Positions 1 to 64,000 of a DNA stretch of 64,000 bases are shown piece by piece. Source of the stretch: Pseudomonas abieticivorans. Lineage in GTDB: Bacteria > Pseudomonadota > Gammaproteobacteria > Pseudomonadales > Pseudomonadaceae. Position 1 is the stretch's first letter. Each line of letters starts with the position of its first letter. Under the pieces are notes generated by a model that saw only the letters and a program-made list of their open reading frames with translations, did no database searches and had not been told where the DNA came from. A program made the position numbers and the translations under genes. The stretch spans positions 2,799,501-2,863,500 of the forward strand of contig NZ_CP094975.1 of the NCBI RefSeq assembly GCF_023509015.1, written 5' to 3'.

Positions 1-341
1 ATATCGAAGTAACTCGAGGCCAGTAACAACTGGTAGCCGTGGCGGCTCAAGGTATCGCTGAAGCCCTGGATGGTGTTGGCGAATATTGGCCCGGAGATGT
101 TCGGGATCACCATACCGACGATCTTGCCTCGCGCCGAGGCCAAGCCACCGGCCACCAGGTTGGGCACGTAGCCCAACGCATTCACCACCGTGGCGATGCG
201 CTCGCGACGCTCTGGCGAAACCTGCTCGGGCTGGTTGAAGTAACGCGACACGGTGATCGCGGAAACGCCGGCCTGCTTGGCGACGGTGCTCAGCGTTACT
301 CGGCCGGCGCCGCGCCGCTTGCGTTGCTTGTCATCACTCAA
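1..341 (-). CDS. LacI-family transcriptional repressor, GntR-like (partial, N-terminal part)
   Basis: Only the first 113 or so codons are inside the window; the rest lies to the left. The minus-strand translation has a basic N-terminus (SDDKQRKRRGAGR), a LacI helix-turn-helix (VTLSTVAKQAGVSAITVSRY), the hinge region and the start of the periplasmic-binding-like effector domain (IVGMVIPNISGPIFANTIQG). The start is a TTG at 339-341 with an AGGGG Shine-Dalgarno 7 nt upstream. The sequence style recalls the gluconate repressor GntR of Pseudomonas, and a TAGCGCT-containing palindrome lies just upstream at 427-440, which fits autoregulation. The exact effector is an inference. Family assignment is firm; the GntR identity is moderate. 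Confidence 0.85.
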   Translation of the reverse strand, partial: MSDDKQRKRRGAGRVTLSTVAKQAGVSAITVSRYFNQPEQVSPERRERIATVVNALGYVPNLVAGGLASARGKIVGMVIPNISGPIFANTIQGFSDTLSRHGYQLLLASSYFD

Positions 342-426
342 AACCGGGCCCCTATCTAACGAAAAAGAATATAAAAGTAATTTTTCAGTATTGGACGGTC
401 TATCGGCCCGTTGTCGATACTACCAA

Positions 427-440
427 TGTTAGCGCTAACA
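427..440. promoter_or_regulatory. Operator palindrome for a LacI-family repressor
   Basis: TGTTAGCGCTAACA is a perfect 14-bp palindrome with the central CG typical of LacI/GntR-family operators. It sits 86 bp upstream of the repressor start and about 117 bp upstream of the divergent TonB receptor start, so it could control either gene. The TAGCGCT core matches what I remember of the Pseudomonas GntR operator. Binding is inferred. Confidence 0.6.
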
Positions 441-557
441 ACGTGAATTGTCTGCTACTCGCTCGAGCGAATGCCCAACACACCGGTTTGCGAATCTTCA
501 GGCGCAGTGGTCGTAGAACCGCGGCGGCCAGGGCATACATTCGAGCAGGGCAGGCAC

Positions 558-2777
558 ATGCAAAACAGAATTGGGGAAGGCTTCAAGATCACCGCGCTGG
601 CCTTGGCCGTGGGCGCCGTATTACCAATGAGCGACGTGTTTGCTGGCGAGGCAAACGCCAGCGATACCGCCCAGGAACCGGTGCTCAAATCGGTAACGGT
701 GACCGCCACCCGTCGCGAGGAATCGCTGCAAAAGGTGCCAGTGGCGGTATCAGTGGTGGACGGTGAGCAACTGGGCCGCGAGAACCGCACCAGCATCGAG
801 AGCATCGTCCAACAGATCCCCACGGTGAACTTCCGTACCGGCGCGTCTAACAAGGACACCTCGTTGTTCATCCGCGGCGTGGGCACCATTTCCACCTCCC
901 CGGGCGTGGAGCCTACCGTGGCCACCGTGGTCGACGGCGTGGTGTACGGCCGCCCCGGCATGGCCACCCTCGACCTGCTGGACCTGGAGCGCATCGAAGT
1001 GCTGCGTGGCCCGCAGGGCACGCTGTTCGGCAAGAATGCCTCGGCCGGCGTACTGAACATCATCACCAAGGCGCCGACCGAAGAAACCCACGGCTACGTG
1101 GAACAATCCTACTACCAGGGTAACGAAAGCCGCACCCGCTTCGGCATTGGCGGCGCACTGATCCCGGGTGTGCTGAAGGGCAACATCACTACCCTGATCG
1201 GCAACTACGATGGCAACGTCGACAACAAGGCCAACGGCCAGGAAGTCAACGGCTACAACCGCAAGGGCGTGCGCGGCAAACTGGAGTTCACCCCCAGCGA
1301 AGACTTCAAGCTGACCCTGGCAGCCGACTACATGCAGTCGGCCAGCGACGCACCCAACGGCGTGATCAGCAGCACCAGCAGCACGGCGTTCGCCAATGCC
1401 CTGGCCCCGGTCAACGCCAGCAACCACAACCGCAACATCGAGAGCGACTACCGCACCCACGTCGACGACACCAACAAGGGCCTGTCGGCGCAGATGGACT
1501 GGAACCTGGGCGACTACACCCTGACGTCGATCACCGCCTGGCGCGGCTGGGACAACACCCAGTGGCAGGACGGCGACCGCCTGGCGACCATCAGCACGGC
1601 GTTCCCCGGTACCCAGGACAAGGGCGACCTGAGCTACGACCAATACTCGCAAGAGCTGCGCCTGGCTTCGCCAAAAGGCGAGTTCCTGGAGTACGTGGCC
1701 GGCCTGTACTACATGCACGCCAAGGACGACGAAACCTACCAGCGCACCCTGATCACGCCGACGGCAACCAACCAGGGCATCGCCAACTACGGCACCACCA
1801 GCAACAGTTACTCGGCATTCGGCGAAACCACGCTCAACTTTACGTCCAGGTTCCGTGGCATCGCCGGCTTGCGCTATACCCATGACGAACTGGAATACGA
1901 CCACCGCCGGGTAAGCACCTCTGCCACCACCGTCAGTGGTATCCAGCCGAGCACCAGCAGCTCGGGCAGTACCGACGAAGACGGCTGGTCCGGCCGCCTG
2001 GGCGTGCAGTACGACCTGACCGACTCGGTCACCAGCTACCTGACCTACTCGCGTGGCTACAAGGGCCCGGCCTACAACGTGTTCTTCAACATGCAGCCGC
2101 GTGACACCGACGCACTCAAGCCGGAAACGTCCAACACCTGGGAACTGGGCGTTAAAGCCACCAGCTGGAATAACCGTGTGACCACCAACGTGGCGGTGTT
2201 CCACAGCGATTACGACAACTACCAGGCCAACTTCTACGACACCGTGGCGGGGCAAGTCGTGACCCGCCTGATCAACGCCGGCAGCGTGAGCACCGAAGGC
2301 GTGGAAGCCGACTTCGCCGTGCAGGCCACGCAAAACCTGAAATTCTCCGGTGCCCTGGCCTACACCAAGGCGCGCATTGACCAGTTCAGTTGCCCAGCAG
2401 GTGCCGCCGCCTCGTGCAACGTCAACGGCAAGACCCTGCCGTTCAGCCCGGACTGGAAAACCTACGTGCGCGCCGACTACGACATCCCGCTGGACAACGG
2501 CCTGGATATCGAACTGGGCACCGATTACAACTGGCAAAGCGAAGTGCAGTACGACATCAGCCAGAACCCGGACACCAAACAGGGCGCCTATGGCATCTGG
2601 AACGCCAGCATCGCCCTGGCCGACTACAGCAATGGCTGGCGCGTGTCGCTGCAGGGCAAGAACCTGCTCGACAAGTCCTACTCGCCGCTGCTGGCCTCGG
2701 GCACAGGCTACATCTACCGCGCGGTCCCGCGTGACGATGAACGTTACTTCGGCATTCAAGTACGCAAGGATTTCTAA
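558..2777 (+). CDS. TonB-dependent outer-membrane receptor
   Basis: 739-aa outer-membrane transporter. It begins with a signal peptide (MQNRIGEGFKITALALAVGAV, ending near VFAGEA), then a TonB-box-like stretch (SVTVTATRREESLQKVPVAV), a plug domain with LFIRGVGT and IEVLRGPQGTLFGKNASAGV, and a beta-barrel ending in the aromatic residue F (FGIQVRKDF). An in-frame ATG at 471 would add 29 residues before the signal peptide, so ATG 558 is preferred, although its ribosome site is weak. It is followed after 2 nt by a flavin monooxygenase and then an aldo/keto reductase. Receptors of this class beside such monooxygenases are usually linked to uptake of sulfonate or sulfate-ester compounds, but the substrate is not visible. 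Receptor call is firm, substrate unknown. Confidence 0.93.
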   Translation: MQNRIGEGFKITALALAVGAVLPMSDVFAGEANASDTAQEPVLKSVTVTATRREESLQKVPVAVSVVDGEQLGRENRTSIESIVQQIPTVNFRTGASNKDTSLFIRGVGTISTSPGVEPTVATVVDGVVYGRPGMATLDLLDLERIEVLRGPQGTLFGKNASAGVLNIITKAPTEETHGYVEQSYYQGNESRTRFGIGGALIPGVLKGNITTLIGNYDGNVDNKANGQEVNGYNRKGVRGKLEFTPSEDFKLTLAADYMQSASDAPNGVISSTSSTAFANALAPVNASNHNRNIESDYRTHVDDTNKGLSAQMDWNLGDYTLTSITAWRGWDNTQWQDGDRLATISTAFPGTQDKGDLSYDQYSQELRLASPKGEFLEYVAGLYYMHAKDDETYQRTLITPTATNQGIANYGTTSNSYSAFGETTLNFTSRFRGIAGLRYTHDELEYDHRRVSTSATTVSGIQPSTSSSGSTDEDGWSGRLGVQYDLTDSVTSYLTYSRGYKGPAYNVFFNMQPRDTDALKPETSNTWELGVKATSWNNRVTTNVAVFHSDYDNYQANFYDTVAGQVVTRLINAGSVSTEGVEADFAVQATQNLKFSGALAYTKARIDQFSCPAGAAASCNVNGKTLPFSPDWKTYVRADYDIPLDNGLDIELGTDYNWQSEVQYDISQNPDTKQGAYGIWNASIALADYSNGWRVSLQGKNLLDKSYSPLLASGTGYIYRAVPRDDERYFGIQVRKDF

Positions 2778-2779
2778 GC

Positions 2780-4117
2780 ATGAGCCAGGCACCACGACAG
2801 CTGAAACTGGGCGCGTTTCTGATGGCCACCGGGCACCACGTGGCGGCCTGGCGGCACCCTGATGTCCCGGCCGATGCCGGCCTTGATTTCGCCCACTACA
2901 AGCACCTGGCGCAGGTGGCCGAGGCGGCGCGTTTCGACACGTTGTTTATCGCTGACAGCGTGGCGGCGGCCACCGGTGACATCGCCAGCCGCATGGCCCG
3001 CTCCGACCATTTCGAGCCGTTGACGCTGCTCTCGGCGCTGAGTGCGGTCACCGAGCGCATCGGCTTGATCAGCACGGTAACCACCAGCTACAACGAGCCC
3101 TACCACGTAGCGCGCAAGTTCGCCTCGCTTGATCACCTGTCCGCTGGCCGCGCGGGTTGGAACCTGGTCACCAGTGACGCTGCGGCCGAGGCCCTGAATT
3201 TCGGCCGCGAGCAACACATCGGCCACGCCGAGCGCTACAGCCGGGCGCGGGAGTTCCATGAAGTGGTCACCGGTTTGTGGGACAGCTGGCAGGACGATGC
3301 GTTTACGCGTGACAAGGCCAGCGGCCAATACTACGACCCGGCCCGCCTGCATGTGCTCAATCACAAGGGCGAGCACTTTCAGGTCAAGGGCCCGCTGAAC
3401 GTCGCACGCTCGCCCCAGGGTCGGCCGGTGATCGTGCAGGCGGGCGCCTCGCAAACCGGTCGCGACCTGGCCGCGCAAACCGCTGAAGTGGTCTTTACTG
3501 CGCAAACCTCGTTGGCCAATGCCCAGGCGTTCTACGCAGACATCAAAGGCCGGCTGGCGGAGTATGGGCGCGACGAGGATTCGTTGAAAATCATGCCTGG
3601 GGTGTTCGTGGTCGTCGGTGCAACCGAAGCCTTGGCGCGGGAAAAATTCGAGTCATTCCAAGCGTTGGTCGAACCCGAAGTGGGCGTCGCGCTGCTAGGG
3701 CGTATGCTCGGTAACTTCGATCTGTCCGGCTACCCGCTGGACGGGCCGTTGCCAGAGCTGCCATTGACCGACAGTGGCCAGCAGAGCCGGCAGAAGCTGC
3801 TGACCGAACTGGCCGGGCGCGAGAACTTGAGCCTGGCCGAATTGGGTCGCAAAATCGCCGGTGGGCGCGGGCATTACAGCCTGATCGGAACCCCTTCGCA
3901 GATTGCCGATCAGTTGCAGGAGTGGTTTGAGCAGGGTGCGGCCGATGGCTTCAACGTGCTGGTGCCGCATTTGCCCGGTGGCCTGGAGGATTTCGCAGAC
4001 CACGTGGTACCCGAGCTGCAACGCCGCGGGCTGTTTCGCACCGAGTACGAAGGCAAGACCTTGCGCGAGAACCTGGGCCTTAAAAAGCCCATCAATCAAT
4101 TCGCCACTCACGTGTAG
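2780..4117 (+). CDS. FMN-dependent monooxygenase, NtaA/SnaA/DszA-type LLM flavoprotein
   Basis: 445-aa bacterial-luciferase-like TIM-barrel protein. Features of the NtaA/SnaA/DszA branch are visible: start LKLGAFLMATGHHVAAWRHP, the central RAGWNLVTS motif, AERYSRAREF, then GRPVIVQAGASQTGRDLAA and a C-terminal IGTPSQIADQLQEWFEQGAADGFN block. The family uses FMNH2 supplied by a separate reductase to oxygenate C-S, C-N or similar bonds. The ATG lies 2 nt after the TonB receptor stop, so the two are very likely co-transcribed. Its stop codon is the TAG of a REP element that begins right there. A role in opening an organosulfur compound is inferred from the neighbourhood (tau and ssu genes, ssuA relic), not from active-site residues. 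Confidence 0.88.
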   Translation: MSQAPRQLKLGAFLMATGHHVAAWRHPDVPADAGLDFAHYKHLAQVAEAARFDTLFIADSVAAATGDIASRMARSDHFEPLTLLSALSAVTERIGLISTVTTSYNEPYHVARKFASLDHLSAGRAGWNLVTSDAAAEALNFGREQHIGHAERYSRAREFHEVVTGLWDSWQDDAFTRDKASGQYYDPARLHVLNHKGEHFQVKGPLNVARSPQGRPVIVQAGASQTGRDLAAQTAEVVFTAQTSLANAQAFYADIKGRLAEYGRDEDSLKIMPGVFVVVGATEALAREKFESFQALVEPEVGVALLGRMLGNFDLSGYPLDGPLPELPLTDSGQQSRQKLLTELAGRENLSLAELGRKIAGGRGHYSLIGTPSQIADQLQEWFEQGAADGFNVLVPHLPGGLEDFADHVVPELQRRGLFRTEYEGKTLRENLGLKKPINQFATHV

Positions 4118-4181
4118 GAGCAAGGCTTGCCCGCGACGGCGTCTTCAAGGCCGTCATCGCGAGCAAGCTCGGCTCCCACAG
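4113..4181. repeat. REP-type palindromic pair
   Basis: An imperfect inverted repeat whose arms begin gtaggagcaaggcttgcccg and end gagcaagctcggctcccaca, separated by a GACGGC...GCCGTC stem. It is the common Pseudomonas REP doublet with a GGGAGC/GCTCCC-type border. It overlaps the stop codon of the upstream monooxygenase and separates it from the aldo/keto reductase. It may act as an mRNA 3'-end stabiliser. Confidence 0.8.
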
Positions 4182-4213
4182 GATCAAAAGCCTCAAACAA
4201 GAAAGGAATTTTG

Positions 4214-5251
4214 ATGACTTACATTGCTGCCGAAAATCGCTACGAGTCTATTCCCTACCGCCGCGTAGGCCGCAGCGGCCTGGTCTTGCCAGCGCTGTCG
4301 CTGGGCCTGTGGCACAACTTTGGTGACAGCACACCCATCGATACCCAGCGCGCCTTGCTGCGCACTGCCTTCGACCTGGGCATCAACCACTTCGACCTGG
4401 CCAACAACTACGGCCCGCCCTACGGCAGTGCCGAGATCAACTTCGGCCGCCTGCTGCGCGAAGACTTCAAGCACTACCGCGACGAGTTGATCATCTCCAG
4501 CAAAGCCGGCTGGGACATGTGGCCTGGCCCGTACGGGCAAGGTGGCGGTTCGCGCAAATACGTGCTGGCCAGCCTGGACCAGAGCCTGCAACGGCTGGGC
4601 CTGGACTATGTCGACATTTTCTATTCGCACCGCTTCGACCCCGACACCCCGCTGGAAGAAACCGCCAGCGCCCTGGCCACTGCAGTACAGCAGGGCAAGG
4701 CGCTGTACATCGGCATCTCGTCCTACTCGGGGGTTAAAACCCGCGAGATGGCCAAGCTGCTGCAGGAATGGAAAGTGCCGTTGCTGATCCACCAACCGGC
4801 CTACAACCTGCTCAACCGCTGGGTGGAAAAAGACCTGCTCGACGTCACCGATGAACTGGGTGCCGGCGTGATCGCCTTCACCCCGTTGGCCCAGGGCCTG
4901 CTGACCGACAAGTACCTCAACGGCGTGCCCAAGGATGCGCGGGTGAACAAGCCGGGCGGTGGTTCGCTGCTGCAGTCGCACCTGTCCGAAAGCAACCTGG
5001 CGCACATCCGCGCCCTCAACGAGATCGCCCAACGGCGCGGCCAGAGCCTGGCGCAACTGGCCCTGGCCTGGACCCTGCGCGACCCGCGCGTGACCTCGGC
5101 ACTGATCGGCGCCAGCAAGCCCGAGCAGATCATCGAGAACGTTGGGGCGCTGAAAAACCTTTCGTTTACTGCCGAAGAACTGGCGCAGATCGACCGCTTC
5201 GCCGTCGAAGGCGGCATCAACCTGTGGGAAAAGCCCTCCACGGCCGAGTAA
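4214..5251 (+). CDS. Aldo/keto reductase, YghZ/MgrA type (L-glyceraldehyde-3-phosphate reductase family)
   Basis: 345-aa AKR14-type reductase. It shows the N-terminal YRRVGRSGLVLPALSLGLWHNFGD, the FDLANNYGPPYGSAE stretch holding the catalytic Asp and Tyr, the Lys in ISSKAGW and the catalytic His in FYSHRFD; the NADPH-binding end is TSALIGASKPEQIIENV. ATG 4214 is chosen over the upstream in-frame start because it has a GAAAGGAA ribosome site and opens directly into family sequence. In E. coli the relative YghZ reduces L-glyceraldehyde-3-phosphate and methylglyoxal; here, behind a monooxygenase, it may reduce the aldehyde released by desulfonation. That role is inference. A weak GC-rich hairpin without T-run follows at 5262-5280. 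Confidence 0.9.
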   Translation: MTYIAAENRYESIPYRRVGRSGLVLPALSLGLWHNFGDSTPIDTQRALLRTAFDLGINHFDLANNYGPPYGSAEINFGRLLREDFKHYRDELIISSKAGWDMWPGPYGQGGGSRKYVLASLDQSLQRLGLDYVDIFYSHRFDPDTPLEETASALATAVQQGKALYIGISSYSGVKTREMAKLLQEWKVPLLIHQPAYNLLNRWVEKDLLDVTDELGAGVIAFTPLAQGLLTDKYLNGVPKDARVNKPGGGSLLQSHLSESNLAHIRALNEIAQRRGQSLAQLALAWTLRDPRVTSALIGASKPEQIIENVGALKNLSFTAEELAQIDRFAVEGGINLWEKPSTAE

Positions 5252-5331
5252 CCGCTAAACCGGGGGCGTTAACGCGCCCCGCAACCCCTTCCACCTTGCG
5301 CATCGGCTAACAGAAAGGCTCCAGCTCCCAC

Positions 5332-5391
5332 AACCTGAGCCCGGCCGATGCGCGCGCGGCATTCGAGCAAGGCAGCGTGGATGCCTGGGGG
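5332..5391 (+). pseudogene. ssuA relic (internal fragment of a sulfonate-binding protein gene)
   Basis: Reading from 5332 gives NLSPADARAAFEQGSVDAWG and then TRIHRWR and a stop. This matches the PPADARAAFERGSVDAW block of the intact SsuA encoded at 17865-18830 nearly residue for residue, but nothing on either side is SsuA-like. It is therefore a short scar of a lost ssuA paralogue that once followed the monooxygenase and reductase genes, and it supports a sulfonate role for that set. The break lies just left of the hipBA promoter, suggesting the toxin-antitoxin module replaced the gene. Confidence 0.7.
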
Positions 5392-5460
5392 ACCCGTATT
5401 CATCGTTGGCGCTGAGCCAGGGGCATAGCCGCCTTTTGGCCAACGGTAAGGCTGCGGTTA

Positions 5461-5630
5461 ATCCTCATGATCGTGGGGACTATGTCGCAATTTGCTGCTA
5501 CCCTCACAAAATCCGCATGATCGTGAGTATTTACTCTGAAATTAGTGCTGCCAAGCGTAAAACCTCACGGTTGTAAGGATTTGGTCGTCAAACTAATGAG
5601 TTTATGCATAAACCGCACGAACATGAGGAT
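5461..5630. promoter_or_regulatory. Array of four HipB-type operators at 50-bp spacing
   Basis: Four imperfect 20-bp palindromes lie at 5461-5480, 5511-5530, 5561-5580 and 5611-5630. Examples are ATCCTCATGATCGTGGGGAC and AACCGCACGAACATGAGGAT, giving a consensus near A(T/A)CC(T/G)CA-N6-TGAGGAT. The start-to-start distance is exactly 50 bp each time. The last copy ends 7 nt before the hipB start at 5638 and covers its ribosome-binding site. Several repeated operators upstream of hipB are known in E. coli (TATCC-N8-GGATA), so HipB/HipBA autorepression is the natural reading. Confidence 0.75.
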
Positions 5631-5637
5631 TCTGGGA

Positions 5638-5937
5638 ATGTTGCTTCCAGTAAAAACCGCAGATTCACTGGGTTTGATCATGCGAGCCAGCCGCAAAGCC
5701 ATGTCAATTCGACAGGACGATGCAGCAGGCATGATTGGCATCAGTGAAAATTTTCTGAGCAAGGTTGAGCGTGGCGGTGAAGCGGTGCAGTGGGGCAAGG
5801 TATTCCAGGCTTTAGAGGCGTTGGGTTTGAAGCTGAGCGTCGAGGTGCCAGACTCCGTTGCCCAGCAGACCCTGCTGAATATGGCTAAGTACGACGCTAC
5901 GAAGCTTACAGCCAAACCTGCGGGGCCTCGCTTTTGA
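5638..5937 (+). CDS. hipB: HipB-like antitoxin, XRE-family repressor
   Basis: 99-aa helix-turn-helix protein. The region TADSLGLIMRASRKAMSIRQ-DDAAGMIGISENFLSKVERG is a Cro/XRE HTH, followed by WGKVFQALEALGLKLSVEVP, the dimerisation strand typical of HipB. The C-terminal tail (LNMAKYDATKLTAKPAGPRF) is longer than a minimal HTH and could reach the toxin. ATG 5638 is preferred because a GAGG lies 9 nt upstream; an in-frame ATG at 5623 sits inside the last operator. The stop overlaps the hipA start (TTGA), so antitoxin and toxin translation are coupled. It should neutralise HipA and repress the operon through the four palindromes upstream. Confidence 0.88.
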   Translation: MLLPVKTADSLGLIMRASRKAMSIRQDDAAGMIGISENFLSKVERGGEAVQWGKVFQALEALGLKLSVEVPDSVAQQTLLNMAKYDATKLTAKPAGPRF

Positions 5938-7235
5938 GTCGCGAGTTGGAGGTCTGGACCAATGAAGCTTGGGTTGGCACGCTGTCCGAGCAAAACGGTT
6001 TGTGGCGCCTTTCGTACAGCGCCCAATGGCTTGCCTCACCGGATCATTACCCAATAGCACCGAGCCTGCCCTTGCAGAAAGAGCCGATTATCGACGGCAG
6101 CTCCGTACGCCCTGTGCAGTGGTACTTTGATAATCTTTTGCCCGAAGAGGGCCAACGTATCCTGATCGCCAAGGCTGCGCGGGTAACGGTCGAGGATGCC
6201 TTTGGTTTGCTGGCCTGTTTTGGGGCCGAGTCGGCGGGCTCTCTCACCCTTTTGTCACCTGGGCAGGGGCAGGCGCCTGGCAGTCTTGAGCCATTGACGG
6301 ACGAGGAGCTTTCGAGGCGTATCCGGGAAATGCCGCACGTGCCTTTGGCCGAGCAGGCACAAAAGCGCATGTCGCTGGCCGGTGCCCAGCACAAGGTGGC
6401 GATCGTATTGAAGGATGGTGAGTTGTGGGAGCCCACCGGCAGCATGCCCTCCACGCACATTCTGAAGCCTGACCACCCGTCTGAAGAGTATGCCCATTCG
6501 GTGATCAACGAGTGGTTTGTTATGACCCTTGCAAGACGGGTAGGTCTTAACGTGCCACCTGTCGTCCGGCGGTATGTTCCGGAGCCGGTCTATTTAATCG
6601 AGCGCTTTGATCGTCGTTTTGCGCAAACGCACTGGGAGCGTTTGCACAGCATTGATGCCTGCCAGTTATTGCAGTTGGACCGTGCCTTCAAATACTCCGC
6701 TGGCAGCATCCCGAAACTGAATGAAATCGTCCAGCTCTGCACCATGCGCCTTGCAACCACCCAGGCACTTTACCGTTGGGTATTGTTCAACGTACTGATC
6801 GGTAATACCGATGCGCATTTGAAAAACCTGAGTTTTTTGATGACGGGCGATGATGTCGAGTTGGCGCCCTTTTACGACTTATTGAGTACTGCCGTTTACG
6901 AGACGGCCACGTTTGACAAGCAACGCTGGCCAAGCCAAGTGGAGATGGCCTGGCCCATTCAAGGCACATCCCGAATGGTCGATCAGACGGCCGCTCGTCT
7001 TATCGAGGCGGGGCAAGTCATGGGGCTATCGCAGGCCACGGCAACGCGTCAGCTCGCGGCTATGGGTAAAGCGATAAAAGAGCAAGCCGAGCAGCTTCTG
7101 ACCGAGGTTGAGCAAGGGAACGGGAAGTTGCTTGAGCAGCGTCCTGAACTGGCCGCGACCTTTGCAGGCGAAATGCGGTGCTTGCGTGCAATCGTCTACG
7201 TCATCATTCGAGATATGTGTGCCCAGGCGCTGTAG
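5934..7235 (+). CDS. hipA: HipA serine/threonine-protein kinase toxin
   Basis: 433-aa HipA. The N-terminal HipA_N domain spans roughly residues 5-105 (LEVWTNEAWVGTL, PVQWYFDNLLPEEGQR). MSLAGAQHK holds Ser147, equivalent to the autophosphorylated Ser150 of E. coli HipA. The kinase core has HILKPD (ATP Lys region), LIERFDRR, the catalytic GNTDAHLKN (Asp293, Asn298) and the metal-binding APFYD (Asp315). All key residues are present, so the kinase should be active; E. coli HipA phosphorylates glutamyl-tRNA synthetase and causes persistence. Start is TTG 5934, overlapping the hipB stop by 4 nt. Base composition is visibly lower in GC than the flanking metabolic genes, consistent with horizontal transfer. 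Confidence 0.93.
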   Translation: MSRELEVWTNEAWVGTLSEQNGLWRLSYSAQWLASPDHYPIAPSLPLQKEPIIDGSSVRPVQWYFDNLLPEEGQRILIAKAARVTVEDAFGLLACFGAESAGSLTLLSPGQGQAPGSLEPLTDEELSRRIREMPHVPLAEQAQKRMSLAGAQHKVAIVLKDGELWEPTGSMPSTHILKPDHPSEEYAHSVINEWFVMTLARRVGLNVPPVVRRYVPEPVYLIERFDRRFAQTHWERLHSIDACQLLQLDRAFKYSAGSIPKLNEIVQLCTMRLATTQALYRWVLFNVLIGNTDAHLKNLSFLMTGDDVELAPFYDLLSTAVYETATFDKQRWPSQVEMAWPIQGTSRMVDQTAARLIEAGQVMGLSQATATRQLAAMGKAIKEQAEQLLTEVEQGNGKLLEQRPELAATFAGEMRCLRAIVYVIIRDMCAQAL

Positions 7236-7303
7236 CCGTTCTTCGGGAAACTTCCTACAGCATTCCCGGAAACCCGTATCTAGCTCCCCCTTCCTGACCT
7301 GCT

Positions 7304-7309
7304 TATAGT
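7304..7309 (+). promoter_or_regulatory. Putative -10 element of the structured leader
   Basis: TATAGT lies 5 nt before the first hairpin at 7314, so a start site about 6-8 nt downstream would place the hairpin at the transcript 5' end. No good -35 is visible at 17 bp. Low confidence. Confidence 0.35.
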
Positions 7310-7313
7310 CCGT

Positions 7314-7482
7314 CCCGTCGTCGACAGATCAACGACCGGGCCTTGCATCCCGTCCAAGAGATCAGTCCCATAACTGCACAGCAGGCTACCCTGTCTGCTG
7401 ATGCGTTATGGCAGCTGTGTGTGGGAGGTCTTCGGATCTGCCGGCTACTTGGACCGGTTTGCAAGCCTGCACACAGCTGCCA
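7314..7482 (+). ncRNA. Highly structured RNA leader upstream of a small ORF
   Basis: Successive stems can be drawn by eye. CCCGTCGT (7314-7321) pairs with ACGACCGGG (7332-7340, one bulge). CTTG pairs with CAAG (7342-7358). CAGCAG (7379-7384) pairs with CTGCTG (7395-7400). A long stem GGCAGCTGTGTG (7410-7421) pairs perfectly with CACACAGCTGCC (7470-7481), extended by two wobble and two G-C pairs. Inside the long stem are a hairpin with a UUCG tetraloop (AGGTC-TTCG-GATCT, 7426-7439) and CCGG...CCGG (7441-7457), making a three-way junction. It ends 48 nt before the ATG of a 79-aa protein. From memory, similar leaders recur before small ORFs in Pseudomonas genomes. It could be a cis-regulatory leader or a processed small RNA. 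Confidence 0.6.
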
Positions 7483-7530
7483 CCCAATCGTCTGCAACGA
7501 AGGTGGCTATCGCATCCAAGGAAAGCAATC

Positions 7531-7770
7531 ATGACCGAACACGACGTTCCAACCCGCGTCCTCCTCATAAACCCTCACGCCACCCCTCGCGAACTGATCG
7601 AGTTCGCCGACCGCCGTTTCCAATCCATCCGCAACCTGATGGAAAGCCTGTCCCGCATGAACGCCCGTTGCGCCGAGGGTAAAGACCTCAGCGTGGTCGC
7701 AGACGTGGCTTATCAGTTGTTGCAGGAGGGGTGCGAGGTGCTGGAGGTTGCGCAGGAGGGGATTGAGTAG
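7531..7770 (+). CDS. Small conserved hypothetical protein (possibly DUF3077-related)
   Basis: 79-aa acidic, helical protein beginning MTEHDVPTRVLLINPHATPR, followed by ELIEFADRRFQSIRNLMESL and ending in a helix with VADVAYQLLQEGCEVLEVAQ. No signal peptide or membrane segment is seen. ATG 7531 has a good AAGGAA ribosome site 6-7 nt upstream; upstream in-frame ATGs fall inside the RNA structure and are rejected. The pattern of two amphipathic helices around a short loop is like the small DUF3077 / DUF6124 proteins that are numerous in Pseudomonas, but this is a resemblance from memory only. Its structured leader is the more notable part. A REP palindrome follows. Confidence 0.6.
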   Translation: MTEHDVPTRVLLINPHATPRELIEFADRRFQSIRNLMESLSRMNARCAEGKDLSVVADVAYQLLQEGCEVLEVAQEGIE

Positions 7771-7785
7771 CGTTGCGGCGTCTGG

Positions 7786-7838
7786 TTCGCGGATGAATCC
7801 GCTCCTACATGGCCCGTAGGAGCGGATTCATCCGCGAA
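7786..7838. repeat. REP-like palindrome
   Basis: ttcgcggatgaatccgctcc and its reverse complement face each other across a short ATGGCC-type loop, giving a near-perfect 23-bp stem. It lies between the convergent 79-aa gene and tauD and may serve as a two-way transcription end. Confidence 0.85.
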
Positions 7839-7846
7839 GGGGTCCG

Positions 7847-8680
7847 TCAAAACGGCGCATCCCCCAGGATGGTCGCCCGCTGCATCACCCGTCGTGCCGG
7901 GCGGTAGTCATCCACGGCGTAATGCTGGGTGCTGCGGTTGTCCCAGAACGCCACGTCGTTTTCTTGCCAGCGCCAGCGGATGAAAAACTCCGGGCGGGTG
8001 GCATGGGCGAAGAGGAAGGTGAGCAGGGCCTGGCTTTCGGCCGGTTCCAGTTCGTTGATCTTGGTGGTGAAGCCATCGCTGACGAACAACGACTTGCGCC
8101 CGCTGACCGGGTGGGTGCGCACCACTGGGTGGCTCAGTGGCGGGTTTTTGCGCCGGGCTTCTTCCCAGCGAGCCAGGTCTTGAGCTGTGCTGCCGAAGCG
8201 CTCCAACGGGAAGCTCTTGGTGAAGTCGTGGGTGGCGGTCAGGCCTTGCAGCAGGGTTTTCAAAGGGGGCGACAGCGCCTCATAGGCGGCGATGCCGCTA
8301 GCCCATAGGGTATCGCCGCCATAAGCCGGCAGCAGCTTGGCGCTGAGCACGGCGCCCATGGCCGGGGTGGGCAAAAAGGTCACGTCGGTGTGCCAGATGG
8401 CGTTGTCGCGCACGTCGGTGACGGCGGTGTCCAGCACCAGGATTTCCGGCTGCTCCGGCACGTTGGGGTAGATGGGGTGGATGTGCAGGTCGCCGAATTG
8501 CGCGGCAAAGCGCGCCTGTTGTTGCGGCGTCACTGGCTGTTCGCGAAAAAACAGCACGTGGTGGTCCAGCAGTGCCTGGGCGATGGCCTCGCGCTGGCCT
8601 GGCAGCAAGTCGCGGGAAAGGTCCACGCCGCTGATTTGTGCACCGATGGCCGGGTTCAGCTGGGTAATCTTCAAGCTCAT
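7847..8680 (-). CDS. tauD: Taurine dioxygenase TauD
   Basis: 277-aa Fe(II)/2-oxoglutarate dioxygenase that converts taurine to sulfite and aminoacetaldehyde. The iron ligands are visible as H97 and D99 in WHTDVTF and H253 in QHYAVDDY; the 2-oxoglutarate-binding Arg lies in PARRVMQR. The N-terminal [14 protein letters not shown] is a TauD family hallmark. ATG 8680 is chosen because it opens with [10 protein letters not shown]; the longer in-frame reading overlaps tauC. It is last in tauABCD with a 14-nt gap after tauC. Sulfite feeds cysteine synthesis, so control by sulfur starvation is expected. High confidence. Confidence 0.96.
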
Positions 8681-8694
8681 GTTCGTCTCGATGT

Positions 8695-9528
8695 TCAATG
8701 GGCCTGGCCGTGCCACGGCACCAGTTTGCGTTGCAGGGCGCGCAGGCCCATTTCCATGGCGAAGGCGATCAGGGCGATGACTAGGATGCCCAGCACCACC
8801 ACGTCGGTGACCAAAAACTGCGCCGCCGATTGCACCATGAAACCCAAACCGCTAGTGGCGGCGATCAGTTCGGCGGCTACCAGGGTCGACCAACCCACGC
8901 CCAGGCCGATGCGCACGCCGGTGAGGATGTCGGGCAGGGCGCTGGGCAAAATTACGTGGCGGATTAGTTGCGCACGGGTTGCGCCCAGTGACTTCGCGGC
9001 GCGCAATTTGGCCGGGTCGACGGTGCGCACGCCGGTGGCGGTGGCGATGGCGATCGGGGCAAAGATCGCCAGGTAGATCAGCAGTACCTTGGACAGCTCG
9101 CCAATGCCGCACCAGATCACGATCAGCGGCAGGTACGCCAGCGGTGGGATTGGCCGGTAGAACTCGATCAATGGGTCGAGGATGCCGCGGGCGATGCGGT
9201 TGTGGCCGATGGCGATACCTACCGGGATTGCCGTGAGGATGGCGAAACCCAACGCCAGGCCGATACGGCTGAGGCTTGCGCCCAAGTGCTGCCACAAGGT
9301 CGATTCCATGTAGCCCTTGGTCGCCAGCAGCCAGCCTTTTTCCAGCACCGCCGAGGGCGGTGGCAAGAACAACGGCTCGATCAGGCCTGCAGCGGTCACG
9401 CCCCACCAGATAAGCACGAGGGTGGCCAGGGTCAGCGCGCTGATCCAGCGGGTGCTCAGGCTGCGCTTGAGCGGGATGATCACTTTAGGCCGAGCTTCGG
9501 CCGCGGCGGGTAGTTCGTAGCTGCTCAT
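8695..9528 (-). CDS. tauC: Taurine ABC transporter permease TauC
   Basis: 277-aa inner-membrane permease of the BPD_transp_1 family. It has an N-terminal cytoplasmic segment, a first membrane helix ([18 protein letters not shown]), then [21 protein letters not shown], and the EAA loop seen as [21 protein letters not shown], with a final hydrophobic helix [19 protein letters not shown]. About six membrane segments are expected. The start overlaps the tauB stop by 4 nt, so translation is coupled. Works with TauA and TauB to import taurine. It resembles SsuC at 20048-20842; the TauABCD order makes this one TauC. Confidence 0.95.
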
Positions 9529-10316
9529 GCCGGCTCCTGGCGCAGGGTGGCGCGTTGGGAAAACACGCGGGCGAGCACGTGTTCGCGGGTTTCGATAAAA
9601 CGCGGGTCGGACTTGATCGAACGGGCCGACTCACCGGCGCCATAGCGTTGGCCAAAATCCAGGCTCAAGCGCTCGACGATCTGGCCTGGGTTGGGTGCCA
9701 GCAGGATCAGGTCAGTGGCCAGGAACACTGCTTCTTCGATGTCGTGGGTAATCAGGAATACCGGCTTGGCGGTGCGTTGCCACACTTGCAGCAACAGCTC
9801 TTGCATCTGCTCGCGAGTGAAGGCGTCCAGCGCGCCGAAGGGTTCATCCATCAACAGCACGCGCGGGTCGGCGGCCAGGGCACGGGCCAGGCCCACGCGC
9901 TGTTTCTGCCCGCCAGAGAGCTGCCAGATGCGTCGGCCGCCGAAGCCGGCCAGGTCGACCAGCGCGAGCATTTCCCGGGCGCGGGTTTCGCGTTGGGCGC
10001 GGGGGATACCGGCCAACTCAAGGCCGAAGCCGACGTTGGCCAGCACGTCTTGCCAGGGCAGCAACGCGTCGTCCTGGAACACCACGCCGCGTTCGGCACT
10101 GGGCCCTTTGACCGGTACGTCGTCCAGGGTGATGCGCCCGGCGCTGGGTTCGACGAAGCCTGCGATCAGGTTGAGCAATGAGGTTTTACCGCTGCCCGAA
10201 GGGCCCAGCGCCACCAGCAGTTGCTGGGGCCCCAGGCTCAGGGAGATGTCGGCCAGTACCGGTTCGGCGGCGCCGGGGTACTGTGCGCTGATGCGCTCCA
10301 GTTGTAGCAGGGCCAT
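9525..10316 (-). CDS. tauB: Taurine ABC transporter ATP-binding protein TauB
   Basis: 263-aa ABC ATPase. Walker A is GPSGSGKTS (residues 38-46), the Q-loop lies in [12 protein letters not shown], the signature LSGGQ at 133-137, Walker B LLMDEP at 154-159 and the switch His at 191 (ITHD). The length fits nitrate/sulfonate/taurine-type importers. Start ATG is at 10316. It is separated from tauA by 127 nt holding a REP palindrome, which may reduce expression of the membrane components relative to the binding protein. Confidence 0.95.
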
Positions 10317-10341
10317 GTAGGGTGCTCCTGTGCGCCACCCC

Positions 10342-10422
10342 TGTAGGAGCGGATTTATCCGCGAAAAGCGCGCCGCGGTATGTCTGAATAACTGCGGCGG
10401 GCTTTTCGCGGATTAATCCGCA
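10342..10422. repeat. REP-like palindrome between tauA and tauB
   Basis: tgtaggagcggatttatccg and cggattaatccgcacca-type arms are arranged head to head, with an inner GCGCGCCGCGG/CTGCGGCGGGC stem. It lies inside the tau operon between the binding protein and ATPase genes, a usual place for mRNA-stabilising REPs. Confidence 0.8.
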
Positions 10423-10443
10423 CCACACGAGCGAAGCGATGGG

Positions 10444-11418
10444 TTATTCGATGAATTTGCCGCTGACGTACGGGGCGTAGTCCGGCAGTACCGCGTCGAC
10501 CTTGCCTTGCTCCTTGAGGAACGTGGCGGTGTTGGTAATGGCTTGGGTGGTGGGTGCACCCAACGCAGTCACCTGGTCAGCCGCCAGCGGGTAGACGTTG
10601 CCCTGCAGCAGCAACGGGATGTCGGCCGCCTTGGCGCCGGACAGCTTCACCAGCTTGTCGACGTTACTTTGGTTGGCCAGCCAGGCTTTCGGGTCTTTGC
10701 GGTAGTCGGCGTAGGCATCCAGGGTGACCTTGGCAAACGCCTTGACGATTTCCGGATGCTTGGCGGCGAAGTCCTTGCGCACGATCCAGGCATCAAAGGT
10801 CGGCGCGCCGAGCTTGGCCAATTCCCCCGAAGTGATCAGCACCTTGCCGTTTTCCTTGGCCACGCCCAGGGCGGGGTCCCAAACGTAGGTGGCATCGATG
10901 TCGCCACGTTTCCAGGCGGCGATGATGGCCGGTGGCGCCAGGTTGAGGATGGTGACTTTGGCCGGGTCGATCTTCCACTGCTTGAGCGCGGCCAGCAGGC
11001 TGTAATGCCCGGTGGACACGAACGGCACGGCGATCTTCTTGCCGATCAGGTCTTGTGGCGAATTGATGCCCGAGCCGTCGCGCGCCACCAGTGCTTCGGC
11101 GGCGCCGATCTGGGTAGCGATCAAAAAGGTTTCGACCGGCAGTTGGCGAGTAGCGGCTGCAGCCAAGGGGCTGGACCCCACGTAGCCGATCTGTACGTCG
11201 CCCGAGGCCACGGCGGTGATCACTTCGGCGCCGCCATCGAACTTGCGCCAGCTGATTTTCGATTGGGTGGCTTTTTCGTACGCGCCATCGGCCTGGGCGA
11301 CTTTGGCTGGGTCGACGGTGGTCTGGTAGGCCACGGTGAAGTCGGCCGCCTGGGCCAGGAACGAAGCACCGGCCAGCGACAGCGCCGCAAGCAGGCGAAG
11401 GGGTTTGAGCGCGAACAT
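10444..11418 (-). CDS. tauA: Taurine-binding periplasmic protein TauA
   Basis: 324-aa periplasmic binding protein. The signal peptide is MFALKPLRLLAALSLAGASF with cleavage near LAQA-ADF. The mature part begins FTVAYQTTVDPAKVAQADGAYEK, typical of TauA, and continues with GGAEVITAVASGDVQIGYVGSSPLAAAATR and KRGDIDATYVWDPA. It captures taurine for TauBC. It is preceded by a 27-nt-spaced sequence module shared with the second binding-protein gene (11470-11513). The neighbouring decayed gene at 11610-11802 is a second copy of the same gene. Assignment is firm. Confidence 0.94.
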   Translation of the reverse strand: MFALKPLRLLAALSLAGASFLAQAADFTVAYQTTVDPAKVAQADGAYEKATQSKISWRKFDGGAEVITAVASGDVQIGYVGSSPLAAAATRQLPVETFLIATQIGAAEALVARDGSGINSPQDLIGKKIAVPFVSTGHYSLLAALKQWKIDPAKVTILNLAPPAIIAAWKRGDIDATYVWDPALGVAKENGKVLITSGELAKLGAPTFDAWIVRKDFAAKHPEIVKAFAKVTLDAYADYRKDPKAWLANQSNVDKLVKLSGAKAADIPLLLQGNVYPLAADQVTALGAPTTQAITNTATFLKEQGKVDAVLPDYAPYVSGKFIE

Positions 11419-11469
11419 GGTGGAGCTCCTGGTCAGACGGCCGGTTAGCCGCTGAGCAGAAGACTAAAT

Positions 11470-11513
11470 GATCTAAGAATCTGTAAATAAATAACTTATT
11501 TGCATTAGCTTAT
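11470..11513 (-). promoter_or_regulatory. Shared upstream module of tauA
   Basis: GATCTAA (11470-11476), a 27-nt spacer and ATTAGCTTAT (11504-11513), then GGCC after three bases. The same two blocks with the same 27-nt spacing occur at 12877-12920 upstream of the second sulfonate-binding protein gene. It is read toward tauA on the minus strand. A binding site for a sulfur regulator such as CysB or TauR is likely but unproven. Confidence 0.5.
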
Positions 11514-11532
11514 TCGGCCTGTACGCCGTCCA

Positions 11533-11613
11533 TGTAGGAGCATCCGCGAAAAGCCCAACGCGGTGCCACAGGTACACCCGAGGCGTGGGCTTCGCGGATA
11601 AATCCGCTCCTAC
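11533..11613. repeat. REP-like palindrome
   Basis: gtaggagcatccgcgaaaagc and gcttcgcggataaatccgct face each other. The outer end supplies the TAG stop codon of the decayed tauA copy (11610-11612), so the element lies at the end of that relic. Confidence 0.75.
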
Positions 11614-11802
11614 ACGAGGATGGGGGCGCTGACGTACGGTGAGTAGTCCGGCAAGACACTCTCCACCTTGCCTTGCTCCTTCAAAAACTGCGCCGTTTGC
11701 GCAATGGCTTTGGCCGTGCCGCCGTCCAGCAACGCGCTGGTGGCCTAGGCCCAGCAGGGCGGCGGTGGCGAACAAGCGACGGGCGAAAAGGTGTTTGGCC
11801 AT
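11610..11802 (-). pseudogene. Decayed tauA paralogue (signal peptide joined to C-terminus)
   Basis: From ATG 11802 the minus strand encodes a normal signal peptide start (MAKHLFARRLFATAALLGLG). A shift of frame then gives ALLDGGTAKAIAQTAQFLKE, QGKVESVLPDYSPYVSAPIL and a TAG stop at 11610. The second part matches the intact TauA end (FLKEQGKVDAVLPDYAPYVSG). About 250 central residues are missing and the two remnants are out of frame, so this is a deletion relic of a taurine-type binding protein lying between tauA and the second binding-protein gene. It is a clear sign of paralogue turnover in the locus. Confidence 0.8.
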
Positions 11803-11834
11803 GAGGGGGCTGCCTTGACGTGTGCGTACGGAAT

Positions 11835-12797
11835 TCAGGGGTGCCAGATACCGATGGTGCTGGCATCGACCGCTTTGGGCAGCAGCCCTGCGGCAAAAAA
11901 GGCGTCGGCGATGCTTTGCTGTTCACCCAGTTCGTTGGCCTTTACCGGCACCACTTGGTAACTGCGGTGCAGGTTGGCCGCTTCCACGGTGGCGGTGTCC
12001 AGGTTGCCCCACAGCGGGCCTAGGATCTCGGCTGCCTGGCGCGGATTGGCCTTGGCCCATTGGCCGGTTCTCTGCAGCTCGGTGAACACCAGTTTGAGTA
12101 CTTGCGGGTGGTCTTTGGCGAAGGCGTTACTGGTCAGGTAGTAGCGTTGGTACTGGGCCAGCCCGGTGCCGCCGGCCAGCACGCGGGTTGGCAATTGGCG
12201 CTCTACGCCGGTGAGGAAGGGTTCCCAGGTGACCCAGGCATCCACCTTGCCGTTCTCGAAGGCGGCGCGGCCGTCGGCGGGCGTCAGGTAGGCAGGCTGG
12301 ATGTCGGTGAATTTCAAACCGGCTTTGTTCAGGGCGGCGATCAGCAGGTAGTGGCTTCCGGCGGCCTTGGTCACGGCGACCTTCTTGCCCTTGAGCTCGG
12401 CCAGGGTTTTGATCGGCGAGTCGTTCTGCACGACGATCGCCTGGGCTTCCGGCGACGGGGTTTCGCGAGCGAAGTAGGTGAGGTGGGCGCCAGCCGCTGC
12501 CGCGAATATCGGCACGGTGTCGGCCACGTCGGCGCTGATGTCGACGTTGCCCACATTCAGCGACTCCAGCAGCGGCAGGCCGCTTGGAAATTCATGCCAG
12601 CTGACGTCGATGTGCTGTTCGGCGAGCTGCTTTTCCAGGGTGCCCTGGGTCTTGAGCAAGGTGATCAGGGTGGAGGATTTCTGGTAGCCGATGCGCAGCG
12701 TTTCGTTGGCCTGCACCGGCACGGCGAAGATGACAAAAAGCGCAGCGGCCAGGCTGCTTTGTAAAAATGATTTCACTGTGGGTGTGCCAGCGGACAT
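11835..12797 (-). CDS. Aliphatic sulfonate / taurine-type ABC substrate-binding protein (SsuA-like)
   Basis: 320-aa periplasmic binding protein. The signal peptide (FLQSSLAAALFVIFAVPVQA) is cleaved before NETLRIGYQKSSTLITLLK. LRIGYQK, TPADGRAAFENGKVDAWVTW and PIKTLAELKGKKVAVTKAAG are SsuA family blocks. It has no permease or ATPase of its own directly after it, so it may share TauBC or SsuBC and widen their substrate range. It is about 45 % alike by eye to the SsuA at 17865 but clearly distinct. It starts the minus-strand group ending with tauD and shares an upstream module with tauA. Substrate not determined. Confidence 0.88.
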   Translation of the reverse strand: MSAGTPTVKSFLQSSLAAALFVIFAVPVQANETLRIGYQKSSTLITLLKTQGTLEKQLAEQHIDVSWHEFPSGLPLLESLNVGNVDISADVADTVPIFAAAAGAHLTYFARETPSPEAQAIVVQNDSPIKTLAELKGKKVAVTKAAGSHYLLIAALNKAGLKFTDIQPAYLTPADGRAAFENGKVDAWVTWEPFLTGVERQLPTRVLAGGTGLAQYQRYYLTSNAFAKDHPQVLKLVFTELQRTGQWAKANPRQAAEILGPLWGNLDTATVEAANLHRSYQVVPVKANELGEQQSIADAFFAAGLLPKAVDASTIGIWHP

Positions 12798-12876
12798 CGA
12801 ACACCTCGCCCGCCGATGGCGGAAATGGGGGTATGGGAACGAATTGTCCGGTTGACCGGTGGATGCAAAGCTAATC

Positions 12877-12920
12877 GATCTAAAAAATACTCTGCAAAGA
12901 CTATTTAGTAATTAGCTTAT
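12877..12920 (-). promoter_or_regulatory. Shared upstream module of the second binding-protein gene
   Basis: GATCTAA (12877-12883), 27 nt, ATTAGCTTAT (12911-12920), then GGGCC. AAGCTAAT at 12868-12875 and ATTAGCTT at 12911-12918 also form a perfect inverted repeat here. The same block pair and spacing precede tauA. The rest of the 396-bp gap to the porin gene is AT-rich and holds no further gene that I can support. Confidence 0.5.
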
Positions 12921-13193
12921 GGGCCGATAGCGTCTCAGGGCCATAAGTTTGGGTAAAAGTTCCAGTTATTCCTTTTTAATCTTAAAATGGCTGAAACAAT
13001 TCTTTTTCGAAATGTGAATTTGAATTTACCCTGCATGCCCAGAAAAGGACGTCGTTAGACCTTGGTCGCAACCCGACCGGAAGGCGTTGACTCACCAGTC
13101 ACGTTTTGGTGCTAATCGCGCATCTGTGGCAGACCGGACAGAAGATCCGGCGCCAAAGAACACAAAAATTAGAATCGTTACAGGAGCAAAACA

Positions 13194-14531
13194 ATGTTCA
13201 AGTCCAAAGTGGCACTCGCCGTTGCGGTTGGGGTTCTGGCTCAGCAAGCTGGTGCAGCTGGTTTTATCGAAGACAGCAAACTGTCCGTCAGCTCGCGCAC
13301 CATGTATTTCAACAACGACAACCGTGAGCACAACAGCTCGAACCAGAATGAGACAGCTCAGGGCTTCAAGCTCGACTATCTGTCTGGTTTCACTCAAGGC
13401 GTGGTTGGTTTTGGTGTTGACGCCCAAGCGTTGTGGGGCATCCACCTTGATGGCGGCAAGGGCACCCACCCTGACAACAACACCTTCTTCCCAAGCGACA
13501 GCGACGGTTCTTCGGTTAGCGACTGGGCCCGTGCCTCGGCTAACGTGAAGGCGCGTGTTTCCAAGACCGAAGCTCACGTGGGTGGTGCTCTGGCGCCAAA
13601 CCTGCCAATTTTGGTTTCCAACGATGGTCGTCTGCTGCCGCAGACGTTTGATGGCGCGACCATCACTTCCAAGGAAATCGACAACCTGACCATCAACGCA
13701 GGTCAGTTGGAACATGCCTACGGTCGTGCTTCGAGCAACAGCACCGGCCTGGCCGTTGCTGGTGGCTTCCGTGACAGCAACAAGTTCCAGTACGGCGGCT
13801 TGGACTACAAAATCACCAAGGACTTGCTGGTTCAGTACTACTACTCGAACCTGCAGGACTACTACAAGCAGAACTTCCTGGGCCTGGTCCACGTGCTGCC
13901 GATCAGCGAAGGCCAGTCGTTCAAGACTGACCTGCGTTACTTCGACAGCAGCTCCGACGGCAAAAACGGTGAAACCGGCTACGCCTTCAACAACAACGGC
14001 GGCTACGCCAAGCACGCTGGCGAAGTGGACAACACCACCTGGTCCGCCATGTTCACCTACACCCTGGGCAGCCACGCAATCTTGCTGGGCCATCAGCGTG
14101 TAAGCGATGACGGTGGTTTCGTCTGGACCGGTGAAGGCAACGTGCGTAAAGACGGTTCCACCAGCAGCCTGGAAGGCAACGGCGGTTCGAGCTTCTACCT
14201 GTTCACCGACAGCATGGTCAACCAGTTCGCCCGTGCCGGTGAGAACACCACGTTCGGCCAGTACACCTATGACTTCGCCAGCCTGGGCGTTCCCGGCCTG
14301 AAGGCTTCGGTAGCTTACCTGCATGGCGACGACATCAAGGCCACCAGCGGTACTGGCAGCGATGCAAGCGAGTGGGAACGCGACATGCGTATCGACTACG
14401 TCGTGCAAACCGGCTACTTGAAAGGCTTCGGCACCAGCCTGCGTCAAGGTACCTACCGTACCAACGCCACTGGCGCCAGCGATACCGACCAAACCCGCTT
14501 GATCTTCAACTACACCTACAGCTTCATGTAA
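13194..14531 (+). CDS. OprD-family outer-membrane porin
   Basis: 445-aa porin. The signal peptide is MFKSKVALAVAVGVLAQQAG, cleaved near AGA-AGFIED. The mature start FIEDSKLSVSSRTMYFNND is the OprD family signature, followed by LDYLSGFTQGVVGFGVDA, a central LLVQYYYSNLQDYYKQNF strand pair and the C-terminal QTRLIFNYTYSFM-type closing strand with a terminal aromatic region. OprD-family members each take up a small set of amino acids or organic acids. This one stands between tau and ssu genes, so a sulfur compound is possible, but nothing in the sequence proves it. It has its own strong terminator. Confidence 0.93.
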   Translation: MFKSKVALAVAVGVLAQQAGAAGFIEDSKLSVSSRTMYFNNDNREHNSSNQNETAQGFKLDYLSGFTQGVVGFGVDAQALWGIHLDGGKGTHPDNNTFFPSDSDGSSVSDWARASANVKARVSKTEAHVGGALAPNLPILVSNDGRLLPQTFDGATITSKEIDNLTINAGQLEHAYGRASSNSTGLAVAGGFRDSNKFQYGGLDYKITKDLLVQYYYSNLQDYYKQNFLGLVHVLPISEGQSFKTDLRYFDSSSDGKNGETGYAFNNNGGYAKHAGEVDNTTWSAMFTYTLGSHAILLGHQRVSDDGGFVWTGEGNVRKDGSTSSLEGNGGSSFYLFTDSMVNQFARAGENTTFGQYTYDFASLGVPGLKASVAYLHGDDIKATSGTGSDASEWERDMRIDYVVQTGYLKGFGTSLRQGTYRTNATGASDTDQTRLIFNYTYSFM

Positions 14532-14546
14532 GTCGTAGCTGAAATT

Positions 14547-14586
14547 AAAAAGCCCGCCTGGACCCCATCCTCGGCGGGCTTTTTAT
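14547..14586 (+). terminator. Rho-independent terminator after the porin gene
   Basis: AAAAAGCCCGCC (14547-14558) pairs with GGCGGGCTTTTT (14573-14584) across a 14-nt loop and runs into T residues. The symmetrical A/T flanks let it also end the converging PAP2 gene. Confidence 0.92.
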
Positions 14587-14596
14587 TGCCTGTGGT

Positions 14597-15421
14597 TCAG
14601 CGTTGCAGGGCCGGTTGCTGCAGCCGCTTGCGCCCATAGAACGCCAGCGCCGTGAACAGGGTGCACAGCCACACCATGATCATCCCCCAAGGGGTGTGGG
14701 ACATGAAGTGGATGCCCTGAAAAACCCGGATGGTGCCGTACACCACGCCCATTGCCAGCGCCACGTACAACACCTTGCGCGCATGCTGCCAGCGTTGGCG
14801 CAGCGCCACGAAGTACAGCGCGACTATGCTGAAACCCGTGACGGCGTGGCCGCCCGGCCAGCAACGGCCGGTGCCCTTGGGTTCGTGCAGCAGGCTGAAA
14901 TTCTCGAACCAGTGCATCATTTCCTGAGTGCCACCGTAGGGCAGGGTTTGCACCGGGCAGTAGATATTGGTGTGCACTTTGAGAAAGCGGGTCATGCCGG
15001 AGTCGATGGCGAAAGCCACCACCACGAACAGAAAATCGCGCCGGTGACGGGTGATGAATTGCAGCACCGGGACCATTTTTACCCGTTCAAGAAAAGCGAT
15101 GGCCTTGCTGTGGCGATCGGCCTTGAAGCGCGGCCATACAAACGATAACAACGAGCCAATGATCGCCAGGGTGCTGGTGGTGTCCGGGATAATCGACGTC
15201 CAGTTGTGCGTGAAGTGTTCGAACAGGCCGTTGGACTGCAGCGGGAAGTGCTGGCCACCCAACTGATAGAGCTGGTCGCCGAACCATCTGTCCAGCGAGG
15301 TGAGGTCGAACACCACGAAAGTGAGCACGGCGCACAACAGTGGCAACCCTAGATTCCAGGCATAGAAAAGCCCGCGCTGTCGAGCCGGGCTTGAGGTGTT
15401 CAGGCTTTCATCTGCATTCAA
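14597..15421 (-). CDS. PAP2-family membrane phosphatase
   Basis: 274-aa membrane protein with about six hydrophobic segments. The PAP2 phosphatase triad is visible in degenerate form: KVHTNIYCP (Lys148, with Cys-Pro replacing Arg-Pro), PGGHAVTGFS (His192) and RVFQGIHFMSH (Arg232, His238, His242). The family removes phosphate from lipid phosphates such as undecaprenyl diphosphate or lipid A. The ATG overlaps the stop of the Ais/PmrG-like gene by 4 nt, so the pair is translated together. Together they could adjust phosphate on LPS or its lipid carrier. The LPS role is inference from the partner. Confidence 0.82.
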   Translation of the reverse strand: MNADESLNTSSPARQRGLFYAWNLGLPLLCAVLTFVVFDLTSLDRWFGDQLYQLGGQHFPLQSNGLFEHFTHNWTSIIPDTTSTLAIIGSLLSFVWPRFKADRHSKAIAFLERVKMVPVLQFITRHRRDFLFVVVAFAIDSGMTRFLKVHTNIYCPVQTLPYGGTQEMMHWFENFSLLHEPKGTGRCWPGGHAVTGFSIVALYFVALRQRWQHARKVLYVALAMGVVYGTIRVFQGIHFMSHTPWGMIMVWLCTLFTALAFYGRKRLQQPALQR

Positions 15422-16098
15422 TTATGGATGACCTTGTTCCAATCCTCGGCATTGATGCGGCCGAGCGGCGCCACGCTTTCGTCTTGTGAATTGACCGTGA
15501 CGAACAGGGCTGAACCATAGCCTGGTTCGTCTGAGTCACTGAGTTCCAGCGATCTTTCAAAGCGTGCGATGCACTCGCTGTGCGTCACCACGATCAGGTT
15601 GCGCTGGTTGGTTTTATGCGCCAGCACGGTTTGCATCATGCTTTTGCTGCAACTGGTGGACAGCCAGTCCTGGGCGGTATTGGCCTGGCCGAACATGTAG
15701 TGGGCGGTTTGCTCGGCGCGGGTCATGGGGCTGGTGTAGATGTCGGTGGTGGCCAGGTTCATGCGCTGCCAGTAGGGCGCCACGTTGCTGGCCGACTGCA
15801 TGCCGCGCACGGTGATGCCATCAGGTTGGCCCAGGCACTGGGCGCTGGAGTGGTCGCACCGCTCGGCGTGGCGTACCAGCACGATGACTTCGCCCTTGGC
15901 CCAGGCGTCGTGCAGATGGGCCAATTGCAGGGCATTGGCGTGGGCCAGGTTGGCCGGTGTTGCCGGCCCCAGCAGCCAGGTCACCGACAGCGCCACCAGC
16001 AGGCAGGCCAGCACGGCCGCGCCCACACGTCGCTGGCGCCGCAACCAGGCGGTGCTGAGCGGGTAACGGGTCGTGTACTTTTTAAGGACTGACTCCAC
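15418..16098 (-). CDS. Histidine phosphatase, Ais/PmrG-like (LPS core heptose phosphatase family)
   Basis: 226-aa protein with one N-terminal membrane anchor (about residues 27-44) and a phosphoglycerate-mutase-like domain facing the periplasm. The catalytic motif VLVRHAERCD (Arg76, His77) followed by SSAQCLGQPDGITVRG closely matches the RHAERCDRSTNQC...GITVKG pattern of E. coli Ais, and the second His is in VVTHSECIARF (His173). Ais removes phosphate from heptose II of the LPS core and is induced by iron or PmrA signals. The coupled PAP2 gene supports an envelope-lipid role. Residues of the active site are intact. Identity as an Ais homologue is moderate to strong. Confidence 0.82.
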   Translation of the reverse strand: MESVLKKYTTRYPLSTAWLRRQRRVGAAVLACLLVALSVTWLLGPATPANLAHANALQLAHLHDAWAKGEVIVLVRHAERCDHSSAQCLGQPDGITVRGMQSASNVAPYWQRMNLATTDIYTSPMTRAEQTAHYMFGQANTAQDWLSTSCSKSMMQTVLAHKTNQRNLIVVTHSECIARFERSLELSDSDEPGYGSALFVTVNSQDESVAPLGRINAEDWNKVIHN

Positions 16099-16260
16099 CA
16101 GGGGAAATCTCCGGGGTAGCTGGGTTGGGCCGCTTGGCCAGCTGCGGGCCTAGACTGGGTTGTTAAGCGTCAAAAAGAAGTGAAATAGCTGTGAAAATGA
16201 AATGATGCAGGGTTGATGTTGCAAATCAGCGATGAATGGAGGGGGTGTTGGTACAAATAT

Positions 16261-16290
16261 TTTTTATTCCATAAAGGTATAAATAAATCG
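16261..16290 (+). promoter_or_regulatory. Candidate CysB-type site in the lsfA promoter
   Basis: TTTATTCC (16263-16270) followed by ATAAAGGTATAAATAAA forms a loose dyad (TTATTCC facing GGTATAA) in a very AT-rich stretch 75-100 bp before lsfA. LsfA is known as a sulfate-starvation protein, which makes CysB control likely. The remainder of 16099-16363, between the divergent ais-like gene and lsfA, holds no gene. Confidence 0.4.
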
Positions 16291-16363
16291 ATATTTATTC
16301 TTTTTAAATAGTTAAGAAACCCTGCACAGTGAGGCCATACGAACTCAGCCCAAGGAGCTGCAC

Positions 16364-17005
16364 ATGAGCCTCAGACTCGGCGATATCGCCCCCGATTTCG
16401 AACAGGATTCCAGCGCTGGAAAGATCCGTTTCCATCAGTGGCTGGGCGATAGCTGGGGCGTGCTGTTCTCCCACCCCGCCGACTTCACCCCGGTGTGCAC
16501 CACCGAGCTGGGCTTTACCGCCAAGCTCAAGGATGAATTCGCCAAGCGTGGCGTGAAGGCCATCGCGCTGTCGGTCGACCCGGTGGATTCGCACCACAAG
16601 TGGATCGAGGACATCAACGAAACCCAGGACACCACGGTGAATTTCCCGATTTTGGCCGACGCCGATCGCAAGGTGTCCGACCTGTACGACCTGATCCACC
16701 CCAATGCCAATGACACGCTGACCGTGCGCTCGCTGTTCGTGATCGACCCGAACAAGAAAGTGCGCCTGACCATCACTTACCCAGCCAGCACTGGGCGTAA
16801 CTTCCACGAGATTTTGCGAGTGATCGATTCGCTGCAGTTGACCGACAGCCACAAGGTCGCGACCCCGGCCAACTGGCAGGACGGTGACGAAGTGGTGATC
16901 GTGCCGTCGCTCAAGGATGAGGAAGAGATCAAGCGCCGCTTCCCCAAGGGATACCGTGCGGTGAAGCCCTACCTGCGACTGACCCCGCAACCGAACCGCG
17001 AATAA
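16364..17005 (+). CDS. lsfA: 1-Cys peroxiredoxin LsfA
   Basis: 213-aa Prx6-type peroxiredoxin. The peroxidatic Cys45 stands in the family motif DFTPVCTTELG, preceded by FSHPAD. There is no resolving Cys of the 2-Cys type, so it is a 1-Cys enzyme. The C-terminal domain (DGDEVVIVPSLKDEEEIKRRFPKGYRAVKPYLR) is full length. It reduces peroxides and is induced when Pseudomonas lives on organosulfur compounds, where FMNH2-dependent desulfonation yields oxidants. ATG 16364 has an AAGGAGCTGCAC ribosome site. A terminator follows, so ssuE has its own promoter. Confidence 0.96.
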   Translation: MSLRLGDIAPDFEQDSSAGKIRFHQWLGDSWGVLFSHPADFTPVCTTELGFTAKLKDEFAKRGVKAIALSVDPVDSHHKWIEDINETQDTTVNFPILADADRKVSDLYDLIHPNANDTLTVRSLFVIDPNKKVRLTITYPASTGRNFHEILRVIDSLQLTDSHKVATPANWQDGDEVVIVPSLKDEEEIKRRFPKGYRAVKPYLRLTPQPNRE

Positions 17006-17051
17006 CTGCCCGCGCCTGAAAACGAAATTGAAGATCGCCATGACAGGGTTT

Positions 17052-17078
17052 AGGGCCGCGCATACGGCCCCTTTTTTT
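17052..17078 (+). terminator. Rho-independent terminator after lsfA
   Basis: GGGCCG (17053-17058), loop CGCATA, CGGCCC (17065-17070), then a run of seven T. Confidence 0.88.
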
Positions 17079-17090
17079 GCGCATTCGCTC

Positions 17091-17120
17091 ATATTCATTC
17101 AAGGAATAACCAAATGAATA
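17091..17120 (+). promoter_or_regulatory. Candidate operator upstream of ssuE
   Basis: ATATTCATT (17091-17099) and AATGAATA (17113-17120) form an inverted repeat around CAAGGAATAACCA. The GGAATAA word is the complement of the TTATTCC word in front of lsfA, suggesting a common sulfur regulator such as CysB. It lies about 70 bp before the ssuE start. Confidence 0.4.
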
Positions 17121-17186
17121 AATATGATTTATGGATATATGAGTAGGCTGTTAAGGTCTGCCCATCTCTTTGAAGGAAGTGCCGAA

Positions 17187-17780
17187 ATGCTCGTGGTATC
17201 CCTGGGTGGCAGTCCTAGCCTGCGCTCGCGCTCCGGTGTGTTGCTTGAACGGGCAGGGCAGTGGTTGCAGCGTCAAGGCGTAGAAGTGGTGACGTTTCAG
17301 GTACGGGACTTCCCGGCCGAAGACTTGCTGCATGCGCGCTTCGACAGCCCGCAGGTGCTCCACTTCCTGGAATTGGTAGAAAAGGCGGACGGTTTGCTGG
17401 TGGCCACGCCGATCTACAAGGCGTCGTTTTCCGGTGCCTTGAAAACCTTGCTCGATTTGCTGCCCGAGCGTGCGCTGAGCCACAAGGTGGTTCTGCCGAT
17501 CGCTACCGGTGGCAGCATCGCCCACATGCTGGCGGTGGATTACGCCTTGAAGCCGGTGTTGGCCGCGCTCAAGGCCCAGGAAATGCTGCAGGGGATCTTT
17601 GCTGACGACAGCCAGATCGCCTACGGCGAAGGCAGTGCCGCGGCGCAGTTGGCGCCCGCGCTGGAACAGCGCCTGTACGGGGCCCTGGAAGAGTTTCGCA
17701 ATGACATGGCCCGGCGGCCCAAGCCGCTGGACCCTGGCATCCTGAATGAACGGTTGCTGAGCGCTCGCTGGAGCATCTGA
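17187..17780 (+). CDS. ssuE: NAD(P)H-dependent FMN reductase SsuE
   Basis: 197-aa flavodoxin-fold reductase. [17 protein letters not shown] carries the phosphate-binding GSPS motif, [21 protein letters not shown] the second flavin-binding block and [20 protein letters not shown] the third. It supplies FMNH2 to the monooxygenase SsuD. ATG 17187 is chosen since it has GAAGGAAG 7 nt upstream and begins with the beta strand; an upstream in-frame ATG adds 21 unrelated residues. First gene of ssuEADCBF. Confidence 0.95.
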
Positions 17781-17864
17781 ACCGACATCGCTTTACTGGC
17801 CTTACTCGCCCGCCAACGGGCAAGCAGGTGCAGCCAAAAAACTTTTGCCAAGAAGGAGCGCGCC

Positions 17865-18830
17865 ATGCGCACAGTCTTTTTGCGTCAAGGTCTGGTCGCC
17901 CTGTTTGCCGCGGCTTTTTCCTTGGTCGCTATTGCCCAGGCCCAGGCTGATACCCTGCGCATCGGTTACCAGAAATACGGCACCTTGGTGCTGCTCAAGG
18001 CCCGCGGCTCGCTGGAAAAGCGCCTGGCCGCGCAGGGCGTGCAAGTGCAGTGGACCGAGTTCCCCGGCGGCCCGCAATTGCTCGAAGGCTTGAACGTCGG
18101 CTCCATCGATTTCGGCGTGACCGGTGAAACCCCGCCCGTTTTCGCCCAGGCCGCCGGCGCCGACTTGTTATATGTCGCCCACGAGCCGCCGGCTCCGACC
18201 AGTGAGGCAATCCTGGTGCCCAAGGATTCGCCGATCAAGTCGGTGCAAGACCTCAAGGGCAAGAAGGTCGTGCTTAACAAAGGCTCCAACGTGCACTACC
18301 TGCTGGTGCGTGCGCTGGAAGACGCGGGCCTCAAATACACCGATATCCAGACCGTATTCCTGCCGCCTGCCGACGCCCGCGCGGCGTTCGAGCGTGGCAG
18401 CGTCGATGCCTGGGTGATCTGGGACCCGTACCAGGCCGCCGCCGAACAACAGTTGCAGGCACGCACCCTGCGTGACGGCAAGAACCTGGTCGACAACAAC
18501 CAGTTCTACTTGGCAACCAAGCCTTACGCCCAACAGCACCCTGAAGTGATCAGCACGTTGGTGGACGAGATCCGCAACGTGGGCGAATGGTCCAAGGCCA
18601 ACCCCGATCAGGTGGCCAAGGAAGTGTCGCCGCTGCTCGGCCTGCCGGTTGATATCGCCCTGACCACCGTCAAGCGCCAAGGCTTCGGTGCGCAGTTCCT
18701 GAGCCCAGACGTGGTCGCGGCGCAGCAGAAAATCGCCGACAGCTTCTACCAGCTCAAGTTGATCCCCAAGCAACTGAGCATCAAAGACGTGATCTGGACG
18801 CCGCCGGCCAAAGTGGCCACCGCACCTTAA
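17865..18830 (+). CDS. ssuA: Aliphatic sulfonate-binding protein SsuA
   Basis: 321-aa periplasmic binding protein with a signal peptide (MRTVFLRQGLVALFAAAFSL, cleavage near AQAQA-DTL). Mature LRIGYQKYGTLVLLKARGSLEKRL, VQWTEFPGGPQLLEGLNVGS and VNKG-type VLNKGSNVHYLLVRALE are SsuA marks. It presents alkanesulfonates to SsuBC. A GC hairpin (18843-18861) just after it may protect this part of the mRNA and give excess binding protein. The PPADARAAFERGSVDAW block is the one left behind as a relic at 5332-5391. Confidence 0.96.
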   Translation: MRTVFLRQGLVALFAAAFSLVAIAQAQADTLRIGYQKYGTLVLLKARGSLEKRLAAQGVQVQWTEFPGGPQLLEGLNVGSIDFGVTGETPPVFAQAAGADLLYVAHEPPAPTSEAILVPKDSPIKSVQDLKGKKVVLNKGSNVHYLLVRALEDAGLKYTDIQTVFLPPADARAAFERGSVDAWVIWDPYQAAAEQQLQARTLRDGKNLVDNNQFYLATKPYAQQHPEVISTLVDEIRNVGEWSKANPDQVAKEVSPLLGLPVDIALTTVKRQGFGAQFLSPDVVAAQQKIADSFYQLKLIPKQLSIKDVIWTPPAKVATAP

Positions 18831-18842
18831 TTACCCCCACAG

Positions 18843-18861
18843 GCCGGGGCGCCGCCCCGGC
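18843..18861 (+). other. Intra-operon hairpin between ssuA and ssuD
   Basis: GCCGGGGC-GCC-GCCCCGGC is a perfect 8-bp stem with a 3-nt loop, without a T-run. It lies 27 nt before the ssuD start and probably acts on mRNA stability rather than ending transcription. Confidence 0.7.
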
Positions 18862-18887
18862 TTGAGCCTTCCTTAGGAGACAACTCC

Positions 18888-20036
18888 ATGAGCCTCAACA
18901 TTTTCTGGTTCCTCCCAACCCACGGTGACGGCCATTACCTTGGCACCTCCGAAGGGGCCCGCGCGGTCGACCACGGCTACCTGCAGCAGATCGCCCAAGC
19001 CGCTGACCGCTTGGGCTTTGGCGGGGTGCTCATCCCTACCGGGCGGTCCTGCGAAGACTCCTGGCTGGTGGCAGCCTCGCTGATCCCGGTGACCACCCGC
19101 TTGAAGTTCCTGGTGGCCCTGCGCCCGGGGATCATCTCGCCAACCGTGGCCGCGCGCCAGGCCGCGACCCTGGATCGTTTGTCCGGCGGCCGCGCCTTGT
19201 TCAACCTGGTGACCGGTGGTGATCCCGACGAGCTGTCCGGCGACGGCCTGTTCCTCAGCCACGAAGAGCGCTACCAGGCTTCTGTCGAATTCACTCGCAT
19301 CTGGCGCCGCGTGCTGGAAGGCGAAACCGTCGACTACGACGGCCAGCACATCACCGTGAAGGGCGCCAAGCTGCTCTACCCGCCGATCCAGCAGCCGCGC
19401 CCGCCGCTGTACTTTGGTGGCTCCTCGGACGCTGCCCAGGACCTGGCCGCCGAACAAGTCGAGATGTACCTGACCTGGGGCGAGCCACCGTCGGCTGTCG
19501 CGGAAAAAATCGCCGAAGTAAGGGCCAAGGCCGCCAAATTGGGCCGCACCGTGCGCTTTGGTATCCGCCTGCATGTGATCGTGCGTGAAACCAATGCCGA
19601 AGCCTGGCAGGCCGCCGAGAAGCTGATCTCCCATGTGGATGACGAGACCATCCAGCGCGCCCAGGCGTCGCTGTCGCGCTTCGACTCGGTAGGCCAGCAG
19701 CGCATGGCCGCCCTGCACGGTGGCAGCAAGGACAACCTGGAAGTGAGCCCCAACCTGTGGGCCGGGGTTGGCCTGGTACGCGGCGGTGCCGGCACGGCGC
19801 TGGTGGGCGATGGCCCAACCGTGGCGGCGCGGGTCAAGGAGTACGCGGCACTGGGCATCGACACCTTCATCTTCTCCGGCTACCCGCACCTGGAAGAGTC
19901 CTATCGCGTGGCTGAATTGCTGTTCCCGCACCTGGACGTGAACCGCCCCGAAGTGCCGCAAGGCGCCAGCTACGTCAGCCCGTTTGGTGAGATGGTCGCC
20001 AACGACATCCTGCCCAAAGCCGCCGCGCAAGGCTGA
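18888..20036 (+). CDS. ssuD: FMNH2-dependent alkanesulfonate monooxygenase SsuD
   Basis: 382-aa luciferase-like enzyme that converts alkanesulfonate, O2 and FMNH2 to aldehyde and sulfite. [20 protein letters not shown] is the family start. Cys55 in TGRSCEDSW corresponds to the conserved active-site Cys. [20 protein letters not shown] and [18 protein letters not shown] are the barrel motifs, and the C-terminal [20 protein letters not shown] is the SsuD closing block. TTAGGAGA ribosome site precedes the ATG. Length equals the E. coli enzyme. Confidence 0.97.
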
Positions 20037-20047
20037 GGGCCGCACGC

Positions 20048-20842
20048 ATGAGTCGTATAGGCACTAATGTTCTGTATCGGCTGGCGCCCTGGGCGCTGCC
20101 GGTGCTGTTGATCGCGGTCTGGCAGTTGTCGGTGAGTGCCGGTTGGCTGTCTACGCGCATCCTGCCGGCACCCAGCGCGGTGGTCGAGGCAGGCGTGGCA
20201 CTGGTGCGCAGTGGCGATATCTGGACCCACCTGGCCATCAGTGGCTGGCGCGCCGGGGTGGGCTTCGCCATTGGCGGCGGCCTGGGCCTGGTGCTCGGTT
20301 TTGTCACCGGCTTGTCGAAGTGGGGCGAGCGCCTGCTGGACAGTTCCATGCAGATGATCCGCAACGTGCCGCACTTGGCGCTGATCCCGTTGGTGATCCT
20401 GTGGTTTGGCATCGATGAGTCGGCGAAGATTTTCCTGGTGGCCTTGGGCACGCTGTTCCCGATCTATCTGAACACTTATCACGGTATCCGCAACGTCGAC
20501 CCGGCGCTGGTCGAGATGGCGCGCAGCTATGGCTTGTCCGGCTTCAGCCTATTCCGCCAGGTGATCCTGCCGGGCGCCTTGCCATCGATCCTGGTAGGCG
20601 TGCGGTTTGCATTGGGCTTGATGTGGCTGACGCTGATCGTTGCCGAAACCATCTCGGCCAGCTCCGGCATCGGCTACCTGGCGATGAACGCCCGGGAGTT
20701 TTTGCAGACCGACGTGGTGGTGGTCGCGATCATTCTGTACGCGGTGCTGGGCAAGCTTGCCGACCTGGCCGCCCGCGGCCTTGAGCGTGTCTGGTTGCGC
20801 TGGCACCCGGCGTACCAAGTTGTCAAAGGAGGTGCGGCATGA
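20048..20842 (+). CDS. ssuC: Alkanesulfonate ABC transporter permease SsuC
   Basis: 264-aa inner-membrane permease with about six hydrophobic segments ([38 protein letters not shown] and others). The EAA loop is [27 protein letters not shown]. It follows ssuD by 11 nt and overlaps ssuB by 4 nt (ATGA). It forms the channel for sulfonate import with SsuA and SsuB. It has no N-terminal extension, unlike TauC in this window. Confidence 0.95.
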
Positions 20843-21651
20843 CCGTGCTCAACGAGCGACCGCCACGCCTGCTGCGCGGCATTCCGCTGGCCGTGCAAAA
20901 TGTGCAAAAGGCCTTTGGCGAGCGCCAGGTGCTGCGCGACATCGACTTGCACATTCCAGCCGGTCAGTTCGTCGCCATCGTCGGCCGCAGCGGCTGTGGC
21001 AAAAGTACCCTGTTGCGCCTGCTGGCCGGGCTCGACAAGCCCACCCGCGGTGCGCTGCTGGCCGGCTCCGCACCGCTCAGCGAATCGCGTGACGACACCC
21101 GGCTGATGTTCCAGGAGGCGCGCCTGCTGCCCTGGAAGAAGATCATCGATAACGTCGGCCTGGGCCTTAAAGGCAACTGGCGCCCACAAGCGCTGGAGGC
21201 ACTGGAAGCGGTGGGCCTGGCCGAGCGTGCCAACGAATGGCCGGCGGCCTTGTCCGGTGGGCAGAAGCAGCGGGTGGCCTTGGCCCGAGCACTGATTCAC
21301 CAACCACGCCTGTTGCTGCTCGATGAGCCGTTGGGGGCCCTGGACGCGCTGACCCGCATCGAGATGCAACAGCTGATCGAGCGCCTGTGGCAAACGCACG
21401 GCTTCACCGTGCTGCTGGTGACCCATGACGTCAGCGAGGCCGTGGCCATCGCCGACCGGGTGATCCTGATCGAAGACGGCGAAGTCGGCCTGGACCTGCT
21501 GGTCGACCTGCCACGCCCGCGGGCCCGTGGTTCACATCGCCTGGCTGCACTGGAAACCCAGGTGCTCAACCGTGTGCTGGAATTGCCTGGTACCCCGCCC
21601 GAACCCGAACCGAGCGCACCGCTGCCCACGCAGCTGCGCTGGGCGCTCTGA
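20839..21651 (+). CDS. ssuB: Alkanesulfonate ABC transporter ATP-binding protein SsuB
   Basis: 270-aa ABC ATPase. Walker [10 protein letters not shown] (49-57), Q-loop [12 protein letters not shown], signature LSGGQ (138-142 region), Walker B LLLLDEP and switch His in VTHDVSEAV are all present. The proline-rich C-terminal tail ([18 protein letters not shown]) is common in Pseudomonas SsuB. Start ATG overlaps the ssuC stop, and a GGAGG lies just upstream. Energises SsuC. Confidence 0.95.
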
Positions 21652-21680
21652 CTATCCCTACCGCAAAAAGGAAAGCACTC

Positions 21681-21896
21681 ATGACCATCAAAGCCATCAA
21701 CGTACGCAACCAGTTCAAAGGCACCGTCAAGGAAATCCTCGAAGGGCCGGTGCTGTCGGAAATCGACGTGCAGACCGCCTCCGGCGTCGTCACTTCCGTC
21801 ATCACCACCCGCTCGGTGAAAGAGCTGGAGCTGGTGATTGGCAGCGAAGTGATCGCCTTCGTTAAATCCACCGAGGTATCGATCGCCAAGCTGTAA
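21681..21896 (+). CDS. ssuF: TOBE-domain molybdopterin-binding protein SsuF
   Basis: 71-aa single TOBE domain, beginning MTIKAINVRNQFKGTVKEIL and ending VIAFVKSTEVSIAKL, the molbindin fold. SsuF closes the Pseudomonas ssuEADCBF operon and is absent from the E. coli one; it was reported as needed for growth on some sulfonates or sulfate esters, though how is not clear. AAAGGAAAG ribosome site. A strong terminator follows. Confidence 0.93.
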   Translation: MTIKAINVRNQFKGTVKEILEGPVLSEIDVQTASGVVTSVITTRSVKELELVIGSEVIAFVKSTEVSIAKL

Positions 21897-21914
21897 CGGC
21901 GACCTGGTGTTTGC

Positions 21915-21951
21915 AAAGCCCCGAACGGCCTGGCCCTTCGGGGCTTTTTTT
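21915..21951 (+). terminator. Rho-independent terminator of the ssu operon
   Basis: AAAGCCCCGAA (21915-21925) pairs with TTCGGGGCTTT (21937 onward) across an 11-nt loop and ends in seven T. Confidence 0.93.
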
Positions 21952-21974
21952 ATCGATGATTTTTGGTAACAATT

Positions 21975-22034
21975 TTATCACGCGTGAGATATTGCGAGCT
22001 GCTGTAGAAGGTGTATTGTTATCACATGTGAGAC
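21975..22034 (+). promoter_or_regulatory. Twin palindromes upstream of the yjfI-like operon
   Basis: TTATCACGCGTGAGATAT (core TCACGCGTGA, 21978-21987) and TTATCACATGTGAGACG (core TCACATGTGA, 22022-22031) are two copies of one motif, TTATCAC(R)(Y)GTGAGA, 44 bp apart. The second ends 15 nt before the ATG. They probably bracket the promoter and bind a dedicated regulator. Confidence 0.65.
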
Positions 22035-22046
22035 GGAAACTAACCT

Positions 22047-22703
22047 ATGGCAGGCAAGGCAAGCGTAGACAAACCCGGCGTTAAAAAGCCGCCCGCGGAG
22101 AAAAAGTCTTCAAGCTTTTATATGAAGAAAATGCGCTCCGGGCTGGCCGATGCCGGTTATGTAAAGCATGAAGCCTGGGTGCTCCCGGAAAACCGCGGGA
22201 TGCTCAAGCTAGTCGAAAAACAGCTACGCCAGCCTGTTATGGCCGGCTCTTTCAACCTGGAGGAACACATGACCACCACCGAGACATGGACCATCGAGCG
22301 TCTGTTCGGCGCCTTGCAGGCGCTGGAGCAAGTGGCGTCCAAGGAAATCGGCCTGACGCTGATCCAGGGCTCCGAGCAGAGCATCAAGCTGGAAATGAAC
22401 GAGTACGGCGGCCTGCCGATTTACATCGCGGTGGTGGGCGAGCAGATCATCGTCGACACCGTTCTGGTGGACGTCGAGTCGATCAAGGATGTGCCGAGCT
22501 TCAACGATGCGGTGCTGCGCAGCCGCGAGCTGTTCCCGCTGTCCTCGATCGGTATCGAAGTGATGCCCAACGACCAGACCGTCTACAACATGTTCGGTGC
22601 GTTGAGCGCCAATTCCAGCCTGACCAACGTGGTGACCGAAGTGCACACCCTGGTCGACAACGTTCAACGCGCCACCGAAGCCTTCGAAAGCTTCTTTCAC
22701 TAA
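22047..22703 (+). CDS. DUF2170 protein (YjfI-like) with an extra N-terminal domain
   Basis: 218 aa. Residues about 75-218 are a DUF2170 domain (WTIERLFGALQALEQ, NEYGGLPIYIAVVGEQIIVD, SSIGIEVM), equal to the whole of E. coli YjfI (about 133 aa). In front lie about 74 extra residues: a lysine/proline-rich stretch, then FYMKKMRSGLADAGYVKHEA and WVLPENRGMLKLVEKQLRQP. That second part resembles small MazE-like antitoxin or DUF3018 DNA-binding modules (KMR-x-GL-x-WV pattern), suggesting a fused regulator. It heads an operon matching yjfIJKLMC. Twin palindromes lie directly upstream. Domain call is solid; the DNA-binding idea is inference. Confidence 0.82.
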   Translation: MAGKASVDKPGVKKPPAEKKSSSFYMKKMRSGLADAGYVKHEAWVLPENRGMLKLVEKQLRQPVMAGSFNLEEHMTTTETWTIERLFGALQALEQVASKEIGLTLIQGSEQSIKLEMNEYGGLPIYIAVVGEQIIVDTVLVDVESIKDVPSFNDAVLRSRELFPLSSIGIEVMPNDQTVYNMFGALSANSSLTNVVTEVHTLVDNVQRATEAFESFFH

Positions 22704-22721
22704 TTGCCAAGGAGTAACGAC

Positions 22722-23423
22722 ATGAGTACCCAATCTATCTGGAGCAAGTTGTTCACGGCGTTGCGCGGCGGCGCCACTGAAGTGGGCGAGTCCATCGTCG
22801 ACCAGCAGGCCCTGCGTATCCTGGACCAGGAAATCCGTGACGCCGACACCGCGCTGGCCAATGCCAAGCGTGAACTGGTCAGCATCATGGCCAAGCACAA
22901 GTTGGCCAGCGACCGCGTGGCGCAATATGACGCCCGCATCAACGACCTGGAAGCCAAGGCCGTGGCGGCGATGAAAGCCGAGCGCAACGATCTGGCCACA
23001 GAGGTCGCGCAAGTGATCGCCGTGCAGGTCAACGAGCGCGAGCTGGAAGCCAAGCAGGTGACCGAGTTCGGCGGCTACGTCGAAAAAATGCGCAAGGACA
23101 TCTCCAAGGCCGAAGCGCGAATCAAAAGCCTGCGCCAGCAAGTGGACGTGGCCAAGGCCCGCGAAAGCGTGCAAAAGGCCCAGGTCAGCGCGTCCATCGC
23201 CAGCGGCGGGGCCAATGGCAAGTTGGAAACCGCGGTCGGCACCTTGAGCCGTTTGCAGGCCAAGCAAGAGCAGCGCGCGGCAGAGTTCGAGGCCCAGGAC
23301 CAACTGGCCGAAACATCGAATGGCAATGACCTTGAGCGCAAGCTGAAGGAGGCGGGCATCGTGCCGGACGAAGGGAGCGCGAACGCGATCCTGGAGCGGT
23401 TGCGCAAGAAGTCCGCTGAATAA
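22722..23423 (+). CDS. PspA/IM30-family protein (YjfJ-like)
   Basis: 233-aa, almost entirely coiled-coil protein starting MSTQSIWSKLFTALRGGATE, with long heptad-rich helices (LRILDQEIRDADTALANAKRE, KMRKDISKAEARIKSLRQQV). This is the PspA/Vipp1 architecture, a peripheral membrane scaffold used in envelope stress. The C-terminus ANAILERLRKKSAE is typical of YjfJ. ATG 22722 has an AAGGAG site; the in-frame start 18 nt earlier overlaps the yjfI end and is not preferred. A REP palindrome follows before the rhomboid gene. Confidence 0.88.
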   Translation: MSTQSIWSKLFTALRGGATEVGESIVDQQALRILDQEIRDADTALANAKRELVSIMAKHKLASDRVAQYDARINDLEAKAVAAMKAERNDLATEVAQVIAVQVNERELEAKQVTEFGGYVEKMRKDISKAEARIKSLRQQVDVAKARESVQKAQVSASIASGGANGKLETAVGTLSRLQAKQEQRAAEFEAQDQLAETSNGNDLERKLKEAGIVPDEGSANAILERLRKKSAE

Positions 23424-23438
23424 TATCGCGGCGTTCTT

Positions 23439-23497
23439 TTCGCGGATAAATCCGCTCCTACGGGCAAACACCGTGTAGGAGCGGATTTATCCGCGAA
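23439..23497. repeat. REP-like palindrome inside the yjf operon
   Basis: ttcgcggataaatccgctcc and its reverse complement are separated by an 11-nt loop. It lies between the PspA-like gene and the rhomboid gene, exactly where the operon departs from the E. coli order. Confidence 0.85.
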
Positions 23498-23519
23498 CCT
23501 GCCAACAAGGGGCCCTGAA

Positions 23520-24065
23520 TTGATCGCAGCAAAGGATTTCAAGGCCGTGCTCTGGCTCGCCGGCGTGATGTGCGTGGTGCAGGTGCTCAACTTCATGAGC
23601 GGCTATTCCCTGACCAGCTTCGGCCTGCAGCCGCGAACACTTCACGGTTTGCTCGGCATCGTCGCCGCGCCTTTCGTGCACGGCTCGTTTTTGCACCTGA
23701 TCGGTAACCTGGTGCCTTTCGTGGTGCTGGGCGCCTTGGTGGCCCGTGACGGGTTCAAGCGGTTTGCCAGTGCCAGCGCCTTGATCATTTTGATCGGCGG
23801 CCTGCTGGTGTGGCTGTTTGGCCGCGGTTATTACCACGTCGGCGCCAGCGGCTGGGTGTTCGGCCTGTGGGTGTACGTGCTCGCGCGAGCCTGGTACCAG
23901 CACAGCTGGGCGAACCTGTTGTGTGCGCTGGCGGCCTTGTTGCTATACGGTGGGTTGATCTACGGTTTCCTGCCAAGATACGGTGTTTCGTTCGAGTCCC
24001 ACATCGCCGGTGCGGTGGCGGGGTTCATTGCCGCACGGATGCTATTGGCTCGAGAAGGAGTTTAA
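23520..24065 (+). CDS. Rhomboid-family intramembrane serine protease
   Basis: 181 aa with six hydrophobic segments. The rhomboid marks are HGSFLHLIGN (His59, Asn63), the catalytic GASG (Ser110) and ESHIAGAVAG (catalytic His161). It is a minimal six-helix rhomboid without extra domains, so it should cleave single-span membrane proteins inside the bilayer. Start is TTG 23520, since no ATG precedes the first helix in frame. Its stop is immediately followed by the ATG of the DUF2491 gene. In E. coli no rhomboid lies in the yjf operon; here it may cut an operon partner. Catalytic residues are intact. Confidence 0.87.
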   Translation: MIAAKDFKAVLWLAGVMCVVQVLNFMSGYSLTSFGLQPRTLHGLLGIVAAPFVHGSFLHLIGNLVPFVVLGALVARDGFKRFASASALIILIGGLLVWLFGRGYYHVGASGWVFGLWVYVLARAWYQHSWANLLCALAALLLYGGLIYGFLPRYGVSFESHIAGAVAGFIAARMLLAREGV

Positions 24066-24719
24066 ATGATGGGTTGGTTCAAGCAGTTCATGGGCCTGGA
24101 GGCACCAGCCGCCAAGCCCCAAGCTCCGGTGGAAGGCCCGTTGGGCCTGGCTTCGGGGCGTTCGGTGTCGTTCGACAGCTCGCTCAAGCTGCTGCTCGAC
24201 GATCACTCCCGGGTGATCATCCCCGGCAGCCAGCAGGTGTTCAGCGTCGGCACGGTCGACCTGGGGCAATCGCAATGGCTGACCCGCTACTACTTCGATG
24301 ACGAAGACTACTGGCTGCAAGTGCTCACCAGTGGCGAGCAGGACGGCCAGGTCGAGTCCGTCATCCTGTTCAACTACCTGCGCTACGCCACCATCACCAG
24401 CGATGCCGAGTTGCAGCGCCTGGCCGGGCCCAACAGTGACATCGGCCTGCCGCGCTATAACCTGGACGGCGTGGAGTTCGTGCGCGAGTGGGGCACCGAG
24501 GCCGGGCAGACCGAATTGGCGCAGCTCAGCGAGCGCGTGGTCAACCCCAACGAGTCTTACCTGGTGCAGCATCGCGCCATGCTCTACGCCCGGGATACGG
24601 GGCTTACCGACCGCCGCGAATTCTTGTTGTTCTCGGTTGAAGAAGACCAGGAAGGCACCGTCAGCCTCAGCGCATCGCTGGGGATTTCGCTGGTTTCCAC
24701 CGACCTGCACATCATCTGA
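24066..24719 (+). CDS. DUF2491 protein (YjfK-like)
   Basis: 217-aa soluble protein starting MMGWFKQFMGLEAPAAKPQA. Family blocks include GRSVSFDSSLKLLLDDHSRV, the acidic YYFDDEDYWLQVLTSG and a C-terminal SLGISLVSTDLHII. No signal peptide or membrane helix. It is the YjfK member of the yjf set and begins at the base after the rhomboid stop codon, with a GAAGGAG site inside the rhomboid gene, so the two are tightly coupled. Biochemical role is unknown. Confidence 0.85.
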   Translation: MMGWFKQFMGLEAPAAKPQAPVEGPLGLASGRSVSFDSSLKLLLDDHSRVIIPGSQQVFSVGTVDLGQSQWLTRYYFDDEDYWLQVLTSGEQDGQVESVILFNYLRYATITSDAELQRLAGPNSDIGLPRYNLDGVEFVREWGTEAGQTELAQLSERVVNPNESYLVQHRAMLYARDTGLTDRREFLLFSVEEDQEGTVSLSASLGISLVSTDLHII

Positions 24720-24734
24720 TCATAGGGACATGCC

Positions 24735-25163
24735 ATGCTCGAAGCGCTCTCTGTTTCGCTGAACCTCACCGCCGTGCTCGGCTTTGTTATCTACCTGCTG
24801 GGCGCGGCGATCTTCCTGGGCGTGTTCCAGTTCATCTACACGCGCATGACGCCGCACAAGGAGTTCGAGCTGATCCGCGAGAACAACATCGCGGCAGCCA
24901 TTGCCCTTGGCGGCGCGGTGGTGGGTTTCGCCATCCCGGCCAGCAACGTGATCACTTACTCGGTGAGCCTGCTGGACTTCGTGATCTGGGCGGCGATCGC
25001 GGGCGTTGTGCAGTTGCTCGGCTTTTTCGTCACCAGCCTGGTGCTCAAGGGTGTTTCGGCCCGTATCGCCCGCGGCGAAATCGCCACCGGTATTTACGTC
25101 GCAGCCGTGGCCATCAGCATCGGCATGCTCAACGCCGCTTGCATGACGCCCAACACCAACTGA
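24735..25163 (+). CDS. DUF350 inner-membrane protein (YjfL-like)
   Basis: 142 aa with four membrane helices: LTAVLGFVIYLLGAAIFLGV, IAAAIALGGAVVGFAIPASN, FVIWAAIAGVVQLLGFFVTS and GIYVAAVAISIGMLNAACM. This is two DUF350 units. It is the membrane component of the yjf operon and could anchor the PspA-like protein. No enzymatic residues are evident. Short gap of 15 nt after yjfK-like gene. Confidence 0.87.
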   Translation: MLEALSVSLNLTAVLGFVIYLLGAAIFLGVFQFIYTRMTPHKEFELIRENNIAAAIALGGAVVGFAIPASNVITYSVSLLDFVIWAAIAGVVQLLGFFVTSLVLKGVSARIARGEIATGIYVAAVAISIGMLNAACMTPNTN

Positions 25164-25182
25164 TCACCTAGGGGAGCCACGG

Positions 25183-25896
25183 ATGAAACGAAGCAAGTAC
25201 GTTCAACTGTCGCTGGCCGCCTCGGTGGCCATGGCGGTGGCCGGCTGCGGTGCACCGGAAAAAAGCTACTCGGTGAAGCAGCAGTTCAACTTCCAGTCGG
25301 TGCAGCAGTGCGTCGACCAGAAGTTTCCGGTCGATGTGTGTTCCGACGCCTACATCTCGGCCATGGCCGAGCACCGTCGCCTGGCGCCGGTCTATGACAA
25401 TCAGGCCGACTGCGACGCAGACTTTGTCGCTAACTACTGCCAGCAGGACTCCAACGGCAAGTTCATCCCGCAACTGGGCGGTTTCCAGTTGGCGGCCGAT
25501 GGCGAAGTCAGCCAGAGCCAGCTCGACGCGGCCAAGGCCCAGGCCGCCAGCAGCGGCGGTGGTTCGGGTGGCATGAATTTCAACGGCATCCTCACCGGTT
25601 TGTTGATCGGCAATATGCTGAGCAACAACAGTGGCCGCTACTACTCGGAGCCGGTGTACCGCTACCGCGATTCGCGCGGCGACTATGCGTCGTCCACGCT
25701 CGGCCAACGGGTGAACTCGGGGTCGACCTTCTCGCGTTCGCAGCAGGCGCAAACCAGCGGCTCGAGCTACACCTCGTCGCTGAACAAGCCAGTCTCGGTG
25801 GCCGGCAGCACCTCGCGCGGCGGTTTTGGCAGCAAGGCCACGGCGCGCAGTGGCTGGGGCGGCTCGTCGCGCAGCAGCGGCAGCTTCGGCGGGTGA
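25183..25896 (+). CDS. DUF1190 lipoprotein (YjfM-like)
   Basis: 237 aa. The N-terminus (KYVQLSLAASVAMAVAGCG) is a lipoprotein signal with the acylated Cys in VAGCG. Paired cysteines follow (QQCVDQKFPVDVCSDAY, DCDADFVANYCQQD), as in DUF1190, then a Ser/Gly/Thr-rich low-complexity tail ending SSRSSGSFGG. Predicted in the outer or inner membrane, facing the periplasm. It lies between the DUF350 gene and the glutathionylspermidine-synthase-like gene, as in E. coli. Confidence 0.85.
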   Translation: MKRSKYVQLSLAASVAMAVAGCGAPEKSYSVKQQFNFQSVQQCVDQKFPVDVCSDAYISAMAEHRRLAPVYDNQADCDADFVANYCQQDSNGKFIPQLGGFQLAADGEVSQSQLDAAKAQAASSGGGSGGMNFNGILTGLLIGNMLSNNSGRYYSEPVYRYRDSRGDYASSTLGQRVNSGSTFSRSQQAQTSGSSYTSSLNKPVSVAGSTSRGGFGSKATARSGWGGSSRSSGSFGG

Positions 25897-25900
25897 GTGC

Positions 25901-27055
25901 GTGAAAAAAATCGCGATTGCCGAACGTGCCGATTGGAAGCAGACCGCCGAAGGCTTGGGGTTTTTGTTCCATACCATCGACGGCGAACCTTACTGGGATG
26001 AGAGCGCCTACTACCAGTTCAGCCTCGCGCAAATCGAGCGCGACCTGGAGGACCCGACCACCGAGATCCATGAGATGTGCATGGACCTGGTGGACCGCGT
26101 GGTGCGCAGTGAAGAGCTGCTTGATCGCCTAAGCATCCCAGCCGGCTACTACGACCTGATCCGCACCTCGTGGTTGGAAGGGCACCCGCACCTATATGGG
26201 CGCATGGACTTCTCCTACGGCGGCAGCGGCCCGGCCAAGCTGCTGGAGCTGAACTACGACACGCCCACCAGCCTGTACGAGGCGGCGGCGTTCCAGTGGG
26301 GCTGGCTGGAGCAGTGCATCGAACGCGGCATGATCCCGGCGCGTGCCGACCAGTTCAACAGCATCGACACGCGCCTGCACGAGGCATTGGCCGCGCTGCA
26401 GATCAAAAAACCGTTCTACTTCGCCTCGATCAAGGGCTCGGTGGAAGACAAGGCGACCACCGACTACCTGCGCCTGATTGCCGGCAAGGTCGGCATCGAG
26501 TCGCGCCATATCGACGTGGAAGACATCGGCCTGCTGGATGGCCGCTTCGTCGACCTGGAAAACCGCTGGATCCCCCACTTGTTCAAGCTGCACGCCTGGG
26601 AGTTCATCTTCCACGAGGAGTTTGGCCAAGCCGTGGCGGCGGCCGATACGCAGTTCTTCGAGCCGCCGTGGAAAGCCGTGCTGTCGAACAAGGGTATTTT
26701 GCCGCTGCTGTGGGAGCAGCACAAAGGCCATCCGAACCTGCTGGCCGCGCACCTGGATACCGATGTGAGCAAGCCGGTGCCGAAGGGTTGGGTGCGCAAG
26801 CCGTTTTTCTCTCGCGAGGGGGCGAACATTGAGCTGCGCACGGCCGACGACCAAGTGGTGCGAGAGGAGGGGCCGTATGACGACGCGCCGTTTATTTTGC
26901 AGGAGTTCGCCGCGCTGCCGCGCTTTGGCGACAGCTACACGCTGGTGGGCTCGTGGGTGATTGGCGATCAGGCGGCGGGCATCGGAATTCGCGAGGACAA
27001 TAGCTTGATCACCAAGGATACGAGCCGTTTCCTTCCACATCTGATCCTGGACTGA
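25901..27055 (+). CDS. Glutathionylspermidine synthase-family ATP-grasp protein (YjfC-like)
   Basis: 384-aa GspS-synthetase-domain protein lacking the amidase half of true Gss. Family blocks: AERADWKQTAEGLGFLFHTI, RMDFSYGGSGPAKLLELNYD (ATP-grasp acidic/Asn residues), GNKGILPLL-type SNKGILPLLWEQHKGHPNLL, and a closing SWVIGDQAAGIGIREDNSLI. GTG 25901 is the likely start, 4 nt after the DUF1190 stop; longer in-frame readings run through that gene. It probably ligates an amine or amino acid to a peptide, target unknown. Last gene of the yjf set. A REP half-element follows. Confidence 0.85.
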   Translation: MKKIAIAERADWKQTAEGLGFLFHTIDGEPYWDESAYYQFSLAQIERDLEDPTTEIHEMCMDLVDRVVRSEELLDRLSIPAGYYDLIRTSWLEGHPHLYGRMDFSYGGSGPAKLLELNYDTPTSLYEAAAFQWGWLEQCIERGMIPARADQFNSIDTRLHEALAALQIKKPFYFASIKGSVEDKATTDYLRLIAGKVGIESRHIDVEDIGLLDGRFVDLENRWIPHLFKLHAWEFIFHEEFGQAVAAADTQFFEPPWKAVLSNKGILPLLWEQHKGHPNLLAAHLDTDVSKPVPKGWVRKPFFSREGANIELRTADDQVVREEGPYDDAPFILQEFAALPRFGDSYTLVGSWVIGDQAAGIGIREDNSLITKDTSRFLPHLILD

Positions 27056-27070
27056 AACGCCGCCGCCCCC

Positions 27071-27096
27071 TTCGCGGATGAATCCGCTCCTACAGG
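27071..27096. repeat. Single REP-like half element
   Basis: ttcgcggatgaatccgctcc plus TACAGGA without an opposing arm. It lies between convergent yjfC-like and tetR genes. Confidence 0.65.
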
Positions 27097-27110
27097 AGTG
27101 CGCGGGCCGT

Positions 27111-27737
27111 TTAACGTTTGGGCAGGTAGGGCGGCAGGTAAAGCCCCAGGTAAGCATCAAACACCCGCATCCCTTCCTCTGCCATGCGCGGGGTGATCTG
27201 GTCATGCAGTTGTACTGAGCGCGCATACACCCGGTCGCCCAGTTCCATCGCCAAGGCAAACACGTCCACATCACTCGGCATGGCCGGCAACTGGAAATGC
27301 CGGTCAAACAGCTGCTGCATCAACGCGCCCAGCTCCAGGTCGTGCTGGCGGTCGGCCTGGGTCACTTCGCTCAGGCCGTGCTGCGCCAATATCAACTGCC
27401 GCGCGGCGGCGTCTTCGCCGTAAATCACCAGCATGCGCTGTTCCACCAGCCGCGACAGGTCGTGCCAGCTGCGCAGCGCCTCGTGGTCAATGGGTGCTTC
27501 CAGGCAGGCACGAAAGGCGGCGTGCACGTCAGCGGTCAGGGCTTCGAGCAGGGCCGGCACGCTGGCGAAAAAGTGATACACCGACGAGGGCGGGATTTCG
27601 GCGCGCTCGGCCACGCTGTAGATCGACAGGCTCGCCACCCCTTCGCTGGCTAGCAATACCCGCGCGGCATCCAGGATCGAATCGATTCTTGCCTGGCTGC
27701 GGGCGCGAGGTTTGCGGGGGGTGGCGACGCGTGTCAT
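27111..27737 (-). CDS. TetR-family transcriptional regulator
   Basis: 208 aa. The N-terminal HTH (residues about 14-60) reads SQARIDSILDAARVLLASEG, then SLSIYSVAERAEIPPSSVYH and HFFASVPALLEALT. The C-terminal ligand domain is all helical (HDLSRLVEQRMLVIYGEDAA, PSDVDVFALAMELGDRVYAR). ATG 27737 has GGAG 6 nt upstream. It is convergent to the yjf operon, so it is more likely to regulate something divergent; only a 20-codon open stretch (27790-27852) remains there. Target unknown. Confidence 0.88.
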   Translation of the reverse strand: MTRVATPRKPRARSQARIDSILDAARVLLASEGVASLSIYSVAERAEIPPSSVYHFFASVPALLEALTADVHAAFRACLEAPIDHEALRSWHDLSRLVEQRMLVIYGEDAAARQLILAQHGLSEVTQADRQHDLELGALMQQLFDRHFQLPAMPSDVDVFALAMELGDRVYARSVQLHDQITPRMAEEGMRVFDAYLGLYLPPYLPKR

Positions 27738-27789
27738 GGGGTTCTCCGTAGGTCGGGCCGATGGATTGTACGTGAGGGGCCGGCCATTT

Positions 27790-27852
27790 ATGAACAACTT
27801 GCGACCGTATCTCTACGTGCAATGCGCCGGCGTGCTCAGCGCAGCGTTTTAA
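27790..27852 (+). pseudogene. Possible 5' stub of a gene divergent from tetR
   Basis: ATG 27790 opens 20 codons (MNNLRPYLYVQCAGVLSAAF) and stops inside the 3' end of the low-GC hypothetical gene. The codon use is GC-rich like the local chromosome until the junction. It may be the remaining start of a TetR-controlled gene cut off by arrival of the hypothetical gene. It is too short to name. Confidence 0.25.
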
Positions 27853-28340
27853 GTGTCAGGCGAAAGAACGCCGAATTTAAAGTGGCCGTTGGCCCAAGGC
27901 ATTCTTGAACTGTTAAAGTTGGCACTCCAACTGCCTTGAATAATGCGCGTCTCAGGATTGATCATAACGTTGCACTGACCTGCCAGTGCGCGGTATTCCC
28001 GTATGCCGTCCTGATCGCCAACTTTTTCATAATGCTGGTAGTGAATACTAAGGGTGCCACTCGATACTTCAAATTGCCCGTCGACGATTTTATCGGGTAG
28101 CTGGGTGGGGATGAAAAATCGAAAGGCTTCTAGATTGTTCTCAATAAAGTCGCCGTTATTACTATAGAAAAACCAGCCAAAACCATCATGTAGGCAGATG
28201 TGGCGTGTGGCGAGATAGGTGCCTGCCGGGTTATGCCAGGTAAAGTGATGTGGTTTGACACCCTTCAAGGTGTGTTCGTATGATTCCAGCGGTTGCTGGT
28301 TTGAATCGGAGCTTGCAGGGGGCGCAGCGAACGTATCCAT
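27849..28340 (-). CDS. Hypothetical protein, low GC
   Basis: 163 aa, not recognised. Start ATG 28340 has AAGGA 7 nt upstream; the longer reading needs TTG. There is no signal peptide or clear membrane helix. The sequence is rich in aromatic and His residues (LKGVKPHHFTWHNPAGTY, HDGFGWFFYSNNGDFIENN, GTLSIHYQHYEK), suggesting a beta-rich ligand-binding fold. Base composition is near half GC, visibly below the surroundings, and its 3' end abuts a possible truncated gene. Together this points to recent acquisition. No function is proposed. Confidence 0.6.
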   Translation of the reverse strand: MDTFAAPPASSDSNQQPLESYEHTLKGVKPHHFTWHNPAGTYLATRHICLHDGFGWFFYSNNGDFIENNLEAFRFFIPTQLPDKIVDGQFEVSSGTLSIHYQHYEKVGDQDGIREYRALAGQCNVMINPETRIIQGSWSANFNSSRMPWANGHFKFGVLSPDT

Positions 28341-28474
28341 GTGTTGTTGTCCTTTGGTCAAGTTGAGAGTCCATATGAAATGGACGCTGCCAGACTAAGT
28401 CACTCGATGGGGGCGTTCTACTGTCAGAAATACCAGTTTTACTGGTTTTTTATAAGACGGGACTTTGAAGCCAA

Positions 28475-28508
28475 CAAAAAAGCCGCCCATTTACAGGGCG
28501 GCTTTTTT
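28475..28508 (-). terminator. Rho-independent terminator of spuI
   Basis: AAAAAGCCGCCC and GGGCGGCTTTTTT form a 12-bp stem around ATTTACA. The A-tract becomes a T-run for transcripts leaving spuI on the minus strand; the T-run also serves the other direction. Confidence 0.9.
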
Positions 28509-28512
28509 AATG

Positions 28513-29889
28513 TCAAACGGTATGCAGGTACCAGTTGTACTCAAGGTCGGAGATGGAGTGTTCGAACTCCTCCAGCTCGCTCTCCTTGCAGGCCACGAAG
28601 ATATCGATGTACTTGGGATCGATGTACTTGGCCATGATTTCGCTGTCGTCCAACTCGCGCAGGGCATCACGCAGGTTGTTGGGCAGGCTTTGCTCGTTTT
28701 GCTCGTAGGAGTTGCCTTCCACGGGCGCGCCGGGCTCGACCTTGTTGGTCAGGCCGTGATGCACGCCGGCCAACACCGAAGCCATCAGCAAGTACGGGTT
28801 GGCGTCGGCACCAGCCACGCGGTGTTCCAGGCGCACGGCATCCGGGGTGCCGGTGGGCACGCGCAGGGCCACGGTGCGGTTGTCCAGGCCCCAGCTCGGC
28901 GAGTTCGGCACGTAGAACTGTGCGCCAAAACGGCGGTACGAGTTGACGTTGGGACACAAGAACGCCATCGACGCGGGTAGGGTCTCGAGCACACCGCCGA
29001 TTGCGTGACGCAATGCGGCGTTCTGCTCGGGATCCTCACTGGTGAAAATGTTCTTGCCGTCTTTGTCCAGGATCGAGATGTGCACGTGCAGCCCGTTGCC
29101 CGCCTGGCCTGGGTAAGGCTTGGCCATGAAGGTGGTGTCCATCTCATGGTCGTAGGCGATGTTTTTGATCAGGCGCTTGAGCAGCAGCGCGTAATCGCAA
29201 GCCTTCATCGGGTCGGCGACGTGGTGCAGGTTCACTTCGAACTGCGCCGGGGCACTTTCCTTGACGATGGCGTCGGCCGGGATGCCTTGCTCCTTCGCGC
29301 CTTCCAGGATGTCCTGCAGGCAGTCGACGTATTCGTCCAGGTCGTCGATCAGGTAAACCTGGGTCGACATCGGGCGTTTGCCGGAGATAGGCGAGCGCGG
29401 CGGCTGCGGGCGGCCGTTCACGTTCTCCTGGTCGATCAGGTAGAACTCGAGTTCGAAGGCCGCGCAAATGGTCAGGCCCAGGTCGTCGAACTTGCTCACC
29501 ACCTGGCGCAGTACTTCACGCGGGTCGGCGAAGAACGGCTCGCCTTCGAGTTCGTGCATGGTCATCAACAGTTGCGCGGTAGGGCGCTTCTGCCAAGGCT
29601 CGTTGCACAGGGTGTCGGGGATTGGATAGCAGATGCGGTCGGCATCGCCGATGTCCAGGCCAAGGCCGGTGCTTTCCACCGTCGAGCCGTTGATATCCAG
29701 GGCGAAAAGGGAGGCAGGCAGGTTGATGCCTTTCTCGTAAACCTTATGGAGGCTGGTGCGTTCGATTCGTTTGCCACGAACGACACCGTTCATATCTGCA
29801 ATCAGAAGGTCGACGTACAGAACCTCAGGATGTTCCTTAAGGAATGCGTTCGCTTCATTAAGCTGAACGGCACGCGGGGGTACCGACAT
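28513..29889 (-). CDS. spuI: Gamma-glutamylpolyamine synthetase SpuI/PuuA (glutamine synthetase family)
   Basis: 458-aa glutamine-synthetase-like ligase. It has the beta-grasp N-terminus (EVLYVDLLIADMNGVVRGKR), catalytic-domain blocks AAFELEFYLID, APAQFEVNLHH, GNGLHVHISILDKDGKN and NSYRRFGAQFYVPNSPSWG, and the ending LEYNWYLHTV. In the Pseudomonas gamma-glutamylation route it joins glutamate to putrescine or related amines. It is transcribed away from spuB, as in the P. aeruginosa spu locus. The paralogue SpuB is at 30553. Which amine each prefers cannot be told from sequence. Confidence 0.9.
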   Translation of the reverse strand: MSVPPRAVQLNEANAFLKEHPEVLYVDLLIADMNGVVRGKRIERTSLHKVYEKGINLPASLFALDINGSTVESTGLGLDIGDADRICYPIPDTLCNEPWQKRPTAQLLMTMHELEGEPFFADPREVLRQVVSKFDDLGLTICAAFELEFYLIDQENVNGRPQPPRSPISGKRPMSTQVYLIDDLDEYVDCLQDILEGAKEQGIPADAIVKESAPAQFEVNLHHVADPMKACDYALLLKRLIKNIAYDHEMDTTFMAKPYPGQAGNGLHVHISILDKDGKNIFTSEDPEQNAALRHAIGGVLETLPASMAFLCPNVNSYRRFGAQFYVPNSPSWGLDNRTVALRVPTGTPDAVRLEHRVAGADANPYLLMASVLAGVHHGLTNKVEPGAPVEGNSYEQNEQSLPNNLRDALRELDDSEIMAKYIDPKYIDIFVACKESELEEFEHSISDLEYNWYLHTV

Positions 29890-30167
29890 GATGCAACACC
29901 TTTGTTGTTAAAAATTTCAATCAATGGGCTTTCGCTGTTTCAGTCAATCCGAAAGCATTGCTGAAGTCAAGCGAGGCCGGTTTTGCCCTGAAAAGGCGCC
30001 GTAAAGGCATTTTTGCTGCTTTTTAGGGCATTTATGTACGGTGTGAAGCCTGTGCAATACCGGGTTTGAGCGGGGCGTGTTCTATTTTTTACGCAGGTGT
30101 TGTGTAATAAAATGAACAACGCTAAGCTCGATTGGAACCCAAAACAGCAATAATACCGGGGGATGAC

Positions 30168-30515
30168 ATGCCACGCTTGCCGATAATCGGCTCGACCGCC
30201 TGCGCCGCGCGCGTCGGTCTGCCGACTGAACACATCATTGGCGACACGTATGCCAGGGTCGTGGCCACCGCCGCGCCAGGCATGCCAGTGGTCTTGCCAG
30301 CCTTGTCGGATGGGCTTGGTCCGACCGATATAATTAACGGGTCGGGCGGCCAACTCTTTAGCGATAGCCCCTTCGGTGCGCCCAGCACTGCTTTTGCCCT
30401 TCTACATGACCATACCACCTTATCGCCAATTCGTGCGGCTGTGCCGGCGTGTGCGCCTATGCTCGGTTATGCGCATCATCGTCACCATGGAACTCCAGCC
30501 ACCCCCCGCGTCTGA
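30168..30515 (+). pseudogene. Truncated spuA (gamma-glutamyl-GABA hydrolase) relic
   Basis: ATG 30168, with a GGGGGA ribosome site, opens MPRLPIIGSTACAARVGLPT, EHIIGDTYARVVATAAPGMP, VVLPALSD, which is the usual start of class-I glutamine-amidotransferase-like SpuA. The next part keeps GGQLFSDSP (for LFTGSP) and TTLSPIRAA but loses about 20 residues between. After PMLG the expected catalytic ICRGFQE is absent and the frame ends at HHGTPATPRV. Only about 115 of roughly 255 residues remain, without the nucleophile Cys or the His-Glu pair. It occupies the spuA position between spuI and spuB. The 278 bp from 29890 to 30167 is the divergent promoter region and holds no gene. Confidence 0.8.
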
Positions 30516-30552
30516 CCCCTGAAGGGCGGCGTGAAGACCCCCTGAGGTATTT

Positions 30553-31911
30553 ATGAGCACCAACCTCGACCGGCTTACCGATTGGTTGAAAGAGCACAAG
30601 ATCACCGAAGTGGAATGCATGATCGGTGACCTCACCGGCATCACGCGGGGCAAGATTTCACCGACCAACAAGTTCATCGCCGAGAAAGGCATGCGCTTGC
30701 CCGAAAGCGTTTTGTTGCAAACAGTTACCGGTGACTATGTAGAAGACGATATCTACTACGAACTGCTGGACCCGGCCGACATCGACATGATTTGCCGCCC
30801 CGACGAGCACGCGGTGTTCCTGGTGCCGTGGGCCATCGAGCCAACCGCCCAGGTGATCCACGACACCTACGACAAGCAGGGCAACCCGATCGAGCTGTCG
30901 CCGCGCAACGTGCTCAAGAAGGTACTCAAGCTCTATGCCGACCGCGGCTGGCAGCCGATCGTGGCGCCGGAGATGGAGTTCTACCTGACCAAGCGCTGCG
31001 AAGACCCCGATTTTCCCCTGCAGCCGCCGATTGGCCGCTCCGGGCGCCCGGAAACCGGCCGGCAGTCGTTCTCTATCGAAGCGGCCAACGAATTCGACCC
31101 GCTGTTCGAGGATGTCTATGACTGGTGCGAATTGCAGCACCTGGACCTGGACACGCTGATCCACGAAGACGGCACGGCGCAGATGGAGATCAATTTCCGT
31201 CACGGCAACGCGCTGCACCTGGCCGACCAGATCCTGGTGTTCAAGCGCACCATGCGCGAGGCCGCACTCAAGCACAACGTGGCCGCCACCTTCATGGCCA
31301 AGCCCATGACCGGCGAGCCTGGCAGCGCGATGCACCTGCACCAGAGCATCATCGATATCGAGACCGGCAAGAACATCTTCTCCAATGAAGACGGCAGCAT
31401 GAGCCAGCTGTTCCTCAACCATGTCGGCGGCTTGCAGAAGTTCATCCCCGAGCTGCTGCCCCTGTTCGCACCCAACGTCAACTCGTTCCGCCGCTTCCTG
31501 CCTGATACCTCGGCGCCGGTGAACGTGGAGTGGGGCGAAGAGAACCGTACCGTAGGCCTGCGCGTACCGGACGCCGGGCCGCAGAACCGCCGCGTCGAAA
31601 ACCGCCTGCCCGGCGCCGACGCCAACCCTTACCTGGCCATTGCCGCGAGCCTGTTGTGCGGCTACATCGGCATGGTCGAGGGCATCAACCCCAGCGCCCC
31701 CGTGCAAGGCCGTGGCTATGAGCGGCGCAACCTGCGCCTGCCGCTGACCATCGAAGATGCCTTGGAGCGCATGGAAAACTGCAAGACAGTCGAGAAGTAC
31801 CTGGGCAAGAAATTCATCATCGGCTACGTCGCGGTCAAACGCGCCGAGCACGAGAACTTCAAACGCGTCATCAGCTCCTGGGAACGGGAGTTCCTGCTGT
31901 TCGCGGTCTGA
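30553..31911 (+). CDS. spuB: Gamma-glutamylpolyamine synthetase SpuB (glutamine synthetase family)
   Basis: 452-aa glutamine-synthetase-family ligase. Blocks include ITEVECMIGDLTGITRGKIS, VAPEMEFYLTKRCED, ETGRQSFSIEAANEFDPLFE, GTAQMEINFRHGN, GSAMHLHQSIID and NSFRRFLPDTSAPVNVEWGE, ending WEREFLLFAV. Start ATG lies 37 nt after the spuA relic, with GAGGT upstream. It acts on polyamines at the first gamma-glutamylation step and is followed by spuC. A short hairpin (31919-31936) separates it from spuC. Confidence 0.9.
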   Translation: MSTNLDRLTDWLKEHKITEVECMIGDLTGITRGKISPTNKFIAEKGMRLPESVLLQTVTGDYVEDDIYYELLDPADIDMICRPDEHAVFLVPWAIEPTAQVIHDTYDKQGNPIELSPRNVLKKVLKLYADRGWQPIVAPEMEFYLTKRCEDPDFPLQPPIGRSGRPETGRQSFSIEAANEFDPLFEDVYDWCELQHLDLDTLIHEDGTAQMEINFRHGNALHLADQILVFKRTMREAALKHNVAATFMAKPMTGEPGSAMHLHQSIIDIETGKNIFSNEDGSMSQLFLNHVGGLQKFIPELLPLFAPNVNSFRRFLPDTSAPVNVEWGEENRTVGLRVPDAGPQNRRVENRLPGADANPYLAIAASLLCGYIGMVEGINPSAPVQGRGYERRNLRLPLTIEDALERMENCKTVEKYLGKKFIIGYVAVKRAEHENFKRVISSWEREFLLFAV

Positions 31912-31953
31912 TTAACGAGGGGCTGCAGCCAGCCCCCTGGATAGGAGAGCGTC

Positions 31954-33318
31954 ATGAGCGTCAAGAATTCGCAAACCCTGCAGTGGCAAGCCCTGAGCAA
32001 CGAGCACCACCTGGCGCCGTTCAGCGACTACAAGCAGCTCAAGCAAAACGGCCCGCGCATCATCACCAAGGCCAAGGGCGTGCACCTGTGGGACAGCGAA
32101 GGCAACAAGATCCTCGACGGCATGGCCGGGCTCTGGTGCGTGGCCGTGGGCTATGGTCGCGATGAATTGGCTGACGTGGCCGCCAAGCAGATGCGCGAGC
32201 TGCCGTACTACAACCTGTTTTTCCAGACCGCCCACCCGCCGGCGCTGGAACTGGCCAAGGAAATCACCACCTTGGCGCCGGCCGGCATGAGCCACGTGTT
32301 CTTCACCGGCTCCGGCTCCGAAGGCAACGACACGGTGCTGCGCATGGTCCGCCACTACTGGGCGGTAAAGGGCCAGCCGCAAAAGAAAGTCATCATCAGC
32401 CGTATCAACGGTTACCACGGCTCCACCGTGGCCGGCGCCAGCCTGGGCGGCATGGTGGGCATGCACGAGCAGGGCGACCTGCCGATCCCTGGCATCGTCC
32501 ACATCCCGCAACCGTACTGGTTCGGTGAAGGCGGCGAGATGAGCCCGGACGACTTCGGCGTGTGGGCGGCCGAACAGTTGGAGAAAAAGATTCTGGAAGT
32601 GGGCGAGGACAACGTTGCCGCTTTCATTGCCGAGCCGATCCAGGGCGCGGGCGGCGTGATTATCCCGCCCGATAGCTACTGGCCGAAGGTCAAGGAAATC
32701 CTGGCCAAGTACGACATTCTGTTCGTCGCCGACGAAGTGATTTGTGGCTTCGGCCGCACCGGCGAATGGTTCGGCAGCGATTATTACGACCTCAAGCCCG
32801 ACCTGATGACCATCGCCAAGGGCCTGACCTCCGGTTACATCCCCATGGGCGGCGTGATCGTACGTGACGAAGTGGTCAAGGTGCTTAACGAGGGCGGCGA
32901 TTTCAACCACGGCTTCACCTATTCCGGCCATCCGGTGGCGGCTGCGGTGGGCCTGGAAAACATCCGTATCCTGCGCGACGAAAAAATTATCGAGCGAGTG
33001 AAAGCAGAAACGGCACCGTATTTGCAGAAACGTCTGCGTGAGCTGAACGATCATCCGTTGGTGGGTGAAGTTCGCGGCCTGGGGCTGTTGGGCGCCATTG
33101 AACTGGTGAAAGACAAGGCCACGCGTACGCGTTACGAAGGGCGGGGCGTTGGCATGATTTGCCGGCAGTTCTGCTTCGACAATGGCCTGATCATGCGTGC
33201 CGTGGGCGACACTATGATCATCGCACCGTCGCTGGTGATCACTCATGAGGAGATCGATGAGCTGATCACCAAGGCGCGCAAATGCCTGGACCTGACGTTG
33301 CAGGCTTTGAACAGCTAA
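31954..33318 (+). CDS. spuC: Polyamine:pyruvate aminotransferase SpuC
   Basis: 454-aa class-III PLP aminotransferase. Motifs: [40 protein letters not shown] (PLP phosphate-binding), [20 protein letters not shown], the acidic [20 protein letters not shown], and the PLP Lys in [15 protein letters not shown]. It deaminates putrescine or cadaverine with pyruvate as acceptor, a route that works without gamma-glutamylation. TAGGAG ribosome site. The intact gene offers a bypass for the broken spuA. Confidence 0.95.
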
Positions 33319-33474
33319 GTGCTAGGCTTCGTGGTCGCAGGGGGATGCACAGCCGGGTGTTCTTTTAATTGAAAGAGCACCTTGGACCTTGCCAGACTAG
33401 GGGCGGTTCGTGTGGTTACAAGCGATGTGCCAGCTACTGAACGATGGAATCAAAAAAAAATTGGAGCATTACGC

Positions 33475-34572
33475 ATGAAGCTATTTGGCAAGACCCTCCT
33501 CGCCATGTCCCTGATGGGTGTGATGGCCGGTGTTGTTCACGCAGACGACAAAGTGCTGCACGTCTACAACTGGTCCGATTACATCGCGCCAGACACTATC
33601 AAGGATTTCGAGAAGGAATCGGGGATCAAGGTCGTCTATGACGTCTTTGACAGCAACGAAACCCTGGAAGCCAAATTGCTCGCCGGCAAGTCGGGCTATG
33701 ACATCGTGGTGCCGTCCAACAACTTCCTGGCCAAGCAGATCAAGGCCGGCGTTTACCTGGAGCTGGACAAGTCCAAGCTGAGCAACTACGGCAACCTGAA
33801 CAAAGACCTGCTCAAGGCTGTGTCGATCAGCGACCCGAACAATGCGCACGCTTTCCCCTACATGTGGGGCACCATCGGTATCGGCTACAACCCAGAGAAG
33901 GTCAAGGCCGCCCTGGGCGCCGATGCACCGGTCAACTCGTGGGACCTGGTATTCAAGCCGGAAAACGCTGCCAAGCTGAAAGGCTGTGGCATCAGCTTCC
34001 TCGACTCGCCAACCGAGATGATCCCGGCCGCGCTGCATTACCTGGGCTACCCCACCGATTCGCAAGACAAGAAGCAATTGGCCGAAGCCCAGGCGTTGTT
34101 CCTGAAAGTGCGTCCTTCGATCGCCTACTTCCACTCCTCCAAGTACATCTCGGACCTTGCCAACGGCAACATCTGTGTGGCCGTGGGTTACTCGGGTGAC
34201 ATCCACCAAGCCGCTGCCCGCGCCAAGGAAGCCGGTGACAAGGTGCACGTCAGCTACAGCATTCCGAAAGAAGGTGCTGGCAGCTTCTACGACATGGTCG
34301 CCATCCCTAAAGATGCCGAAAACGTCGAAGGCGCCTACAAGTTCATGAACTTCCTGCTGCAGCCAAAAGTGATGGCCGACATCACCGACGCCGTGGGCTT
34401 CCCGAACGGCAACGAAGCTTCGACGCCGCTCGTGAACAAGGACATCACCAGCGACCCAGGCGTGTACCCGCCCAAAGACGTGCTGGCCAAGCTGTACGCG
34501 ATCGCCGACTTGCCGGCCGCGACCCAGCGCATCCTGACCCGCAGCTGGACCACCATCAAATCGGGCAAATAA
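33475..34572 (+). CDS. spuD: Polyamine-binding periplasmic protein SpuD
   Basis: 365-aa PotF-type binding protein with a signal peptide ([20 protein letters not shown], cleavage VVHA-DDK). The mature start [20 protein letters not shown] and the [20 protein letters not shown] block are the PotF/SpuD hallmark. ATG 33475 has GGAG 8 nt upstream. In P. aeruginosa SpuD prefers putrescine. A perfect 14-bp palindromic hairpin follows, which may raise its message over downstream genes. Confidence 0.94.
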
Positions 34573-34586
34573 CGCCTGGTTAAGGT

Positions 34587-34614
34587 TTGGAGGGCTGTTC
34601 GAACAGCCCTCCAA
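34587..34614 (+). other. Perfect hairpin between spuD and spuE
   Basis: TTGGAGGGCTGTTC (34587-34600) is immediately followed by its exact reverse complement. There is no T-run, so it more likely stabilises the spuD 3' end or attenuates than terminates fully. Confidence 0.8.
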
Positions 34615-34662
34615 CCCGCTGATTTTGAAATTCTTTTTGCCGGATGAGTGTATCGAAGGTAA

Positions 34663-35829
<1,167 letters not shown>

Positions 35830-35886
35830 ATATCCACGGCTTGCCCATACGGGGCGAGCTAAACATTTCAGTGGGGAGTTTCGTTA

Positions 35887-37029
35887 ATGGCAGTTGCCTC
35901 CGGTGCCTATAAGAAAGCCCTCGAGGGCGACCAGCAACCTAAACAGGTGCTGGTCAAAATCGACCGGGTCACGAAGAAGTTCGACGAGACGATTGCCGTG
36001 GACGACGTGTCCCTGCAAATCAACAAGGGCGAGATCTTTGCCCTGCTCGGCGGCTCCGGCTCGGGTAAATCCACCTTGCTGCGCATGCTGGCCGGTTTCG
36101 AGCGGCCGACCGAAGGGCGCATCTTCCTCGATGGCGTGGACATCACCGACATGCCGCCCTACGAGCGGCCGATCAACATGATGTTCCAGAGTTACGCGCT
36201 GTTCCCGCACATGACCGTTGCGCAGAACATCGCCTTCGGCCTGCAGCAGGACAAGATACCGAAAGCGGAAGTGGACGCGCGCGTGGCCGAAATGCTCAAG
36301 CTGGTACAGATGAGCCAATACGCCAAGCGCAAGCCGCACCAGTTGTCTGGTGGCCAGCGCCAGCGCGTGGCGTTGGCCCGTTCGCTGGCCAAGCGGCCGA
36401 AACTGTTGCTGCTCGACGAACCAATGGGTGCCCTGGACAAGAAGCTGCGCTCGCAGATGCAGCTTGAGCTGGTGGAAATCATCGAGCGCGTGGGGGTTAC
36501 CTGCGTGATGGTGACTCACGACCAGGAAGAGGCCATGACCATGGCCCAGCGCATCGCGATCATGCACCTGGGCTGGATCGCCCAGATCGGCAGCCCGATC
36601 GACATCTACGAAACCCCGACCAGCCGCCTGGTCTGCGAATTCATCGGCAACGTCAACCTGTTCGATGGCCGCGTGGTGGATGACGCCGAAGGCCACGCGC
36701 TGATCGAGAGCCCGGAGTTGGAGCGCAACATCTACGTGGGCCATGGGGTCAGCACGTCGGTGGAAGACAAGTCGGTGACTTACGCCATCCGCCCGGAAAA
36801 ACTGCTGGTGACCACCGAGCAGCCGAGCGGCGAATACAACTGGTCGCGTGGCAAGGTGCATGACATCGCCTACCTGGGCGGCCATTCGGTGTTCTACGTG
36901 GAACTGCCCTGCGGCAAGCTGGTGCAGTCGTTCGTGGCCAACGCCGAGCGCCGTGGCGCACGCCCTACCTGGGACGACCAGGTGTACGTGTGGTGGGAAG
37001 ACGACAGCGGCGTGGTACTTCGCTCATGA
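35887..37029 (+). CDS. spuF: Polyamine ABC transporter ATP-binding protein SpuF
   Basis: 380-aa PotG-type ABC ATPase. Walker A GGSGSGKST (55-63), LSGGQ signature (153-157), Walker B LLLLDEP (173-179) and VTHDQEEAM switch are intact. The C-terminal TOBE-like part (TYAIRPEKLLVTTEQ, KVHDIAYLGGHSVFYVELP) is regulatory. Start ATG 35887 has GGGGAG upstream; the stop overlaps spuG by 4 nt. Confidence 0.95.
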   Translation: MAVASGAYKKALEGDQQPKQVLVKIDRVTKKFDETIAVDDVSLQINKGEIFALLGGSGSGKSTLLRMLAGFERPTEGRIFLDGVDITDMPPYERPINMMFQSYALFPHMTVAQNIAFGLQQDKIPKAEVDARVAEMLKLVQMSQYAKRKPHQLSGGQRQRVALARSLAKRPKLLLLDEPMGALDKKLRSQMQLELVEIIERVGVTCVMVTHDQEEAMTMAQRIAIMHLGWIAQIGSPIDIYETPTSRLVCEFIGNVNLFDGRVVDDAEGHALIESPELERNIYVGHGVSTSVEDKSVTYAIRPEKLLVTTEQPSGEYNWSRGKVHDIAYLGGHSVFYVELPCGKLVQSFVANAERRGARPTWDDQVYVWWEDDSGVVLRS

Positions 37030-37952
37030 ACATGCGCAAGCTCAAGCGAGCCATCAACCGAATAACCCCCGGGGGGCGCCAGGCAGTGATCGGCGTGCCG
37101 TTCCTGTGGCTGTTCCTGTTTTTCCTGCTGCCGTTCTTCATCGTGCTGAAGATCAGCTTCGCCGAAGCCGACGTGGCGATCCCGCCGTATACCGAGATCG
37201 CCAGCTTCGTTGACCAGAAACTGCAGGTGCTTCTGAACCTGGGCAACTACGCGATGCTCGGTGACGACGAGCTGTACATCTCGGCCTACCTGGGTTCGCT
37301 GAAGATGGCATTCTTCAGCACCTTGCTGTGCCTGGGCATCGGTTACCCGATGGCCTACGCCATTGCCCGGGCCAAGAAGGAAGTGCAGACCGTATTGCTG
37401 CTGTTGATCATGATGCCAACCTGGACCGCGATCCTGATCCGCGTATACGCCTGGATGAGCATCCTGGGCAACGGCGAGAACGGCTTGCTGAACTCGTTTC
37501 TGCTGTCGATCGGGGTGATCAGCGAGCCGCTGCACATCCTCAACACCAACATCGCGGTGTACATCGGCGTGGTCTATTCGTACCTGCCGTTCATGATTCT
37601 GCCGCTGTTCGCCAACCTGGTTAAGCACGACCAAAGCCTGCTGGAAGCTGCGTCCGACCTGGGTTCGAGCACCTTCAACAGTTTCTGGAAGATCACCGTG
37701 CCGCTGTCCAAGAACGGCATTATCGCCGGCTGCATGCTGGTGTTCATCCCGGTGGTGGGCGAGTTCGTGATTCCTGAGCTGCTGGGTGGCCCGGAAACCC
37801 TGATGATTGGCCGCGTGTTGTGGCAAGAGTTCTTCAACAACCGCGACTGGCCGGTGGCTTCTGCACTTGCAGTGGTGATGCTGGCGATCCTGATCGTGCC
37901 GATCCTGCTGTTCAACCGCAGCCAGGCCAAAGAGATGGAGGGCAAGGCATGA
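37026..37952 (+). CDS. spuG: Polyamine ABC transporter permease SpuG
   Basis: 308-aa PotH-type permease. First helix VIGVPFLWLFLFFLLPFFIV; further helices include TVLLLLIMMPTWTAILIRVY and ASALAVVMLAILIVPILLF. The EAA loop reads LLEAASDLGSSTFNSFWKIT. Its ATG overlaps the spuF stop and its stop overlaps the spuH start (ATGA both times), so the three genes are coupled. ATG 37026 is preferred because an earlier in-frame ATG lies inside spuF. Confidence 0.95.
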   Translation: MNMRKLKRAINRITPGGRQAVIGVPFLWLFLFFLLPFFIVLKISFAEADVAIPPYTEIASFVDQKLQVLLNLGNYAMLGDDELYISAYLGSLKMAFFSTLLCLGIGYPMAYAIARAKKEVQTVLLLLIMMPTWTAILIRVYAWMSILGNGENGLLNSFLLSIGVISEPLHILNTNIAVYIGVVYSYLPFMILPLFANLVKHDQSLLEAASDLGSSTFNSFWKITVPLSKNGIIAGCMLVFIPVVGEFVIPELLGGPETLMIGRVLWQEFFNNRDWPVASALAVVMLAILIVPILLFNRSQAKEMEGKA

Positions 37953-38839
37953 AGCGTTTTGGTTTCTCCAGCGTAATGCTGGTGCTGGGCTTGCTGTTCA
38001 TCTACTTGCCCATGCTGATTCTGGTGATCTACTCGTTCAACGACTCCAAGCTGGTGACGGTGTGGGGCGGCTGGTCGGTGCGCTGGTACGTGGGCCTGCT
38101 GGACAACACCCAGTTGATTGGCTCGGTGTTCCGCTCGCTGGAAATCGCCTGCTACACGGCCATCGCCGCTGTGATCCTTGGCACCCTGGCCGCGTTCGTG
38201 CTGACCCGGGTGGCCCACTTCAAGGGCCGCACGCTGTTTGGTGGCCTGGTCACCGCGCCGTTGGTGATGCCCGAGGTGATCACCGGTCTGTCGCTGTTGC
38301 TGCTGTTCGTGGCCATGGCGCAGATGATCGGCTGGCCCCAGGAACGAGGCATCGTCACCATCTGGATTGCCCACACCACGTTCTGCGCAGCCTATGTAGC
38401 GGTAGTGGTGTCGGCACGCTTGCGCGAGCTGGACCTGTCCATCGAAGAGGCGGCCATGGACCTGGGCGCACGGCCGATGAAGGTGTTCTTCCTGATCACC
38501 ATCCCGATGATCGCGCCGTCGCTGGCGGCGGGTGCGATGATGTCGTTTGCCCTGTCGCTGGATGACCTGGTGTTGGCCAGCTTCGTGTCGGGGCCGGGTT
38601 CCACCACGCTGCCGATGGAAGTGTTCTCCGCCGTGCGCTTGGGCGTGAAACCGGAAATCAACGCCGTGGCGAGTTTGATCCTGCTGACCGTGTCGATCTT
38701 CACCTTCCTGATCTGGTTCTTCAGCCGCCGTGCCGAAGAGCGTCGTCGCAAGGCGATCCAGCTGGCGATCGAGGAAAGTGCTGCCGACTCGTGGAAGCAA
38801 CCGGACGCGCGTCGCGCTCCGGCGCCGGTTTCGGTGTAA
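37949..38839 (+). CDS. spuH: Polyamine ABC transporter permease SpuH
   Basis: 296-aa PotI-type permease. Opening helix FSSVMLVLGLLFIYLPMLIL, then VYSFNDSK-type IYSFNDSKLVTVWGG, and EAA loop SIEEAAMDLGARPMKVFFLI. Charged C-terminal tail (FSRRAEERRRKAIQLAIEES). Completes SpuDEFGH. A REP palindrome directly downstream separates it from the converging acylase gene. Confidence 0.95.
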   Translation: MKRFGFSSVMLVLGLLFIYLPMLILVIYSFNDSKLVTVWGGWSVRWYVGLLDNTQLIGSVFRSLEIACYTAIAAVILGTLAAFVLTRVAHFKGRTLFGGLVTAPLVMPEVITGLSLLLLFVAMAQMIGWPQERGIVTIWIAHTTFCAAYVAVVVSARLRELDLSIEEAAMDLGARPMKVFFLITIPMIAPSLAAGAMMSFALSLDDLVLASFVSGPGSTTLPMEVFSAVRLGVKPEINAVASLILLTVSIFTFLIWFFSRRAEERRRKAIQLAIEESAADSWKQPDARRAPAPVSV

Positions 38840-38842
38840 GCC

Positions 38843-38887
38843 TTTTCGCGGATAAACCCGCTCCTGCAGGAGCGGATTTATCCGCGG
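38843..38887. repeat. REP-like palindrome
   Basis: ttttcgcggataaacccgct and gagcggatttatccgcgga form a 20-bp imperfect stem with almost no loop, between convergent spuH and acylase genes. Confidence 0.85.
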
Positions 38888-38892
38888 ACGCG

Positions 38893-41262
38893 TCAGCGCG
38901 ATACGGGCGTCAATACCAACGTGCTGACCGCCTCCACCCCCTCGCCAATCAACGCCCGCTGGTACTCCCCCGCCACATAGGCCTTGGCCTGATCATCAAA
39001 ATGCCGATCAAACGGTACGCCGCTTTGCCCTACCGGGTTGATTGTCAGCGCATGCGCCACGTCGGCAAAATCCACCAACCGTCGGGTCGACGGCCCATAG
39101 CTGGCTGGCCAAGGCGCAGGCCCCAGGCGTGCGGAGATGTTGTTCGGCACCTCATGGCCACCGGGCGCGGCGAAGGGGCCAACGTTGAAGATCTTGTCCA
39201 GCGGCTTTTGCATGCCCAGCGGGTGGCCGTGGGTCAGGGTGTGCGCCTTGCCCCATTGCCAGTTGGCCGGGTCGTTGCCCAGCACGGCCTTGAGGTGATC
39301 GATGCTGGTTCGCCACGCCAGTTTCACGGTGTCGGCGCGGCTTTCGTGGGTTTGGGTGACGTGGTCGTCCCACCAGGGTGAGTTGGCGTCGGCGGCCAGG
39401 CGCGGCAGGGCTGCGTCCAGGGCGCGGGTCGAGAGCAGGGCGTCGAACAAGTCGTCGCCCAATTCGTCATGCATGGCCGCGTAGGTCAGGTCGTAGAGGA
39501 ACTCGCTGAAGATCGTCGCGTTGCGCGAGCCCAGCGGGTAGTCACCTTGCCATTGCGCCAATTGCTCGACCAGGGCTTTTTCGGCCGGGTCACTGACCAC
39601 TTCGCGCAATACCGGGATCAGCGGTGCCAGGGTGCGCTGGCCGTAGCCGGTGGTGGTGCCCAGTTGCAGCGCCTGGCTGTTCTGGGTGTCCCACTTGACG
39701 CCCGGGTCGTTCAGTTGCTTGAACAACTGCTGGCCGCGGTCGGCCAGGTTGTAATAACCGGGGATGGCCATGCCGGTAGGCGACTGTGGCTGGAAGTTGG
39801 CCGAGACGATAAAGCCGCGTGCCGGGTTCTCTTCCTGGGGGTTGGCGCTGAAGGGGTAGAAGCCGTTCTTGTCGGCATCAGGCGTACTGCCGTCGAGAAT
39901 GAAGGCAGGGTTCACCCCTTGTGGGCGCACTGGCAGTTGGGCTGCTGCCCACCAGCCGATGTCCCCGGCGGCATTGGCCCAGACCAGGTTGAGGCCCGGT
40001 GACTGGATTTTCTCGGCGGCGCTGCGCATCTTCGCCAGGGTGTCGGCGCGGTTTACCTCGTAGAAGCCCTGCAGGATCGGGTTCTCGGAGGCCAGGAACG
40101 ACCACCACATGGCGATGGGGGTGGCCGGGGCGACTTTGCCCAAGGCATCGTTGATGATCGGGCCATGGGGCGACTGGCGCAGGGTGAGCTTGACCGGCTC
40201 GGCCTTTTTCACCGCGATGGTTTGCTCGGTCTTGAGTAGGTCTACCCACTGGCCGTGGTACCAGACCTGGTCGGGGTTGGCCGGGTTGACCTTCTCGGCA
40301 ATCAAGTCCACGTCGTCGTTCTGGAACATGGTCAGGCTCCAGCCGAAATCCATGTTGTGGCCCAGCGAGGCGAACGGGTTGAGCGCCTGATGAAAGCCAT
40401 ACAGCTCGAAACCCGGCGCCGACAGTTCGGCCTCGTACCACACGGCTGGCACCGAATAGCGGATATGCGGGTCACCGGCCAGCAATGGCTTGCCGCTGCG
40501 GGTGCGGCTACCCGACACCACCCAGGCATTGCTGCCCTCGAACTGCGGCAGCCCGGCTTCCTCCAGCGCTTGCTGGCTGACCTTGGCCACCGCGCCCAGG
40601 CTCTTCCAGTCGGCATCGGCCAGGGGCAACACGCCCTGCGGGTGCCAGTCCAGGTCGAAGATTTTCAGATAGTCGGCGCCCAGCTTGTCGCGTATGAACG
40701 TCAGCGTTGGCTCGGAGCGAAACGCTGCGGCAAAGCTGTAGGCCATGTACCCGGCCACGCTGAAGGTGTCCTCGGCGGTGAACGGCCGCTTGGCAATGCC
40801 CAGCACGTCGAACTCCATGGGGGCAGGGTGGGAATCCTGAAACTGGTTGATGCCGTCCAGGTACGCTTGCAGGGCCTGCCAGGCAGGTGACTGCGGGTCT
40901 TGCCGGGCCACCAGCACTTTCGCCTGGTCACGGATGCGCAGGCTGCGGAACAGCTTGTCGGTGTCCACCAGCTTGGCGCCCAGCACTTCGGCCAACTCGC
41001 CGTTGGCCAGGCGGCGCATCAGCTCCATCTGGAACAGCCGGTCCTGGGCCTGCGCATAGCCCAGGGCGCGGTACATGTCGGTTTGGTTTTGCGCCTTGAT
41101 ATGCGGCACGCCACGGGCGTCGTAGCGGATGCTGACCGGTTGCTGCAAATGCTGCAGGGTCACTTCGCCGCTGCGTTGCGGCTGTTTGCTGTGCACGTAC
41201 CAGGCGCCGCCGGCGGCGACCGCGGCGATGATCACGGCAAGGGCGGTAAGGGGGCGTTTCAT
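38893..41262 (-). CDS. Penicillin acylase-family N-terminal nucleophile hydrolase (HacB-like AHL acylase)
   Basis: 789-aa precursor with an N-terminal signal or anchor (LTALAVIIAAVAAGGAWYV). It should cut itself before Ser244 in FEGSNAWVVSGSRT to give alpha and beta chains, with Ser244 as catalytic nucleophile. KPLLAGDPHIRYSVPAVWYE and FASLGHNMDFGWSLTMFQND are family blocks, and a conserved Asn-Arg region lies near SGVPFDRHF-type ends (QSGVPFDRHFDDQ). It lies beside spuH as I remember for hacB (PA0305) of P. aeruginosa, an acyl-homoserine-lactone acylase. Substrate may instead be another acyl amide. Family is firm; the HacB call is moderate. Confidence 0.85.
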   Translation of the reverse strand: MKRPLTALAVIIAAVAAGGAWYVHSKQPQRSGEVTLQHLQQPVSIRYDARGVPHIKAQNQTDMYRALGYAQAQDRLFQMELMRRLANGELAEVLGAKLVDTDKLFRSLRIRDQAKVLVARQDPQSPAWQALQAYLDGINQFQDSHPAPMEFDVLGIAKRPFTAEDTFSVAGYMAYSFAAAFRSEPTLTFIRDKLGADYLKIFDLDWHPQGVLPLADADWKSLGAVAKVSQQALEEAGLPQFEGSNAWVVSGSRTRSGKPLLAGDPHIRYSVPAVWYEAELSAPGFELYGFHQALNPFASLGHNMDFGWSLTMFQNDDVDLIAEKVNPANPDQVWYHGQWVDLLKTEQTIAVKKAEPVKLTLRQSPHGPIINDALGKVAPATPIAMWWSFLASENPILQGFYEVNRADTLAKMRSAAEKIQSPGLNLVWANAAGDIGWWAAAQLPVRPQGVNPAFILDGSTPDADKNGFYPFSANPQEENPARGFIVSANFQPQSPTGMAIPGYYNLADRGQQLFKQLNDPGVKWDTQNSQALQLGTTTGYGQRTLAPLIPVLREVVSDPAEKALVEQLAQWQGDYPLGSRNATIFSEFLYDLTYAAMHDELGDDLFDALLSTRALDAALPRLAADANSPWWDDHVTQTHESRADTVKLAWRTSIDHLKAVLGNDPANWQWGKAHTLTHGHPLGMQKPLDKIFNVGPFAAPGGHEVPNNISARLGPAPWPASYGPSTRRLVDFADVAHALTINPVGQSGVPFDRHFDDQAKAYVAGEYQRALIGEGVEAVSTLVLTPVSR

Positions 41263-41295
41263 CGAGACTCCTTGTTCTTGTTGTGATGAGGCGGG

Positions 41296-41877
41296 TCAGG
41301 GTGTGGCGGCTTTTTCCCATTGGCAATAACAGCCCACCGCCAGGGTGTGGGTGGCCTGCACCGTACGGTCGGCGCTGAGCGCTTGCAGTATCGGCTCGAT
41401 AAAACTGTTGCTCGAATTGCACACCGCCCCTTCGCTGTAGGGGCCGAAGTAGGCGAGCTTGCCGCTGTGGTCCCAGATGGCCACGGCGGGGCTGGCGGGC
41501 AGGTGCTCGCTGCCGGGCAGGCTGGGCAGGGCGGTGAGGGTACTGAGGTTTTGTGGAAGCTGGCCGTGGCTGCCGGGCTTTTGTACCGAGTAGAAGCTCA
41601 CGCCTTGCCGGCCGAAGCGCTCCACCAGATCGGCCAGGTGCTGTTGGTTACCGACGTTGCAGGGGCAGGCGGCATCCCAGAAGTGCACCAGGCGGATCGG
41701 GCCTGGGCCGCGCAGGGCTTCGGGCAGTTGCAGGTTGTCGCCTTCAAACAGCGTGGCGTGCTCGCTGAAGGCGCGGATGTAGCGGCCCTGGAACCAGTCA
41801 TAAGCCAGCCACAGCGTGGCCACGCAAATAAGCGCCAGCAGGGCGAGGAAAACAGGCTTGCGGCGCGAGGCGGGCAT
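41296..41877 (-). CDS. Membrane-anchored thioredoxin-like protein (DUF6436-type)
   Basis: 193 aa. An N-terminal helix (VFLALLALICVATLWLAYDW) anchors it in the inner membrane with the rest periplasmic. A thioredoxin-like fold is suggested by PIRLVHFWDAACPCN, where Cys71 and Cys73 form a CxC instead of CxxC; two further cysteines lie near VCNSSNSF and VGCYCQW. It could handle disulfides or metal. It follows the acylase start by 33 nt on the same strand, so it is upstream in the same transcript. Function unknown. Confidence 0.72.
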   Translation of the reverse strand: MPASRRKPVFLALLALICVATLWLAYDWFQGRYIRAFSEHATLFEGDNLQLPEALRGPGPIRLVHFWDAACPCNVGNQQHLADLVERFGRQGVSFYSVQKPGSHGQLPQNLSTLTALPSLPGSEHLPASPAVAIWDHSGKLAYFGPYSEGAVCNSSNSFIEPILQALSADRTVQATHTLAVGCYCQWEKAATP

Positions 41878-41988
41878 GGGTGCTCGATCCGGAACAGGGC
41901 GCCCAGCTTGCCATGCCTGGCCTTACAGATGAATATCGCAGGCAGTAAAACTGTATTTTGTCACTCAACCTGCCGATTGTGAGCCCTT

Positions 41989-42930
41989 ATGCCTGTGATG
42001 TTCGACCCCGACGCCCTGCGTGCCAGCTTGTTGCCATTGGCGTCGCAGCAGGCACTGTCGACCCAGGCCAAGGCGTATCAGCGTTACTACGGGCTTGACC
42101 TGCCGGGCTGCAAGCCGTTGGCGCAAAGTACGCTGGGCCGGTTCCAGGCGGCGGGCTTCGAACTGGTCAGCCAGGTCTGGTGGCCCAGACAGCCAGTGGC
42201 CACGCTGTTTTTGCTGCATGGGTTCTACGACCATATGGGGCTGTACCGGCATGTGATCCGTTGGGCTTTGGAGCGCGGCTTCGTGGTCATCGCCTGCGAC
42301 CTGCCGGGGCATGGGTTGTCCAGCGGGGCGCGGGCGAGCATCAGTGATTTCGGCGACTACCAGGCGGTGCTGCAGGGCCTGTTCTTCGAGGCGCAGCAGC
42401 TTGAATTGCCGCAGCCCTGGCACCTGTGCGGGCAAAGTACGGGCGGCGCGATCGTGCTCGATCACCTGTTGCACCAAGGCACCACCAGCCCGGCGCAGGG
42501 CCAGGCGATACTGCTGGCGCCGTTGGTGCGGCCACGGGCGTGGGCCTGGTCCAAGTTCAGTTACCGGCTGCTGCGCCCGTTCGTGAAGGGCATCGCCCGG
42601 CGTTTCAGCGAGAACACCAACGACCCGACGTTCATGCCGTTTTTGCAGGCCGACCCGTTGCAGCCGATGCGCCTGCCCACCGCGTGGGTCGGTGCGCTGG
42701 TGAAGTGGGTCAAGCGCATCGAGGCGGCGCCGGCCAGCGCGCGGTCACCCTTGATCATCCAGGGCGAGGCGGACATGACGGTGGACTGGCCGTACAACCT
42801 GGAGGTGCTCAAGCGCAAGTTCGATACGCCGCAGGTGTTGATGCTGCCAGAGGCCCGGCATCACCTGGCCAATGAGTTGCCGGAGCTGAGGGCGCGGTAT
42901 TTTGAGTTTTTGGATGCAAGGATGGAGTGA
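41989..42930 (+). CDS. Alpha/beta hydrolase, lysophospholipase (PldB) type
   Basis: 313-aa serine hydrolase. The oxyanion block FLLHGFYDHMGLYRHV, nucleophile Ser150 in CGQSTGGA, acidic GEADMTVDW and His in EARHHLANE form the triad in the Hydrolase_4 arrangement. YFVVIACDLPGHGLSSGAR is the usual strand-turn. No signal peptide, so it is cytoplasmic or membrane associated. Likely a lysophospholipase or monoacylglycerol lipase; exact substrate unknown. Divergent from the thioredoxin-like gene. Confidence 0.87.
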   Translation: MPVMFDPDALRASLLPLASQQALSTQAKAYQRYYGLDLPGCKPLAQSTLGRFQAAGFELVSQVWWPRQPVATLFLLHGFYDHMGLYRHVIRWALERGFVVIACDLPGHGLSSGARASISDFGDYQAVLQGLFFEAQQLELPQPWHLCGQSTGGAIVLDHLLHQGTTSPAQGQAILLAPLVRPRAWAWSKFSYRLLRPFVKGIARRFSENTNDPTFMPFLQADPLQPMRLPTAWVGALVKWVKRIEAAPASARSPLIIQGEADMTVDWPYNLEVLKRKFDTPQVLMLPEARHHLANELPELRARYFEFLDARME

Positions 42931-42932
42931 TT

Positions 42933-42979
42933 TTTTCGCGGATGAGTCTGCTCCTGTAGGAGCGGATTCATCCGCGAAA
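42933..42979. repeat. REP-like palindrome
   Basis: ttcgcggatgagtctgctcc opposite taggagcggattcatccgcg, between the hydrolase gene and the converging DUF2059 gene. Confidence 0.85.
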
Positions 42980-42992
42980 GACATGCCACCAA

Positions 42993-43745
42993 CTAGCGCG
43001 CCAAGCTTGACGTGCTCTGCCCCACCGCCAACCCCGCGCGGATCGCCGACAGCGCCGCCTGGTAATACGCCTTGCCCTGCGGCGACTCGGCAAAGGTCGC
43101 GAACTCATCCAGCTCCGGGTCCGACAGGTCGCGATACACATACAGCAAGGTGTTGTTCAGGTCGTTGCCGATCTGTTGCATCAGCCGTTCGCGCTGGTTA
43201 TCCAGCATGCCTTGGGCCTGGCCGCCGCCCAGCAGGCCGGGGAGCATCTGGCTCAGGCTGTCGGCGGCGACGCCGGCGATCGCCAGGCTGACTTCGGCCC
43301 CGGCTTCGCGGGCCGGCAGGGCTTGTGCCAGGTGGCCGATGATCAGCAGGCGGCTGTTGCCGGCGTCGAAATGCGGCAGGCCCTGGGCATTCTTGGCCAG
43401 TTGATCGGGGCGGGTGGCGAGCAGTTCGGCGGCAACCACCTTGCGCCCCAGCGGCGACTGGAAAAAGTCCAATGCAGGCTTGGGGTCGGCCAGGTTCTGG
43501 CGCAGGTGCGCCTCGGCACGCTGGTCCATGGCCTGGGGGGCGAAGCGCTGGTTGCTGTTGTTCACCAGCGCCTGGAACACCGCTGGCGGCAGGCTGTTCT
43601 GATAACGCTGTTGCGCGGCCTTCAGGGCGTCGGTGAAATGCGCGCGCTGTTCTGGCCAACCGGCGACCTTGTACAACTGGTCGTGGCTGTCTGCCCAGGC
43701 GGGCACAGTGCAGAACATGAACAAAACAACGAGCAAACGACGCAT
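42993..43745 (-). CDS. DUF2059 periplasmic protein
   Basis: 250 aa with a signal peptide (MRRLLVVLFMFCTVPAWA-DSH). The C-terminal helical region (SDPELDEFATFAESPQGKAY YQAALSAI, without the gap) matches DUF2059; the central LGRKVVAAELLATRP is a second copy of the same hairpin type. ATG 43745 has GGAG 6 nt upstream; an upstream in-frame ATG would bury the signal peptide. Role unknown. Divergent from the oxygenase gene. Confidence 0.8.
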   Translation of the reverse strand: MRRLLVVLFMFCTVPAWADSHDQLYKVAGWPEQRAHFTDALKAAQQRYQNSLPPAVFQALVNNSNQRFAPQAMDQRAEAHLRQNLADPKPALDFFQSPLGRKVVAAELLATRPDQLAKNAQGLPHFDAGNSRLLIIGHLAQALPAREAGAEVSLAIAGVAADSLSQMLPGLLGGGQAQGMLDNQRERLMQQIGNDLNNTLLYVYRDLSDPELDEFATFAESPQGKAYYQAALSAIRAGLAVGQSTSSLAR

Positions 43746-43887
43746 TCGGGACTCCTGTCGGCAGGGCGCTATTGTCCTTGGCCCGGCAGGTCTTTGTCGA
43801 GACAGGGTTGCAGGCGGTCTATCCGAAATAATTCGTTTCGCACCGCCAGCCAAGTGGCTCTGTCGGTTTCGCGGGCGTATGGATACT

Positions 43888-44520
43888 ATGCGCGCCATGC
43901 AAATATCCTCTGATCACCCGCTGCTGTTACGCATTGTCGATGACTTGGCCGAACACGGCTGGTCGCAGCAGGATCTCTTCCTGCCCAATGCTCTGACCGC
44001 GCAACTGGCTGCAGAGTGCCGTCGGCGTTCGGCCGAGGGCGAACTTGCGCCCGCTGCCGTGGGCCGCGGCCCGGCCCAGGAGATCCGCGAAGGCATTCGC
44101 GGCGACCACATCCAGTGGCTGGAAGAGGGCGATTCGGAGCCCAGTGACTGCTACATGCAGATGATGGACAGCCTGCGCGAAGCTCTCAACCGCGGGCTGT
44201 TCCTGGGCCTGGAAGAGTTCGAGTGCCATTTTGCGCTGTACCCCCCTGGCGCGTTTTACCGCAAGCATGTCGACCGTTTCCGTGATGATGACCGGCGCAT
44301 GGTGTCGGTCGTGCTGTACCTCAACGATGACTGGCTGGCGGAGCAGGGCGGGCAGTTGCGCATGTACTTGGCCGGCGAGCGTGAGCACGACGTGCTGCCC
44401 AGCGGTGGTTGCCTGGTGGTGTTCCTGTCGGGCGAGGTGCCCCACGAGGTGCTGCCGGCCCAGCGTGACCGTCTTTCTTTGACTGGTTGGTTCCGCCGCC
44501 GTGGCGAAGGGCCTTTTTGA
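43888..44520 (+). CDS. 2-oxoglutarate/Fe(II)-dependent oxygenase (prolyl-4-hydroxylase-like)
   Basis: About 210 aa. The HxD iron ligands are in YRKHVDRF, the second His in VPHEVLP, and the 2-oxoglutarate Arg in RDRLSLTGWFRR, in the P4Hc order. LYPPGAFYRKH and VVLYLNDDWLAEQGGQLRMY are core strands. Three candidate starts (43879, 43888, 43897) have no strong ribosome site; I chose the middle one. It may hydroxylate a protein or small molecule. The next gene begins just 2 nt after its stop. Confidence 0.82.
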   Translation: MRAMQISSDHPLLLRIVDDLAEHGWSQQDLFLPNALTAQLAAECRRRSAEGELAPAAVGRGPAQEIREGIRGDHIQWLEEGDSEPSDCYMQMMDSLREALNRGLFLGLEEFECHFALYPPGAFYRKHVDRFRDDDRRMVSVVLYLNDDWLAEQGGQLRMYLAGEREHDVLPSGGCLVVFLSGEVPHEVLPAQRDRLSLTGWFRRRGEGPF

Positions 44521-44521
44521 T

Positions 44522-45010
44522 ATGCACAAGATTCTGGTGAGCCGCTGCCTGCTGGGCCATCGCGTACGTTACGACGGCGGTGCCAGCGGGCCTTTCGATC
44601 AACTGGCGGTGTGGTTGGCCGAAGGCCGCGTCGTGGGCCTGTGCCCGGAAGTGGCGGGCGGGCTGCCCACCCCCAGGCCGGCGGCGGAGATCCCTGGTGG
44701 GCAGGGCGCCGAGGTGCTCGACGGCCAGGCCCGGGTGCTGACCGAAACCGGCGAAGACGTGAGCCCCGAGTTCCTCCACGGCGCACACTTGGCGCTGGAA
44801 CAGGTGCGCCTGCACGGCATCCGCATTGCCGTGCTCAAGGCCAATAGCCCGTCGTGCGGCAACCTGCTGACCTACGACGGCACCTTCAGTGGGGTAAAAG
44901 TCGCTGGCGAGGGGGTTACTGCCGCTTTGCTCAAGCGCCATGGCGTGCAAGTGTTCAGCGAGCTGGAACTGGCCGAGGCCGCGCGGGCTCTGGCGAATTT
45001 GCCGGCGTAA
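44522..45010 (+). CDS. DUF523 / TudS-like iron-sulfur protein
   Basis: 162 aa. Three conserved cysteines (SRCLLG, Cys9; GLCPEVAGGLPTPRP, Cys41; NSPSCGN, Cys112) match the DUF523 pattern. TudS, a DUF523 member first found in a soil metagenome and in Pseudomonas, uses these to hold a [4Fe-4S] cluster and remove sulfur from thiouracil. All three cysteines are present, so a desulfidase role is possible. It is coupled to the oxygenase gene (ATG 2 nt after TGA). Confidence 0.82.
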   Translation: MHKILVSRCLLGHRVRYDGGASGPFDQLAVWLAEGRVVGLCPEVAGGLPTPRPAAEIPGGQGAEVLDGQARVLTETGEDVSPEFLHGAHLALEQVRLHGIRIAVLKANSPSCGNLLTYDGTFSGVKVAGEGVTAALLKRHGVQVFSELELAEAARALANLPA

Positions 45011-45098
45011 CCTGCGCACCTGTCGGTTTCTTCATGGTCTATGGTGAAAGGCGTATGGGACTATTCCTGCCTTGATCGACATGCCACTGGAGAAAACA

Positions 45099-45536
45099 AT
45101 GCAAAGTCTATTTTCGCGTGCTGCCGTTGCCGGATTGCTGATGGGTGTCTCGCTGTTCGCTGCCGCCGAGGGCATGCCTACCAGCGAAGCCCCGGCTGGC
45201 GCCAAGGTGTACATCGTTTCGCCCAAGGACGGCGACACCGTCGACAAGACCTTCACCGTCAAATTCGGCATCGAGGGCATGAAGCTGGCGCCTGCCGGTG
45301 ACGCTACCCCCAACACCGGCCATCACCACCTGCTGGTGGACGTGACCGAGCAGCCGCCAGCCGGCGTGCCGCTGCCCGTCACCGATCATATCCTGCATTT
45401 CGGCAAGGCCCAGACTGAAACCCAGCTGACCCTGGCGCCGGGCAAGCACACGCTGCAGTTGCTGTTGGGTGACAAGTACCACGTGCCGTTCAAGCCGACC
45501 GTGGAGTCGGAGAAGATTACGGTGACGGTAAAATAA
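45099..45536 (+). CDS. DUF4399 periplasmic protein
   Basis: 145 aa. A signal peptide (MQSLFSRAAVAGLLMGVSLF, cleavage after FAAA-EG) precedes a beta-sandwich with VYIVSPKDGDTVDKTFTVKF and the His-rich NTGHHHLLVD, typical of DUF4399. The His cluster could bind copper or another metal. ATG 45099 has GGAG 7 nt upstream. A strong bidirectional terminator follows. Confidence 0.83.
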   Translation: MQSLFSRAAVAGLLMGVSLFAAAEGMPTSEAPAGAKVYIVSPKDGDTVDKTFTVKFGIEGMKLAPAGDATPNTGHHHLLVDVTEQPPAGVPLPVTDHILHFGKAQTETQLTLAPGKHTLQLLLGDKYHVPFKPTVESEKITVTVK

Positions 45537-45541
45537 CCAGG

Positions 45542-45578
45542 CATGAAAAAGGGGCGACCCAGTCGCCCCTTTTTCATG
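45542..45578. terminator. Bidirectional terminator
   Basis: CATGAAAAAGGGGCGAC and GTCGCCCCTTTTTCATG form a 17-bp perfect stem with a 3-nt loop and A/T flanks. It ends both the DUF4399 gene and serA. Confidence 0.95.
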
Positions 45579-45591
45579 TCACGCAAAAAGC

Positions 45592-46821
45592 TTAGAACAA
45601 CACGCGGCTACGGATCGTACCCTTGATGTGCTGCAGCTTCTCTTGCGCCAGGTCCGAGTACTCGGCGTCTACGTCGATGACCACGTAGCCGACTTTCTCG
45701 TTGGTTTGCAGGAACTGACCGGAAATGTTGATGCCGTTTTCAGCGAAGACCTTGTTGATCTCGCTCAGCACGCCCGGGATGTTCTCGTGGATGTGCAGCA
45801 GGCGGTGCTTGCCTGGGTGAGCCGGCAGGGCCACTTCAGGGAAGTTGACCGACGATACGGACGTACCGTTGTCGCTGTACTTGACCAGCTTCTCGGCCAC
45901 TTCCAGGCCAATGTTGGCCTGGGCTTCGGCGGTGGAGCCACCGATGTGCGGGGTCAGGATCACGTTGTCCAGGCCACGCAGCGGGCTTTCGAAGATGTCG
46001 TCGTTGGAGCGTGGCTCTACCGGGAACACATCGATGGCGGCGCCGATCAGGTGCTGGTCCTTGATCGCGTCGGCCAGGGCGTCCAGCTCGACCACGGTGC
46101 CACGGGCAGCGTTGATCAGGATGGCGCCTTTTTTCATCGCGCGGATTTGCTGCTCGCCCATCATCCACTGGGTTTCAGCGGTTTCTGGTACGTGCAGGGA
46201 CACGATGTCGGCCATGCCCAGCAGGTCGTTCAGGCTACCCACTTGCGTGGCGTTGCCCAGCGGCAGTTTGGTCAGGGTGTCGTAGAAGAACACCTGCATG
46301 CCCAGGCCTTCGGCCAGGACCGACAACTGGGTGCCGATGGAGCCGTAACCGATGATGCCGAGCTTTTTGCCACGGATCTCGAAGGAGTTGGCCGCGCTCT
46401 TGATCCAGCCACCGCGGTGGCAGGAAGCGTTCTTCTCGGGAATGCCGCGCAGCAGCAGGATGGCCTCGGCCAGCACCAGTTCGGCTACCGAACGGGTGTT
46501 GGAGTAAGGCGCGTTGAACACGGCGATACCGCGTTCGCGGGCTGCGTTCAGGTCAACCTGGTTGGTGCCGATGCAGAAACAGCCGACAGCGACCAGTTTT
46601 TTCGCGCAATCGAAGAGCTCTTCGGTCAGTTGCGTGCGCGAGCGAATACCGATGAAGTGGGCATCGGCGATCTTTTCCTTCAGCTCGGCTTCCGGCAGAG
46701 ACTTGGTATGGTACTCAATGCTGGTGTACCCGGCGGCCTTGAGGACGTCCACGGCGGATTGGTGGACGCCTTCGAGAAGAAGGAACTTGATCTTGCTCTT
46801 ATCGAGAGAAGTCTTGCTCAT
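45592..46821 (-). CDS. serA: D-3-phosphoglycerate dehydrogenase SerA
   Basis: 409-aa enzyme for the first step of serine synthesis. NAD-binding GKKLGIIGYGSIGTQLSVLA, the substrate Arg in INAARGTVVELDALADAI, catalytic Glu region FPVEPRSND and His in LTPHIGGSTAEAQ are present. A C-terminal ACT domain (HRLLHIHENIPGVLSEINKV) gives serine inhibition. Divergent from the D-2-hydroxyglutarate dehydrogenase gene, whose product recycles the 2-hydroxyglutarate that SerA makes. Length equals the E. coli type. Confidence 0.97.
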   Translation of the reverse strand: MSKTSLDKSKIKFLLLEGVHQSAVDVLKAAGYTSIEYHTKSLPEAELKEKIADAHFIGIRSRTQLTEELFDCAKKLVAVGCFCIGTNQVDLNAARERGIAVFNAPYSNTRSVAELVLAEAILLLRGIPEKNASCHRGGWIKSAANSFEIRGKKLGIIGYGSIGTQLSVLAEGLGMQVFFYDTLTKLPLGNATQVGSLNDLLGMADIVSLHVPETAETQWMMGEQQIRAMKKGAILINAARGTVVELDALADAIKDQHLIGAAIDVFPVEPRSNDDIFESPLRGLDNVILTPHIGGSTAEAQANIGLEVAEKLVKYSDNGTSVSSVNFPEVALPAHPGKHRLLHIHENIPGVLSEINKVFAENGINISGQFLQTNEKVGYVVIDVDAEYSDLAQEKLQHIKGTIRSRVLF

Positions 46822-46899
46822 CTGCGTAAACCTGTGTCCCGGAGAAAAATGGCAGGGGTGATGTAGCTGTCCCAGATCGGCCCGAAAGCACGATTAGCG

Positions 46900-46926
46900 G
46901 GGGGCGTATGCTAGCATATGCACCCC
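46900..46926. promoter_or_regulatory. Imperfect palindrome between serA and D2HGDH genes
   Basis: GGGGCGTATGCT facing AGCATATGCACCCC overlaps -10-like TATGCT words for both directions. It could let one regulator control both divergent genes. Confidence 0.4.
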
Positions 46927-46994
46927 TTGATAAGCCCATCCCTGGCACGTGAAGTGTGTTCAGGGTGACTATGAATAGTTCGAGAGTTCTGTCG

Positions 46995-48389
46995 ATGACC
47001 AATCCTGCCCTGATAGATGAGCTGAAGACCCTGGTTGAACCTGGCAAGGTTCTGACCGACGCCGACTCCCTGGAAGCTTACGGCAAGGATTGGACCAAGC
47101 ATTTCGCGCCTGCGCCCAGCGCCATCGTGTTCCCCAAGACCATCGAGCAGGTCCAGGCCATTGTGCGCTGGGCCAACAGCCATCAGGTCGCGCTGGTGCC
47201 GTCGGGCGGCCGCACCGGGCTTTCCGCCGCAGCCGTTGCCGCCAATGGCGAAGTAGTGGTGTCGTTCGACTATATGAACAAGCTGGGCGAAGTGGATACC
47301 GTTGATCGGACCGTGGTGTGCCAGCCGGGCGTGGTCACCAAGCAACTGCAGAGCCTGGCCGAAGAGCACAACCTCTACTACCCGGTAGATTTCGCCTCAT
47401 CGGGTTCCAGCCAGATTGGCGGCAACATCGGCACCAATGCCGGCGGGATCAAGGTGATTCGCTACGGCATGACCCGCAACTGGGTGGCCGGTATGAAGGT
47501 CGTCACCGGCAAGGGTGACGTACTGGAACTGAACAAGGACCTGATCAAGAACGCCACGGGCTACGACCTGCGTCAGTTGTTCATCGGCGCCGAGGGCACC
47601 CTGGGCTTCGTGGTCGAGGCCACCATGCGCCTGGACCGCGCACCTAAAAACCTCACGGCGATGGTACTGGGTACCACGGACTTCGACGCGATCATGCCGG
47701 TATTGCACGCGTTCCAGAGCAAATTGGACCTGACCGCGTTCGAATTTTTCTCTGACAAGGCCCTGGCCAAGGTCATGGGCCGTGGCGATGTGCCTGCGCC
47801 GTTCGAGTCCGATTGCCCGTTCTACGCCCTGCTGGAATTCGAGGCCACCACCGAAGAAGTTGCCAACGATGCGCTGGCTACCTTCGAGCACTGCGTGGAG
47901 CAGGGCTGGGTGGTCGATGGCGTGATGAGCCAGAGCGAACAGCAACTGCAAAACCTGTGGAAGCTGCGCGAGTACATCTCCGAGACCATCTCCCACTGGA
48001 CGCCGTACAAGAACGACATTTCGGTAACCGTGTCGAAAGTGCCGGCATTCCTCAAGGAAATCGACGAGATCGTCGGCAAACACTATCCAGACTTCGAAAT
48101 CGTCTGGTTCGGCCACATCGGCGACGGCAACCTGCACCTGAACATCCTCAAGCCGGAAAACCTGAGCAAGGACGAGTTCTTCGCCAAGTGCGCTACCGTG
48201 AACAAGTGGGTGTTCGAGACCGTGCAGAAGTACAACGGCTCGATCTCGGCCGAGCACGGTGTGGGCATGACCAAGCGCGACTACCTGACCTACAGCCGCT
48301 CCCCGGTGGAAATCGAATACATGAAAGCCATGAAGGCCGTGTTCGACCCTAACGGCATCATGAACCCAGGCAAAATCTTCGCGGTTTGA
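46995..48389 (+). CDS. D-2-hydroxyglutarate dehydrogenase (FAD-linked, GlcD-type)
   Basis: 464-aa FAD-linked oxidase. The FAD-binding PCMH domain has VALVPSGGRTGLSAAAVAAN, SSGSSQIGGNIGTNAGGIKV and NATGYDLRQLFIGAEGTLGF; the C-terminal half has WFGHIGDGNLHLNILKPE and SAEHGVGMTKRDY. In P. stutzeri and P. aeruginosa the serA-adjacent gene oxidises D-2-hydroxyglutarate, driving SerA forward. ATG 46995 gives the expected length of 464; an ATG at 46971 with AGGG upstream is possible. Glycolate oxidase activity is the alternative. Confidence 0.88.
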   Translation: MTNPALIDELKTLVEPGKVLTDADSLEAYGKDWTKHFAPAPSAIVFPKTIEQVQAIVRWANSHQVALVPSGGRTGLSAAAVAANGEVVVSFDYMNKLGEVDTVDRTVVCQPGVVTKQLQSLAEEHNLYYPVDFASSGSSQIGGNIGTNAGGIKVIRYGMTRNWVAGMKVVTGKGDVLELNKDLIKNATGYDLRQLFIGAEGTLGFVVEATMRLDRAPKNLTAMVLGTTDFDAIMPVLHAFQSKLDLTAFEFFSDKALAKVMGRGDVPAPFESDCPFYALLEFEATTEEVANDALATFEHCVEQGWVVDGVMSQSEQQLQNLWKLREYISETISHWTPYKNDISVTVSKVPAFLKEIDEIVGKHYPDFEIVWFGHIGDGNLHLNILKPENLSKDEFFAKCATVNKWVFETVQKYNGSISAEHGVGMTKRDYLTYSRSPVEIEYMKAMKAVFDPNGIMNPGKIFAV

Positions 48390-48403
48390 ACAGGAGTGGG
48401 GCA

Positions 48404-49069
48404 ATGAGCTATCAGCACCAGTATGTCGACGGTACCCGCATCCACTTCCCGGTGGGCAAGGTGGTGTGCATCGGGCGCAACTATGCCGAGCACGCCAAGG
48501 AACTGAACAACCCGGTGCCTACCGAGCCATTGTTGTTCATCAAGCCGGGCAGCTGCGTGGTGCCGCTGCAGGGTGGTTTCAAGATCCCCACCGACCGTGG
48601 CTCGGTGCATTACGAGGCGGAAATCGCCGTGCTGCTGGGCAAGCCATTGTCCGCCCGGCCTAGCGAGGAAGAAGTGCTGGACGCGATTTCCGGCTTTGCC
48701 CCGGCCCTGGACCTGACCTTGCGTGACGTGCAGGCCAAGCTCAAGGAAAAGGGCCTGCCGTGGGAAATCGCCAAGTCGTTCGACGGCGCCTGCGTGATCG
48801 CGCCATTCGTATCGGCCAGCACCTTCGCCGACCTCACCGACATCGACATTCGCCTGACCATCAACGGTGAAGTGCGCCAGGACGGCAACAGCAACCTGAT
48901 GCTCAACCCGATCGTGCCGATGATCCAGCACATGGCGGCTAATTTCGCGCTGCAGGCCGGCGACGTGATCATGACCGGCACCCCCGCCGGCGTGGGCCCG
49001 TTGAACCCGGGTGACGAGTTGGTGCTGGAGCTGCCAGGCACCAGCAGTTTCAGCGGCAACGTGCTCTGA
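48404..49069 (+). CDS. Fumarylacetoacetate hydrolase-family protein (YcgM-like)
   Basis: 221 aa. VVCIGRNYAEHAKELNNPVP, GSVHYEAEIAVLLGKPL (metal-binding Glu residues), FAPALDLTLRDVQ and DVIMTGTPAGVGPLNPGDEL are the FAH core motifs. ATG 48404 has AGGAG upstream and lies 14 nt after the D2HGDH stop, so they form one operon. It resembles FAHD1/YcgM acylpyruvate or oxaloacetate hydrolases. A terminator follows. Confidence 0.9.
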   Translation: MSYQHQYVDGTRIHFPVGKVVCIGRNYAEHAKELNNPVPTEPLLFIKPGSCVVPLQGGFKIPTDRGSVHYEAEIAVLLGKPLSARPSEEEVLDAISGFAPALDLTLRDVQAKLKEKGLPWEIAKSFDGACVIAPFVSASTFADLTDIDIRLTINGEVRQDGNSNLMLNPIVPMIQHMAANFALQAGDVIMTGTPAGVGPLNPGDELVLELPGTSSFSGNVL

Positions 49070-49077
49070 GCCAAACG

Positions 49078-49104
49078 CCGCCCGCAGCGATGCGGGCGGT
49101 TTTT
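49078..49104 (+). terminator. Rho-independent terminator
   Basis: CCGCCCGCA, loop GCGA, TGCGGGCGG, then five T. Confidence 0.93.
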
Positions 49105-49183
49105 CCTGCCGTTTGTCGTTTTTTTCACATGTCATTCGGATAATGACATGCCTCGAATGCCGCACAACTCCAGGAAGTCATCA

Positions 49184-50101
49184 ATGGCCCGCAACCCCCT
49201 GCCCGCAAAAAACCCGTCACCGCGTTTCTACCGACGTTGGTACCTGTGGTTATTGCTGGCGGTAGTCGCCTACGTGGTGCTGGCCTTGCTGCATTGGGAC
49301 GATCGCGCGCGCATCTGGGTGTCCGAGGCCGGTCGTTCGCCTGCCGAGCGAGCGGCCAACGTGTGGTTGCCGGATTACCACGCCGTGATCGACGGCAAGC
49401 TGCTGCCTGGCATGGAAAAAGACGAAGCGTCCGACCTCAGCTACAACCCGCGCACCAAGACCCTGTTCTCGGTGATGGGCAAGAACCCCTTTCTGGTTGA
49501 ATTGAGCCTGGACGGCGACGTGCTGCGCAAAATGCCGCTCAATGGCTGGTCCAACCCTGAAGGCGTGGCGGTACTGGAGGGCAATCACCTGGCCATCGTC
49601 GATGAGCGCCAGCACTTCATCACCATCGTCACGGTGACCCCGGACACTCGCGAGCTGAACATCGCCGACTTCCCCAAGTTCGACCTGGGCCCTTCGGCCA
49701 ACCAGAACAAAGCCTTCGAAGGTATCGCCTGGGATCCGCGCCACCAGCAGTTGTTGCTGGGCGAAGAACGGCCAGCGGCACTGTTCTCCTGGAAAACCGA
49801 CGGCAATGGCCAGTTGCAGGGTGACAAGGTCAAGCTGGATAGCAAAGCCTTGGACATCCGCAACCTGTCGGCCCTGGACATAGACCCGCGCACTGGCAAC
49901 CTGCTGGTGCTGTCAGCCGACTCGCACATGCTGCTGGAACTGGACGGCAAGGGTGAGCAGGTCAGCTTCATGGCCCTGGTGGGCGGCCTCAATGGCCTGA
50001 AAAACACCATTCCGCGGGCTGAAGGCGTGGCAGTGGATGAGGCGGGCACCCTTTATATGGTCAGCGAGCCGAACCTGTTTTACAAATTTACCAAGCAGTA
50101 A
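49184..50101 (+). CDS. SdiA-regulated domain protein (YjiK-like), membrane anchored
   Basis: 305 aa. One N-terminal helix (LWLLLAVVAYVVLALLHW) anchors a beta-propeller-like domain with repeated blocks: ASDLSYNPRTKTLFSVMGKN, WSNPEGVAVLEGNHLAIVDE, NKAFEGIAWDPRHQQLLLGE and PRAEGVAVDEAGTLYMVSEP. This is the SdiA-regulated family, of unknown binding target, expected in the periplasm. ATG 49184 has CAGGAAG upstream. A REP element follows. Confidence 0.85.
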   Translation: MARNPLPAKNPSPRFYRRWYLWLLLAVVAYVVLALLHWDDRARIWVSEAGRSPAERAANVWLPDYHAVIDGKLLPGMEKDEASDLSYNPRTKTLFSVMGKNPFLVELSLDGDVLRKMPLNGWSNPEGVAVLEGNHLAIVDERQHFITIVTVTPDTRELNIADFPKFDLGPSANQNKAFEGIAWDPRHQQLLLGEERPAALFSWKTDGNGQLQGDKVKLDSKALDIRNLSALDIDPRTGNLLVLSADSHMLLELDGKGEQVSFMALVGGLNGLKNTIPRAEGVAVDEAGTLYMVSEPNLFYKFTKQ

Positions 50102-50102
50102 T

Positions 50103-50150
50103 CGGTTCGCGGATGTAACGCTGCGTAGGGGCGGATTGATCCGCGAACCG
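50103..50150. repeat. REP-like palindrome
   Basis: cggttcgcggatgtaacgct opposite ggcggattgatccgcgaacc, between convergent SdiA-regulated and rpiA genes. One arm is more diverged than in other copies. Confidence 0.8.
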
Positions 50151-50157
50151 GCCAACG

Positions 50158-50829
50158 CTATTTGCGCAGGGTTTTCACACCTTCCGAAGTCCCCAGCAGC
50201 AGCAAGTCCGCCGGCCGCGCCGCGAACAAGCCATTGGTCACCACGCCGACGATTGCGTTGATCTGGGTTTCCAGCGCCACCGGGTCAGTGATCTGCATGT
50301 TGAACACGTCCAGGATGATGTTGCCGTTGTCGGTCAACACACCCTCGCGGTACACCGGGTCGCCGCCCAGTTTCACCAGCTCGCGGGCCACGTGGCTGCG
50401 GGCCATGGGGATCACTTCGACCGGCAGTGGGAAGGCGCCCAGTACCGGTACCAGCTTGCTGGCGTCGGCAATGCAGATGAAGGTCTTGGCCACGGCAGCG
50501 ACGATTTTTTCGCGAGTCAGGGCTGCGCCGCCGCCCTTGATCAGGTTCAGGTGCTCGTCGCTCTCGTCGGCGCCGTCCACGTAGAACTCCAGGTCGCTGA
50601 CGGTGTTCAGTTCGTAAACGGGAATGCCGTGGCCTTTCAGGCGTGCGGCGGTCGCTTCGGAGCTGGCAACGGCGCCGTCGAAGGCGCCCTTGTGTTGGGC
50701 CAGGGCGTCGATGAAGCAGTTGGCGGTCGAACCGGTGCCAACGCCCACGACGCTTTTGTCGTCAAGCTTGGGCAGAATGAAATCGACAGCGGCCTGGGCG
50801 ACTGCTTGTTTGAGTTGGTCCTGGGTCAT
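50158..50829 (-). CDS. rpiA: Ribose-5-phosphate isomerase A
   Basis: 223 aa. Motifs [36 protein letters not shown] with LTREK, and [20 protein letters not shown] are those of RpiA; the catalytic Glu and Lys are in DGADE and [11 protein letters not shown]. It interconverts ribose-5-phosphate and ribulose-5-phosphate. ATG 50829 has GGAG upstream; the longer reading adds 14 unrelated residues. Divergent from ilvA. Confidence 0.97.
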
Positions 50830-50974
50830 GCGGGCTCCGAAGCGGGCACAAGGTGTGGAAAAGGCGCCCATTATAGCCCGACGGCAAGGGGAAACCGTGG
50901 CTTTAGTGTGGTCGTTGGCCGGAACGCTGGGTTAGACTCGCAGGCCTTGCCCCATTCGCCAGTGATGCTTTCCG

Positions 50975-52489
<1,515 letters not shown>

Positions 52490-52532
52490 GCTACGCTCTA
52501 AGGCATCGACACACGCCTGAGGAGGCTTGCCC

Positions 52533-52982
52533 ATGGAAACGCTGTCTGTCCTGAAGATGCTGCACGGCATCGCCACGGTGCTGCTGATCGGCAGCGTCGG
52601 CGCCGTGCTGTTCCAGACCTGGCGTGGCTACAAGGCGGGCAACAAGAGCGCCTTCGCCCAAACCCTGCAGCGCCCCTGGCTGTACGCCTGGTTGCTGATG
52701 GGCTTGAGTGTGCTGAGTTTCCCGTTTACCGGCTGGTGGATGATGCATACCGTGGGCTGGCCGCTGGGGCAGACCTGGCTGCTGGCGGGCTCTGTGCTGT
52801 ACCTGGTGGGGGTAATCGGCTGGCTGGTGTTGGTGCGCCGCACCAATCGCTGGCGGTTGGCGGTGGCTGATCACAACGAGGTGCAGGTGGTGCGCCAGCG
52901 CAAGTTCAGCGTGGTGTTTGCGGGGATTTCGCTGGTGGTGCTGGTGGCGATTCTTGTCCTGATGATCACCAAGCCGGCGTGA
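52533..52982 (+). CDS. DUF2269 inner-membrane protein
   Basis: 149 aa with four membrane helices (LHGIATVLLIGSVGAVLFQT, PWLYAWLLMGLSVLSFPFTG, TWLLAGSVLYLVGVIGWLVL, FAGISLVVLVAILVLMITKP). DUF2269 members have this layout and unknown role. GAGGAGG ribosome site before ATG 52533. A REP doublet lies just after the stop. Confidence 0.82.
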   Translation: METLSVLKMLHGIATVLLIGSVGAVLFQTWRGYKAGNKSAFAQTLQRPWLYAWLLMGLSVLSFPFTGWWMMHTVGWPLGQTWLLAGSVLYLVGVIGWLVLVRRTNRWRLAVADHNEVQVVRQRKFSVVFAGISLVVLVAILVLMITKPA

Positions 52983-52991
52983 CCATTCCCT

Positions 52992-53059
52992 TTGGGAGCA
53001 CAGCTTGCTGGCGATGGCGATCGTGACGGCGCCATCGCCGGCAAGCCTTGCTCCCACAC
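52992..53059. repeat. REP-type palindromic pair (second family)
   Basis: tgggagcacagcttgctggc and gccggcaagccttgctccca form the outer arms, with GATGGC...GCCATC inside. It belongs to the same class as 4113-4181 rather than the GCGGAT class. Confidence 0.85.
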
Positions 53060-53066
53060 AACTACC

Positions 53067-53723
53067 TCAATCGCGCAGGGACATGACCTTCCAGCCACGG
53101 CGCATCGCTTCGGCGTGCAGGTTCTGGTCCGGGTCCACGGCCACCGGGTGGGTCACCTTCTCCAGCAGCGGCAAATCGTTCATCGAGTCGCTGTAGAAGT
53201 AGCTGTCTTGCAGGCTAAAGCCATTCTCTTCCAGCCAACGGTTCAGGCGCGTCACCTTGCCTTCGCGAAAGCACGGTACGTCGGTGCTGCGGCCGGTGTA
53301 ACGGCCGTCGGCCATTTCGCATTCGGTGGCCAGCAGGGTATCGACGCCCAGGCGCGTGGCGATGGGGCCGGTGACGAAGCGGTTGGTGGCGGTGATGATC
53401 AGTAGCTTGTCGCCGGCGGCGCGGTGCTGGTCCAGCAGGGCCAGGGCCTTGGGCAGGATGATCGGCTCCACGCAATCACGCATGAAATCGCGGTGCCATT
53501 CGGCCAACTGGTCCATCTCGGTGGTGGCCAGGATTTCCAGGCTGAAGTTCAGGTAATCGTTCAAGTTCAGCTTGCCGGCCAGGTAATCCTGGTAGAAAGC
53601 ATCGTTGCGGTTCTTGTATTCCACGGCGTCGAGGATGCCGCGTTCGCACAGGTAATCGCCCCAGGCATGGTCGCTGTCGCCACCAAGCAGGGTGTTGTCG
53701 AGGTCGAATAAGGCCAGGCGCAT
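53067..53723 (-). CDS. HAD-superfamily phosphatase, probable histidinol-phosphatase
   Basis: 218-aa HAD-IB hydrolase. Motif I is [16 protein letters not shown] (Asp7, Asp9), motif [10 protein letters not shown], motif III Lys in [11 protein letters not shown] and motif [17 protein letters not shown]. From memory the P. aeruginosa gene at this place (PA0335, next to rppH-ptsP) supplies histidinol-phosphate phosphatase, closing the histidine route. Phosphoserine phosphatase-like activity is the alternative. Divergent from rppH. Confidence 0.85.
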
Positions 53724-53864
53724 TGAATTTACTCGCAGAAAAACTGGAAAAGGCCCACAGAATACGGACTTTTCATATCAGTGCACATAAGGTATGCAGG
53801 CTCGTTGCCGCCTTCACGATCTTTGTGGAACAATGCGGTGACATGCGTTTGCGAGGTTGTTGCC

Positions 53865-54344
53865 GTGATCGACCCCGATGGTTTCCGCCCCAATGTCGGC
53901 ATCATTCTCACCAATGATGCCGGACAGGTGCTATGGGCTCGGCGTATCAATCAAGATGCCTGGCAGTTTCCACAGGGGGGGATCAACCCCCAGGAAACGC
54001 CGGAAGACGCCTTGTACCGCGAGTTGAATGAAGAAGTGGGCCTGGAGCGGCACGATGTTGAAATTCTTGCCTGCACCCGTGGCTGGTTGCGTTATCGTTT
54101 ACCCCAACGCCTGGTACGTACCCACAGCCAACCGCTGTGCATCGGCCAGAAGCAGAAGTGGTTCCTCTTGCGCCTGGTTTCCAACGAACAGCGCGTGAGG
54201 ATGGATTTGACCGGTAAACCGGAATTCGATGGCTGGCGCTGGGTCAGCTATTGGTATCCGCTGGGCCAGGTGGTGACATTCAAGCGCGAGGTGTATCGCC
54301 GCGCTCTCAAAGAGCTTGCCCCGCGCTTACTTTCGCGCGACTGA
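53865..54344 (+). CDS. rppH: RNA pyrophosphohydrolase RppH
   Basis: 159 aa. The Nudix box [23 protein letters not shown] spans residues 38-60 with the metal-binding Glu residues. [20 protein letters not shown] and QWFLLRL-type [14 protein letters not shown] match RppH. It removes pyrophosphate from mRNA 5' ends to start decay. GTG 53865 is the start, with GAGG 8 nt upstream; this gives the usual N-terminus. ptsP follows after 22 nt. Confidence 0.95.
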
Positions 54345-54366
54345 CGACGGAGTTCGACCCCGAGCC

Positions 54367-56646
54367 ATGCTCAATACGCTGCGCAAGATCGTCCAGGAAG
54401 TTAACTCCGCCAAGGATCTCAAGACGGCGTTGGGGATCATTGTGTTGCGCGTCAAAGAGGCCATGGGCAGCCAGGTCTGCTCGGTCTACCTGATGGACCC
54501 GGAAACCAACCGCTTCGTGCTGATGGCCACCGAGGGCTTGAACAAGCGCTCCATTGGCAAGGTCAGCATGGCGCCGAACGAAGGCTTGGTGGGCCTGGTG
54601 GGTACGCGCGAAGAACCGCTGAACCTGGAAAACGCCGCCGACCATCCGCGCTACCGATACTTTGCCGAAACCGGTGAAGAGCGCTACGCCTCGTTCCTGG
54701 GCGCGCCGATCATCCACCACCGCCGCGTGGTGGGGGTATTGGTTATCCAGCAAAAGGAGCGCCGCCAGTTCGACGAGGGTGAAGAAGCCTTCCTGGTTAC
54801 CATGAGTGCGCAGTTGGCTGGCGTTATCGCCCACGCCGAAGCCACCGGCTCCATCCGCGGCCTGGGTCGCCAGGGCAAGGGCATTCAGGAAGCCAAGTTC
54901 GTCGGTGTGCCGGGCTCGCCGGGCGCTGCCGTGGGCACGGCGGTGGTTATGTTGCCACCCGCCGATCTGGACGTGGTGCCGGACAAGGCTGTTTCCGATA
55001 TTCAGGCCGAACTCGCCCTGTTCAAGACCGCCATCGAAGGCGTTCGCAACGACATGCGCACGCTTTCGGCGAAGTTGGCCACCCAGTTGCGCCCTGAAGA
55101 GCGCGCGCTGTTTGACGTGTACCTGATGATGCTTGACGACGCATCGCTGGGCAGCGAAGTAACCAACGTGATCAAGACCGGCCAGTGGGCCCAGGGCGCC
55201 CTGCGCCAAGTGGTCACCGAGCACGTCAACCGTTTCGAATTAATGGACGATGCCTACTTGCGCGAGCGGGCATCGGACGTCAAAGACCTGGGCCGGCGCC
55301 TGCTGGCCTACTTGCAGTCGGCACGCCAGCAAACCCTGGTGTACCCGGACAACACCATCCTGATCAGTGAAGAGCTGTCGCCGGCCATGCTGGGCGAAGT
55401 GCCGGAAGGCAAGCTGGTGGGCCTGATCTCGGTATTGGGTTCGGGTAACTCCCACGTTGCGATCCTGGCCCGGGCCATGGGCATCCCCACGGTGATGGGC
55501 CTGGTCGACCTGCCGTATTCCAAGGTCGACGGCATCAAGATGATCGTCGACGGCTACAAGGGCGAGGTCTACACCAACCCCAGCGATGCGCTGGCCCGGC
55601 AGTTTGCCGAGGTGGTGGAAGAAGAGCGGCAACTGGCCCAAGGCCTGGACGCCTTGCGCGAGCTGCCCTGCGTGACCCTGGACGGCCACCGCATGCCGCT
55701 TTGGGTGAACACCGGGCTGTTGGCCGACGTGGCCCGTGCCCAGCAGCGTGGCGCCGAAGGCGTGGGCCTGTACCGCACCGAAGTGCCGTTCATGATCAAC
55801 CAGCGTTTCCCCAGCGAAAAGGAACAGTTGGCGATCTATCGCGAGCAGTTGGCCGCCTTCCACCCGCTGCCCGTGACCATGCGCAGCCTGGACATCGGTG
55901 GCGACAAGTCGCTGTCATATTTCCCGATCAAGGAAGACAACCCCTTCCTCGGTTGGCGCGGCATCCGCGTGACCCTCGACCACCCGGAAATCTTCCTGGT
56001 GCAGACCCGGGCCATGCTCAAGGCCAGCGAAGGCCTGAACAACCTGCGTATCCTGCTGCCGATGATCTCCGGTACCCATGAGCTGGAAGAGGCCCTGCAC
56101 CTGATCCACCGGGCCTGGGGCGAGGTGCGCGACGAAGGCACCGACGTGCCGATGCCACCGGTGGGCGTGATGATCGAGATCCCGGCGGCGGTGTACCTGA
56201 CCAAGGAACTGGCGCGCCAGGTGGACTTCCTGTCGGTGGGTTCCAATGACCTGACCCAGTACCTGCTAGCCGTGGACCGCAACAACCCGCGCGTAGCGGA
56301 CCTATATGACTACCTGCACCCGGCGGTGCTCCAGGCCTTGCAGCACGTGGTCACCGAAGCCCATGCCGAAGGCAAGCCGGTGAGTATCTGCGGCGAGATG
56401 GCCGGTGACCCCGCGGCGGCGGTGCTGTTGATGGCGATGGGCTTTGACAGCCTGTCGATGAACGCCACCAACTTGCCGAAGGTGAAGTGGATGCTGCGTC
56501 AGATCAGCATGGGCAAGGCCAAGGAGATGTTGGCGCAGTTGATGAAGATCGATAACCCGCAAGTTATCCACAGCTCCCTGCAGTTGGCGCTGAAAAACCT
56601 GGGGCTGGCGCGGATGATCAATCCGGCTTCGCCCAAGACCTTGTAA
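54367..56646 (+). CDS. ptsP: Phosphoenolpyruvate-protein phosphotransferase PtsP (EI-Ntr)
   Basis: 759 aa. Residues 1-165 form a GAF sensor domain (LYLMDP-type VYLMDPETNRFVLMATEG). The enzyme-I part follows, with the phosphorylated His363 in GSGNSHVAILARA, the PEP-binding VGLYRTEVPFM and DIGGDKSLSYFP, and the conserved Cys in SICGEMAGDP. It starts the nitrogen phosphotransferase chain to NPr and EIIA-Ntr. ATG 54367 is preferred over one inside rppH. Confidence 0.96.
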   Translation: MLNTLRKIVQEVNSAKDLKTALGIIVLRVKEAMGSQVCSVYLMDPETNRFVLMATEGLNKRSIGKVSMAPNEGLVGLVGTREEPLNLENAADHPRYRYFAETGEERYASFLGAPIIHHRRVVGVLVIQQKERRQFDEGEEAFLVTMSAQLAGVIAHAEATGSIRGLGRQGKGIQEAKFVGVPGSPGAAVGTAVVMLPPADLDVVPDKAVSDIQAELALFKTAIEGVRNDMRTLSAKLATQLRPEERALFDVYLMMLDDASLGSEVTNVIKTGQWAQGALRQVVTEHVNRFELMDDAYLRERASDVKDLGRRLLAYLQSARQQTLVYPDNTILISEELSPAMLGEVPEGKLVGLISVLGSGNSHVAILARAMGIPTVMGLVDLPYSKVDGIKMIVDGYKGEVYTNPSDALARQFAEVVEEERQLAQGLDALRELPCVTLDGHRMPLWVNTGLLADVARAQQRGAEGVGLYRTEVPFMINQRFPSEKEQLAIYREQLAAFHPLPVTMRSLDIGGDKSLSYFPIKEDNPFLGWRGIRVTLDHPEIFLVQTRAMLKASEGLNNLRILLPMISGTHELEEALHLIHRAWGEVRDEGTDVPMPPVGVMIEIPAAVYLTKELARQVDFLSVGSNDLTQYLLAVDRNNPRVADLYDYLHPAVLQALQHVVTEAHAEGKPVSICGEMAGDPAAAVLLMAMGFDSLSMNATNLPKVKWMLRQISMGKAKEMLAQLMKIDNPQVIHSSLQLALKNLGLARMINPASPKTL

Positions 56647-56649
56647 AGC

Positions 56650-56707
56650 TTTTCGCGGATGAATCCGCTCCTACCGCCTTTGTTGTAGGAGCGGATTCAT
56701 CCGCGAG
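56650..56707. repeat. REP-like palindrome
   Basis: ttcgcggatgaatccgctcc and its reverse complement around a CGCCTTTGTT loop, between convergent ptsP and NRDE genes. Confidence 0.87.
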
Positions 56708-56714
56708 GAGTCCC

Positions 56715-57464
56715 TCAGACACTCGGCAAATCCACCTCCCCCAACTGCCCCCCATACGGCCCGAAACTCCTTTCCACCAGCCTGCGCCGCCCATCCGCCT
56801 CCACAATCAACGCCGTACTCGCCCGCGTTCCGTAATTGGGGCTGGCAATGAACACGCTCGACAATAGGCTTTCCATCGCCACCCCCACGCCGGTGCTGGG
56901 CAGCTCCGCTTGCGGCGCCTTGTCGGGGTCGCTGAGCAGCGCCAGCAGCGCCTCGGGCTGTGGATAAGTCAGTGTGTGCTGCAACGCTTCACGGGCTTTC
57001 AGCAATTTTGGCCACGGCGTGTCCAAGCCGGCATTGGACAACCCGTACACGCCAGCGTCCAGATAGCGTGGCTGTGATTGGCGAGCGCTGAGGTAACACA
57101 GGTGCCGTGCATCGCCCACCAGCAGGTTGAACCCGCCGTACTCGGATGATCGGCCGCCCACCTCCAGCAAGTACTCATCGATTGGCTGCCCGCCGGTCAA
57201 AAATTGAGCAACCAGGTCGCCCCGCGAGCGTCGGCCCAAAGGCTGATCCGGGTCGCGGATATTGGTCAATGCGGCAAACCGACCATCAGGCCCGATGCCC
57301 AGCCAGGTGCCCCCGGCCTCTAGGTCGCGCCCGGCGAACACGCCTGGGGCATGCTCCCAAGCCGCCAGCGGCAGGGTAGGGCGGGCATAGAATTCATCAC
57401 GGTTGGCCGCGACGATCAGCGGCTGGGCGTGGCCCGGCCGCCAGGCAAAAACAATCAGGCACAT
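56715..57464 (-). CDS. NRDE-family protein (TANGO2-like)
   Basis: 249 aa beginning MCLIVFAWRPGHAQPLIVAA then NRDEFYARPT, the NRDE motif that names the family. LTNIRDP, RSRGDLVAQFLTGG and YGLSNAGLDTPWPKL are further blocks. The N-terminal Cys could act as a nucleophile after Met removal. Human TANGO2 relatives are tied to haem or lipid handling; role here is unknown. ATG 57464 has AGGGA 7 nt upstream. The following 248 bp to lgt hold no gene I can support. Confidence 0.88.
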   Translation of the reverse strand: MCLIVFAWRPGHAQPLIVAANRDEFYARPTLPLAAWEHAPGVFAGRDLEAGGTWLGIGPDGRFAALTNIRDPDQPLGRRSRGDLVAQFLTGGQPIDEYLLEVGGRSSEYGGFNLLVGDARHLCYLSARQSQPRYLDAGVYGLSNAGLDTPWPKLLKAREALQHTLTYPQPEALLALLSDPDKAPQAELPSTGVGVAMESLLSSVFIASPNYGTRASTALIVEADGRRRLVERSFGPYGGQLGEVDLPSV

Positions 57465-57712
57465 AGGTATTTCCCTGTGTTTTGTAGCCACTGTACTCAG
57501 GATTACACCCGCTATCCATCGCCAGAAGTGGAGCCGCAGCCCTTGCATCCGGTACCATGGCGCACAGTCTTGCGCATCACAATGTCGCAAATTTCATGCG
57601 CCCAGGCTGGAAAGCCCCGTGTGGCCAGCGCATAGTCGCGGTTTTATTTCTTTGCTCGCGGTGCTGGCACTCAGTATCGGTTTGAGCGACCCGCTCGTAT
57701 TAAGGAGTTGCA

Positions 57713-58525
57713 ATGCTGCCTTACCCGCAGATCGATCCGGTGGCCGTGGCCATCGGACCGCTTCAAATTCATTGGTATGGCCTGATGTACCTGATCGGTA
57801 TCGGCAGCGCCTGGTTGCTGGCCTCCAGCCGACTGAACCGCTTCGACCCCACCTGGACCAAGGAGAAACTTTCCGACCTGGTGTTCTGGACGGCCATGGG
57901 CGTGATCGTCGGCGGGCGCCTGGGCTACGTGCTGTTTTATGACCTCAAGGTGTACATCGACAACCCCACGCTTATCTTCGAAGTGTGGAAGGGCGGCATG
58001 GCGTTCCACGGCGGCCTGATCGGCGTGATGCTGGCTACCTGGTGGTTCGGCCGCAAGAACGGCAAGTCGTTCTTCGAACTGATGGACTTCATCGCCCCGC
58101 TGGTACCGATCGGCCTTGGCGCCGGGCGTATCGGCAACTTCATCAATGCCGAGTTATGGGGCAAGCCGACCGACCTGCCGTGGGCCATGATCTTCCCGCC
58201 GTTCAGCGACCCGGCGCAATTGCCGCGCCACCCTTCGCAGCTCTACCAGTTCGCCCTGGAAGGCGTGGCACTGTTCTTGATCCTGTGGCTGTACTCGCGC
58301 AAACCGCGCCCGACCATGGCGGTTTCCGGGATGTTCGCGCTGTTCTACGGCATTTTCCGCTTCGTGGTCGAGTTCGTCCGCGTGCCGGATGCGCAACTGG
58401 GCTACCTGGCCTGGGGCTGGGTCACCATGGGTCAGATCCTCTGCCTGCCGATGATCCTCGGTGGTCTAGGCTTGATCTGGTATGCCTACCACCGCGCGCC
58501 GACCGCCAAGGGCGCCGCCGTTTAA
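57713..58525 (+). CDS. lgt: Prolipoprotein diacylglyceryl transferase Lgt
   Basis: 270-aa membrane enzyme that adds diacylglycerol to the lipobox Cys of prolipoproteins. [34 protein letters not shown], the signature [20 protein letters not shown] and [20 protein letters not shown] are all Lgt blocks, over seven membrane segments. AAGGAGTTGCA ribosome site. A perfect hairpin lies between it and thyA. Confidence 0.97.
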
Positions 58526-58538
58526 CCCCGATTTGATA

Positions 58539-58562
58539 CGGTCGCGGCGCCTGCCGCGACCG
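58539..58562 (+). other. Hairpin between lgt and thyA
   Basis: CGGTCGCGGC, loop GCCT, GCCGCGACCG: a perfect 10-bp stem 13 nt before the thyA ATG, without a T-run. It could stabilise lgt mRNA or lower thyA translation. Confidence 0.7.
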
Positions 58563-58575
58563 AGCAGAGGCCTCA

Positions 58576-59409
58576 ATGAAAGCGTACCTCGACCTGCTGA
58601 CCGACGTGATCACCAATGGCATGACCAAGGGTGATCGCACCGGTACCGGCACCAAGGCAGTGTTTGCCCGCCAGTTCCGCCACAACCTGGCCGACGGCTT
58701 CCCGCTGCTGACCACCAAGAAGCTGCACTTCAAGAGCATCGCCAACGAGCTGATCTGGATGCTCAGTGGCAACACCAACGTCAAATGGCTGAATGAAAAC
58801 GGCGTCAGCATCTGGGACGAATGGGCCACCGAGACCGGTGACCTGGGCCCGGTGTACGGCGAGCAGTGGACCGCCTGGCCGACCAAGGATGGCCGCACCA
58901 TCAACCAGATCGACTACATGGTCGAGACGTTGAAGACCAACCCCAACAGCCGGCGTATCCTGTTCCACGGTTGGAACGTGGAATACCTGCCCGACGAGAC
59001 CAAGAGCCCGCAGGAAAACGCCCGCAATGGCCTGCAGGCCTTGCCGCCTTGCCACCTGCTGTACCAGGCGTTCGTGCATGACGGTCACTTGTCGATGCAG
59101 TTGTACATCCGCAGCTCCGACGTGTTCCTGGGCCTGCCCTACAACACCGCGGCCCTGGCCTTGCTGACCCACATGCTGGCCCAGCAGTGCGACCTGATCC
59201 CCCACGAGATCATCGTCACCACGGGCGACACCCACGCCTACGCCAACCATATGGCGCAGATCCAGGAACAACTGAGCCGCGAACCGCGCAAGCTGCCGAC
59301 CCTGGAGATCCTGCGCAAGCCGGCGTCGATCTACGACTATAAGTTCGAGGACTTTCAGATCGTGGATTATGACGCCCATCCGAGCATCAAGGCGCCTGTC
59401 GCCATCTGA
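58576..59409 (+). CDS. thyA: Thymidylate synthase ThyA
   Basis: 277 aa. [34 protein letters not shown], the catalytic Cys159 in [22 protein letters not shown] and [12 protein letters not shown] are the ThyA motifs. It makes dTMP from dUMP with methylene-tetrahydrofolate. The chain is about 13 residues longer than E. coli ThyA, near residues 103-150. Last housekeeping gene before the flagellar locus. Confidence 0.97.
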
Positions 59410-59556
59410 TGTTTACCGCACAGAGGGTTTGCGCCTTGCAAGCCCCTGTCGATTCACCGATCTAAGCCCAATCTACCCGGCTATTCTGCCGCTACCCGCC
59501 AAGCCTGCTCCGTTATTCTCGATTTCAGCCATGCCTTTGGGAACCTGGGGTCGTCA

Positions 59557-59988
59557 TTGATCAATCGTGAGTTGTTAGAGAGCAGGAAGCTGCGGATTCT
59601 CCTGATAGAAAGCCATGCCTTCCAACTGTACGACACCCAAAGCCTGCTTTATGACTTGGGCTGCCATTACCTGACCCCGGTGATGAGCCGCGAAGAGTTG
59701 GCCCGCGTACTGGCCCATGCGCCTGGCCGGTTCGACCTGGCGATCTGCAGCGTAGGTACCTTTGACATGAGTAATTTGCAACTGGCGGACCTGGTGTATG
59801 CGACCCACAAAGTCGAGCACCTGGTGCTGCTGTCTGATGGTGACGTACCGCCGCCGCCCTTGCTGGCGCGGCAGGCACAGCGTTCGCCTCGACCCTTGTT
59901 AGGTATCCTGCAAAAGCCATTGGGGCGCCTGCCCATGATGGACCTGTTCGCCCGCGTGCTCGGCCTGCCGGTGCTACGCCAGGCCTGA
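59557..59988 (+). CDS. Degenerate receiver-like protein
   Basis: 143 aa. LRILLIESHAFQLYDTQSLL then YDLGCHYLTPVMSREELARV, FDLAICSVGTFD, VEHLVLLSDGD and LLGILQKPLG follow the strand order of a response-regulator receiver. The acidic pocket (DD) is ES and the phospho-Asp position is Cys or Ser, while the Lys of KPL remains, so it is probably not phosphorylated. No output domain is attached. Start is TTG 59557 with GGGG upstream. Its last 15 nt overlap the end of flgN on the other strand, tying it to the flagellar locus. Confidence 0.65.
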   Translation: MINRELLESRKLRILLIESHAFQLYDTQSLLYDLGCHYLTPVMSREELARVLAHAPGRFDLAICSVGTFDMSNLQLADLVYATHKVEHLVLLSDGDVPPPPLLARQAQRSPRPLLGILQKPLGRLPMMDLFARVLGLPVLRQA

Positions 59989-60420
59989 AAGGCTGGCGCG
60001 CACGTGGGGCCGCCCGTCTGGGCCGTACAGCGCACCGCCGCCCAACTCGGTCAGGCAATTGAGAATGCGCTGGTTCTGCTGCAGGCGAACCCGCAGGGTT
60101 TCGCCATTGATCTGGTTGAGCTGACGGGCGCGACTGGCCAACTCCTGAAGCTTGAGCCAGCCAGACAGGCAGCCTTCGTCTTTCGCAGCCTGGGCCGCAC
60201 CTTTCGCGCCCGGGGCATAGCCCCGGGTGCGCTGGGCGCGGCGGCGGGTGCTTTCGAGCTCTTCGAGGTTTTGCAACAGCGCCTGCTTGGTCGCCGTCAG
60301 GTCACCCAGTTGCTGGCCGTCGATGCGCGCCGTGGTCAAGGCCAGGCGCTCTTGTTCAAGCGCCTCGACCAGACGCCGGGTGGCCAGGTACTGAAGGCCT
60401 AGGTGTTTGGCGAGGCTCAT
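59974..60420 (-). CDS. flgN: FlgN-like flagellar export chaperone
   Basis: 148 aa, nearly all helical, with Leu heptads (VEALEQERLALTTARIDGQQ, LGDLTATKQALLQNLEELES) and the end RVRLQQNQRILNCLTELGGG, the FlgN pattern. It would escort hook-associated proteins FlgK and FlgL. The position directly after flgM and flgA fits. Sequence conservation in FlgN is low, so the context carries part of the call. Confidence 0.78.
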   Translation of the reverse strand: MSLAKHLGLQYLATRRLVEALEQERLALTTARIDGQQLGDLTATKQALLQNLEELESTRRRAQRTRGYAPGAKGAAQAAKDEGCLSGWLKLQELASRARQLNQINGETLRVRLQQNQRILNCLTELGGGALYGPDGRPHVRASLSGLA

Positions 60421-60442
60421 GGCAGCAACCCTTGTTGGTGAC

Positions 60443-60736
60443 TCACGCTGTGGTTTCGCCGCTCAGTTCCAGGACGCTGCTGGCCAGCCCCTCGCTGATG
60501 CGCGCGGAGCTGATTTGCAGCGTGCCTTCGCTGAGTGCCTGGCGAATCTCGTTCACCCGGTCCATGTCGATATCGCTGGCAGCGGCTGGCGAGAAGGACA
60601 GGCCTTCCTCCAGGTCACTGGTGGTGGTGGTGGCTGCCGCTTCCGTTTCGCTGGCCTCGCTGCGTTGCAGGCGTGCGTTGGCGGTCAGGTCGGTGTTGGG
60701 CAGTGTATTGCTGAGCGGAGTGCTGATTATTTTCAC
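60443..60736 (-). CDS. flgM: Anti-sigma-28 factor FlgM
   Basis: 97 aa. The C-terminal part (DIDMDRVNEIRQALSEGTLQ then ISSARISEGLASSVLELSG) is the FlgM sigma-28-binding helix set; the N-terminus is Ser/Thr-rich and unstructured, as usual. It binds FliA until exported through the finished hook. Start is GTG 60736, overlapping the TGA of a 5-codon mini-ORF that itself has a good AGAGGG site. A sigma-28-type promoter lies just upstream (60767-60793). flgN follows 22 nt later. Confidence 0.85.
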   Translation of the reverse strand: MKIISTPLSNTLPNTDLTANARLQRSEASETEAAATTTTSDLEEGLSFSPAAASDIDMDRVNEIRQALSEGTLQISSARISEGLASSVLELSGETTA

Positions 60737-60750
60737 GATAGAATTTTCAT
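60736..60750 (-). other. Five-codon mini-ORF overlapping the flgM start
   Basis: ATG at 60748-60750 reads M-K-I-L-S and stops at a TGA that overlaps the flgM GTG. AGAGGG lies 5 nt upstream of the ATG, whereas the GTG has no site of its own. Translation of flgM may therefore depend on re-initiation. Confidence 0.5.
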
Positions 60751-60766
60751 AGTGGCCCTCTGCGCA

Positions 60767-60793
60767 CTATCGGCACCGAGGAAATGAACTTGA
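60767..60793 (-). promoter_or_regulatory. Sigma-28 (FliA) type promoter of flgMN
   Basis: On the minus strand TCAA, a 15-nt spacer and GCCGATAG match the TAAA-N15-GCCGATAA consensus closely. The expected start is about 7 nt downstream, giving a leader of about 25 nt to flgM. Confidence 0.75.
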
Positions 60794-60821
60794 ATGCCGG
60801 GTTTCCAAAACTGCGATGCGC

Positions 60822-61535
60822 TCAATCACGCACCAGCAACCGATCGGGCCCGGTCACCTTGGCCTGCAGTACCTTGCCGCGGCCGCTGGCCACCCGCACT
60901 TCGTCGCCCAGGTAGCCGTTGTCCAGTGCCTTGCCGGCACGGCTGAGCATAAAGCCCAGCCCCTGAACCTGAACTGTAACCTGATGGTTTTGCTCTACCA
61001 GCCAGGCCTTTCGAAAGGCCGTCGACAGCAACGGGCTGGACGGGCTGAATGCCCGCGTGGCGCGTAAACCAATCAGGTCCTTGGGGTTCAACGCGGCATT
61101 GGCGGGCAGCTTGTCCAGCGGGCCGCTGCGCATCATCAGCATGTCGGCGTCGATCGCTTGCCCCGGGGCAATGCGACGGGGGCTGACCACGTAGCTACCC
61201 ATCACCGCCACCTGCGCCTGCACGTAGTAGGCCGGCACACTTTGCCCGGCGCAGCGCACCCCCACCATGACTTTGCCAAAGCCGCGTTGCTCGGGATGTT
61301 GCAGGTAGGGCCTTGGGTCAGTGCAGCGATCCTCGGCGTTGTGCAACTCGATTTTGGGGTGGTGGCTATTGGCGGGCAGCCCCTTGAGCAATAGCTCACG
61401 CACCCGGGTTTCGGTGAGCCCGGCATCGGCACGGGCCTCGCCGCCAAGCGAAAGCGACAGGGTCGCGCATAGGTAAACGCACACCGCGGCAAGCCTTGGG
61501 CCGCGCAGTGGTACGAGGGCTGAGCATCTGATCAT
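60822..61535 (-). CDS. flgA: Flagellar P-ring assembly chaperone FlgA
   Basis: 237 aa with a signal peptide (LAAVCVYLCATLSLSLGGEA, cleavage near EARA-DAG). The C-terminal SAF-type domain carries APGQAIDADMLMMRSGPLDK, NPKDLIGLRATRAFSPSSPL and VTVQVQGLGFMLSRAGKALD, typical of FlgA. It helps FlgI form the P ring in the periplasm. Divergent from flgB across 160 bp. Order flgA-flgM-flgN as in other gamma-proteobacteria. Confidence 0.9.
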   Translation of the reverse strand: MIRCSALVPLRGPRLAAVCVYLCATLSLSLGGEARADAGLTETRVRELLLKGLPANSHHPKIELHNAEDRCTDPRPYLQHPEQRGFGKVMVGVRCAGQSVPAYYVQAQVAVMGSYVVSPRRIAPGQAIDADMLMMRSGPLDKLPANAALNPKDLIGLRATRAFSPSSPLLSTAFRKAWLVEQNHQVTVQVQGLGFMLSRAGKALDNGYLGDEVRVASGRGKVLQAKVTGPDRLLVRD

Positions 61536-61695
61536 CGGCGATTTCGTCTCGGGTTCGTGCAGGTGATTCTAGAGCGCGGCGCCGCGATGCAAGGTCGGAA
61601 GTGGTCGCAAAATGTCTGCCTGTTTCAGCCTTTGGCTCGGCAAGCGAGCGACTAATCTGCGCGCCTTCCTTTTCCCAATGCCAGAGGCCGCCAGC

Positions 61696-62109
61696 ATGAT
61701 CGACAAGCTCGACACCGAGCTGAGCTTTCAGCAGAACGCGCTGAGCCTGCGTGCCGAACGCCAGCAGGTATTGGCCAACAACATCGCTAACGCCGACACG
61801 CCCGCCTACCGCGCGCGTGACTTCGACTTCTCCACGGAGCTGGCCAGCGCCCTCAAGCAAGGGCCCGGCAGGGCATCAGGGATGAGCCTGGCGACCACCT
61901 CCGAGCGGCACATGGCGGCCTCACTGAACGGCACCTCGCTGCACGAGTTGCTGTACCGGGTGCCCGACCAGCCGAGCCTGGACGGCAACACCGTGGACAT
62001 GGATCGCGAGCGCGCCCAATTCAGCGACAACGCCGTGCGCTACGAGGCCAGCCTCACCTTTCTGAACAGCCGCCTGCAAGAGCTGAAAACAGCCATGCAG
62101 TCCGAATAG
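61696..62109 (+). CDS. flgB: Flagellar basal-body rod protein FlgB
   Basis: 137 aa. [28 protein letters not shown] is the flagellar rod N-terminal motif, and [38 protein letters not shown] the C-terminal FlgB motif. ATG 61696 opens with MIDKLDTEL like other FlgB; an in-frame ATG at 61678 is possible. First gene of flgBCDE, proximal rod. Confidence 0.93.
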
Positions 62110-62123
62110 AGCAGGTACTTCCC

Positions 62124-62528
62124 ATGTCGATGTTCAACATTTTCGATATCGCCGGCTCCGCGCTCAGCGCGCAGTCGCAGCGTATGAACGTGACTGCCAG
62201 CAACCTGGCCAACGCCGACAGCGTCAGCGGCCCCGATGGCCTGCCGTACCGCGCTCGCCAGGTGGTGTTCGAGGCTCAGGCACAAGGGCTGGGCACTGGC
62301 GGCGTGAGGGTCGCCCAAGTGGTGGAAGACACCTCGCCACTGCGCCAGGAATACCGCCCCGGCGACCCGATGGCCGATGCCAACGGCTACGTGAGCATGC
62401 CCAACGTAGAGCCGGTGGGCGAGATGGTGAACATGATTTCCGCTTCGCGCTCCTACCAGGCCAACGTCGAGGTGATGAGCACGAGCAAGCAACTGATGCT
62501 CAAGACATTGACCCTCGGAGAGTCCTGA
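62124..62528 (+). CDS. flgC: Flagellar basal-body rod protein FlgC
   Basis: 134 aa. [34 protein letters not shown] at the start and [40 protein letters not shown] at the end are FlgC hallmarks. It follows flgB after 14 nt and ends 2 nt before flgD. Confidence 0.95.
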
Positions 62529-62530
62529 CA

Positions 62531-63211
62531 ATGACCACCAACACCATCAGCAGCTCGTTGCTGTCGACCATCAACGGCACCTCGAGTACCACCTCGACCA
62601 CCACCACCACGGCCGACGACCTGCAAAGCCAGTTCCTCACCCTACTGGTGACCGAGCTGCAGAACCAGGACCCGTCCGAGCCCATGGACAACACCGAGAT
62701 GGTCACCCAGCTGGCACAGATCAACATGGTCAGCGGCATCTCGTCGCTGGACGACACGCTCACCAGCATCTCCGGGCAGATCGATACCAGCCAGGCCTTG
62801 CAAGCTTCGGCCCTGGTCGGCAAGGGCATATTGGTGGACGGCTCGGCGATCCAAGTCGAGAGCGGCGAGGCCACGACCTATGGCGTGAACCTGGGTGGCG
62901 ACGCCGACACCGTGACCGCGGTGATCACCGACAGCAGCGGCAACGTGGTGCGCACCATCGATGTGGGCGACCTGGACGAAGGCATCCACTCCCTGAGCTG
63001 GGATGGTCTGGAAGACGATGGCACCACGGCCGCCGATGGCGATTACACCGTGAGCATCACTGCCAGCCTGGACGGCACTGCCGTGACCGCGACCGCGCTG
63101 AACTACGCCACGGTTTCCGGCGTGAGCACCGACGACAGCAGCGACGTGGAACTGCAGCTGGGTGACAACAGCGACACCGTCAGCCTCAGCGACATCCGCC
63201 TGTTGCTGTAG
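62531..63211 (+). CDS. flgD: Flagellar hook-capping protein FlgD
   Basis: 226 aa. A Ser/Thr-rich start, then LQSQFLTLLVTELQNQDPSE and MDNTEMVTQLAQINMVSGI, the FlgD assembly motif. The middle VVRTIDVGDLDEGIHSLSWD with GLEDDGTTAADGDYTVSI is the FlgD Ig-like domain. It caps the hook during growth. Very acidic and Thr-rich. ATG 62531 lies 2 nt after flgC. Confidence 0.94.
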   Translation: MTTNTISSSLLSTINGTSSTTSTTTTTADDLQSQFLTLLVTELQNQDPSEPMDNTEMVTQLAQINMVSGISSLDDTLTSISGQIDTSQALQASALVGKGILVDGSAIQVESGEATTYGVNLGGDADTVTAVITDSSGNVVRTIDVGDLDEGIHSLSWDGLEDDGTTAADGDYTVSITASLDGTAVTATALNYATVSGVSTDDSSDVELQLGDNSDTVSLSDIRLLL

Positions 63212-63289
63212 CAACCCGGCGCCCACAACACCTCGTGACTGTCGCGGCGCCAGTGCCGCCAGGTCTTAATCGGCTTCAAGGAGCGAAAC

Positions 63290-64000
63290 ATGGGTTTCTC
63301 GCAATCTCTCAGTGGTCTGGCTGCGGCTTCCACTGACCTCAGCGTCATCAGCAACAACATCTCCAACTCCGAAACCGTGGGTTTCAAGAGCTCGTCCACG
63401 CAGTTCGCCGACGTCTACGCCGACGCCGAAGTGGGCCTGGGGACCAGCGTCGCAGGCGTGGTGCAGAGCTTCGAGTCCGGTAGCCTGACCACCACCGATA
63501 ACACCCTGGACCTGGCTGTCAGCGGCGACGGTTTCTTCGTGTTCAACGACGGCACCACCACCACCTATTCGCGTAACGGCCAGTTGACCCTGAGTGCCGA
63601 CGGCTACCTGCAGAATGCCTCGGGCGCGAACCTGGTGGGCGTCAACGGAGTGATCCAGATTTCTTCCGCCGGCATGCCGGCCAGCGCCACCACTGAGCTC
63701 GACGCCACGCTGAACCTGGACTCCAGTTCCGACGTGATCACCGCCGATTTCGACCAGACCGACTCCACCACCTACGACTACTCCACCAGCGCCACCGTGT
63801 ATGACTCGCTGGGCAACAGCCACACCATGACGCTGTACTTCGCCAAGAGCGATGAAAACACCTGGGACGTCTACACCGCGGTGGATGGCAACCTGCTGAC
63901 CAACGACGACGGCACCGCCCAGACCCAGAGCGTGGCGTTCGATAGCAGCGGCCTTTTGACCAGCGGTGGCACGGCCACCTACACCTACGATCCGGATAAC
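63290..64000 (+). CDS. flgE: Flagellar hook protein FlgE (partial, runs off the window)
   Basis: The first 237 codons are visible. MGFSQSLSGLAAASTDLSVI then SNNISNSETVGFKSSSTQFA is the hook N-terminus; LDLAVSGDGFFVFNDG and YSRNGQLTLSADGYLQNASG are further FlgE blocks. The MGFSQ-SLSGL-AAS form is like enterobacterial and beta-proteobacterial FlgE, whereas polar Pseudomonas FlgE as I recall begins MSFNIGLSGL. AAGGAG ribosome site. The 78-nt gap after flgD holds no gene. Confidence 0.93.
   Translation, partial: MGFSQSLSGLAAASTDLSVISNNISNSETVGFKSSSTQFADVYADAEVGLGTSVAGVVQSFESGSLTTTDNTLDLAVSGDGFFVFNDGTTTTYSRNGQLTLSADGYLQNASGANLVGVNGVIQISSAGMPASATTELDATLNLDSSSDVITADFDQTDSTTYDYSTSATVYDSLGNSHTMTLYFAKSDENTWDVYTAVDGNLLTNDDGTAQTQSVAFDSSGLLTSGGTATYTYDPDN

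What the first reader, a model, noticed from the sequence alone, without database searches (positions are those of the whole stretch)
7314..7482. Branched, tetraloop-capped RNA leader ahead of a 79-aa protein
Seen directly: three hairpins in series, then a 12-bp perfect stem (7410-7421 with 7470-7481) that closes a three-way junction holding a UUCG-capped hairpin and a CCGG hairpin. Pairing of this extent is not expected by chance, and the region is free of an ORF with a usable start. A TATAGT word lies just upstream. From memory, leaders of this kind recur before small DUF3077/DUF6124-type genes in Pseudomonas, but I know of no named Rfam class or function. It could be a riboswitch, a protein-binding leader or a processed sRNA.
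Basis: partly seen in the sequence, partly recalled or inferred. Interest (0 to 1): 0.75.

Follow-up and report, generated by a model that had tools for sequence, protein, structure and literature searches.

The report
Phage-type antisense RNA switch, chromosomal copy
The folded RNA ahead of this small bacterial gene is a copy of a known phage regulator, the C4 antisense RNA, which probably keeps the gene silent by pairing with its ribosome-binding site; some related bacteria carry about 40 such copies, and in the three genomes tested most copies fit their own neighbouring gene best.

Summary
The structure is real, but not unnamed. Window 7404-7487 is a C4 antisense RNA (Rfam RF01695, 73 bits, gathering 45), the family of the phage P1/P7 immunity RNA.

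The parts stand in P1 order: -10 box, hairpin, a1/b1 targets (7342-7347, 7352-7358), C4, a2/b2 targets (7493-7497, 7515-7520; b2 overlaps the Shine-Dalgarno), then the 79-aa gene at 7531. The b2-to-ATG spacing equals P1's; the C4-to-b2 spacing is 31 nt against 33.

The genome holds 16 C4 hits, others of its genus up to 42. In four sets (126 loci) and 23 loci of other genera, C4 complements its own sites better than swapped ones (0 of 10,000 permutations each); controls are null. Stems covary strongly.

Best explanation: C4 silences its own small gene at the ribosome-binding site. The window copy pairs weakly (5 and 6 contiguous pairs at a2 and b2). The protein, a predicted two-helix hairpin of unknown function, is outside Pfam DUF3077/DUF6124, although most C4-linked ORFs examined cluster with those families.

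Known kind of RNA; the locus-specific code and chromosomal targets are the new part.

The parts
7304..7309 (+). -10-like box TATAGT
   Evidence: Same hexamer as the annotated P1 promoter P1c4, 32 nt before a1 against 31 in P1. No acceptable -35 in the window (best 2 of 6); the consensus scan finds no promoter.
7317..7336 (+). leader hairpin 1
   Evidence: Fold; corresponds to the first hairpin of the Rfam c4-a1b1 model.
7337..7352 (+). a1 hairpin CGGG...CCCG with a1 (CTTGCA, 7342-7347) in its loop
   Evidence: RF03163 c4-a1b1 match 7303-7356, 23.6 bits, below gathering 46.7; 6 contiguous pairs with a'. The free fold pairs this stretch differently.
7352..7358 (+). b1 target (GTCCAAG)
   Evidence: 7 contiguous pairs with b' 7448-7454.
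7404..7487 (+). C4 antisense RNA (mature form by analogy with P1 about 7410-7484, 75 nt; P1 has 77)
   Evidence: RF01695, 73 bits, E 2.5e-12; covariation of the family; ends by analogy.
7448..7454 (+). b' antisense segment in the P3 loop (CTTGGAC)
   Evidence: Complementary to b1 (7) and b2 (6); family swap tests.
7459..7465 (+). a' antisense segment in the junction (TTGCAAG)
   Evidence: Complementary to a1 (6) and a2 (5); family swap tests.
7493..7497 (+). a2 target (TGCAA)
   Evidence: 5 contiguous pairs with a'; weaker than the 6 or more of 119 of 126 loci.
7515..7520 (+). b2 target (TCCAAG) overlapping the Shine-Dalgarno AAGGAA (7518-7523)
   Evidence: 6 contiguous pairs with b'; starts 31 nt after the conserved CCACC end (P1: 33); its last base is 11 nt before the A of the ATG, as in P1.
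7531..7770 (+). 79-aa protein, predicted two-helix hairpin, function unknown; the presumed target gene
   Evidence: ORF; AlphaFold2 model pLDDT 82.6; no Pfam or NCBIfam family.

Best explanation
This is a chromosomal C4 antisense RNA unit of the phage P1/P7 kind. A promoter near 7304 makes one leader transcript holding the a1/b1 sites, C4, the a2/b2 sites and the 79-aa gene. C4 is cut out of the transcript (in P1 by RNase P). Its junction segment a' and its P3-loop segment b' then pair with a2 and b2 around the Shine-Dalgarno of the same gene, so ribosomes cannot start and the gene stays off by default. Shown here: the fold, family membership, the target sites in P1 order, and locus-specific complementarity across the family. 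Inferred: transcription, processing, repression in this strain, and the trigger that lifts it.
For: RF01695 at 73 bits against gathering 45. Stem covariation over 53 sequences: 97.3% of cells paired, 263 two-sided changes against 66 in shuffles, slid structures at most 47.7% paired. Own-versus-swapped complementarity over 126 loci in 4 sets, 0 of 10,000 permutations for a1, a2, b1 and b2 in each set, controls at +151 null. Sense, reversed and wrong-site controls null in the three single-genome sets. Same result in 23 loci of other genera, one of which (L042) is also among the 126. The b' complement ends a median of 8 nt before the start codon (IQR 7-9) in the 97 of 123 ORF-bearing loci with a run of 6 or more; starts were picked partly by a nearby Shine-Dalgarno. 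The P1 control recovers its annotated a1, a2 and b2 exactly and b1 at 7 of 8. The nearest orthologous loci outside this genome (63% and 60% protein identity) keep a C4-like stem, with antisense and target sides changed together (8 and 7 pairs). A. baumannii C4-like RNAs are reported as expressed and apparently processed (PMC5320573, passages read).
Against: The window copy pairs weakly with a2 and b2 (5 and 6 contiguous; duplex -6.3 and -9.3 kcal/mol) compared with a1 and b1 (-9.7 and -12.0). No good -35 box, and -10 matches across the family only modestly exceed a control stretch (4 or more of 6 in 97 against 75 of 147). The c4-a1b1 model scores below its gathering score. No expression data were available. 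In the own genome only 6 of 16 loci have both a2 and b2 runs of 6 or more, and L005, L006, L013 and L014 are not best matched to their own targets, so some copies may be decaying.
Confidence: 0.85

Rival explanations
1. A decayed C4 relic: the fold persists by inheritance, but this copy no longer represses its gene.
For: Only 5 contiguous pairs at a2 and 6 at b2, no -35 box. Other own-genome copies fit their targets poorly (L013, L014).
Against: All 17 stem pairs are standard pairs, b2 overlaps the Shine-Dalgarno with the ATG spacing of P1, its own target is still its best match among the 16 of this genome (11 against 9), and the ORF is intact with a 90% identical homologue.
Confidence: 0.12
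2. A cis-acting leader (riboswitch or protein-binding leader) in which the three-way junction senses a ligand or protein and C4-type pairing is incidental.
For: The structure sits in the 5' leader of the gene; such leaders are common (general knowledge). No direct evidence found.
Against: The P3 loop and part of the junction are the variable, unpaired parts (alignment) and follow the target sequence locus by locus.
Confidence: 0.03
3. C4 acts mainly in trans on other loci or on incoming mobile elements with the same code, as in P1/P7 immunity, and its effect on its own neighbour is secondary.
For: P1 and P7 C4 serve phage immunity against superinfection (PMC12197685 and PMC5320573, passages). 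Two C4 loci of this genome precede genes of a BRO-N-like cluster (L001, L003; L003 matches BRO-N in Pfam).
Against: Within a genome, other loci rarely fit both keys: 1 of 240, 18 of 1722 and 16 of 1722 foreign pairs. tblastn of the 79-aa protein against 50,697 phage records gives no match at E 0.01.
Confidence: 0.15

Closest known systems
C4 antisense RNA of phages P1 and P7 (Rfam RF01695; Citron and Schuster 1990, not read, cited in the passages seen)
   Same: Three-way junction, P2 capped by a TTCG loop, P3 loop (b') complementary to the ribosome-binding region, junction segment (a'), a1/b1 upstream, a2/b2 downstream, -10 TATAGT, 11 nt from b2 to the ATG.
   Different: Chromosomal; no icd or ant1 directly downstream; the 79-aa protein has no BLASTP alignment to Icd; many copies per genome; b2 begins 31 nt after CCACC, not 33, and the a2 run 9 nt after it, not 4.
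C4-like sRNA family of Acinetobacter baumannii (21 Group 1 sRNAs, PMC5320573, passages read)
   Same: Multicopy, chromosomal, C4 fold; reported to be expressed and apparently processed.
   Different: Targets were left open there. Here the target of each copy is proposed from a swap test. I did not test A. baumannii itself.
c4-a1b1 (Rfam RF03163; listed in Weinberg 2010, PMC2864571, passages read)
   Same: Hairpin 1 and the a1 hairpin lie at the expected place (7303-7356).
   Different: 23.6 bits, below the gathering score of 46.7.
DUF3077 (PF11275) and DUF6124 (PF19619) small proteins
   Same: The commonest cluster of C4-linked ORFs examined (78 of 123); similar two-helix hairpin model, at lower confidence.
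   Different: The window protein hits neither; profile comparison inconclusive (probability 41.8%).

Membership tests
C4 antisense RNA (RF01695) | Covariance model score above the curated gathering score | tested here: met
   73 bits against 45, full length 1-87.
C4 antisense RNA (RF01695) | P1/P2/P3 three-way junction | tested here: met
   covariation.
C4 antisense RNA (RF01695) | a' and b' complementary to a2 and b2 at the downstream ribosome-binding site | tested here: met
   Family-wide swap tests. In the window itself only 5 and 6 contiguous pairs, own target best of 16.
C4 antisense RNA (RF01695) | Upstream a1/b1 target hairpin (RF03163) | tested here: inconclusive
   Model match 23.6 bits, below gathering 46.7, but 6 and 7 contiguous pairs at the right place.
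C4 antisense RNA (RF01695) | Processing by RNase P to about 77 nt | not testable with these tools
   No RNA data; the feature itself is taken from PMC5320573 passages.
C4 antisense RNA (RF01695) | Represses translation of the downstream gene | not testable with these tools
   Needs a reporter assay.
P1 immI operon (c4-icd-ant) | icd and ant1/ant2 downstream | tested here: not met
   79-aa protein has no alignment to Icd; the next sizeable gene is TauD-like on the other strand.
DUF3077 or DUF6124 | Pfam match of the encoded protein | tested here: not met
   Neither family matches the window protein with the limit at E 10; none of the 30 members of its family alignment match them at 0.1.

The most novel reading that the evidence does not exclude
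Chromosomes of this genus (taken to be Pseudomonas) carry a domesticated network of tens of phage-type antisense switches. Each has its own two-key code (a' plus b') that silences mainly its own small two-helix or DUF3077/DUF6124 gene, and in many loci C4 also pairs with a1/b1 to favour an intrinsic terminator ahead of C4, so that it limits its own transcription.
Probability: 0.3. Interest if true: 0.75.

Novelty: new member of a known kind. Interest (0 to 1): 0.5.

Why it matters
C4-like RNAs occur in many copies in some bacteria, and their targets were left open in the paper that described them in A. baumannii (PMC5320573, passages read). The swap test gives a direct, testable answer: each C4 is keyed to the ribosome-binding site next door, and foreign pairs that fit both keys are about 1% or fewer in the three genomes tested. 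This turns dozens of uncharacterised genes into a candidate set of default-off genes, and offers a natural series of mutually selective antisense pairs.

Tried and rejected
Riboswitch or protein-binding leader: rejected as main reading because the variable loop and junction track the target sequences.

Attenuation through a1/b1: a terminator-like T-run lies between b1 and C4 in 1 of 16 own-genome loci, 16 of 26 single-genome loci, 10 of 42 and 10 of 42 in two genomes, 16 of 22 other-genus loci, and in P1 (a first count with a stricter T-run rule gave 35 of 126). Blocking a1/b1 raised terminator pairing by more than 0.1 in 20 of 54 and lowered it in 6, but a control block raised it in 14. Weak evidence, kept only as part of the novel case; the window is not among the loci with the T-run.

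Function from structure: Foldseek against the PDB gave no match with E <= 0.001. phrog_6327 (unknown function) matched the window protein at 5.7e-4 and only 2 of the 30 family members. The genome-contig scan gave one weak hit, in Haladaptatus, taken as chance. The search for homologous proteins gave two relatives, one of them the own-genome paralogue.

Duplex energies showed the same trend for a1, a2 and b2, but were noisy because the GC-rich P3 stem was included; for b1 in the own genome 468 of 10,000 permutations reached the own value. The contiguous-run measure was used instead. Labels printed by the scripts have a and b exchanged; the naming was corrected.

Corrected on checking: in a note I wrote that b2 starts 33 nt after C4 as in P1; anchored on the conserved CCACC it is 31 against 33.

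Dropped rows: L036 (contig end); L166, L175 and L182 (contig ends). In one search L167 and L168 have identical C4 and flanks as printed and L170/L172 nearly so, so these rows are not independent. In one search, 15 of 30 loci of window-like proteins had no C4-like stem within the simple scan (about 250 nt upstream). The paper search was too broad to be of use.

Full report
Observation. The fold is far better than dinucleotide shuffles (z -4.75 for 7314-7482; z -4.59 for 7404-7487).

Source.

Identity. cmscan of the window finds RF01695, C4 antisense RNA, at 7404-7487 with 73 bits (gathering 45) and full model coverage. A permissive scan adds a sub-threshold match to RF03163, the a1/b1 targets of C4, at 7303-7356 (23.6 bits, gathering 46.7). 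So the 'unnamed leader' is a member of a named antisense family.

Comparison with phage P1. The P1 record AF234172 annotates promoter P1c4 (its -10 reads TATAGT), a1, b1, C4 (77 nt), a2, b2 and the icd start. The P1 control recovers a1 and a2 exactly in the C4 junction, b2 exactly in the P3 loop, and b1 at 7 of 8. In the window the last base of b2 lies 11 nt before the A of the ATG, as in P1; b2 begins 31 nt after the conserved CCACC (P1 33), and the a2 run 9 nt after it (P1 4). The -10 box has the same letters and lies 32 nt before a1 against 31 in P1. A -35 box is lacking in the window. Over 147 loci the best -10 match mostly ends 31-34 nt before a1 (106 of 147), but it only modestly beats a control stretch (4 or more of 6 in 97 against 75), and the mean -35 match is 2.6 of 6.

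Copies. The own genome has 16 hits, 15 above the cut-off. Of 36 genomes of the genus looked at, own included, 32 have C4, up to 42 hits each; of 57 genomes in that one search have it, and 0 of 14 control genomes. In a wider draw of the order, 36 of 244 genomes and 19 of 112 genera have it; large draws use stricter filters that lose weak matches.

Locus-specific pairing. For each C4, the longest run of Watson-Crick complementarity between its own segments and its own sites was compared with the sites of all other loci of the same set. Sets: own genome 16, G005 42, G019 42, and 26 loci from as many other genomes, 25 of the genus and one (L042) of another family. Own versus swapped means for b' against the Shine-Dalgarno region: 6.25/4.42, 7.19/4.51, 7.33/4.46 and 7.96/4.77; for a' against a2: 6.06/3.72, 6.93/3.91, 7.21/4.16 and 6.92/4.68. 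In all four sets 0 of 10,000 permutations reached the own value for a1, a2, b1 and b2. Runs of 6 or more at own sites: a2 119 of 126, a1 124 of 126, b2 98 of 126, b1 94 of 126; swapped pairs reach 6 in 6% to 33% of cases depending on site and set. Controls at +151 in the gene are null; sense, reversed and wrong-site controls are null in the three single-genome sets. In 23 loci of other genera (L042 again included) the result is the same (b2 8.09/4.63, a2 7.13/4.10, 0 of 10,000 for all four sites). Where an ORF was found and the run is 6 or more (97 of 123), the b' complement ends a median of 8 nt before the start codon; start codons were chosen partly by a nearby Shine-Dalgarno, which favours such a position.

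Selectivity. Single keys are not private: own is strictly the best match in 4 of 16, 21 of 42, 28 of 42 and 11 of 26 loci for b2, and 4 of 16, 15 of 42, 16 of 42 and 2 of 26 for a2. With both keys added, own is strictly best in 11 of 16, 31 of 42 and 36 of 42; requiring both at 6 or more, own pairs pass in 6 of 16, 33 of 42 and 33 of 42, and foreign pairs in 1 of 240, 18 of 1722 and 16 of 1722. The window's own target is its best match among the 16 (11 against 9), although its runs are short (5 and 6). The selectivity rests on the two keys together and is not complete.

Stems. On 53 C4 sequences including P1, 97.3% of cells pair, 23 of 27 pairs show two-sided changes, and 263 cells change on both sides against 66 in shuffles. 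Relatedness inflates such comparisons, but slid structures stay at or below 47.7% paired.

Gene. The 79-aa product has no Pfam or NCBIfam family. It is 90% identical to P0001 and 73% to the paralogue at L010, and matches at E 1e-4 occur in 76 of 199 genomes of the genus, own included. ORFs were found at 123 of the 126 loci and cluster as 78 DUF3077/DUF6124-like, 16 window-like, 8, 7 (BRO-N-like), 4, 2 and 8 singletons. The window protein is modelled as two helices, 19-41 and 50-78 (pLDDT 82.6); a DUF3077-type member gives helices 37-60 and 64-89 at lower confidence (pLDDT 72.6). Profile comparison between the two groups is inconclusive, so a common origin is only a guess.

Orthologous loci. 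The two closest protein relatives in other genomes (63% and 60%) each have a C4-like stem just upstream with an altered P3 loop and junction and correspondingly altered b2 (8 pairs) and a2 (7 pairs). In that scan 15 of 30 loci, the window's own included, had such a stem.

Literature. 'C4 antisense RNA' occurs in 17 held papers, RF01695 in 4, c4-a1b1 in 1, DUF3077 or DUF6124 in 1, and 'C4 antisense' with Pseudomonas in 6 (listing only). In the listings and passages seen I found no report of multicopy C4 in Pseudomonas or of its targets there. Passages of PMC5320573 say that Weinberg 2010 predicted the motif in Pseudomonadales among other orders. Subscription papers and supplements, including that of Weinberg 2010, were not seen.

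Verdict. A known kind of RNA in a chromosomal setting, probably a default-off antisense switch for a small gene; the locus-specific code across many copies is the part worth following. Interest 0.5.

Noticed in passing
L004, L018, L163, L164, L187 and others, between b1 and C4: A hairpin followed by a T-run, like an intrinsic terminator, lies between b1 and C4 in many loci and in phage P1, but not in the window.
   Followed up: partly
7408-7770; P0002; L188 (phage phiAH14b): An in-frame ATG inside C4 lets a gene caller extend the small ORF through the RNA (120 aa here; 136 aa for the paralogue P0002). In phiAH14b an annotated CDS also overlaps the matched stretch.
   Followed up: partly
L001 and L003 (own genome); L021, L023, L080, L107, L116: C4 precedes larger proteins of one cluster, of which L003 was scanned and matches BRO-N: phage-like antirepressor candidates beside the small unknown ones.
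   Followed up: partly
G005:C1:3628832-3630617 and G019:C1:1820921-1827285: C4 units stand in short runs (three within 1.8 kb; four within 6.4 kb), suggesting local duplication.
   Followed up: no
29983-30162 (-): Rfam RF00623, Pseudomonas sRNA P1, 147.8 bits.
   Followed up: no
5545-7235 (+): A HipB-like and HipA-like toxin-antitoxin pair directly upstream of the leader.
   Followed up: no
about 7788-7836: A long inverted repeat just after the 79-aa gene; no terminator-like site is found there.
   Followed up: no
L005, L006, L013, L014 (own genome): C4 folds whose own targets are not their best match in the genome; possible decaying units.
   Followed up: partly
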